Of a DNA stretch of 34,140 bases, positions 1 to 34,140 are shown piece by piece. Numbering within the stretch: position 1 is the stretch's first letter; every line of letters begins with the position of its first letter. Source of the DNA: Beijerinckiaceae bacterium (GTDB taxonomy: Bacteria > Pseudomonadota > Alphaproteobacteria > Rhizobiales > Beijerinckiaceae); the NCBI GenBank assembly GCA_947472615.1, contig CANJEY010000003.1, positions 1 through 34,140 of the forward strand. Direction: 5' to 3'. The notes under the pieces were generated by a model, which made no database searches, was not told where the DNA came from, and saw only the letters and a program-made list of their open reading frames with translations. The translations under genes were made by a program, and so were the position numbers.

Positions 1-1
1 C

Positions 2-346
2 GAGGGTCATTCGGAAGCCTCGCGTCGAGGCTGGGACGACCGCGGCGGCTCGCGCGGCCGCGATTATGACGACGACGATCGTCAGTCTTCGCGTGGTGGT
101 GGCGGCCGCAGCCAGGGTGGCTGGTTCGGCGATTCCGAAGGCCATTCGGAGGCGTCACGGCGTGGTTGGGAAAATCGAGGCGGCTCGCGCGGTCGCGATG
201 ACGACGACGACCGGCGTTCGTCGCGCGGCGGCGGGGCAGGCGGCGGCAACCGCGGTGGTGGCGGTGGTCGAAGCGGGCACGGGGGCTGGTTCGGCGATCC
301 GGAAGGCCACTCGCAGGCGGCTCGCCGTGGCTGGCAGGATCGCTGA
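2..346 (+). CDS. C-terminal part of a Gly/Arg/Asp-rich repeat protein (KGG-like), start outside the window
   Basis: This partial gene is open from the left edge to a TGA and is missing from the ORF track because it has no start here. The visible 114 residues hold three copies of a motif, (G)GWFGD-x-EGHS-x-A-x-RRGW, joined by low-complexity linkers of Gly, Arg, Ser and a run of four or five Asp. The copies differ at the DNA level mostly by synonymous changes (for example GAGGGTCAT, GAAGGCCAT and GAAGGCCAC all give EGH), so the frame is under protein-level selection. The motif resembles the KGG / stress-induced acidophilic repeat of small hydrophilic bacterial proteins; I infer that from pattern only. 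No signal peptide or membrane segment is visible in this part. Function is unknown; a stress or hydration role is a guess. Confidence 0.75.
   Translation, partial: EGHSEASRRGWDDRGGSRGRDYDDDDRQSSRGGGGRSQGGWFGDSEGHSEASRRGWENRGGSRGRDDDDDRRSSRGGGAGGGNRGGGGGRSGHGGWFGDPEGHSQAARRGWQDR
2..346 (+). repeat. Coding tandem repeat, two long units plus a partial third
   Basis: Within the partial KGG-like gene the unit runs from EGHS to the next WFGD(S/P). Unit 1 is 45 codons (about 2-136), unit 2 is 55 codons (about 137-301) and unit 3 is the final 14 codons plus stop. Unit 2 is longer because its Gly/Arg linker is expanded (GGGAGGGNRGGGGG). The EGHS...RRGW cores are conserved while the linkers drift in length. 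Confidence 0.75.
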
Positions 347-472
347 TCTCTCCATACGAATTTGACATTCGGCCCCGGTCTCTGCGTCTGGGGTCGTTTC
401 GTATCCGCTGTCGTGCTGCGCTTGGCAGGGCGGGCCCGCTCGTCTACACACACTTTTTCGCGGGATTGCCGA

Positions 473-1087
473 ATGACCATACGCGTGCACAAGGGCGACT
501 TGCCGGACGGCCTCGACTTCGGTTCAAGCGTCGCCATCGACACCGAGACGCTCGGCCTCAATCCGCACCGCGACAGGCTCTGCGTCGTGCAGCTGTCCGG
601 CGGCGACGGAAACGCGGAACTCGTGCAGGTAGAGCGCGGACAAAGCGCCGCCCCCAATCTGACGCGTCTGCTGCGCGACCCGGCGGTGCTCAAGATCTTT
701 CATTTCGGAAGGTTCGACATCGCCATGATGGCCAAGGCCTTCGGGGTCTTCGCCGTGCCGGTCTATTGCACCAAAATCGCCTCGAAACTGACCCGCACCT
801 ACACCGACCGGCATGGGCTGAAGGATCTGACCCGCGAACTTCTCGGCGTCGATCTATCCAAGCAGCAGCAGTCCTCCGACTGGGCGGCCGAGACGCTCAC
901 GGAAGCCCAGATCGCTTACGCCGCCTCCGACGTGCTGCACCTGCATGGCCTCAAGGCCCGTCTCGACGCCATGCTGGCGCGAGAGGGACGAACGGAGCTG
1001 GCGGCGGCCTGTTTCGGCTTTCTGCCCGACCGGGCGCACCTCGATTTGATGGGTTGGCCGGAGGCGGATATCTTTTCTCACGAATAG
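473..1087 (+). CDS. rnd: Ribonuclease D-type 3'-5' exonuclease, short form
   Basis: A DEDDy-family 3'-5' exoribonuclease that would trim structured RNA precursors in the cytoplasm. Catalytic positions are visible: D23 and E25 in DTETLGL (Exo I), D82 in HFGRFDIAMM (Exo II), and Y149 and D153 in YAASDVLHL (Exo III). At 204 residues it holds only the catalytic domain; the C-terminal HRDC domains of E. coli RNase D are absent, as is common for alphaproteobacterial versions. I chose the ATG at 473 rather than the longer ORF start at 362 because family similarity begins at MTIRVHKGDL and the upstream 37 residues are Arg/Ser-rich and unrelated. It lies just upstream of lptC, which is its usual neighbour in this group. 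Confidence 0.9.
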   Translation: MTIRVHKGDLPDGLDFGSSVAIDTETLGLNPHRDRLCVVQLSGGDGNAELVQVERGQSAAPNLTRLLRDPAVLKIFHFGRFDIAMMAKAFGVFAVPVYCTKIASKLTRTYTDRHGLKDLTRELLGVDLSKQQQSSDWAAETLTEAQIAYAASDVLHLHGLKARLDAMLAREGRTELAAACFGFLPDRAHLDLMGWPEADIFSHE

Positions 1088-1178
1088 GCGGACCGGCGGC
1101 CTCAAATTGGCCATCGACGCCGCGCTAAGACTTCGCAGTGAAACAGGCCGGGAGTTCCGGCGTCCGGAACGCGAGTTG

Positions 1179-1895
1179 ATGAGTCAGGTGGGGGCCACCC
1201 AGCCAGTCGCGCGCTATGAGCGGCCGCTTCGCGCCGGGCGTTCGCGCGCGTTTCAGGACGCCAGCCGCCACAGCCAGCGCGTGCGGCGTTTGAAACGCTT
1301 CATCGTGTTCGCCAGCGGCGCCGCGGTGATCGGCCTCGTCGGCGTGACGTTGCTCGACCCCTTCCGCAAATTGCCGGAGGGCGTTTCGGTCGGACAGACG
1401 AAGCTGGAAGGCACTCGCATCACGATGGAATTGCCAAAACTGAGCGGTTTCCGCAAGGATGGCAGGGCCTACGAAGTGCGCGCCGCGTCGGGGGTGCAGG
1501 ACATCAAGACCCCGAAGGTCATCGAACTCAAAGAGATCGACGCCCGCGTGTCGATAGCTGCGACCGACAGCGTCAACGCCTCCGCGCCGATCGGGATTTT
1601 CGACAGCGGGCGAGACTTTCTTCAGCTCCGGTCCGGCGACCGCGCGGGCGCTGTTCGGATCGTCAGCACGACGGGTTACGAGATCAAGCTGACCAATGCG
1701 GACGTGGATTTTCGCGAAGGAATCGTTCATTCGAACGAGCCGGTGGCGGTGCGCATGCCCAACGGGTCATTGTCGGCGGATCGTTTCAGTATGGCCGATA
1801 ACGGTCATGTGGTGACATTCGAGGGCAACGTGACCTCCGAGATCTGGCAGGACAAGTCTGACATCGCGCCGCTCGCGCCGGAGGCGAAGCCGTGA
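1179..1895 (+). CDS. lptC: LPS export protein LptC
   Basis: LptC is the bitopic inner-membrane part of the Lpt machine; it passes lipopolysaccharide from LptB2FG to LptA. The protein has a basic cytoplasmic N-terminus (SQRVRRLKR), one membrane segment at about residues 41-59 and a periplasmic beta-jellyroll region with the pattern GTRITMELPKLSGF and, near the end, LSADRFSM...VVTFEGNV. I prefer the ATG at 1179 (238 residues), where LptC-like sequence begins, over the longer ORF start at 1107. Its TGA overlaps the GTG start of lptA by 4 bp, indicating translational coupling. lptA and lptB follow, so this is the standard LPS transport block. Confidence 0.88.
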   Translation: MSQVGATQPVARYERPLRAGRSRAFQDASRHSQRVRRLKRFIVFASGAAVIGLVGVTLLDPFRKLPEGVSVGQTKLEGTRITMELPKLSGFRKDGRAYEVRAASGVQDIKTPKVIELKEIDARVSIAATDSVNASAPIGIFDSGRDFLQLRSGDRAGAVRIVSTTGYEIKLTNADVDFREGIVHSNEPVAVRMPNGSLSADRFSMADNGHVVTFEGNVTSEIWQDKSDIAPLAPEAKP

Positions 1896-2488
1896 CGTGG
1901 TTCAGGGGCCTTTTGCTTGTGGCGGCGGCGTGTTGCCTCGCTGGCGGCGCCTTGGCGCAGGGCCGCAGCGGATCGGTTCTGCCCGGCGCGAACGGGGGCG
2001 GTCCTATCTCGATCAACGCCGACAAGCTCGATTATTTCGACAAGGACCAGAAGCTGATCTACGCCGGCTCGGTCGTGGTGAAGCAGGGTGGGGCGACCCT
2101 GAAAGCGTCCGCGATCACGGTGTTCATGTCTGGCGAGACCGCTGGCGGCGCGCCCGGCAGCATGAACCAGATCAGGCGGCTCGAGGCGGCTGGACCCGTC
2201 ACGATCACCTCGCAGGATCAGGTCGGCGCGGGAGACCGGGGCTATTTCGAGCGCTCCGAGAACAAGGTGCACCTCGTCGGGCGCGTGTCGCTGACGCAGG
2301 GACCGAACGTCCAGACCTGCGACGAGCTGATCTACGACCTGACCCGCAACGTTGCGAGCTGCACCGGCAAGGGCAGTGGCCGGGTCAGCGGTATGTTCAC
2401 GCCCGGCTCCCAGCCGCCCGCCATCGACGACAAGCCGAAGCCTGACGCCGCAAAGCCCCGATCCACCAACCGCAATCCGCGCCCGTGA
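1892..2488 (+). CDS. lptA: LPS transport periplasmic protein LptA
   Basis: LptA forms the periplasmic bridge that carries lipopolysaccharide toward LptDE. The 198-residue product has a signal peptide ending near ALAQ (residue 23) and an OstA/LptA domain at about residues 38-150, beginning ISINADKLDYFDKDQ and containing repeated beta strands (LIYAGSVVVKQG, KVHLVGRVSLTQG). The tail is Pro/Lys-rich and probably disordered. Translation starts at GTG, sharing four bases with the lptC stop. Two cysteines late in the protein (near residues 143 and 157) could form a disulfide; I infer that only from position. Confidence 0.9.
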   Translation: MTWFRGLLLVAAACCLAGGALAQGRSGSVLPGANGGGPISINADKLDYFDKDQKLIYAGSVVVKQGGATLKASAITVFMSGETAGGAPGSMNQIRRLEAAGPVTITSQDQVGAGDRGYFERSENKVHLVGRVSLTQGPNVQTCDELIYDLTRNVASCTGKGSGRVSGMFTPGSQPPAIDDKPKPDAAKPRSTNRNPRP

Positions 2489-2581
2489 CGGCGCCTGCTG
2501 TTTGACGGTTGCGCCTGACATGGCGGCGCGATAGGCGATTGCGTCTGGAAGACACTCGACACCCGCCGGAAGCAGTCCCGT

Positions 2582-3478
2582 TTGCCCCAGCCATCGTCAG
2601 GCATCCTGAAATCGGCCGTCCGGTCGGCGCGCACCATGGCCGGCGCGGCGGCGGAATTGCTGTCGGGCGCGATCCCCGGGCTGTCGCGCCGCGACGCCGG
2701 GGAGGTTTTTGCGCCAGATGTCGATTCCAACGGTCCGGAGCCGCTGCATCTCGGCGCGGGTTCGCTTTGTGCCTATCATTTAGGCAAAGCGTATCGCGGA
2801 CGCCCAGTTGTGCAAAACGTCAGCCTTGCTGTCCGGCAGGGAGAGGCTGTCGGCCTGCTCGGTCCCAACGGCGCGGGCAAGACGACGGTATTTTACATGA
2901 TCACCGGGTTGGTCCGACCCGACAAGGGCGGCATCGAGCTTGATGGCCACGACGTGACCGATCTGCCCATGTACCGGCGCGCCCGTCTCGGCATCGGTTA
3001 TCTGCCGCAGGAAGCGTCGATCTTTCGTGGGCTCAATGTCGAGGACAACATCCGGGCCGTTCTCGAGGTGAACATCGCCGACAAGGACCAGCGGCAGGCG
3101 GAACTCGAAGCCCTGCTGGACGAATTCGACATCAAGCGCCTGCGCAAGTCGCCCTCGATTGCGCTGTCGGGCGGCGAGCGCCGCCGCTGTGAGATCGCTC
3201 GCGCGCTCGCCGGACAACCGTCCTACATGCTGCTCGACGAACCATTCGCCGGCATCGACCCGATCGCGGTCGGCGACATTCAGGATCTGGTGCGGCATCT
3301 GAAGCGGCGTGGCATCGGGGTGCTGATCACTGACCACAATGTCCGCGAAACGCTGGGTCTCATCGACCGCGCCTACATTATCCACTCCGGCCATGTGCTG
3401 ACCGAGGGCTCTCCGGAGGAGATCGTCGCCAATCCGGACGTCCGGCGCTTTTATCTTGGTGAAAGCTTCAGGATGTAG
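2582..3478 (+). CDS. lptB: LPS export ABC transporter ATP-binding protein LptB
   Basis: The cytoplasmic ATPase that powers LPS extraction with LptF and LptG (not in this window). Motifs are complete: Walker A GPNGAGKT (about 94-101), signature LSGGE (195-199), Walker B LLDEPFAGID (from 217) and switch His in TDHNVRE (about 252). The family core starts near residue 64, so about 60 residues form an N-terminal extension; such extensions occur in alphaproteobacterial LptB. The ORF begins at a TTG (2582); the first in-frame ATG is 2636 but has no clear ribosome site, and a GGAAG lies upstream of the TTG. The start is therefore uncertain. The 93-bp gap after lptA shows no obvious terminator. Confidence 0.92.
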   Translation: MPQPSSGILKSAVRSARTMAGAAAELLSGAIPGLSRRDAGEVFAPDVDSNGPEPLHLGAGSLCAYHLGKAYRGRPVVQNVSLAVRQGEAVGLLGPNGAGKTTVFYMITGLVRPDKGGIELDGHDVTDLPMYRRARLGIGYLPQEASIFRGLNVEDNIRAVLEVNIADKDQRQAELEALLDEFDIKRLRKSPSIALSGGERRRCEIARALAGQPSYMLLDEPFAGIDPIAVGDIQDLVRHLKRRGIGVLITDHNVRETLGLIDRAYIIHSGHVLTEGSPEEIVANPDVRRFYLGESFRM

Positions 3479-3639
3479 GCCGCTGAGATTGCACGCGTTG
3501 CGGTGACGGGCGCTTAACTGTTGCGATATTTTGCCCCAAGCAGCGCGATTGCGTATCGAAATCCTCAGCGACTCTGTGCTACAAGCAAGAAACGGGCCGA
3601 ATGTCTGGCCATGTTCCGTAGCGTTGCGAGTCGTTCAGG

Positions 3640-5247
3640 ATGGCGCTTTCCACCCGGTTGATGATGCGCCAGGGCCAGTCCTTGGTGATGACGCCGCAGC
3701 TTCTGCAGGCCATCAAGCTCTTGCAATTGTCCAGCGTCGAGTTGTCCGCCTTCGTGGAGGAGGAGCTTGAACGCAACCCGCTGCTGGAACGCGCGGAAGA
3801 CCGGCCCGACAGCCCGGACCTTCCCTTGGCGGCGACATCCGCAATGGCGGATGATTTCGATCCGTCCGACACGACCGACCGGGAACACACGAGCGAAGAA
3901 TTCAGCGAATACGGCGAGCGCGACTGGACCTCCGAACAGCTCGAAACCGATCGTGGCGCCCTGGAATCGAACCTCGGCACCGAAGTCGAGAACACATTCG
4001 ATGCTGACCGCACCGAAGCGACGGCTGAACGCGTTGCCGACTCGAACGATTTTTCGGCCAGCGCCTGGAGCGGCGCTCCGGGCGGCTCGCCTGATGGCGA
4101 GGCTCCCAATCTCGAAGCCTATGTGGCTGCGAAGCTCACCCTCAGCGAACATCTGGCCGAGCAGTTGGCGGTCGCGATCCATGATCCGGTCGACCGGGTC
4201 ATCGGTCAGGCGATCATCGATTCGCTCGACGAGAACGGTTATCTGAACGAACCGATCGACGATCTGGCGGATCGGCTTGGCGTCGCCCAGACGCGGGCGC
4301 AAGGCGTGCTGACGCTCGTGCAGACATTCGACCCGTCCGGGGTCGGCGCCCGCAACCTTGCGGAATGTCTGGCCATCCAGTTGCAGGAACTCGACCGTTA
4401 TGATCCCGCCATGCGCGCCATGGTGGCCAATCTGCCGTTGCTGGCGAAGCGCGACTTCGCAGCGCTGCGCAAGATCTGCGGCGTCGACGACGAAGACATC
4501 GCCGAAATGGTGCGCGAGATTCGCCGCCTCGATCCCAAGCCCGGACGGGCGTTCGGCGGCGGACCCTTGCAGCCTGTGGTGCCTGACGTGGTGGTCCGCG
4601 CGGCGGCCGATGGATCGTGGCACGTCGAACTGAATTCGGACGCGCTGCCGAAAGTGCTGGTGAACCAGACTTATGCGGCGGAAGTGTCGAAGGTCAAAGG
4701 CACGGCGGCCGACAAGTCTTTCGTGTCGAATTGCCTGCAGACCGCGAATTGGTTGACAAAAAGTCTGGAGCAGCGCGCCCGCACGATCCTCAAGGTCGCG
4801 ACCGAGATCGTGCGGCAGCAGGATGCGTTCTTCGCGCAGGGCGTCGAACATCTTCGTCCGCTGAACCTGAAGACGATCGCCGATGCGATCGGGATGCATG
4901 AATCGACTGTGTCGCGCGTCACGTCGAACAAGTATCTCGCGTCGCCGCGCGGCCTGTTCGAATTCAAGTATTTCTTCACCGCCTCGATCGCGGCGGGCAC
5001 AGGCGAAGCGCATTCGGCAGAGGCTGTACGTTTCCGCATCAAGCAGCTCATCGATCATGAGAGCCCCAACGATGTGCTGTCGGACGACGCCATCGTGGCG
5101 CGACTGAAAGCCGCAAACGTCGACATCGCCCGCCGCACGGTCGCCAAATATCGCGAGAGTTTGCGGATTCCCTCATCGGTCGACCGACGCCGCGAAAAGA
5201 CCGCAATGCAGGCGGAAGCGCGGCGCAAGGACCCGGCGCATGCGTGA
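3640..5247 (+). CDS. rpoN: RNA polymerase sigma-54 factor RpoN
   Basis: Sigma-54 directs RNA polymerase to -24/-12 promoters that need enhancer-binding activators, typically for nitrogen and related regulons. The 535-residue protein shows the Q/L-rich region I at the N-terminus (LVMTPQLLQAIKLLQLSS), an acidic region II (about 45-165), the core-binding region III (from about NLEAYVAAKL), a helix-turn-helix around MHESTVSRVTSNKYL, and the RpoN box ARRTVAKYRE at 497-506. A short tail ends HA. The start at 3640 places MALSTRLMMRQGQSLVMTPQL as expected, with CAGG just upstream. The neighbours lptB, hpf and ptsN form the classical rpoN cluster. Confidence 0.97.
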   Translation: MALSTRLMMRQGQSLVMTPQLLQAIKLLQLSSVELSAFVEEELERNPLLERAEDRPDSPDLPLAATSAMADDFDPSDTTDREHTSEEFSEYGERDWTSEQLETDRGALESNLGTEVENTFDADRTEATAERVADSNDFSASAWSGAPGGSPDGEAPNLEAYVAAKLTLSEHLAEQLAVAIHDPVDRVIGQAIIDSLDENGYLNEPIDDLADRLGVAQTRAQGVLTLVQTFDPSGVGARNLAECLAIQLQELDRYDPAMRAMVANLPLLAKRDFAALRKICGVDDEDIAEMVREIRRLDPKPGRAFGGGPLQPVVPDVVVRAAADGSWHVELNSDALPKVLVNQTYAAEVSKVKGTAADKSFVSNCLQTANWLTKSLEQRARTILKVATEIVRQQDAFFAQGVEHLRPLNLKTIADAIGMHESTVSRVTSNKYLASPRGLFEFKYFFTASIAAGTGEAHSAEAVRFRIKQLIDHESPNDVLSDDAIVARLKAANVDIARRTVAKYRESLRIPSSVDRRREKTAMQAEARRKDPAHA

Positions 5248-5304
5248 TAAATTATTGAAATAATGACATAAAATGCCTTCCGACACGGCTCGTTGGGCCT
5301 GCGG

Positions 5305-5333
5305 TTGACTTCCACTTCGGAGCCTCTTAACCC
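5305..5333 (+). promoter_or_regulatory. Candidate housekeeping promoter for hpf
   Basis: TTGACT at 5305-5310 is followed after 17 bases by TAACCC at 5328-5333. The -35 element is close to the alphaproteobacterial TTGAC consensus; the -10 is weak. It lies about 57 bases before the hpf start, in the 142-bp rpoN-hpf gap, and would allow hpf to be expressed separately from rpoN. Confidence 0.3.
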
Positions 5334-5389
5334 TCACGAACAGGCACTGGCCTGCCCCTCTGGGCCCGACGCACGGCAAGACAGGACGG

Positions 5390-5980
5390 ATGGAAATGGC
5401 GCTGCGCGTATCGGGAAAGAACTTCGATATCGGCGAGGCGATGCGCCAACATGTGCAGGACCGAATCGGCGGCTCGGTCGAAAAATATTTCGACGGCTCA
5501 GTCACCGGCCATATCGTGATCGACCACGAAGGCACCGGCTACCGGACCGATTGCACCCTGTATTTGACGTCCGGCACGTCGCTGCATGCCGAAGGCCGCG
5601 CGCACGAGCCTTACGCCAGCTTCGAGCAGGCCGCCGATCGTCTTGAAAAGCGTCTGCGTCGCTACAAGCAGCGGCTGAAGGGACATCATGTCGCCGGTCA
5701 TGTGCAGCCCGTTGAAACCGGCGTCGTGGCTGACTATGTGCTCGAAGCTCCAGACGAGGAAACGCACGACGCCAAGGACTTCAGCCCGCTGATCATCGCG
5801 GAGCGGACCTCGGCCATGAAGGAGATGTCGGTGTCCAACGCCGTTCTCGAACTCGACGCGACGGGCGCGCCCGTGCTGGCTTTCCGGCACGCGACGTCAG
5901 GCCGCATCAATCTCGTCTTCCGTCGAACCGATGGAAACATCGGCTGGATCGACCCTTCCGAAGCGACCGCCAAGAACTAG
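5390..5980 (+). CDS. hpf: Ribosome hibernation-promoting factor, long form (HPF/RaiA family)
   Basis: The protein would bind the 30S subunit and dimerise 70S ribosomes into inactive 100S particles in stationary phase. Two domains are visible in 196 residues: an N-terminal S30AE domain (about 4-100; ALRVSGKNFDIGEAMRQHV, ending in a basic RLEKRLRRYKQRLKGHH helix) and a C-terminal dimerisation domain (about 135-188; PLIIAERTSAMKEMSVSNAV...FRRTDGNIGWIDP). Having both makes it the long form. ATG codons at 5390 and 5396 are both possible (MEMALRV); I kept the first, preceded by AGGACGG. The rpoN-hpf-ptsN order is typical. Confidence 0.94.
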   Translation: MEMALRVSGKNFDIGEAMRQHVQDRIGGSVEKYFDGSVTGHIVIDHEGTGYRTDCTLYLTSGTSLHAEGRAHEPYASFEQAADRLEKRLRRYKQRLKGHHVAGHVQPVETGVVADYVLEAPDEETHDAKDFSPLIIAERTSAMKEMSVSNAVLELDATGAPVLAFRHATSGRINLVFRRTDGNIGWIDPSEATAKN

Positions 5981-6060
5981 TTCGACCGAGGCCCGGTTTC
6001 GTTCGTTGCACGGCATGGAACTTGCGTTTGCCAGATCAATTATCGGAACCGGATTCGAAG

Positions 6061-6525
6061 ATGCCGCACAGAGATCTGATTACGGCCGACGCGATAATCC
6101 CGGCGTTGAAAGCCTCGACGAAGAAGCAGGTGTTGCTCGACCTGAGCGAGCGCGCCGCTGAACTCTCCGGGCTCAACCAGCGGGAAATCTTCGATTCGCT
6201 GATTCAGCGCGAGCGATTGGGCTCGACTGGCGTGGGCAACGGCATCGCAATTCCGCACGGCAAGCTCGCGAAAGCGCAGAAACTATTCGGGGTCTTCGCC
6301 CGGCTGGAAAAGCCGGTGGCGTTCGAGTCGCTCGACGGTCAGCCGGTGGATCTGATCTTTCTGCTGATCGCGCCTGAAACCGCAGGCGCCGATCATCTGA
6401 CGGCGCTGGCTCGCATCGCCCGCAGTCTGCGCGATCCGGTTCTGGTCGCCAAGCTCAGAGCCAGCCGCGATCCCTCCGCCCTTTACGCGCTGTTCTCGCA
6501 GGCCCCCATCTCGCACGCGGCCTGA
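6061..6525 (+). CDS. ptsN: PTS IIA-like nitrogen regulatory protein PtsN (EIIA-Ntr)
   Basis: PtsN is the terminal phosphoacceptor of the regulatory nitrogen-PTS (PtsP-NPr-PtsN) and modulates carbon/nitrogen and potassium responses by protein contacts. The 154-residue protein is one EIIA type-2 domain, with the phosphorylated His at about residue 66 in GNGIAIPHGK, followed by the family pattern PVAFESLDGQPVDLIFLLIAPE. I chose the ATG at 6061 over the ORF-track start at 6022 because similarity begins at MPHRDLI and the upstream codons look non-native. It sits 80 bp after hpf. Its TGA abuts the TCA stop of the convergent glucokinase gene with no spacer. Confidence 0.93.
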   Translation: MPHRDLITADAIIPALKASTKKQVLLDLSERAAELSGLNQREIFDSLIQRERLGSTGVGNGIAIPHGKLAKAQKLFGVFARLEKPVAFESLDGQPVDLIFLLIAPETAGADHLTALARIARSLRDPVLVAKLRASRDPSALYALFSQAPISHAA

Positions 6526-7524
6526 TCACCGCCAGGCGCGGCTCGTATAATCGATCGCATATCGCGCCGGATCGAAGGCGATAGCCGCCATTCCATCGAG
6601 TACGGCGTCCGGCGCAATGAGCAGCCGCGTGCCGATGCGCCGCGCCAGATCGGCGACTGGTTCCTTGTGACAGAACGCGGCGCGGAAGGTCGCCGCATCG
6701 AGCAGGCCCGACAGCCGTGGCAGGATGCCGCCCGCCAGGGTCACCCCGCCGGTGGCGCTGAATGTGATCGCCATGTCGCCGGCGAATCGCCCCGCCAGCC
6801 GCCAGAACTGCCGGACGGAATCGGCTTCATGGCCGGACGGTTTGCGCACGGCGGCTGTCGTGATCGCCGCCGCGTGCCGATCCTCGGGACGGATCGGCGC
6901 TCCCGTGCGCGCCGCGTGCAGACGCTCCAGTCCGTGCCCGGACAGCAGCGTTTCGGCCGTCATCCGACCATGGAAACGCTCGATGCGTGGCCACAGTTCT
7001 TCCTCCTCCGGGCCCACCGGCCCGATGTCGATGTGCCCCGCCTCGCTCGGCAGGGCGACGAACCGGCCGCTAATTTCCAGCAGCGCCGCGACTCCCAGCC
7101 CCGTGCCGGGGCCCAGAACCAGGCGCGGGCCGGAGCCGGTCGGCAGGTCGGGACCGATACTGAGCGCCTGATCCGGCCGGATCACCGGCAGCGACAGGGC
7201 CTGAGCCTCGAAATCGTTCAACAGCAATCCTTGGGCGAGACCGAATCGCTGCGCGATGGCGGGTCCATCCAGTCGCCATGCCGCATTGGTCAGTGTCAGG
7301 TGGCGGCCTTCCACCGGCCCCGCCCCGCAGGCGACGAGTGTGGCCGGCCGCACGCCGGCGGCTTCCAGCACGCTCGCCACGGCGGCTTCGAAATCGGGAA
7401 AGTCGGCGGTGCGAACCTTCGCCAGCAGTTTGGGCAAACCGCCGCGCTCCGTCACCACCGCGATTCGGGTGTTCGTCCCGCCGATGTCGCAGACCACGAG
7501 GGGCGTCGGAAACTCGACTGTCAT
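6526..7524 (-). CDS. glk: Glucokinase (Glk family)
   Basis: Phosphorylates glucose with ATP to glucose 6-phosphate in the cytoplasm. The 332-residue sequence matches the proteobacterial Glk family rather than ROK kinases. It shows the phosphate-binding loop DIGGTNTR (13-20), LNDFEA with the catalytic Asp (about 105), GPGTGLGVA (about 139-147) and the sugar-binding SEAGHIDIGP (from 161). There is no ROK-type zinc-binding CGCxGC motif. It is transcribed divergently from fumarase (122-bp gap) and converges on ptsN with the two stop codons touching (TGATCA). I see no transporter or other glycolytic gene beside it. Confidence 0.92.
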   Translation of the reverse strand: MTVEFPTPLVVCDIGGTNTRIAVVTERGGLPKLLAKVRTADFPDFEAAVASVLEAAGVRPATLVACGAGPVEGRHLTLTNAAWRLDGPAIAQRFGLAQGLLLNDFEAQALSLPVIRPDQALSIGPDLPTGSGPRLVLGPGTGLGVAALLEISGRFVALPSEAGHIDIGPVGPEEEELWPRIERFHGRMTAETLLSGHGLERLHAARTGAPIRPEDRHAAAITTAAVRKPSGHEADSVRQFWRLAGRFAGDMAITFSATGGVTLAGGILPRLSGLLDAATFRAAFCHKEPVADLARRIGTRLLIAPDAVLDGMAAIAFDPARYAIDYTSRAWR

Positions 7525-7646
7525 CGGCGGAACTCCTGTGCTGTCGACAATCTTGCCCTCATCCGCCGATCTGACAACCGCGCGCCACTTGGCGCGGCAC
7601 GGGCGACGGCCTAGAACACGCCAGCTTCATCAAAGGCGCGGGTTCC

Positions 7647-9263
<1,617 letters not shown>

Positions 9264-9315
9264 CGCGTCGCGCGCCCGCGAGACGGGAAGCGGTGAAATC
9301 TGCTAGTCTCCCGGC

Positions 9316-9738
9316 ATGATCCGCGTCACGCCCCATATCAGTCTCGACGAGAGCGAAATCGTCGAGACGTTTATTCGCGCCTCCGGGCCGGGCGGGCAGA
9401 ACGTCAACAAGGTCGAGTCTGCAGTGCAATTGCGCTTCGATCTGGCGCATTCGCCGAGCATTCCGGCGGATGTGGCGCAGCGACTCGTGACGCTTGCCGG
9501 TCGGCGGCTGACGAACGAGGGCGTTCTGGTCATCAGCGCGCAGAAATTCCGCACGCAGGAGCGAAATCGCGCCGACGCGCTGGAGCGTCTTCTGGACCTG
9601 ATTCGTCAGGCGGCGGTGCGTCCGGTGATTCGCCGCGCCACGCGGCCGACGCTGGCTTCGAAACAGCGCCGGCTCACGGCCAAGAAGGTGCGGTCGGGCG
9701 TCAAGACGCTGCGGCAGCGGCGGCCCGGCGACGAATGA
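9316..9738 (+). CDS. arfB: Peptidyl-tRNA hydrolase ArfB (alternative ribosome rescue, YaeJ-like)
   Basis: ArfB releases nascent chains from ribosomes stalled without a stop codon. The 140-residue protein has the release-factor catalytic loop GPGGQNVNKVESAVQLRF (GGQ at 26-28) and a highly basic C-terminal tail (RRLTAKKVRSGVKTLRQRR) that in this family enters the empty mRNA channel. There are no codon-recognition domains, which separates it from RF1/RF2. The start lies 52 bp after fumarase. The 3' 38 bp overlap the 3' end of the convergent GNAT gene, so the basic tail codons are antisense to the GNAT C-terminal Arg/Ala run. Confidence 0.93.
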   Translation: MIRVTPHISLDESEIVETFIRASGPGGQNVNKVESAVQLRFDLAHSPSIPADVAQRLVTLAGRRLTNEGVLVISAQKFRTQERNRADALERLLDLIRQAAVRPVIRRATRPTLASKQRRLTAKKVRSGVKTLRQRRPGDE

Positions 9739-10924
9739 GCTTCGCCTGCATGTCGCGTCCCCACGCGACGCAGGCCATCGCCAGCGGATCGGCGCGCAGC
9801 CGGCGCTTCAAACGATCCATCGCGATCAGCGGCAGGCCACGGCACGAAAGGTTCATCCGCAATTCGTAGAGGGGCACGCTCTCGACGCCGAGACGGCGCT
9901 TGTAGGCGTAATCGCCGATGGTGAAATCGAACGACCGATAGCCCTCCGCGTGCAGCATCTTCATCGTGCGCTCGATGACCAGACGACCCGGCGAGCAATT
10001 CTTCCAGGCGTCGCCGGCGGTCGCCAGACGCACCATCGCATAGTGCTTGCCGTCGGTGACGCCGAGCAGCGCCGCCACGACTTCGTCCTTCACGACGAGC
10101 GCGGTCAGCACGGCGGATCCGCGCGCGAGGCCGTCTTCCAGCACCTTGTCGTAAAACGAATCCACGGCCGGCTCGTCGAGCACGTAGGGCAGGCCCATGT
10201 CGCGAATGCGCTCACTCTGCAGCCGCTTCAGCTCGGCGAAGATGCGAACCGCTTCCTCACGATCGACGATCTGACGGAAGTCCGCGCCGTCGTGGCGGGA
10301 GAACACGCGCCAGCTGCGCTCGAGCTCCTTACGGAACGTCCGCTCGAGACCCCAGTGCCATGCGTCCCATTGGCCCGGCACATGCAGCACATTGCCGAAC
10401 AGTCGGCTGTCCTGCACGTCGACCAGCAGCAACGGATTGGGTCGTCCGCCGATTTCGGCCGGCATTTTTTCCAGATCGAGAATGTCGGCGGGCTCGACCG
10501 CCTTGCGCAGCGCGGCAATCAGGTTGCGCGCGCCGCTGACGGTCGTCGGCGCGCCGGCGCCGAGAATGGGGGCGTTATAATCGGTGAGGCCGCGGTCGGC
10601 GAACGAGACGATCCGCAGGCCGCGCGACAGCCGCTTCACCAGCGGCAGCGCGACCACGTCCCGATCAAAGATTTCGTCCCGGATGGTGACCAGCATTGGC
10701 TCGACGCCAGCCTCGCGTCCAAGCGTGTCATACCAGGCGCGCAGCCACCCGCAGCGCTGGAACGGCAGCGCCGCGCCGTCCTGGGCGAGCGCTTCCCAGC
10801 GCGTCTCCACCTGTCGCCAATCGTGGGCGACGCTGGCGCTGTAGCGGGCGAAAATCCAACCGGCCAGAACGGGATCGGCGACTTGCTGCATGGACATCGC
10901 GGAATGTGTCGACTGGATGGTCAT
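9701..10924 (-). CDS. GNAT-fold protein of the CelD/BcsL (Acetyltransf_6) family
   Basis: A predicted cytoplasmic acyltransferase of 407 residues. Relatives are often found in exopolysaccharide, cellulose or capsule loci and resemble FemAB-like double-GNAT folds. The recognisable part is C-terminal: SPGRLVIERTMKMLHAEGYRSFDF (acyl-CoA site region, about 311-334) followed by TIGDYAYKRRLG (335-346), the family's GDxxYKxRxG hallmark. There is no signal peptide. The start ATG lies one base after the stop of the upstream cupin-like gene (TGA-C-ATG), so the two genes are almost surely cotranscribed and coupled. Acceptor substrate unknown. Confidence 0.8.
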   Translation of the reverse strand: MTIQSTHSAMSMQQVADPVLAGWIFARYSASVAHDWRQVETRWEALAQDGAALPFQRCGWLRAWYDTLGREAGVEPMLVTIRDEIFDRDVVALPLVKRLSRGLRIVSFADRGLTDYNAPILGAGAPTTVSGARNLIAALRKAVEPADILDLEKMPAEIGGRPNPLLLVDVQDSRLFGNVLHVPGQWDAWHWGLERTFRKELERSWRVFSRHDGADFRQIVDREEAVRIFAELKRLQSERIRDMGLPYVLDEPAVDSFYDKVLEDGLARGSAVLTALVVKDEVVAALLGVTDGKHYAMVRLATAGDAWKNCSPGRLVIERTMKMLHAEGYRSFDFTIGDYAYKRRLGVESVPLYELRMNLSCRGLPLIAMDRLKRRLRADPLAMACVAWGRDMQAKLIRRRAAAAAAS

Positions 10925-10925
10925 G

Positions 10926-11858
10926 TCAGGCCGCCTCTATTTCGAGAAGTTCGCCCGGACGGGTGGGATCGAGCCTGAACTCCGGCTTGCGACGCGCCTT
11001 GTTCTCGCGCTTGACGAGAGAGGTTTCACGCAGCGCTTTCTGCAGCACCGCCTTGGTCCAGAATGCAGCTCCGACCGTTGCGCGGCTTTTCGGCTCGATG
11101 CCGAGCTTCTGCCGCAGGATGCCGTTCGCCATCGTCACCATGTGCGTTCGGCGAATGTCCTGCGTAAACCATTCGATCGTCATCGAGACATTCAGGCAAT
11201 CATGATTGTCGACGCGGTGCGGCGCATTGAGCGGCCAGTGCAGCATGTCGCCTGGTTCGATGTCGAACACTTGCGCATGTTCGTCGTACCAGTCCGAATA
11301 CGGCATGTTCACTTCGACGCCCGACAGGGCGACGCGCTCGATCTGCTCGGGCGTCAGGAACGGTCCGGCGGCCGGGTAGACGTAGACGCGCTTCGACCCG
11401 CGGATCTGCCACAACGATTGGCCGGGCAGATCGGCGTGATACAGCGTCTTCGACTTCGGCGAAGATACGAGAATGCCGAGCTTGGTGGTGAAGGGATCGA
11501 AGTTTGGCAGGCGCCGCGACAATTCGGCGAAGATCTCATCGCGCAACTCGCCGTAGGCCGGATTCACGGCCGCCGCATTACGCAGGTTGATCCAGATGCG
11601 CCCCTTGGCGATGGCGTCGAGGACGGTTTCGCCGGACAGGCCGCCCAGTTCACCCTCGCGGAACGAGCCGCTCTCGCCATGTTTGCCCCACTGCACGAGG
11701 CTGTAGTGTTCACGCGGGTACGACTCGATCAGTCGCGCGAGCGAATCCATCGAAAACAGCGGGTGCTGGTGGACCCGGTGGGACAACCGCATGGGCGTAT
11801 TGCCCCACAGTTCCGCATGATGGTCGCGCCAGTCGGTGAAAACGGGGTTGCTGAACAT
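10926..11858 (-). CDS. Cupin-like / JmjC-type Fe(II)/2-oxoglutarate oxygenase-like protein
   Basis: A 310-residue protein with a double-stranded beta-helix pattern of the cupin_8/JmjC type. A candidate iron facial triad is visible: H141 and D143 in TLYHADLPGQ and H214 in NAPHRVDN, with FDIEPGDMLHWPLNAPH and the SLWQIRGSKRVYVYP strand characteristic of the fold. Known relatives hydroxylate small molecules or proteins, and some lack activity. I set the start at 11858 (MFSNPVF) because AGGAGAGG lies just upstream; the ORF-track start at 12350 would run into the divergent membrane-protein gene and adds a non-native Arg/Ser-rich stretch. It leads a two-gene operon with the GNAT. A Lys/Arg-rich C-terminus follows the fold. 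Confidence 0.78.
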   Translation of the reverse strand: MFSNPVFTDWRDHHAELWGNTPMRLSHRVHQHPLFSMDSLARLIESYPREHYSLVQWGKHGESGSFREGELGGLSGETVLDAIAKGRIWINLRNAAAVNPAYGELRDEIFAELSRRLPNFDPFTTKLGILVSSPKSKTLYHADLPGQSLWQIRGSKRVYVYPAAGPFLTPEQIERVALSGVEVNMPYSDWYDEHAQVFDIEPGDMLHWPLNAPHRVDNHDCLNVSMTIEWFTQDIRRTHMVTMANGILRQKLGIEPKSRATVGAAFWTKAVLQKALRETSLVKRENKARRKPEFRLDPTRPGELLEIEAA

Positions 11859-11879
11859 GTGGCCTCTCCTTCGTCTGCA

Positions 11880-11899
11880 GGACTTTCCGCCGAAAGTCC
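11880..11899 (-). promoter_or_regulatory. Perfect 8-bp stem-loop in the leader of the cupin-GNAT operon
   Basis: GGACTTTC and GAAAGTCC flank a 4-base loop (CGCC on the plus strand, GGCG in the minus-strand transcript). It ends 21 bases upstream of the cupin-like start and next to its AGGAGAGG ribosome site, so it could be a leader hairpin or a dyad operator. The rest of the 268-bp divergent gap (11859-12126) shows no gene; I see no convincing promoter. Confidence 0.45.
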
Positions 11900-12126
11900 G
11901 GTCTGTCGGGCGGTGGAAGCTTGGATGTCCTGTTCTGAAACGTTTCGTCGCCGCAATTTCAGATCGGGACACCAAACCCTGCCGTCCGATCACATCCCGC
12001 AACTGGCGTGCCGCGCCGAATTGACCCGGAGTGTTGCGTGCCGCGCACAGCGCGCCGGGTTTGCGTCCGCTACAGTGCTGTTGCGGTCCGGCTTCGGGGG
12101 AAGCTGTCAGGGCCGGAGAAACAAGT

Positions 12127-13362
12127 ATGTCCACCCCGAGTGAACGGTTCGGCGACCCCGCGCGCGATGCAGCGCAGCTTCTGGTGAGGCTGGCGTTCGT
12201 AATCCTGTTCGTCGGCGCGCCGCTGGCCGGGGTGTTCTCCCGCCGCCTGCTGTTCATCCTGATGCCGATCGGGGCCGCCCTCGTGCTGGTTGCGGCCGCC
12301 CTCGATCTGCCGGGCGGCGCGCTCGGCCGTCTGCGCAATCTGGCGCTCAATCCGGTAGCGTCCGCGCTGCTGGCTCTTCTGTTCTGGACCGGCTTGTCGC
12401 TGCTGTGGACGCCGTTCCTCGGGCCGGCGAGCGAGCGCTATGTGAAGACGCTCGGCACCATAGTGCTGGCCACGGCCGCCGCCGGATTTCTGCCGGAGCG
12501 GACCAAGACCTCCAATCTGTACCTCGTGCCGATCGGGGTCTTGATGTCCGCCGTCGCGGCCGGTGTTCTGATGGCGCTCGCGCCCGATCAGGTTCGGACG
12601 GGCGGCGACGTGGAGGGCTCGGTGCTGGACCGGGTGGCGCTGTCGCTCGTGCTGTTGTTGTGGCCGACGCTGGGCGCCGTTTCAGCGCGTGAGCGCTGGA
12701 TTTATGGCGGCGCTGTCGCGGTTGCTGTTTCGGTCTTGGCGATCGCGGTCTGGATGCCGGGCGCGATGCTGGGCCTCGGCGTCGGGGCGCTGGCGGCCGT
12801 CACCGCCGCCACGGAGCCCCGCAAAGCCGGCATGGTCTGGGGCGGAGTCTTCGCCGCCATGGTGATCCTCGCGCCGGGCCTGATCGAAGGCCTGCACATC
12901 GCGCATATCGACCGGATGCTTGGCCAAGGCGCAGTTGGTAGCCAATTGTCTGTTTGGTCGGATCTTCTGCACCGGGACGGGCTGCGCCTTCTGACCGGCC
13001 ACGGGTTCGATACGCTGGGACGCAGTCTGGCGGCCGGCTATCTGCCGATTGCGACGCCGCGCTCGGTGCTGTTTGAGATCTGGTACGAACTCGGGGTGCT
13101 GGGTGCGCTGGCGCTGGGCCTCATGGTCTGGCGGATTTTCGCCGAAGCCAGCAGCCATCCATCCAGCATCGCGTCGTTTCACATCGGCGGACTGGTCTGC
13201 GTCATGGTGATCGCCCTGACGGGCGAATCGACCTTCCAACTCTGGTGGATCACGATGGTGTCGATGGCCGGCGTCGCGTTTGCGGGCGTGGCGGCGGCGC
13301 AATACCGCAGCAATCGCCCGGGCGTCGTCATTGAGGGGCGGCGGCCGACGGCTGCGGTTTGA
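12127..13362 (+). CDS. O-antigen ligase / Wzy-like polytopic membrane protein
   Basis: A 411-residue inner-membrane protein with many hydrophobic segments spread through its length. Near residue 310 it has the sequence PRSVLFEIWYELGVLGAL, which fits the conserved C-terminal region of the WaaL/Wzy_C family (H/R-x-L-x-LE...ELGxxG), preceded by GHGFDTLGR in a loop. Members join or polymerise undecaprenyl-linked glycans on the periplasmic face. The ATG at 12127 is preceded by GGAGAAAC; the ORF-track start at 12031 adds 32 unlikely residues. It is divergent from the cupin-GNAT operon, and its last 35 bp overlap the 3' end of the MsbA-like gene. Ligase versus polymerase cannot be decided here. Confidence 0.78.
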   Translation: MSTPSERFGDPARDAAQLLVRLAFVILFVGAPLAGVFSRRLLFILMPIGAALVLVAAALDLPGGALGRLRNLALNPVASALLALLFWTGLSLLWTPFLGPASERYVKTLGTIVLATAAAGFLPERTKTSNLYLVPIGVLMSAVAAGVLMALAPDQVRTGGDVEGSVLDRVALSLVLLLWPTLGAVSARERWIYGGAVAVAVSVLAIAVWMPGAMLGLGVGALAAVTAATEPRKAGMVWGGVFAAMVILAPGLIEGLHIAHIDRMLGQGAVGSQLSVWSDLLHRDGLRLLTGHGFDTLGRSLAAGYLPIATPRSVLFEIWYELGVLGALALGLMVWRIFAEASSHPSSIASFHIGGLVCVMVIALTGESTFQLWWITMVSMAGVAFAGVAAAQYRSNRPGVVIEGRRPTAAV

Positions 13363-15133
13363 CCGCTTCGATATTTTCCCCGAACTGCGACGAGAAGAAC
13401 TTCTGATACGTCCCCTGACGGGCGATCAGTTCGGCGTGCGTGCCGGATTCGAGCGCGCGTCCGTCCTCAATGACGTAGATGCGATCAGAATTGACGATCG
13501 TTTGCAGCCGGTGCGCTACCACGAGCGTCGTGCGGCCAAGGCGCAGATCGTCCAGCGCCTTCTGCACCTCGCGCTCTGACTCCGAATCCAGCGCCGCGGT
13601 CGGCTCATCCAGCAGCAGGATAGGCGCGTCCTTGAGGATCGCGCGCGCAATGGCGATGCGCTGGCGCTGGCCGCCAGACAATTGCGCGCCCTGCTCGCCG
13701 ACATTCGTGTCGTATCCGTCCGCGAAGGCGGCGATGAAGTCGTGCGCGTGCGCCTTGCGGGCCGCGGCTGTGACTTCGTCGAAGGTCGCATTCGCCTTGC
13801 CGAGCGCGATGTTCTCCCGGATCGTGCCGCGAAACAGAAAAACATCCTGCGCCACATAGGCGATCTTCGACCGCAGCGACGTCAGATCGACGCCCGCGAT
13901 GTCCTGCCCGTCGATCAGGATTCGGCCGCCGTCCGGCGCGTAGAACCGCTGGATCATGTTGATGATCGTCGACTTGCCACCGCCCGATGGACCAACGAGC
14001 GCGGTCGTGGTGCTGGGTTCGGCGACGAGATTGATCGCGTTCAGGACGGCTTCCTCGTCCCGATACCCGAAACTGACTCCGTCAAACACGATGCGGCCGT
14101 CGCCGACTTGCAGCGGCGGCGCGCCCGGAACTGGCTTTTCCCCCGCCGGCGCATCGAGCACTTCGTAGACAATGCGCGCGCTCGTCAGGCCGTTCTGCAA
14201 TTCGAGCTTCAGCCGCGCCATCCGCTTGGCGGGATCGTAGGCCATTAGCAGCGCCGCCACGAACGAGAAGAACGAGCCTGGGTCGGCGTGCGTGATAGTA
14301 ACGCGCCAGCTGCCGTAGAAAATTACCGCCCCGATGGCGAGCCCCGCCAACACGTCTGACAGGGGGCTCGACACCGCCATGCTGGCCGACATGCGATTGG
14401 CCGACTTGCGAACGCCGTCGATGGCGTTGCGCATGCGCGCCTGCATCAGCGGCTCTAGATTGAAGCTCTTGACGATCCGCGCGCCCAGCACGGTCTCCTG
14501 CATGATCTCCATGATGTCGGACGAGCCGTCGATGGAGCGGCGCGCATATTTGCGGATGCGGCGGATCAGGCGGCCCAGCGCCAGCGCGGCGATCGGCATC
14601 ACCGACAGCGCGATGACCGACATCATCGGGTCCTGGACGATCATCACCGCCACGAGGCCGATCAGCGTCAGCGCATCGCGGCTGAAGCTCGTGATTAACG
14701 ATTGCAGCGTATCGCGCACGCCGCCGGCGGCCAGCGCCAGCCGCGTCATGAACTCGCTCGAATGGCGATCGTGAAAAAACCGGAGATCCTGCCGCACCAG
14801 ATGCTCGAACAGGCGGGTCTGCACGCCGGCCACAATCTTGTTTCCGGTGCGCGACAGGATGACCATATAGCCCCAGGTCGCCAGTCCGCGTAGCGCGAAC
14901 AGGCCGAAGACGCCCCACGACAGGGCGCGGAGGGTCTTGAAGCCCTCCGCCTCCACCATGTGGTTGAGAACGGGCTTGAGCAGATAGGCCGACATCGCCG
15001 TCGCGGCGGCCCCGACCGCCATCAGCGCCGCAGCGGCCAGATAGGCGCGCAAATGCTGGCGGCCGTGCTCGCCGAACAGGCGGCGCAATAGCGCGGTGTC
15101 GCCAACCTCGGGCTTGTCGATGGAAACAGACAT
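13328..15133 (-). CDS. msbA: MsbA-like ABC exporter (fused permease-ATPase)
   Basis: A 601-residue half-transporter: an N-terminal six-helix exporter domain (about 25-315; coupling-helix region near QETVLGARIVKSFN) and a C-terminal ATPase. Motifs are complete: Walker A GPSGGGKST (381-389), Q-loop YVAQD, signature LSGGQRQR (from 485), Walker B LLLDEPTAALD (from 506) and H-loop His541. This architecture flips lipid A or another hydrophobic substrate. The MsbA name rests on family style and the neighbouring ligase-like gene, and other lipid or drug exporters are possible. The ATG at 15133 (MSVSIDKPEV) is preferred over the ORF-track start at 15205. Its 3' end overlaps the convergent ligase-like gene by 35 bp. 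Confidence 0.85.
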   Translation of the reverse strand: MSVSIDKPEVGDTALLRRLFGEHGRQHLRAYLAAAALMAVGAAATAMSAYLLKPVLNHMVEAEGFKTLRALSWGVFGLFALRGLATWGYMVILSRTGNKIVAGVQTRLFEHLVRQDLRFFHDRHSSEFMTRLALAAGGVRDTLQSLITSFSRDALTLIGLVAVMIVQDPMMSVIALSVMPIAALALGRLIRRIRKYARRSIDGSSDIMEIMQETVLGARIVKSFNLEPLMQARMRNAIDGVRKSANRMSASMAVSSPLSDVLAGLAIGAVIFYGSWRVTITHADPGSFFSFVAALLMAYDPAKRMARLKLELQNGLTSARIVYEVLDAPAGEKPVPGAPPLQVGDGRIVFDGVSFGYRDEEAVLNAINLVAEPSTTTALVGPSGGGKSTIINMIQRFYAPDGGRILIDGQDIAGVDLTSLRSKIAYVAQDVFLFRGTIRENIALGKANATFDEVTAAARKAHAHDFIAAFADGYDTNVGEQGAQLSGGQRQRIAIARAILKDAPILLLDEPTAALDSESEREVQKALDDLRLGRTTLVVAHRLQTIVNSDRIYVIEDGRALESGTHAELIARQGTYQKFFSSQFGENIEAVKPQPSAAAPQ

Positions 15134-15358
15134 GCGGTCTGGTAGCCGATTTGTCGAGAAATGTGGAATCAGCGCCTTTTCCTGCGAAAAAACATCGTTC
15201 CGCACAGCCTCGCTTGCAAAAAAATGCAGACTTTATGCGCCGGATCGGGCAAACAGATTCGGCAATTGTCATTTTCGGAATCAATATTCGGCTGACTTGC
15301 TGGTCGCGAAGTAGTTCGGCTAAGCCTGTTCAGGCCTTGATTCGGGGTTCAATCCTAG

Positions 15359-15943
15359 ATGAGACGAGACAAGCGGCCCTTCGTGGTGGAGGTGCGGCGC
15401 GCTGGCGCAAAAAAGACAGCGGCCGAGCCTGCGACAAAACGTAAATTGAAAGCGCTCGCGTCGCCGCCCGCGGACGATCCGCCGCCGCCCGCCGCGCCCG
15501 TGGAGGCTGTCATTTCCGACCCTCCGAAGTCGGCTGGCCGCATCCTGCCGAGTCTGGTCGAGCCGCCTCCTCCGGAGATCATCGCCGAGCCGGAGCCCAC
15601 GCGTCGCCGTGGCCGTCCGCCGGGATCGAAGAACAAGCCCAAGTTCAACTTCGAATCGTCTTCTGCGCCGCCGACCGGCAAGCGCCGTGGCCGTCCGCCC
15701 AAGAACCGGCCCGATGCGCCTTCCTTCATCGACTGGGCGAATTCGCCCGCCGAGGAGATCGAGAACGTCGCTGATACGGTGGAGTTCGATGAGGTCGAAG
15801 CGGCCATGCCGGTCGCGATGGCCGAATCGGCGTCACGGCCCTCTGGCCGCAAGCGCCGCGTGTCGACGATCCTCAATCGTTACGTCTTTGGCGCCTCGTC
15901 GCGCCGTGGCGACCGCCGAAAGCGCAATCGCGCCAATCCATAG
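15359..15943 (+). CDS. AT-hook DNA-binding protein, basic and Pro-rich
   Basis: A 194-residue, largely disordered protein with no catalytic domain. It carries two AT-hook cores, RRRGRPPGSK (about 82-91) and KRRGRPPKNR (about 108-117), which in known proteins insert into the minor groove of AT-rich DNA. The N-terminus (MRRDKRPFVVEVRR) and C-terminus (RRGDRRKRNRANP) are basic; the middle has Pro/Ala runs and an acidic patch near 130-150. It probably acts as a small nucleoid or chromatin-like factor, but that is inference. The ATG at 15359 is the first in frame; no strong ribosome site is seen. Upstream lies a 225-bp gap shared with msbA that contains several A-runs, locally poorer in GC than its surroundings. 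Confidence 0.75.
   Translation: MRRDKRPFVVEVRRAGAKKTAAEPATKRKLKALASPPADDPPPPAAPVEAVISDPPKSAGRILPSLVEPPPPEIIAEPEPTRRRGRPPGSKNKPKFNFESSSAPPTGKRRGRPPKNRPDAPSFIDWANSPAEEIENVADTVEFDEVEAAMPVAMAESASRPSGRKRRVSTILNRYVFGASSRRGDRRKRNRANP
15605..15699 (+). repeat. 17-bp direct repeat encoding the two AT-hooks
   Basis: CGCCGTGGCCGTCCGCC occurs at 15605-15621 and again at 15683-15699. Each copy encodes RRGRPP in the same frame, so the repeat reflects duplication or selection of the AT-hook codons, not a separate element. Confidence 0.75.
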
Positions 15944-16008
15944 GGCGCTTGTCGCATTGCCCGCCCGCTCCCGCTGTGGCACGTTCGCCGCAACAGCGGG
16001 AGGACGGT

Positions 16009-17046
16009 ATGGGGCGATCGGCAAAGCAAGGATTGATTTTTGGATGTGCGCTCGTTCTGTTGGGCGCAGGCTCGGCGACCGCACAGGAGCCGGGCGCAGA
16101 TCTCATCGCCGCCGCCAAGCGTGAAGGTACGGTAGTCTATTACACCGACCTGATCGTCGATCAGATCGTGCGGCCGCTAACCGACGCGTTCGAGAAGAAA
16201 TACGGCATCAAGGTCGATTACGCGCGTTCCGACAGTCAGGACACGATCCTTAAGCTGCTGGGCGAACACAAGGCCGGCTCCATGCGGGCCGATGTGTTCG
16301 GCCTGACCAGCGGGCTGAAAGCGCTGATCGATGCGGGCGCGGTGCGGAAATTCGACGCCGTGGGCGCCGCCGCCATCCCGGCCGAATTCAAGGACGCCGG
16401 CAAATACTGGGTTTCCAGCAATTTCTACGTGATGACCCCTGCGGTGAACACCAATCTGGTGCCCGAAGCCGATCGTCCGAAGACCTATGAGGATCTTCTC
16501 GCGCCGAGGTGGAACGACAAGATGGTCTGGAAGCCGAATGATACATCGGGCGGCCCCGGCTTCATCGGCAACGTGCTGCGAACGATGGGCGACGACAAGG
16601 GCATGGACTATCTGCGCAAGCTATCCGGCCAGCGCATCCGGTCGTTTCAGGGCAGCGCCCGCGCAGTGCTGGATCAGGTGATCGCGGGCGAATACCCGCT
16701 GGTTTTGCAGATCTTCAATCACCACGCGGCCCTGAGCGCCAAGAAGGGCGCGCCGTCGCAATGGGTGAAGATGGAGCCCGCCATGGTGCAGATGACGCTC
16801 GTCAGCCTGCCGGTCGGCTCGCCGCATCCGAAGGCCGGTGAGCTGTTCCTCGAATTCATGTTGTCGAAGGAAGGGCAGACGTTGTTCCAGAAGGCGGATT
16901 ACTTCCCGACCCGAAGTGACGTGTCGCCGTCGATGCCGGAGCTTGCGCCCTCGACGGGCGGCTTCAAGGCAAATTTCATTTCGCCCGACGACATCGCGCG
17001 CGATTACGAAAAGTGGGCGAAGATCTACAACGAACTGTTTCGCTGA
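16009..17046 (+). CDS. Periplasmic extracellular solute-binding protein, ABC (iron/2-aminoethylphosphonate-like) type
   Basis: A secreted type II periplasmic receptor of 345 residues. A signal peptide is visible (basic GRSAKQ, hydrophobic core LIFGCALVLLGAG, cleavage near ATAQ). The mature protein shows the SBP_bac_6/8-like pattern: AAKREGTVVYYTDL at the start, KYGIKVDYARSDSQD, PKTYEDLLAPRW, and near the end HPKAGELFLEFMLSKEGQTLF. The ATG at 16009 has a good GGGAGGACGG ribosome site; the ORF-track start at 15949 does not. No permease or ATPase gene is adjacent, so its transporter must be encoded elsewhere or is lost. Ligand unknown: iron, polyamine, thiamine and phosphonate receptors share this fold. 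A bidirectional terminator follows. Confidence 0.85.
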   Translation: MGRSAKQGLIFGCALVLLGAGSATAQEPGADLIAAAKREGTVVYYTDLIVDQIVRPLTDAFEKKYGIKVDYARSDSQDTILKLLGEHKAGSMRADVFGLTSGLKALIDAGAVRKFDAVGAAAIPAEFKDAGKYWVSSNFYVMTPAVNTNLVPEADRPKTYEDLLAPRWNDKMVWKPNDTSGGPGFIGNVLRTMGDDKGMDYLRKLSGQRIRSFQGSARAVLDQVIAGEYPLVLQIFNHHAALSAKKGAPSQWVKMEPAMVQMTLVSLPVGSPHPKAGELFLEFMLSKEGQTLFQKADYFPTRSDVSPSMPELAPSTGGFKANFISPDDIARDYEKWAKIYNELFR

Positions 17047-17078
17047 GCGGCGAGCAAACGCGCATTCTTCAATAAAAA

Positions 17079-17116
17079 GGGCCGCGACGCGTCGACGTCG
17101 CGGCCCCAAATTTTAT
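17079..17116. terminator. Bidirectional intrinsic terminator between convergent genes
   Basis: A perfect 11-bp stem, GGGCCGCGACG / CGTCGCGGCCC with a 6-base loop (17079-17106), is flanked by AATAAAAA on the left and CAAATTTTAT on the right. Read on the minus strand, the left A-run becomes a U-run for the lectin-like gene; on the plus strand the TTTT tract serves the solute-binding protein gene. The U-tract is stronger for the minus strand. Confidence 0.85.
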
Positions 17117-17125
17117 GAAACGCGA

Positions 17126-17791
17126 TCAGCGCGCCGCGAAGCAGTACAGTGCGCCGGCGCCGCCGGTCTGCACCAGTTTGGCCTGCGTGCAGCCAGCCGA
17201 GATATGTGCCGAATTCCACGACAGCGACGGCGGATCGACATCAAGGCCGGTGCGGTCGTGATGCCCGACCATGCCGCGCCCGTCTTCGCCGCTGTTGGTC
17301 CAGTTGCCGCAGGTCGTGTCTTCCTTGCCGCCGAGCGCGGTGCCATCCGGGCGCGAGCCGGTCAGGATGTCGTGCTGGTTCGGCGTATCGCCGCGGCCAT
17401 TCACCGGAACGCCTTTTTCGGTGAGCGCCGTCTGCTTGTCGATCTTGGCGCTCTTGCCGTGCAGTTCGTCGACATTGCGGGCGATCAGCACGCCCTTGGC
17501 GTTATGCCAAGGGCCATTGCCGATTCGGTCGCGCGCGTTGACGATCTTCCCGTCCTTGAAGCTCGATGTGCTGAGATAGGCGCGCCAGGTCAGGTTGCCT
17601 GCGCCGGCCGCCGCTGCGAGCGTCTGGCAGATACGGTCGGCCCCTTCGAGGCCGCCGAGATCGCCGCCCTTGCCGGACCCGGCGCTCGAGATGAAGAACG
17701 TCATCGGTTCGGCCTGCTGCGCTGTCGCGCCAGCGACCCCGCCCACGAAGGCGGCGGCCGACAACGCGGCGATGAGAATGCGGTTCGACAT
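17126..17791 (-). CDS. Secreted protein with a C-type-lectin/endostatin-like fold
   Basis: A 221-residue exported protein with a signal peptide ending near GATAQQ (about 26). The mature part begins TFFISSAGSGKGGDLGGLEGAD and contains WRAYLST, ARDRIGNGPWHNAKG, TCGNWTNS and GHHDR, a pattern I recognise from bacterial proteins predicted to adopt the C-type-lectin/endostatin fold. Four cysteines (C55, C161, C201, C217) could make the two disulfides of that fold. A GRGDTP stretch lies at 132-137. The ATG at 17791 is preceded by AGGAGGGA. Ligand and role are unknown. The neighbour DUF1007 gene is separated by 120 bp and has its own start, so an operon is possible but unproven. Confidence 0.7.
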   Translation of the reverse strand: MSNRILIAALSAAAFVGGVAGATAQQAEPMTFFISSAGSGKGGDLGGLEGADRICQTLAAAAGAGNLTWRAYLSTSSFKDGKIVNARDRIGNGPWHNAKGVLIARNVDELHGKSAKIDKQTALTEKGVPVNGRGDTPNQHDILTGSRPDGTALGGKEDTTCGNWTNSGEDGRGMVGHHDRTGLDVDPPSLSWNSAHISAGCTQAKLVQTGGAGALYCFAAR

Positions 17792-17879
17792 AATCCCTCC
17801 TTGATCCGCTCCCTCTGCGAGCGGTCTCCGAAACGGTACGGAGGGCGTTCATCACGCGCAAATCACGCGTTTGTAATCA

Positions 17880-17904
17880 ATCCCCGGTCAGTCGTCTCGG
17901 GGAT
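17880..17904 (-). terminator. Weak hairpin after the DUF1007 gene
   Basis: ATCCCCG and CGGGGAT form a 7-bp stem with an 11-base loop, 7 bases after the DUF1007 stop. On the minus strand it is followed by TGATTACAAA, without a clear U-tract, so termination would be weak. Confidence 0.35.
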
Positions 17905-17911
17905 GGCAGTC

Positions 17912-18556
17912 TCAGGGACAGCCGACGATGACGCGTCCGGCCAGCTTGATGCCGAAATCCGTGCCGGGCGACAGGCCGGAAAAGAATGATTCGCTCAACT
18001 TTTTGGCATCAGCCTCGACCAGCGGCTTCGGCTTAAAATAGTTGACGGAGCATCCGTCCGGGGCGGATTTCAGCGTCACCGGATCGGTCGCTTCAAACTC
18101 GAAATCAACGAAATAGCTTGGATCGTACACCTGCAGCGCAAACGCCTTGCCGGCGCTGGCGGCCGAGGTCAGCGGCAGGGTGAAATGCAGGGTCAGCGTC
18201 TTGTCCGGATGCTCCTCGGCGGAAAAGTCGACCGGCGCTTCAAAGCCAAGTTTCTGCCCCCCGGCCCGGGCGCTGGTGAAATAGGCATATTCGCGTAGAT
18301 CTTCCATGTTCTGCGCCGCGATTGGGGCGAGCTGTTCGGAGGTCAGCGGTGTATCCGGTTTCCGCTCGATCCCCTGCGTGGCGAAGGCGGAATAAAGGTC
18401 GTCGAACGTCCACGCATGACGGACTGCGGCGATCTTGCCGGACGCGTCGAACAGGAGGACGCTGCGAATCTTCACCCACACATGCGGATGCGCCATCGCC
18501 GCGCCCGTGGTTGCGGTCAGGCAGATCGAGGCAATCAACAGGCGAAGGCCGCGCAC
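17912..18556 (-). CDS. DUF1007 family periplasmic protein (metal-transport associated)
   Basis: A 214-residue exported protein. After a signal peptide (hydrophobic LLIASICLTATTGAAMA) the mature protein begins HPHVWVK, the His-containing start typical of DUF1007, whose members usually sit beside nickel/cobalt or zinc transporters and are thought to help metal delivery. Other family features are FDASGKIAAVRHAWTFDDLYS and a C-terminal Cys (VGCP) that may pair with the Cys in DGCSVNYF. I place the start at GTG 18556, 5 bases after AGAGGAGA; the nearby ATG is out of frame, and the ORF-track start at 18607 would spoil the signal peptide. The usual partner permease is not in the window. Confidence 0.8.
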   Translation of the reverse strand: MRGLRLLIASICLTATTGAAMAHPHVWVKIRSVLLFDASGKIAAVRHAWTFDDLYSAFATQGIERKPDTPLTSEQLAPIAAQNMEDLREYAYFTSARAGGQKLGFEAPVDFSAEEHPDKTLTLHFTLPLTSAASAGKAFALQVYDPSYFVDFEFEATDPVTLKSAPDGCSVNYFKPKPLVEADAKKLSESFFSGLSPGTDFGIKLAGRVIVGCP

Positions 18557-18687
18557 GCATTCTCCTCTGGGTCGGAATACGAAACCCTGCCATCGCGGCG
18601 AAAGCATGACCGTCGCCGCAGGTGACAGGCAGTCGCCGGGGCTCTAAGACGTGCCGCCGATCTTCCACAGGCGCAAGGCTGAAATCC

Positions 18688-19314
18688 ATGATCATCGCCA
18701 TCGACGGTCCGGCTGCCTCCGGCAAAGGCACGATCGCGCGGCGACTTGCGGCCCATTATGGTCTGCCACATCTTGATACCGGCCTCCTGTACCGAGCGAC
18801 GGCCCGCGTGCTGCTTGATCGCGGCGAACGTCTCGACGATGCCGAACGGGCGACCGCGGCGGCGCGTGGACTGGCGCTGACCGATTTCGACGAAGACCTG
18901 CTGCGCGGCGCCGAAATGGGGGATGCGGCTTCGGTCGTGGGGGCGATTCCGGACGTACGGGCCGCCCTTCTCGACATGCAGCGCAATTTCGCCGCGCGCG
19001 ATGGCGGCGCGGTGCTGGACGGCCGCGACATTGGAACCGTCATCTGCCCGGACGCCGACGCCAAGATATTCGTGACGGCCGAACCCGAAACGCGCGCCCA
19101 GCGCCGCGCGCTGGAACTCGCCGGTCGCGGTGAGAAAGTGGATTTCACCGACGTCCTGGCTGACATCCGCAAGCGCGACGACCGCGATTCCGCCCGGTCC
19201 TCCGCGCCGCTCGTCGCTGCAGCCGACGCAGTTCGGCTCGATACGACCGCCCTCGACATCGAAAGCGCCGTGGCGGAAGCTGTGGCGATCGTGGAGGCGC
19301 GCCGCAAGGGCTGA
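18688..19314 (+). CDS. cmk: Cytidylate kinase
   Basis: Phosphorylates CMP and dCMP with ATP in pyrimidine nucleotide recycling. The 208-residue protein begins [15 protein letters not shown] (P-loop at about 7-15), continues with the substrate-binding [11 protein letters not shown], and has [22 protein letters not shown] and the lid region [16 protein letters not shown], all diagnostic of Cmk. The ATG at 18688 is required by the family; the ORF-track start at 18622 is upstream extension. In most Hyphomicrobiales cmk lies between aroA and rpsA, but here the neighbours are DUF1007 (divergent) and an aldo/keto reductase 24 bp downstream, so the usual context has been lost. Confidence 0.95.
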
Positions 19315-19338
19315 GCCCGCCTCCAACTGGAGGCTTTC

Positions 19339-20301
19339 ATGCTCTATCGGGATTTCGGCTCGACCGGTCTGCGCGTGTCAGTGCTGGGCTTTGGGTGCGG
19401 CCGGGTGGGCGGCCTCCTGCTGGGAAAGGACGAAGACTCGAAACGGTCGGCTGTGCACAAGGCACTGGCCGGTGGCGTGAACTGGTTCGACACGGCAGAA
19501 TCCTACGGGACGGAAGAAGCCCTTGGCCGCTTGCTGGCCGAGGCCTCGGAACAGCCTTACGTCTCGACCAAGGTGACGCTCGATCCGGACGCCTCCGACC
19601 TTGCCGGACAGGTCGAGGAGAAAGCCGCCGCCGGCCTGAAAAGGTTGCGCCGCGATCAGGTTACTGTCCTGCAGGTCCACAACCGCATCGACGACAGCGG
19701 TGGCGGCAACGCCCTGTCGGCTGCGCAGATGCTGTCCCCAGGCGGCGTGGCCGACGGTCTCGAACGCATCAAGCGCAATGGGCTGGCGCGATTCGTCGGA
19801 TTCACGGCGCTGGGCGAGACGGCGACGATTTTGCAGGTGATCGACAGCGGCCGCCTCGACTCGGTGCAGGTCTATTACAACATCGTCAACCCGAGCGCAG
19901 CGCGGCCGATGCCGCCCGGCTGGCAGGGTCAGCGGCTGACGGGCGTTCTGGACGCCGCGAAACGCAAACGAATGGGCGTGCTGGCGATCCGGGTGCTGGA
20001 CGGCGGGATCATCGCCACCGACCAGCGTTCAAAACCGGTCAGCATGATGGTCAAGCAGACGTCCGAGGAGATCGAGGCGCGGAAATCCGCCGCGGCGCTG
20101 GCGGCGTTGGGGACGGATCTGGGAACGCGGCCGCAGATCGGACTTCGGTTCGCACTGTCGTGCGAGGGCGTCAGTCTGGCCCTGATGGGCGTCGGTGATC
20201 CGGCGCATATCGACGAAGCCCTGGAGGCGGTTGACATGGGGCCTTTGCCGGCAGAAGCGCTCGCTCGGCTGGAGCCGCTGTATTCCCGCGACTTCGCTTG
20301 A
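19339..20301 (+). CDS. Aldo/keto reductase
   Basis: A NAD(P)H-dependent TIM-barrel oxidoreductase of 320 residues. The catalytic tetrad is intact: D51 and Y56 (FDTAESYG), K78 (VSTKVT) and H114 (LQVHNR). It resembles the group that includes L-galactose dehydrogenase-like and general aldo/keto reductases; the substrate cannot be read from sequence. A GGAGG ribosome site precedes the ATG. It begins 24 bp after cmk and is probably cotranscribed with it. It converges on mepA with only 3 bp between stop codons. Confidence 0.88.
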   Translation: MLYRDFGSTGLRVSVLGFGCGRVGGLLLGKDEDSKRSAVHKALAGGVNWFDTAESYGTEEALGRLLAEASEQPYVSTKVTLDPDASDLAGQVEEKAAAGLKRLRRDQVTVLQVHNRIDDSGGGNALSAAQMLSPGGVADGLERIKRNGLARFVGFTALGETATILQVIDSGRLDSVQVYYNIVNPSAARPMPPGWQGQRLTGVLDAAKRKRMGVLAIRVLDGGIIATDQRSKPVSMMVKQTSEEIEARKSAAALAALGTDLGTRPQIGLRFALSCEGVSLALMGVGDPAHIDEALEAVDMGPLPAEALARLEPLYSRDFA

Positions 20302-20304
20302 GCG

Positions 20305-21225
20305 CTATTTGGCGTTGAGGACCGCGCGGCATTCGTTCGGCATCTGCGCCATCGTGATTGGCTTCGGCGGCTTGGTGTTCGGCTTGGGCTTCGGGTGCAG
20401 CACAGCGTCCGAAAACCACCAGTCGAGCGTTGCATCGCAGCCCTCGCCGGGCGGCTGGAGATCCTGCTTCTGGCAGGACGCTTCGCCGGCCGGACACGAA
20501 ATGCGGACATGGAAATGATAGTCGTGGCCATACATGGGCCGGACCTTGTTCAGCCAGCGCCGGTCGCCGCGCGCATCGCGGCAGATCGCCTTCTTGATGG
20601 CCGGGTTGACGAAGATGCGTTCGACATGCGGGTCTTCTGCGGCGGCCTTGATCAGTCCCATATGGTTCGGCGTCCAGCGCGCGGAATCGACATCAAGGCG
20701 ATCCGATCGCACCATGTTGGTGGCCGACATGTTCTCGCGCTCGGCGCGGGTCAGGGTGCGGGCCGGCATGGGGGTCAGCCAGATATCGGCGTCTAGACCG
20801 ATCTGATGCGACGCATGACCGGTAATCATAGGCCCACCGCGCGGCTGCGCCATGTCGCCGACCAGAAGTCCCGGCCAGACGCCTTCCGATCGCACACGCT
20901 TGCCGAGATCCTCCAGCACGGTAACCAGCGCCGGATGGCCCCAGTTGCGGTTGCGCGACAAGCGCATGGCCTGCCAGGCCTCGCCATCGGTCGGCAGCGC
21001 CTTGGCGCCCGCCAGACAACCCTTGGCGTAGAAGCCGAAGACGCTGACCGGGCTTGATGTCGGGCCGGTGGAGCGTCCGAATAAATCTTTGGCAGGGGTC
21101 GCCGGATCTTCCGGATGGGCCAGCGGCGGCAGCGCCTTGGGGGTCAGGGTTCCGGCGTCTTGCGCGGCGGCGGGGCCGGCTAACACGGCGGCGGCGGCGA
21201 TGACGGTGAGAAGGGCGTGGCGCAT
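20305..21225 (-). CDS. mepA: Penicillin-insensitive murein endopeptidase MepA
   Basis: A periplasmic zinc LAS-family peptidase that cuts D-Ala-mDAP and mDAP-mDAP cross-links in peptidoglycan. The 306-residue protein has a signal peptide (LLTVIAAAAVLAGPAAAQ) and the zinc/catalytic motifs SHQIGLDAD (H140, D147) and GHDYHFHVRI (H237, H239). Several cysteines (70, 215, 244, 251, 263, 299) match the disulfide-rich MepA core. I use the ATG at 21225 with AAGGAA upstream; the ORF-track start at 21258 adds 11 residues. It is divergent from an L,D-transpeptidase, an enzyme that makes one of the bonds MepA cuts. The 204-bp intergenic region between them shows no clear promoter. Confidence 0.92.
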   Translation of the reverse strand: MRHALLTVIAAAAVLAGPAAAQDAGTLTPKALPPLAHPEDPATPAKDLFGRSTGPTSSPVSVFGFYAKGCLAGAKALPTDGEAWQAMRLSRNRNWGHPALVTVLEDLGKRVRSEGVWPGLLVGDMAQPRGGPMITGHASHQIGLDADIWLTPMPARTLTRAERENMSATNMVRSDRLDVDSARWTPNHMGLIKAAAEDPHVERIFVNPAIKKAICRDARGDRRWLNKVRPMYGHDYHFHVRISCPAGEASCQKQDLQPPGEGCDATLDWWFSDAVLHPKPKPNTKPPKPITMAQMPNECRAVLNAK

Positions 21226-21429
21226 GGCGGATTCCTTGAACCTCCGCAGAATGGGCACGGGTCGTTTACGTCCGGTTAACCCTAATGATTCGCCAAGGCT
21301 CCACGAAGCAATAACCGAATTCGCATTGACCAGTTTACTCCGGCCTCGCTCCGGGGAATCATGGCGACAATAAGATGCGGCGGTTTCAGGCGTCGGGCAT
21401 TCGACGTTTCAAGTTTCGGGAGTATTGCG

Positions 21430-22041
21430 ATGCGTATTCTGGCGGTTGTCTTCGCGTTGATCTGCGGTCTGTTCTCGGCGAACCGGGCGGCCGAGGCGGC
21501 CGTCAGCATCAGCATCGACCTGTCGTCGCAGACGATGAACGTGCGGTCAGGATCGGGCGAGAACTTCGTGTGGCACGTGTCTTCGGCGCGTTCCGGCTTT
21601 GTCACGCCGCGCGGCTCGTTCAAGCCCTACAGCCTGCAGCGCATGCATTACTCGAAGAAGTATCACAACTCGCCGATGCCGCATTCGATCTTCTTCCGCG
21701 GCGGATATGCGATCCACGGCACCTATTCGGTGGCGCAGCTTGGACGTCCTGCTTCGCATGGCTGCATCCGCCTTGCGCCGCAGAACGCCGCGAAATTGTT
21801 CGCGATGGTGCAGGCTGAAGGCGCCAACATCTACATCAGCGGCGCTGCGCCGGTTGGCAAGACCATGATCGCCAAGGCTGGCAAGAAGAAGTCGAAGGCG
21901 ATGTACGCCAAGGCTCACGGCAAGCACAAGACCACGTTCGCTGCGCACAAGACACACGCCAACCCGATGGCTTTCGCCCCAGTGAAGCGCGCTGCGCCTG
22001 CGCCGGTGAAGGTCTGGCAGACCCATCCGGGCGACTTCTAA
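21430..22041 (+). CDS. L,D-transpeptidase (YkuD domain)
   Basis: A periplasmic peptidoglycan cross-linking or protein-anchoring enzyme. The 203-residue protein has a signal peptide (RILAVVFALICGLFSANRAAEA), then a YkuD domain with the catalytic set H96 (AIHGTYS) and C112 in SHGCIRLAPQNA. Substrate-loop features (TPRGSFKPYSLQRMHYSKKY) match short alphaproteobacterial L,D-transpeptidases. After about residue 142 the protein becomes a Lys/Ala/His-rich tail (KAGKKKSKAMYAKAHGKHK), likely disordered and wall-binding. The ATG at 21430 has GGGAG upstream; the ORF-track start at 21361 would add 23 residues before the signal peptide. It converges on purU with 7 bp between them. Confidence 0.9.
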   Translation: MRILAVVFALICGLFSANRAAEAAVSISIDLSSQTMNVRSGSGENFVWHVSSARSGFVTPRGSFKPYSLQRMHYSKKYHNSPMPHSIFFRGGYAIHGTYSVAQLGRPASHGCIRLAPQNAAKLFAMVQAEGANIYISGAAPVGKTMIAKAGKKKSKAMYAKAHGKHKTTFAAHKTHANPMAFAPVKRAAPAPVKVWQTHPGDF

Positions 22042-22048
22042 CGCCCGG

Positions 22049-22909
22049 TCAGTCGGCGAACACGACCGTCTTGCGGCCGTTCGGGATCACCCTGTCTTCG
22101 AGATGAAGACGCAGCGCGCGCGCCAGAACGCGCCGCTCGATGTCGCGGCCCTTGCGGACCAGATCGTCCGGCGTGTCTCGGTGGGTGATGCGCTCGACGT
22201 CCTGCTCGATGATCGGACCTTCATCGAGATCGGACGTCACATAATGCGCGGTCGCGCCGATCAGTTTCACGCCGCGCGTATAGGCCTGCGTGTAGGGGCT
22301 CGCGCCCTTGAAGCCGGGCAGGAACGAGTGGTGGATGTTGATGCAGCGTCCCGCCAGTTTGGCCGACAGGCCGTCTGACAGGATCTGCATGTAGCGCGCG
22401 AGAACGACGAGGTCGGTTCGGGTTTCGTGAACGAGCGACCAGATCTGCGTTTCCTGTTCGAGCTTCGTCTGCTTGGTGACAGGCAGATAGTGGAAAGGCG
22501 CGCTGCCAAAATCGAGATGCGCGTAGGTTTCGCGCGGATAGTTGGAGACGATCGCCGTCACGTCCATGTCCAGTTCGCCCGAGCGCCAGCGGTACAGGAT
22601 GTCCGCGAGGCAATGGTCGAACTTGGAGACGAGGATCATCACGCGCTTGTTCTGGTCGCGCGCGCGCAGCGTCCAGTTCATGCCGTATTGTTTCGCGATG
22701 TCCGAGAAGGATTCCGACAGCGATGCGATCGTCGCTTCCTCTCCGCCCGCTTCGAAACCGACACGCATGAAGAACACGTTGGTCTGCGGATCGCCGAACT
22801 GCTGCGCGTCGATGATGCTGCAGGCATGGCCGAACAGGAACGTCGACACCGCCGCCACGATGCCCGGACGGTCAGGACAGGACAGGGTCAAAATTGCTGG
22901 CACGGACAT
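22049..22909 (-). CDS. purU: Formyltetrahydrofolate deformylase
   Basis: Hydrolyses 10-formyl-tetrahydrofolate to formate and tetrahydrofolate, balancing one-carbon pools and feeding formate to PurT. The 286-residue protein has an N-terminal ACT domain (about 4-80; [19 protein letters not shown]) and a formyltransferase-fold domain with the catalytic region [17 protein letters not shown] (N191, H193) and [12 protein letters not shown] (D229). These set it apart from PurN, which lacks the ACT domain. It lies 79 bp downstream of typA on the same strand, with a hairpin between. Confidence 0.94.
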
Positions 22910-22937
22910 ATGAGTTTCCGCTATCGGTTCGGGATGG

Positions 22938-22966
22938 GGCGGCGGGCTTCGAACAGCCCGTCCGCC
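22938..22966 (-). terminator. GC-rich hairpin between typA and purU
   Basis: GGCGG-c-GGGCT, a 6-base loop, then AGCCC-gt-CCGCC gives a two-part 10-bp stem 22 bases past the typA stop. No U-tract follows on the minus strand, so it may be a partial terminator, an attenuator, or an mRNA stability element that separates typA from purU. Confidence 0.35.
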
Positions 22967-22988
22967 GGTTTCACTCCGCCGCGATGGA

Positions 22989-24815
22989 TCAACCCACCAC
23001 GGCTTCCTTGGAACGCTCCGCTCGCTTGCGGTCGTTCGGGTCGAGAATGCCCTTACGCAGACGGATCGACTTCGGCGTGACTTCGACGAGCTCGTCGTCC
23101 TGAATATAGGCCAGCGCCTTTTCTAGCGTCATGCGGATCGGCGGCGTCAGACGCACCGCTTCATCCTTCGAGTGAGTGCGGATGTTGGTCAGCTTCTTGC
23201 CCTTCATCACGTTCACTTCGAGATCGTTGTCGCGCGTGTGCTCGCCGACGATCATGCCGCGATAGATCTTCCAGCCCGGCTCGATCATCATCGGGCCGCG
23301 ATCTTCGAGGTTCCACATCGCATACGCCACCGACTCGCCCTGATCGTTGGAGATCAGTACGCCGTTGCGGCGGCCCTGGATTTCGCCCTTGTAGGGCGAA
23401 TATTCGAAGAACAGGCGGTTCATGATCGCCGTGCCCTTGGTGTCGGTCAGCAGTTCGCCCTGATAGCCGATCAGGCCGCGCGTCGGAGCATGGAACACGA
23501 GACGCAGGCGATCGCCGCCAGACGGGCGCATCTCCAACATCTCAGCCTTGCGCTCGGCCATCTTCTGCACCACGACGCCGGAATGCTGCTCGTCGACGTC
23601 GATGACGACCTCCTCGATAGGTTCGAGAATGTTGCCATCCTCGTCCTTCTGGAACACCACGCGCGGACGTGAAATTCCCAACTCGAAGCCTTCGCGACGC
23701 ATGGTCTCGATCAGGATGCCGAGCTGCAATTCGCCGCGGCCTGAAACGATATAAGCGTCCGAATTCGGCGCGGACTCGACGCGGAGCGCCACATTGCCTT
23801 CGGCTTCCTTGAACAGACGGTCGCGAATGACGCGGCTCGTCACCTTGTCGCCTTCGGTGCCGGCGAGCGGCGAATCGTTGACCATGAAGGTCATCGACAG
23901 CGTCGGCGGGTCGATCGGCTGCGCCTGCAGCGGTACGGTCACGTCGAGCGCGCAGAGCGTGTCGGCGACGTTGAACTTTTCGAGGCCCGCGATGGCCACG
24001 ATGTCGCCGGCTTCCGCCTCTTCGATTGGCTGACGCTCGATGCCGCGGAAAGCCAGAATCTTGGAAATCCGGCCAGTTTCGACGACCTTGCCGGTTCGGT
24101 CGAGCACCTTGACCTGTTGGTTCGGCTTCACGGAGCCTGCGAAGACGCGTCCGGTGACCATGCGGCCGAGATAGGGGTTGGCCTCCAGCAGCGTGCCGAG
24201 CAGGCGGAAGGAGCCTTCCTCGATCTTCGGTTCAGCGACATGGCGCAGCACGAGGTCGAACAGAGGGGCCATGCCCTGATCGGTCGGGCCTTCAGGCGAG
24301 TCGGCCATCCAGCCCTGCTTGGCGGAGCCGTAGATGATCGGAAAGTCGAGCTGCTCGTCGGTCGCGTCGAGCGCCGCGAACAGGTCGAACACTTCGTTGA
24401 CGACCTCGGTGATCCGCGCGTCGGGGCGGTCGACCTTGTTGATGCAGACGATGGGTTTCAGGCCAATTTTCAAAGCCTTGCCGACCACGAACTTGGTCTG
24501 CGGCATGGGGCCTTCGGCGGCGTCGACCAGCACGATGGCGCTGTCCACCATCGACAGGATGCGCTCCACCTCGCCGCCGAAGTCGGCGTGGCCGGGGGTG
24601 TCGACGATGTTCACCCGCACGTCCTTCCAGGCGATCGAAGTCGCCTTGGCCATGATGGTGATGCCGCGTTCTTTTTCGAGATCGTTCGAATCCATGACGC
24701 GTTCGGCGACGCGCTGGTTTTCGCGGAAGGCTCCCGACTGCTGAAGCAGTCGGTCGACGAGGGTGGTCTTGCCGTGATCGACGTGCGCGATGATGGCGAT
24801 ATTTCGCAGTTTCAT
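22989..24815 (-). CDS. typA: Ribosome-associated translational GTPase TypA/BipA
   Basis: A translational GTPase acting on the ribosome in large-subunit assembly and in stress and cold adaptation. The 608-residue protein has G1 AHVDHGKTT at residues 10-18, G2/G3 with ERGITI and [12 protein letters not shown], and G4 NKVDRPDAR, followed by the EF-G-like domains and the TypA-specific C-terminal region ([20 protein letters not shown]...). The start is the ATG at 24815 ([16 protein letters not shown]); the ORF-track extension to 24962 is Arg-rich and not part of the family. The region upstream (24816-25073) contains only dyads and the terminator of the next operon. Confidence 0.96.
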
Positions 24816-24891
24816 GGGTTCGGCTCGAATCGGACTAAGGCGGATATGGCCACTACCATTCCGGCGTGAACAGGATTTGATGCGATAACGC

Positions 24892-24908
24892 CGCCTGAAC
24901 GTCAGGCG
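24892..24908 (-). promoter_or_regulatory. 7-bp inverted repeat upstream of typA
   Basis: CGCCTGA-ACG-TCAGGCG lies 77 bases upstream of the typA start. It could be an operator or a leader hairpin. I see no clear -35/-10 pair to anchor it. Confidence 0.3.
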
Positions 24909-24980
24909 ATCAGGGACTGCTGTTCCGGAAGCCGGATCGCGTCTCCTTCGCAGGCGCAACATCCCCTATACCAAAGTCCG

Positions 24981-24994
24981 GGGTTTGGAAACCC
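24981..24994 (-). promoter_or_regulatory. GGGTTT-GG-AAACCC dyad in the typA upstream region
   Basis: A 6-bp inverted repeat with a 2-base spacer, adjacent on the minus strand to TTTGGTATAGG, which could be an extended -10 (TGGTATAG). The dyad lies upstream of that element, a plausible regulator site for typA. Confidence 0.25.
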
Positions 24995-25022
24995 GCTCTG
25001 GGCGAATTGCTGGATTCCAATG

Positions 25023-25052
25023 AAAAACGCCGGCGCAAGGATTGCGCCGGCG
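25023..25052 (-). terminator. Strong intrinsic terminator of the minus-strand receptor/cytochrome operon
   Basis: CGCCGGCGCAA-3-base loop-TTGCGCCGGCG is a perfect 11-bp stem (25028-25052). On the minus strand it is followed directly by TTTTT. It starts 21 bases after the propeller-protein stop and would end the transcript coming from upstream genes. Confidence 0.9.
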
Positions 25053-25073
25053 TCGTCAGTCCTGGTCGTGACG

Positions 25074-26933
25074 TCAGTTGGCCTGCTTCTTCAAGTTCGC
25101 AACGTCGGCTTCGCTACGGAACGTCATCACCGCGACCTTGCGGGTGCGGTAGTAGGGGATGACGACCTGCATCCCGTCCCGACGCTCAAGCAGCGAGATA
25201 TGACGGCTTTCGGTGCCGCGCGTGGGCAGATCGAACACCGTCCACTTGCCGGTCGTGTCGTCGTAGCGGCCGACCGAATCTGTGCTCCAGAAGTTCGTCC
25301 AGACGCCGTGCTTGCTGTCCACCGTCACCTGATAGGGCTGGAAAGCGGCCGGATCGGGGGTCGGAATGAACTTGTATTCCTTCGTCTTCGTGTCGACGCG
25401 GGCATAATTCCCGCCAAAGCCGTTGCCGACCCACACCACATCGGCGTTGCGGTCGCCGCCCATGCGGCGCGCGCCCTGCGCCCACGGCAGCGGCGTGTTG
25501 AAGTCCGGCGGCGAGAAGGTCTGGTAGAACGCCTTCTCGTCAGCCGTGACCATGTCGTACTGCTTGCGGTCCGGCGGCAGCTTGAACTCCTTCGTGGCGC
25601 CGGTCGCGACGTCGCTGTAGTCGACGAGGTCCTGGTTCATGCCGAGCCAGTAGCCGTTGCCGTCGCGGTCGGCCGCGAGGCCGTAGACCGTCACGGTTCC
25701 GGTCGGGGTCTTGTAGGTGACGGACTTGAACTCGCGGAACTTCTCGGCTTCGGGATCGAAGCGCAGCGCGCCATCCGGCGCGGTGACCCAGATCTGGCCC
25801 TTGGCGTCGGCGTCGAGCGTGCCGGACGTGGCCGACATGGGCTCCGGCGGAACGTAGATCGTGAACTTCTCGGTCTTGGGATCGAGCTTCACGAGGCCCG
25901 GGCGGTTTCCTTTCGGAGCTGCGGGCCGCGAGTTGAACCAGATGAAGCCTTTGTCGTCGCGCGTCATGCCATGCGCCTGCGAGGCGTAGCCGCCCGGTTC
26001 CGGCAGCTTCAGGGCGCGAAACGCGCCGGTCTTGGCGTCGATGCGGCCGACCGTGATCATCTTGCTCGAATCGGAATTGGTGAACCAGATGTTGCCGTCG
26101 TGGTCCGCCTCGATGTCGTGTACCCCGACATGGCCGAAGTATTTCGACGGCGTTCCCTGCGTCCAGTCGCTGCCGTTCGCGGGGCTGTAGATGAACGGCT
26201 GCTTCTCGGTCAGATCGGCCGGAACGTCATATTCCTTGAACACGACGCGAGCGGCCTCGCCTGACGGACGTGCGCGCATCTTGTCGAAATTCATCGACGA
26301 CTGGCCGGGGCCGCGGGCCTTCGCCAGATAGGTCGCCAGCGCTTTTTTCTGCATCTCGATCGTGCCGTTGCGGCGGTCCTCGGTGTAGACGCCACCGAGA
26401 TTGATGCGGCTCATGTGGGTGAGAACCTTGGTCCAGCCATCCTCGTCGAACTTGTGCTGGAGCGGAAAGCTGATCGAATGACAGCCCGTGCAGTTCTTGC
26501 TGACGAGATTCTTCATCCGCGCGTCTTCGGTCGTGGCTTCAGGCAGCGCCGAAACCAGAATGTCTCCCGGAAGCTGGCGGCCGAGATCGCCCGCGAACGG
26601 CTTCAGGGTGAAATTCTGATGCGCGTTGGCGGCGAGGTTCACTTCGCCCTTGGCGATGTCGAATGTCCAAGCCTGCGCCCAGACATTGTATTTGCCGTTC
26701 GCCATCGGCGGAAAAACATATTCGCCCTTTTCGTCGGTGTAGACCGACGTGGTGATGTTCGATCCGTCGAGTTTCGCCGAGACGGTGACGCCGCCCAGCG
26801 CTTCGCCGCTGGCGGATTTGATCACGCCGGCCAGAAGCGCGTCCGCGGAAGCCGTCGCCATTCCGGCGACCGAAAGGCTCGCGGTCATCAGGGCCAGAGC
26901 GCCGACCCGAGTCAACAATGCTGTCTTCAACAT
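25074..26933 (-). CDS. Secreted Ig-like + monoheme cytochrome + Vgb-like beta-propeller protein
   Basis: A 619-residue exported protein with three parts. After a signal peptide (cleavage near TASA, about 30) comes a carboxypeptidase-regulatory-like Ig domain (about 32-112; LLAGVIKSASGEALGGVTVSAK). Next is a short cytochrome-like segment with one heme site, CTGCH at 148-152, with Met174 (LTHMSR) as one possible axial ligand. From about 240 there is a beta-propeller with repeated blade signatures (DGNIWFT, KGFIWFN, KGQIWVT, ADVVWVGN), like the virginiamycin B lyase/SMP-30 families. GGGAGA precedes the ATG. A small cytochrome c is encoded 25 bp upstream and is a likely redox partner. A periplasmic oxidation or lyase role is inferred; the substrate is unknown. 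Confidence 0.82.
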   Translation of the reverse strand: MLKTALLTRVGALALMTASLSVAGMATASADALLAGVIKSASGEALGGVTVSAKLDGSNITTSVYTDEKGEYVFPPMANGKYNVWAQAWTFDIAKGEVNLAANAHQNFTLKPFAGDLGRQLPGDILVSALPEATTEDARMKNLVSKNCTGCHSISFPLQHKFDEDGWTKVLTHMSRINLGGVYTEDRRNGTIEMQKKALATYLAKARGPGQSSMNFDKMRARPSGEAARVVFKEYDVPADLTEKQPFIYSPANGSDWTQGTPSKYFGHVGVHDIEADHDGNIWFTNSDSSKMITVGRIDAKTGAFRALKLPEPGGYASQAHGMTRDDKGFIWFNSRPAAPKGNRPGLVKLDPKTEKFTIYVPPEPMSATSGTLDADAKGQIWVTAPDGALRFDPEAEKFREFKSVTYKTPTGTVTVYGLAADRDGNGYWLGMNQDLVDYSDVATGATKEFKLPPDRKQYDMVTADEKAFYQTFSPPDFNTPLPWAQGARRMGGDRNADVVWVGNGFGGNYARVDTKTKEYKFIPTPDPAAFQPYQVTVDSKHGVWTNFWSTDSVGRYDDTTGKWTVFDLPTRGTESRHISLLERRDGMQVVIPYYRTRKVAVMTFRSEADVANLKKQAN

Positions 26934-26958
26934 GGGAATCTCCCGTTCGAGTCTGCGA

Positions 26959-27303
26959 TTATTTCTTCTCTTCGTGATGCTCGGGCTCGATGGTCTTCAG
27001 ATATTCGGCGACCGCCGTCAGCTCCGCATCGGAATAGGAGTATTGAAACGCCGGCATGGTGGCGGTGCCGGACTTGATGAACGCAACAATGTCGGGAACG
27101 CTGCCGCCCAGCGTTTCCTTGGAAAGCGCCGGCGCCATGTGCGGCGAGTTGATGTTGGGCGCCGTGTGGCATAGTCCGCAGGATGTGTAGAGAATCTGCT
27201 GGCCCTGCTTCTGGACCGCATTGAGCGCCGGACCGGTCTGGGCGACGGCGGCGGAAGCTCCCCATAGCGCAATGACAAATACGAATGCGGGTCTTTTGAG
27301 CAT
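26959..27303 (-). CDS. Small class I cytochrome c, periplasmic
   Basis: A 114-residue protein with a signal peptide (RPAFVFVIALWGASAAVAQ), one covalent heme site CGLCH at 42-46 and the probable axial Met83 in TATMPAFQ, followed by the final helix LTAVAEYLKTIEP. This is a standard single-domain electron carrier. I use the ATG at 27303, with AAGGAT upstream; the ORF-track start at 27360 adds 19 unlikely residues. It lies 25 bp before the heme/propeller gene on the same strand, so the two are likely cotranscribed and may exchange electrons. Confidence 0.9.
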   Translation of the reverse strand: MLKRPAFVFVIALWGASAAVAQTGPALNAVQKQGQQILYTSCGLCHTAPNINSPHMAPALSKETLGGSVPDIVAFIKSGTATMPAFQYSYSDAELTAVAEYLKTIEPEHHEEKK

Positions 27304-27329
27304 GGGCGATCCTTCCCGAATTTTGATTG

Positions 27330-27360
27330 ATGGCGCGAACTCTAGGCGAATTCGCGCCAT
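27330..27360 (-). promoter_or_regulatory. 10-bp inverted repeat between the Bug receptor and cytochrome c genes
   Basis: ATGGCGCGAA and TTCGCGCCAT flank 11 bases, 26 bp upstream of the cytochrome start and 25 bp past the Bug stop. No U-tract follows on the minus strand (CAATCAAAA), so it is better read as an operator or mRNA processing hairpin than as a full terminator. Confidence 0.45.
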
Positions 27361-27385
27361 GTGGGAAGTATCCGGAGCGCGAATG

Positions 27386-28396
27386 CTATTGCCCGGAATT
27401 GTAGACTTTGGCCCGCTCGATCACGTCGGGCGAAACGTCAAACACTGATTCTGTGAGCTTTTGCAGCTTTTCACCGTCGATCCAGTCAGCTTCCAGAACA
27501 AGCCGACGCGCCTCGTCGATTAGTTGCGGATCCGACATGGTTTCTTGGAAAGCCTTCCGATAGGTCGCCACGATACTGGCCGGCGTGTTTGGCGGCAGCA
27601 CGAGCGCATTGCCCACATCGCTGCCGCTGGCGAACAGGGACAGCAATTGTCGCTGACGTTCGTCGCGCGCGAGATCGACGACGGCCGGTATCTTGGGCAG
27701 GTCCGGATGGCGCGATAGCGAGAATTGCACGAGAGGGTGGATCACCCCGTCGCGCACCCAGTCGGGATTGCGCGCCTTGATCTCGGACCACGGGCGCACG
27801 ACTGCATCGACCTCGCGTCGCTCCATGGCGAGCGTCGCCGACGCCGCGCCTTGAAAACCCGGCACGACGCGAAATTTCGTTCCGAGCAGGTCGTTCATGA
27901 TCTTCGGGAAGACGACCGACGAAGACGTCGGCCCGGTGCCGGCGACGATGATCTCCATCTTGAGCGCATCGTCCATGTTCTTGCCGTTCGCGGTCTTCCA
28001 CGAATGCATCAACTGGACGTTGGACGTCATGCGCCCGACCCAGTTGAACTTTCGCACGTCGTAGCGGACACCCGGCGTCGACAGCGCCTGCCCGATGGCG
28101 GCGGTCTGCGAAATCTCGCCGACGACCGAACCATCCCGGGCGGCGACTTCGTAGAGATTGTTCGCCCCGATCAGCCCGCCCGCGCCGGGCATGTTCTGCA
28201 CGATGACGTTCGGCTTGCCGGGCAGATGCGCGCCGAGGAATCGCGCCACCAGACGCCCGTACACGTCGTAAGAGCCGCCCGGCTCGAATGCGATCAGCAC
28301 CGTCACGGATCTGGCCGCGAAGGCCGGCGCATCCTGCGCGTGAAGGTGGGGCGTCGCGGCCAGCAGGCCAATCGCGAAAACTGTCTTGCGGAGCAT
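27386..28396 (-). CDS. Tripartite tricarboxylate transporter (TTT) substrate-binding protein, Bug family (second copy)
   Basis: A periplasmic receptor of 336 residues. It has a signal peptide (LRKTVFAIGLLAATPHLHAQ) and Bug-family features: VTVLIAFEPGGSYDVYGR, KPNVIVQNMPGAGGLIGANNLY, and VLPPNTPASIVATYRKAFQE near the C-terminus. Bug receptors bind small carboxylates or amides and deliver them to TctA/TctB-type permeases, which are not in this window. I use the ATG at 28396, 6-7 bases after GAGG. An alternative ATG at 28417 would overlap the upstream racemase-family stop (ATGA). The ORF-track start at 28744 lies inside that gene and is rejected. Confidence 0.88.
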   Translation of the reverse strand: MLRKTVFAIGLLAATPHLHAQDAPAFAARSVTVLIAFEPGGSYDVYGRLVARFLGAHLPGKPNVIVQNMPGAGGLIGANNLYEVAARDGSVVGEISQTAAIGQALSTPGVRYDVRKFNWVGRMTSNVQLMHSWKTANGKNMDDALKMEIIVAGTGPTSSSVVFPKIMNDLLGTKFRVVPGFQGAASATLAMERREVDAVVRPWSEIKARNPDWVRDGVIHPLVQFSLSRHPDLPKIPAVVDLARDERQRQLLSLFASGSDVGNALVLPPNTPASIVATYRKAFQETMSDPQLIDEARRLVLEADWIDGEKLQKLTESVFDVSPDVIERAKVYNSGQ

Positions 28397-28413
28397 GAAA
28401 ATCCTCGAGCCCA

Positions 28414-29133
28414 TCATTGTGGTTGCGATCCTGATTTCTGCCAGCGCACGCGGCTCTGGCTGACGCCGAGTTGCGCCAGCATGGCGGCCATGCGGATCGG
28501 GGCGCCGATGCCTTCGATGACCGGCACGCCCAATTGTTTGCTGAGCCAGTCCGGTTGCATCTGAACCGGGCATTGGGTGATGCCCTGCGGGATGATCACG
28601 TCGGCGCCGTCTTTCTCGATCAGGTCGCGCGCCGCCATCAGGAACGAGTCGATCATCTGTTGGCGGTTCTGGGCGATATGTTGCAGATAGAATCCGCTCG
28701 CGCGGCGGCCGGCGACGAATTGCTCCATGCCATACGCGATGCACTGCGCGCGCTGGCGTGGAATCGCGGACGGATGGTAGCAGACGATTCCGAAATTCTC
28801 GCCGACCTGCGCGGCGACATGCAGCGCGGCATGCAGGGGACCGATGACCGGAATATCGACCGTCGAACGTCCGCCATCGACGCCGAGGTCGAGCATGCCG
28901 AGTGGCACGACAGCATCATAGCCTTCGCGCTCGGCCTGCCGAAATGACTCGTGGAACAGGCTCGACGCCGCCTGAATTTCCGCCGGGGTCAGGCCGTCGA
29001 ACGGCCGCGCCGCGACAGAGATGATCCCGACATCGACATCCGCCGACGCGTAGGATTTGGCCGCGTCCTCGCGCAGCTTGCGCTGTTCGGGCGGATAATC
29101 GCCGACCACAAAGGCCACGCGCACCTTCTTCAT
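28414..29133 (-). CDS. Asp/Glu/hydantoin racemase-family protein without canonical cysteines
   Basis: A 239-residue cytoplasmic protein with the two-domain fold signature of the Asp/Glu racemase superfamily: KVRVAFVVGDYPPEQR at the start, GYDAVVPLGMLDLGVDGGRS then DIPVIGPLHAALHVAA, and ADVIIPQGITQCP...LGVPVIEGIGAPIRMAAML at the end. Active racemases carry a Cys in each half (ACFxDPG-like and GCTG/GCAG-like). Here the first position reads LGM and the second QGI, with the nearest Cys at 188, a few residues off. So it may be a decarboxylase, isomerase, lyase or binding protein. It sits between two Bug receptor genes (61 and 17 bp gaps), suggesting it works on the imported compound. Confidence 0.78.
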   Translation of the reverse strand: MKKVRVAFVVGDYPPEQRKLREDAAKSYASADVDVGIISVAARPFDGLTPAEIQAASSLFHESFRQAEREGYDAVVPLGMLDLGVDGGRSTVDIPVIGPLHAALHVAAQVGENFGIVCYHPSAIPRQRAQCIAYGMEQFVAGRRASGFYLQHIAQNRQQMIDSFLMAARDLIEKDGADVIIPQGITQCPVQMQPDWLSKQLGVPVIEGIGAPIRMAAMLAQLGVSQSRVRWQKSGSQPQ

Positions 29134-29194
29134 GGATTTCCTCCGGATTTATCGGCCCGAACAAGCATGGTTCGGGCGTATCGCGCAAGCAGCG

Positions 29195-30235
29195 TCATTT
29201 GCCGTCGACGCTGATGGCCGCGCGCATGCGGGCGGTGATGGCTGGCGGTGCTGCGTAAAGCCGCGTCATCAGCGATTTGATCTCCTCGCCGCTGGTGGGC
29301 AGCACTTCGAGTTGCTGCTGCTCCATGTCGGCGAGAAATTGCGGATCGCGCATCAGCTTTCCGAACGCCTCGTGCAGCACGGCGGCGCGATCCGCCGGCA
29401 CGCCGGGCGGCAACATGAAGGGCCGCGACATCACCTTTGGGGCGAGGATGAGGTCCCAGACGAGCCGCGTCTCGTCGTTTGCCGAGAGATCGTAAAGCGA
29501 CGGCAGATTCTGCAGGTCGGGATGCGGCTTGAGGCCGCTCTGCAGCAGCAGCCGGACTGTTCCATCCCTCAGCCAGTCGGGCTTCTTGGTCTTGACATAG
29601 GACCACGAAATGCCGTGGACGCCCTGCACTTCGCCGCGCTCCAGCGCCAGCAGCGAGTCGGGGGTGCCTCGATAGCCGGTGATGAGCTTGATCGGCGCGC
29701 CGAGCAGACGGATCATGGCCTGCGTTTCGACTTCGCCATCGGTGCCGGTTCCAAGGCTCGCGGCGATCAGCGGCGTGGTCAGGATGTCGGCGGCCTTTTG
29801 ATGCGGCGCGGACTTCCACACCATGAAAACGGCTGTCTCGGCCGTGACGCTGCCCAGCCAGTCCATCTTGAACGGATCGTAGCGCGCTGCTTCGTTGCCG
29901 CGCAGAGGTTCGAACGGGATCTGCCGCTGGATCGCCCCGATGGTGAGCCCGTCGCGCGAGGCCGCCGAATAGAGGTAGTTGGCCGCCACGATGCTGGCTG
30001 CGCCCGGCATGTATTTGATCGTGATGCTAGGCTGACCTGGAATGAGACGCCCAAGATGTCGCGACACGGGCCGCGCATAGGCGTCGTATCCGCCGCCCGG
30101 GTCAGAGCCGACGATGATCGAAATGGTCTGGCCCCGGAAGAATTCGGCGGGCTCCTGCGCGCACGCGGTCGACGCACAAGCTACGAAACTGGCGGCGAGC
30201 AACAAGGCTCTCCGCCCGTGAGGGCGCGCAGACAT
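29195..30235 (-). CDS. TTT substrate-binding protein, Bug family (first copy)
   Basis: A periplasmic receptor of 346 residues with a signal peptide (RRALLLAASFVACASTACAQ) and Bug-family features: ISIIVGSDPGGGYDAYAR, QPSITIKYMPGAASIVAANYLY and MLPPGVPADRAAVLHEAFGK. The start at 30235 is supported by a strong GGGAGGAAACC ribosome site; the ORF-track start at 30442 lies inside the upstream hydrolase gene. It follows the hydrolase by 19 bp. It differs clearly from the second Bug in the cluster (for instance SDPGGGYDAYAR against FEPGGSYDVYGR), so the two may bind different ligands. No TctA/TctB permease is nearby. Confidence 0.88.
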   Translation of the reverse strand: MSARPHGRRALLLAASFVACASTACAQEPAEFFRGQTISIIVGSDPGGGYDAYARPVSRHLGRLIPGQPSITIKYMPGAASIVAANYLYSAASRDGLTIGAIQRQIPFEPLRGNEAARYDPFKMDWLGSVTAETAVFMVWKSAPHQKAADILTTPLIAASLGTGTDGEVETQAMIRLLGAPIKLITGYRGTPDSLLALERGEVQGVHGISWSYVKTKKPDWLRDGTVRLLLQSGLKPHPDLQNLPSLYDLSANDETRLVWDLILAPKVMSRPFMLPPGVPADRAAVLHEAFGKLMRDPQFLADMEQQQLEVLPTSGEEIKSLMTRLYAAPPAITARMRAAISVDGK

Positions 30236-30254
30236 GGTTTCCTCCCGTGTTTGT

Positions 30255-31607
30255 TCAGACGACGAAATAACCCTTGGTGATCGCCTCGTGGTAGAGTTCC
30301 GCCGCAGTGGGCACGATGCCGAGCGGCAAGCCCTCTTCGGACTTGTTGTAGGTGTGGACGCCCGCGCCGAACTGCACGAGCCGAACCTTCGGGGCGCGAT
30401 CCATCTTGGCGAACATCGGCAGGATGACCTCGTTGTAAACATCCGGCGTGTGGTCGCGGCTGTCTTTCGCGATGATGAACAGCACGGGCGGCACGGGCCG
30501 CGTTCCCGGCCCTTCGAGCGGATGCGACAGGCCGATGTAGTGATCGACGAGCGCCTGTGTCTCGGCTTCGTTGAGCTTCAACCGGGCCGCCGCAACCTTC
30601 GCGGCCTTGATCTGCGAGTCCATGACCTTGTGGGTGATGATGTATTCGACCTTGAACTGCGGGCGCATCTTGGTCTTGTCCCACCAGTCGAAGATTTCCT
30701 CCATCAGCCAGGGCAAACGCATGAGGGCGGTCGGGCCTTCCTGACCCAGCGCCTCGGGGCCTGCGTAACGCGCGCGATCGCGCCATGTGCGGATGTAGAG
30801 TTCATCGAAGGGATCCTTGCGGCCCTCCTTCTTCTTCGTCACGCGTTCGTAGCCGGCGACCTTGCCGAGACCGCCCGACCATGCATTCGACTCGCTCGCG
30901 ATGTAGCCGAACGACGAATTTTCGATCGCGATGACGCCCGCGACGTTCGGCGCGCGCTGGCTCAGCATGAACACGAACGGCCCGCCGGTCGAGTGGCCGG
31001 TGACGTAGACCGAATATTCGTCTTTGGGGAAATGTCGCGCAAGCGCCTCGACCATCCCCTTCTCGAACGCCACCGGCCATGCCGCCATGCGTTCGTGGAA
31101 CATTGTGCCGGGCTTCGCCTTGGCGAGTGTGCGAATCCCGTAGCGCATGCGCATCTTGTCGTCGCGAATGATGTCATACTGGTCGCGCGTCACATATTCA
31201 CCGCGCTTCCAGATCGGCGTGCGCACCGTGCCGTCGGCCTTGATCGTGTCGCCCGGCCAGTCGCGGCTCGGATCGTCAAGATAATGGCGGCCCGGAAAGC
31301 TCATCGCCACGGCCTTGTGGCCGAACTTGCCGGCGTAGGTCTTCGCCATCGGCTCCATTGACTTGTAGTCGCCGGAGCCGCCATGCAGCAGGAAGATGCC
31401 GATCTTCTTGCCATCCGCGCCGCGCGCGACATTTCCATCGGCCGGCTCGTAGGCCATCGTGCCGATGTCCCATTCGAGGCCCAGCGCCTCGATGCGGAAA
31501 ATGTCTTCCGTCTGTTTCAGCTCGAGACTTGGACGACCCAGAACGGCGTCCGACGATTTCAGAATGTCCTCGCGCGCAACTTTCTCGGGCGGTTCCCAAT
31601 TGCTCAT
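30255..31607 (-). CDS. Alpha/beta hydrolase, cytoplasmic, substrate unknown
   Basis: A 450-residue alpha/beta-hydrolase with no signal peptide. Visible elements are the oxyanion loop HGGSGDY (75-81), the nucleophile elbow GHSTGG (Ser206), a likely acid at D382 (IIAKDSRDHTPD) and the His418 in GAGVHTY. It is longer than simple esterases; the region from about 110 to 170 and the cap around 235-350 (rich in Trp and Arg) are unfamiliar. It may be an esterase, amidase or C-C hydrolase. Its ATG overlaps the stop of the upstream solute-binding protein by 4 bp (ATGA), so it is translationally coupled to a receptor, which suggests it processes that receptor's ligand after uptake. Confidence 0.8.
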   Translation of the reverse strand: MSNWEPPEKVAREDILKSSDAVLGRPSLELKQTEDIFRIEALGLEWDIGTMAYEPADGNVARGADGKKIGIFLLHGGSGDYKSMEPMAKTYAGKFGHKAVAMSFPGRHYLDDPSRDWPGDTIKADGTVRTPIWKRGEYVTRDQYDIIRDDKMRMRYGIRTLAKAKPGTMFHERMAAWPVAFEKGMVEALARHFPKDEYSVYVTGHSTGGPFVFMLSQRAPNVAGVIAIENSSFGYIASESNAWSGGLGKVAGYERVTKKKEGRKDPFDELYIRTWRDRARYAGPEALGQEGPTALMRLPWLMEEIFDWWDKTKMRPQFKVEYIITHKVMDSQIKAAKVAAARLKLNEAETQALVDHYIGLSHPLEGPGTRPVPPVLFIIAKDSRDHTPDVYNEVILPMFAKMDRAPKVRLVQFGAGVHTYNKSEEGLPLGIVPTAAELYHEAITKGYFVV

Positions 31608-32680
31608 TTCTTCGGCTCCATGAATTCGCGCCAGTATCCGATCAGTCGAGCGACGGTTTCCGGCGGGGGATCGGTGAACGCGACCAGCGGTGCGTCCTCG
31701 GGAATGAAAGGATGTTTCAGCGTCACCGGGCCGCGCAATTCTCTGGCGAAGAATTGCTGATTCTCATCCGACAGCAGCCAGTCGACGAACAGCGCCGCCG
31801 TATAGGGGTGCGGCGTGTTCCGGTTAATCACTGCGATGCCCGACAACGACAGAATCGGCGCTGTCAGCACCATTGCGAACGGCGCGCCTTTTTCACGTTG
31901 CGCCTTGAGGCCGGTGAACAGGTAATTGTCCCCCTGCGCCATGTGATCGCCCGCCAGCATCAGCGCCATTCGCTGGTCATGTCCGCGCTGGACGATGGGT
32001 TGGTTCTGCCCCATGCACTTGAGGAATTCTTTCAGCTTCTCCTCGCCCATCATGGCGTTCAGGCCGGACAGAAAGCGCGTTTCGGCCGGGTCGAACGAAA
32101 CCTGGCCTTTCAGAAACGGATTGCACAAATCCATCCAGCCTTTGGGAGCCTTGTCGGGCGGCACGAGATTGGTGTTGTAGGAAATGCCGTGCTCGCTCCA
32201 GAACCATGGAATCCAGCGGTTCTGTTCGTCCTTGAAGCCTTTATAGACGGGCAGGATTGAATCGGTCGCGGGCGACGAATAGCGCGCCAGCATGTTGGCC
32301 TTCAGGGCCGGCTGGAAATCAGACAGTGCGCCTGTGACGACGTCGGTCAGATGCCGTCCCGCCGTCTCCTCGGCATACAACCGTTCGCCCGCATCCTGCG
32401 AGCCGATGTCGTTGGTCGAGTCGAGTTGCACGAACGGATAGCGCTTGGTGAACAGCCGCGCCTGTTCGACATTCTGTCCACGCAGCGTGTTGATGATGAC
32501 GAGCTTGCCCTCGCGTTTCGCGCCTTCGATGACCTTCGCCTCCCGCTCTTTCGGCGGCAGCTTGGCGAGTTCGGCATAGATCGCTTCGACGTTGACGGCA
32601 GGCGTCTGCGCCAGAACGGGAGCGGCGCCCGAACTCAACGCAAGTCCCAGAAATAATCCACGAAGGCGTTTCGGCAACAT
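31604..32680 (-). CDS. Extracellular solute-binding protein, first gene of the minus-strand cluster
   Basis: A secreted type II periplasmic receptor of 358 residues. A signal peptide is present (LRGLFLGLALSSGAAPVLAQ). The mature part has the SBP pattern VIEGAKREGKLVIINTLRGQN, WSEHGISYNTNLVPPDKAPKGWMDL and HPYTAALFVDWLLSDENQQFF. GGAGACGG precedes the ATG. It is the likely promoter-proximal gene of the seven-gene run and overlaps the hydrolase by 4 bp. The ligand is unknown, and no cognate ABC permease or ATPase is encoded in the window. Confidence 0.85.
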   Translation of the reverse strand: MLPKRLRGLFLGLALSSGAAPVLAQTPAVNVEAIYAELAKLPPKEREAKVIEGAKREGKLVIINTLRGQNVEQARLFTKRYPFVQLDSTNDIGSQDAGERLYAEETAGRHLTDVVTGALSDFQPALKANMLARYSSPATDSILPVYKGFKDEQNRWIPWFWSEHGISYNTNLVPPDKAPKGWMDLCNPFLKGQVSFDPAETRFLSGLNAMMGEEKLKEFLKCMGQNQPIVQRGHDQRMALMLAGDHMAQGDNYLFTGLKAQREKGAPFAMVLTAPILSLSGIAVINRNTPHPYTAALFVDWLLSDENQQFFARELRGPVTLKHPFIPEDAPLVAFTDPPPETVARLIGYWREFMEPKK

Positions 32681-32838
32681 GTCCGTCTCCAGATAAGGCG
32701 CGGAAGGAGCTTGCCCGCATCATGTCACAGACCTGCGGGCTGGCAAGCCTCGCTGGAGTCGCGGCCTCACTGGAATCTGCGGCGAGGTTCGGATAGATTC
32801 GCGCAAACGCGCAGCAATGCGGCGCCGCGGAGGAAACC
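32681..32838. promoter_or_regulatory. Divergent intergenic region with dyad and tandem repeat, shared by two receptor genes
   Basis: This 158-bp gap separates two outward-reading solute-binding genes. It holds an interrupted inverted repeat at 32709-32748 (GCTTGCC...GGCAAGC outside, CCCGCA...TGCGGG inside). Immediately after it come two adjacent imperfect direct copies: CTCGCTGGAGTCGCGGC (32749-32765) and CTCACTGGAATCTGCGGC (32766-32783). Such symmetry between divergent genes is typical of a shared regulator site. No -10/-35 pair is convincing, and no regulator gene is seen nearby. Confidence 0.5.
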
Positions 32839-33915
32839 ATGAGCAGATCCGGACATCCCAGCGCATCGAACAGGGCCGCGCGTCTTGCGGCGTCGGCGCT
32901 TGCATGGGCGGCAGCCCTCGCGCCGGTCGCGTCGAACAGCGCACCCGCGACCGTGGCCGAGATCGCCAGCTATTCCGCCGCAGACCGCCAGCAGGTGCTC
33001 GAGGCCGGCGCGCGCAAGGAAGGCGCGCTGATGATCTACACGACCGGCACACAGATTCAGCCGCTGATCGAACGCTTCCGGCAGATCTATCCCTATCTCG
33101 ACGCCCAGATGCCGCGCGCCACGTCGGAAGACGTCGCCCGCAAGGTGATCGAGGAATATGGCGCGGGCCTGTTTCAGGTCGATGTGTTTGAACTGTCGTC
33201 CTATGGGCTGATCGTGCCGCGCGAGCAGGGCGTTCTGCAGCCGTACGCGACGCCGCAGGCGGCCGAATATCCGGCGTCGGCGATCGAGCCCAATCGCATG
33301 TGGATCAGCGCGCGCGAGAGCTATGTGGGCATCGGCTACAACACCAGCATCATCAAGCCCGAAGACGCACCCAAGACCTATCAGGATCTGCTCGATCCGA
33401 AGTGGAAGGGCCGCATGGCGATCTCCTATTCGATGTCGACCACCGCCAACGTGATCGGCGCGATGGTGCTGACGCATGGCGAGGATTTCGTCCGCAAGCT
33501 CGGCCAGCAAAACAATCGCGTCTATCCGTTGCTCGGCCGCGCGCTCGCCAATCTGACGATCTCGGGCGAAGCGCCGCTGTCGTGGACCACCTATGATTCG
33601 CATGTTCTGGCGAGCCGCGCGCAAGGCGCGCCCATCGCATGGAATGCGCCCGGTCCCGTGCCGGTCACGGATACGTCGCTGGCGCTCGCCAGCAAGGCGC
33701 CGCATCCGTTCGCCGCCATGCTGTTCATCGACTTTGCGCTCTCCCGGGAGGGACAGGAGATGTACCAGAAGCTCGGCTATTCGTCGGCGCGCAACAACAT
33801 GCCGACGACCGGCACCACGAACGTGCGGAAGCTCTATCTCACCAACCGGCCGAATTACGTCGCCGATTACGAGGCGTGGACCGCGCTGACGCAGAGCGTG
33901 TTCATCCGCAAATAA
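32839..33915 (+). CDS. Extracellular solute-binding protein, divergent from the cluster
   Basis: A secreted type II periplasmic receptor of 358 residues, with a signal peptide (NRAARLAASALAWAAALAPVASNSA). Family features are GARKEGALMIYTTGTQIQPLIERF, VGIGYNTSIIKPEDAPKTYQDLLDPKW and HPFAAMLFIDFALSREGQEMYQKLGY. It is about as long as the receptor gene it faces and has the same architecture, but the sequences differ widely. A strong GGAGGAAACC ribosome site precedes the ATG, the same sequence as before the first Bug gene. No permease follows on the plus strand; a convergent gene begins 6 bp after its stop. Ligand unknown. Confidence 0.87.
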   Translation: MSRSGHPSASNRAARLAASALAWAAALAPVASNSAPATVAEIASYSAADRQQVLEAGARKEGALMIYTTGTQIQPLIERFRQIYPYLDAQMPRATSEDVARKVIEEYGAGLFQVDVFELSSYGLIVPREQGVLQPYATPQAAEYPASAIEPNRMWISARESYVGIGYNTSIIKPEDAPKTYQDLLDPKWKGRMAISYSMSTTANVIGAMVLTHGEDFVRKLGQQNNRVYPLLGRALANLTISGEAPLSWTTYDSHVLASRAQGAPIAWNAPGPVPVTDTSLALASKAPHPFAAMLFIDFALSREGQEMYQKLGYSSARNNMPTTGTTNVRKLYLTNRPNYVADYEAWTALTQSVFIRK

Positions 33916-33921
33916 GCAGAT

Positions 33922-34140
33922 TCAACCGCGGCTGAACCGCAGCGTACCGGCGCGATCGTGCACGCGCTCGATGCGGCCGCGATGCATCAGAAAGTTCAGG
34001 TGCGCGATGCTTTCCGACATCGCCAGCCGTTCGTGTCCTGTACCGATGGCGCGGGGAAACAGATCGCGCGCCACATCGAAGGCGTGCTTGGGGGCTTCGA
34101 GTCCCGTGACGATTTTCGCCAGACGCTCGTCATGATGGTC
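33922..34140 (-). CDS. C-terminal end of a probable metallo-beta-lactamase-fold hydrolase (partial)
   Basis: A minus-strand frame is open from the right edge to a TGA at 33924-33922, giving 72 residues; the ORF track omits it because it has no start here. It begins DHHDERLAKIVTGLEAPKHAF and contains GHERLAMSESIAHLNFLMHRGRIERV, the C-terminal helices (HHDERL...AHLxxLxxxGRIxRV) seen in MBL-fold hydrolases of the glyoxalase II-like/LACTB2-like type. The zinc ligands would lie outside the window, so the assignment rests on the tail only. It converges on the receptor gene with a 6-bp gap. Confidence 0.7.
   Translation of the reverse strand, partial: DHHDERLAKIVTGLEAPKHAFDVARDLFPRAIGTGHERLAMSESIAHLNFLMHRGRIERVHDRAGTLRFSRG

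Follow-up and report, generated by a model that had tools for sequence, protein, structure and literature searches.

Orphan receptors within catabolic gene clusters are documented in the tph operon, at AMDase loci, in Bordetella and in Rhodoplanes. The tph operon of Comamonas sp. E6 encodes the orphan receptor TphC, while the permease TpiBA is encoded elsewhere (PMC8556258). AMDase gene clusters occur with TTT, TRAP or ABC genes, and some TctC orphans are found beside AMDase genes (PMC4996985). Such receptors can be very numerous. Bordetella pertussis has 76 TTT receptors (PMC5812351), and Rhodoplanes has 434 of them, of which just nine belong to complete TTT operons and 41 have ABC genes linked to them (PMC5994714).

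We analysed a window of 34,140 nucleotides from a draft genome of a Beijerinckiaceae bacterium (4.33 Mb, 500 contigs, 93% complete), in which a run of seven genes encodes three periplasmic receptors, a hydrolase, a racemase-superfamily protein, a c-type cytochrome and a propeller protein. The run is probably made of two modules side by side, A (genes 1 to 5) and B (genes 6 and 7), and we consider this a better description than a single system. Genes 1 to 5 have the appearance of a catabolic cluster with orphan receptors, comparable to tph. The preliminary description of this DNA knew of no named system with such content; no name indeed exists for the exact set, but catabolic clusters with orphan receptors are already a known kind.

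The gene run and its receptors

The seven ORFs are all on the minus strand (25074-32680), and each of them is preceded by a purine-rich Shine-Dalgarno-like stretch. From gene 1 to gene 7, the gaps are of -4, 19, 61, 17, 82 and 25 bp, with the start of gene 5 set at 28396; the alternative start at 28417 would yield a 4-bp overlap with gene 4. An intrinsic-terminator-like hairpin on the minus strand (25054-25026), with 13 pairs including 9 G-C and followed by T's, is located directly 3' of the end of gene 7 (25074). Promoter-like matches in the run are at chance level (two versus 1.9 expected). The spacing permits one transcript ending at one terminator. Analyses of the ORFs and Pfam searches showed that the run encodes no permease. 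The preliminary description was accurate as to the ORFs, their spacing, the strong terminator and the missing permease. As for gene content, the three receptors, drawn from two families, and the heme pair stand, but the alpha/beta-hydrolase of gene 2 is divergent and belongs to no named family, and the racemase label of gene 4 holds at the superfamily level only.

Gene 1 (31604-32680, 358 residues) codes for a periplasmic receptor of the SBP_bac_6 family, with the Fe3+/2-aminoethylphosphonate-type fold (PF13343, E=3e-14; 53.4 bits for a cut-off of 24.6). The solved chains related to it are iron- and PLP-binding ABC receptors. The permease and ATPase of an SBP_bac_6 ABC importer are absent from the run; both are present beside relatives of genes 1 and 2 at three other loci (L077, L006 and L079). 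Genes 3 (29195-30235, 346 residues) and 5 (27386-28396, 336 residues) code for divergent periplasmic receptors of the TctC/Bug family. Both exceed the PF03401 cut-off of 27 bits, the former barely (27.3 bits) and the latter with 45.9 bits. No TctA or TctB gene accompanies them in the run, and the five TctA matches of the genome are elsewhere.

Two further receptors of the SBP_bac_6 type are encoded in the window, both on the plus strand. One is the divergent neighbour of the run, outside it (32839-33915, 358 residues; PF13343, E=1.5e-15). The other is found at 16060-17046 (C3:16315-16950 in the genome search), far from any listed permease.

Searches of the genome contigs yielded 114 matches to PF03401 (TctC) and 113 to PF13343 (SBP_bac_6), some of them fragments. 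These 227 receptor matches represent approximately 5% of the genes. By comparison, there are five matches to PF01970 (TctA), several of which are cut by contig ends, so that the genome has 3 to 5 TctA genes. The double-permease type has 32 matches, again counting fragments. Given the excess of receptors over TctA, a missing permease is the norm for receptor genes of this genome. Six of the 114 PF03401 matches are better than 1e-26, and the others are weaker, as are those of genes 3 and 5. Among 76 sampled Bug genes, nine are in a close same-strand run with a gene for a protein of at least four predicted transmembrane segments, and 23 have such a gene within three genes, the segments being predicted by a simple hydropathy count. 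The draft genome may lack some permease gene through incompleteness, and an operon truncated where contig C251 ends might carry one; its best match to the permease of the relatives' operons has only 37% identity.

In genomes of the same genus, TctC matches range from 10 to at least 56. Our data suggest a lineage-specific expansion of SBP_bac_6 receptors in the source genome; a literature search for such an expansion found no paper. A loose search with gene 1 gave 7 to 30 candidates among the same-genus genomes listed, and 112 in the source genome.

The receptors might alternatively be sensors, ligand-bound Bug and SBP_bac_6 proteins signalling to membrane sensors while the substrates of the enzymes enter by other means. 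The lack of a permease in the run would be in keeping with such a role, as would a published sensory function of one TctC homologue of Bordetella, as cited in PMC5994714. However, no sensor kinase or regulator gene is present within the seven-gene run, and relatives of genes 1 and 2 are found in operons with permease and ATPase genes, which makes a sensory role very improbable.

Gene 2, gene 4 and the loci of their relatives

Gene 2 (30255-31607, 450 residues), whose start is overlapped by gene 1 over 4 bp, codes for a predicted cytoplasmic protein that matched no Pfam or NCBIfam model. Its homologues, a structural model and fold searches indicate an alpha/beta-hydrolase of a rare, undescribed family. 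The HGG and GHSTGG motifs, the latter containing S206, as well as D385 and H418 are kept in an alignment of 15 homologues. In the AlphaFold2 model (pLDDT 79.8), the structural elements succeed one another as in alpha/beta-hydrolases, and S206, D385 and H418 each come behind the strand where they would be expected; the closest solved folds to this model are esterases and lipases. On the basis of the predicted fold, the GxSxG nucleophile elbow and the Ser-Asp-His order, the protein is an alpha/beta-hydrolase, with these three residues as its candidate triad.

The hydrolase was found in one of 298 genomes sampled in the order and in five of 298 in the family, all five belonging to the genus of the window. 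The GTDB collection added four loci, one of which (L005) matches contig C22 of genome G549 in content. A search of plasmids yielded no match.

We examined the genes around these relatives, calling them by codon usage except for those of L084, which was read from its ORF list. A locus of Rhizobium sp. P32RR-XVIII (L006) and a locus of G549 (L077) have a gene-1-like receptor, PF01522 enzymes, a permease, an ATPase and two tandem hydrolases, the Pfam assignments having been made on L077 only. In G522 (L079), a permease, an ATPase, the hydrolase and a gene-1-like receptor are encoded together; L077 and L079 are both from the genus of the window. A divergent gene-3-like Bug gene adjoins that of the hydrolase in L003 and L004, and a Bug gene does so directly in L081, L083 and L084. 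In L010, the adjoining genes are of the Dpp-type ABC, as judged by reading the sequence. No adjacent receptor was seen at L080, L082 and L011, the last of which is at a contig edge. Altogether, a receptor is directly adjacent at about six of 13 hydrolase loci, with a binomial P of ~1e-3 relative to random gene order, a rough value because some of these loci are related and a total of 4200 genes was assumed. Relatives of gene 2 are thus recurrently linked to receptor or ABC-importer genes, which adjoin them at the majority of the loci identified.

Four of these loci (L006, L077, L079 and L011) have PF01522 enzymes and an SDR around the hydrolase, and some of them add a DUF1993-like protein and a CaiB-like CoA-transferase, both recognized by eye. 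This recurring set looks like a pathway for one compound. The nearest protein to the PF01522 partners is the allantoinase PuuE, with a remote resemblance only, since they score well under the cut-off for that enzyme.

Gene 4 (28414-29133, 239 residues) codes for a protein of the Asp/Glu/hydantoin-racemase superfamily (PF01177, E=3e-19). It shares that superfamily, by sequence, with the hydantoin and allantoin racemases of known structure (PDB 3qvk and 5lfd), but in the alignment with these enzymes, it has Gly at both positions of the catalytic cysteines. Its full-length close paralogues are likewise devoid of Cys at both positions. We therefore rejected a cysteine-dependent Asp/Glu/hydantoin racemase activity for this protein. 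At a stringent cut-off, the gene 4 subfamily was found only in the source genome among 199 family members, and no gene-4-like protein is encoded in the other hydrolase loci or in the propeller loci examined. Within the source genome, gene-4-like genes adjoin Bug genes at three of nine places.

These data bear on whether genes 1 to 5 belong together at all. With 227 receptor matches in 4.3 Mb, any run might pick up some receptor genes by chance, and genes 1 to 5 would then have no common pathway. In line with this, we found the exact seven-gene combination in no other locus examined, and no hydrolase gene near six paralogues of gene 1 in the source genome. Nevertheless, a chance neighbourhood appears improbable in view of the 4-bp overlap between genes 1 and 2, the repeated occurrence, in various genomes, of hydrolase genes with those of receptors or importers, and the Bug genes flanked by relatives of gene 4. 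A more general caution applies: in a genome with approximately 5% of receptor genes, a run of genes is not equivalent to one pathway.

Taken as one module, genes 1 to 5 likely serve to take up and hydrolyse an organic acid, an amide or an ester by way of shared permeases. The ligands of the gene 1, gene 3 and gene 5 receptors would be a single organic acid, ester or amide or several related ones, which the receptors would pass to permeases encoded elsewhere and common to other receptors. In the cytoplasm, the Ser-Asp-His hydrolase would cut an ester or amide bond, and the gene 4 protein may act on the product of the hydrolase or on a relative of it, with a mechanism that dispenses with the usual pair of cysteines.

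The cytochrome-propeller pair and its possible seam with genes 1 to 5

Gene 6 (26959-27303, 114 residues) codes for a small secreted c-type cytochrome (PF13442, E=4e-10), with a CxxCH motif at residue 42. Gene 7 (25074-26933, 619 residues) codes for a secreted protein composed of a CarboxypepD_reg beta-sandwich, a c-heme domain with a CxxCH motif at residue 148, and a seven-bladed propeller; Pfam models for CarboxypepD_reg and Vgb_lyase both match it. The two proteins, each with a single CxxCH motif, form a c-type cytochrome pair, and the motif of gene 7 is kept in its relatives. The model of the gene 7 protein shows the N-terminal beta-sandwich, a helical heme domain and 28 propeller strands making up the seven blades.

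His228 is catalytic in virginiamycin B lyase (Vgb; numbering of the Staphylococcus aureus protein). The position of this residue is occupied by an invariant Tyr (Tyr534) in nine gene 7 relatives, and Glu268 and His270 fall outside the alignment. Vgb lyases (PDB 2z2n and 2qc5) are the closest solved folds to the propeller, which passes the Pfam cut-off and has the Vgb fold. In contrast with Vgb, the gene 7 protein has additional c-heme and CarboxypepD_reg domains, a signal-like N-terminus and a Tyr in place of His228. Streptogramin resistance was rejected as a role for gene 7 because of the replacement of His228, the heme and the signal-like N-terminus.

Relatives of gene 7 (E below 1e-40) are present in 12 of 24 sampled genomes of the same genus. 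In 17 of 18 related loci, the gene directly upstream of that for the propeller protein encodes a gene-6-like cytochrome; the remaining locus is at a contig edge. The surroundings of the pair vary between genomes. In four same-genus genomes (L089, L090, L091 and L092), isochorismatase-like genes and a gene for a divergent molybdopterin hydroxylase subunit are beside it, the families having been assigned in L089. TRAP genes are found in L096, L097 and L100, and receptor genes in L087, L088 and L093. Searching plasmids with the gene 7 propeller gave weak partial matches only (25-27% identity), and a literature search for the cytochrome-propeller architecture found nothing relevant.

The cytochrome-propeller pair is autonomous and not tied to the hydrolase. 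Among the 24 same-genus genomes, the hydrolase is present in five, the propeller in 12 and both in two, for 2.5 expected under independence, and in the second genome with both, the two genes are on different contigs. The gene set is not kept together in relatives. The proposal of a seven-gene unit, for which the preliminary description had named unlinked distribution as the refuting observation, therefore fails, and its sub-modules survive.

The 82 bp separating genes 5 and 6 fold more stably than shuffled sequences, by 4.1 s.d. (z = -4.1). They contain an inverted repeat with 13-nt arms and a 5-nt loop (27330-27360), which is devoid of a T-run and occurs once in 0.64 Mb of source-genome loci. 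This repeat could act as an operator, as a processing signal or as a stabiliser; the hairpin plausibly marks the seam between genes 1 to 5 and genes 6 and 7.

One could still envisage an integrated system produced from one transcript, in which the three receptors would catch a substrate, the cytochrome-propeller pair would oxidise it in the periplasm, and import and hydrolysis would follow. The single strand, the short gaps and the single terminator are compatible with it. In addition, the presence of the pair near receptor genes in several other genomes indicates that the position of genes 6 and 7 here may not be chance. Nonetheless, we regard such a system as rather unlikely, considering that the hydrolase and the propeller co-occur no more than expected and, in the one other genome where both are present, are not linked, that gene 4 has no counterpart at the other hydrolase loci, and that a strong hairpin is present in the 82-bp gap.

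In the two-module reading, the gene 6 and 7 products would form a separate periplasmic c-heme pair, whose propeller protein may bind or transform a small molecule. Electrons would flow from the heme of the gene 7 protein to the gene 6 cytochrome and then to the respiratory chain.

Two probable modules and the known systems

The preliminary description had surmised uptake and hydrolysis of a compound with a shared TctAB or ABC permease. For genes 1 to 5, this idea is in keeping with the hydrolase relatives encoded beside receptors or ABC importers and with the numbers of TctA and double-permease matches relative to those of receptors, but it does not extend to one seven-gene system. It is also conceivable, although we would only tentatively propose it, that the hydrolase represents an undescribed family accompanying SBP_bac_6 ABC, divergent Bug and Dpp-type ABC importers, that the cytochrome-propeller pair constitutes a kind of periplasmic heme enzyme not yet described, and that divergent Bug receptors use permeases other than TctAB. 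The locus offers a handle on how hundreds of orphan receptors share a handful of permeases and on the role of an unannotated hydrolase family. Module A can be tested in the form of the Rhizobium operon, which has a receptor, a permease, an ATPase and two hydrolases.

Among described systems, the tph operon similarly has a TctC-type receptor among catabolic genes without a permease of its own. It comprises genes for a dioxygenase, a dehydrogenase, a regulator and one receptor, whereas the run described here encodes three receptors from two families, the Bug ones being divergent, together with a hydrolase and a racemase-like protein. As in AMDase clusters, an enzyme of the Asp/Glu-racemase superfamily adjoins TctC receptors; in contrast with them, the gene 4 protein lacks a cysteine at both racemase positions, and no gene of the mandelate-racemase type is present. 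Finally, the source genome resembles those of Bordetella and Rhodoplanes with their Bug expansions (PMC5812351, PMC5994714) in its many TctC and few TctA or TctB genes, in tandem copies and in the linkage of some receptors to ABC or TRAP genes. It differs from them in that SBP_bac_6 receptors are comparably numerous and most TctC matches are weak.
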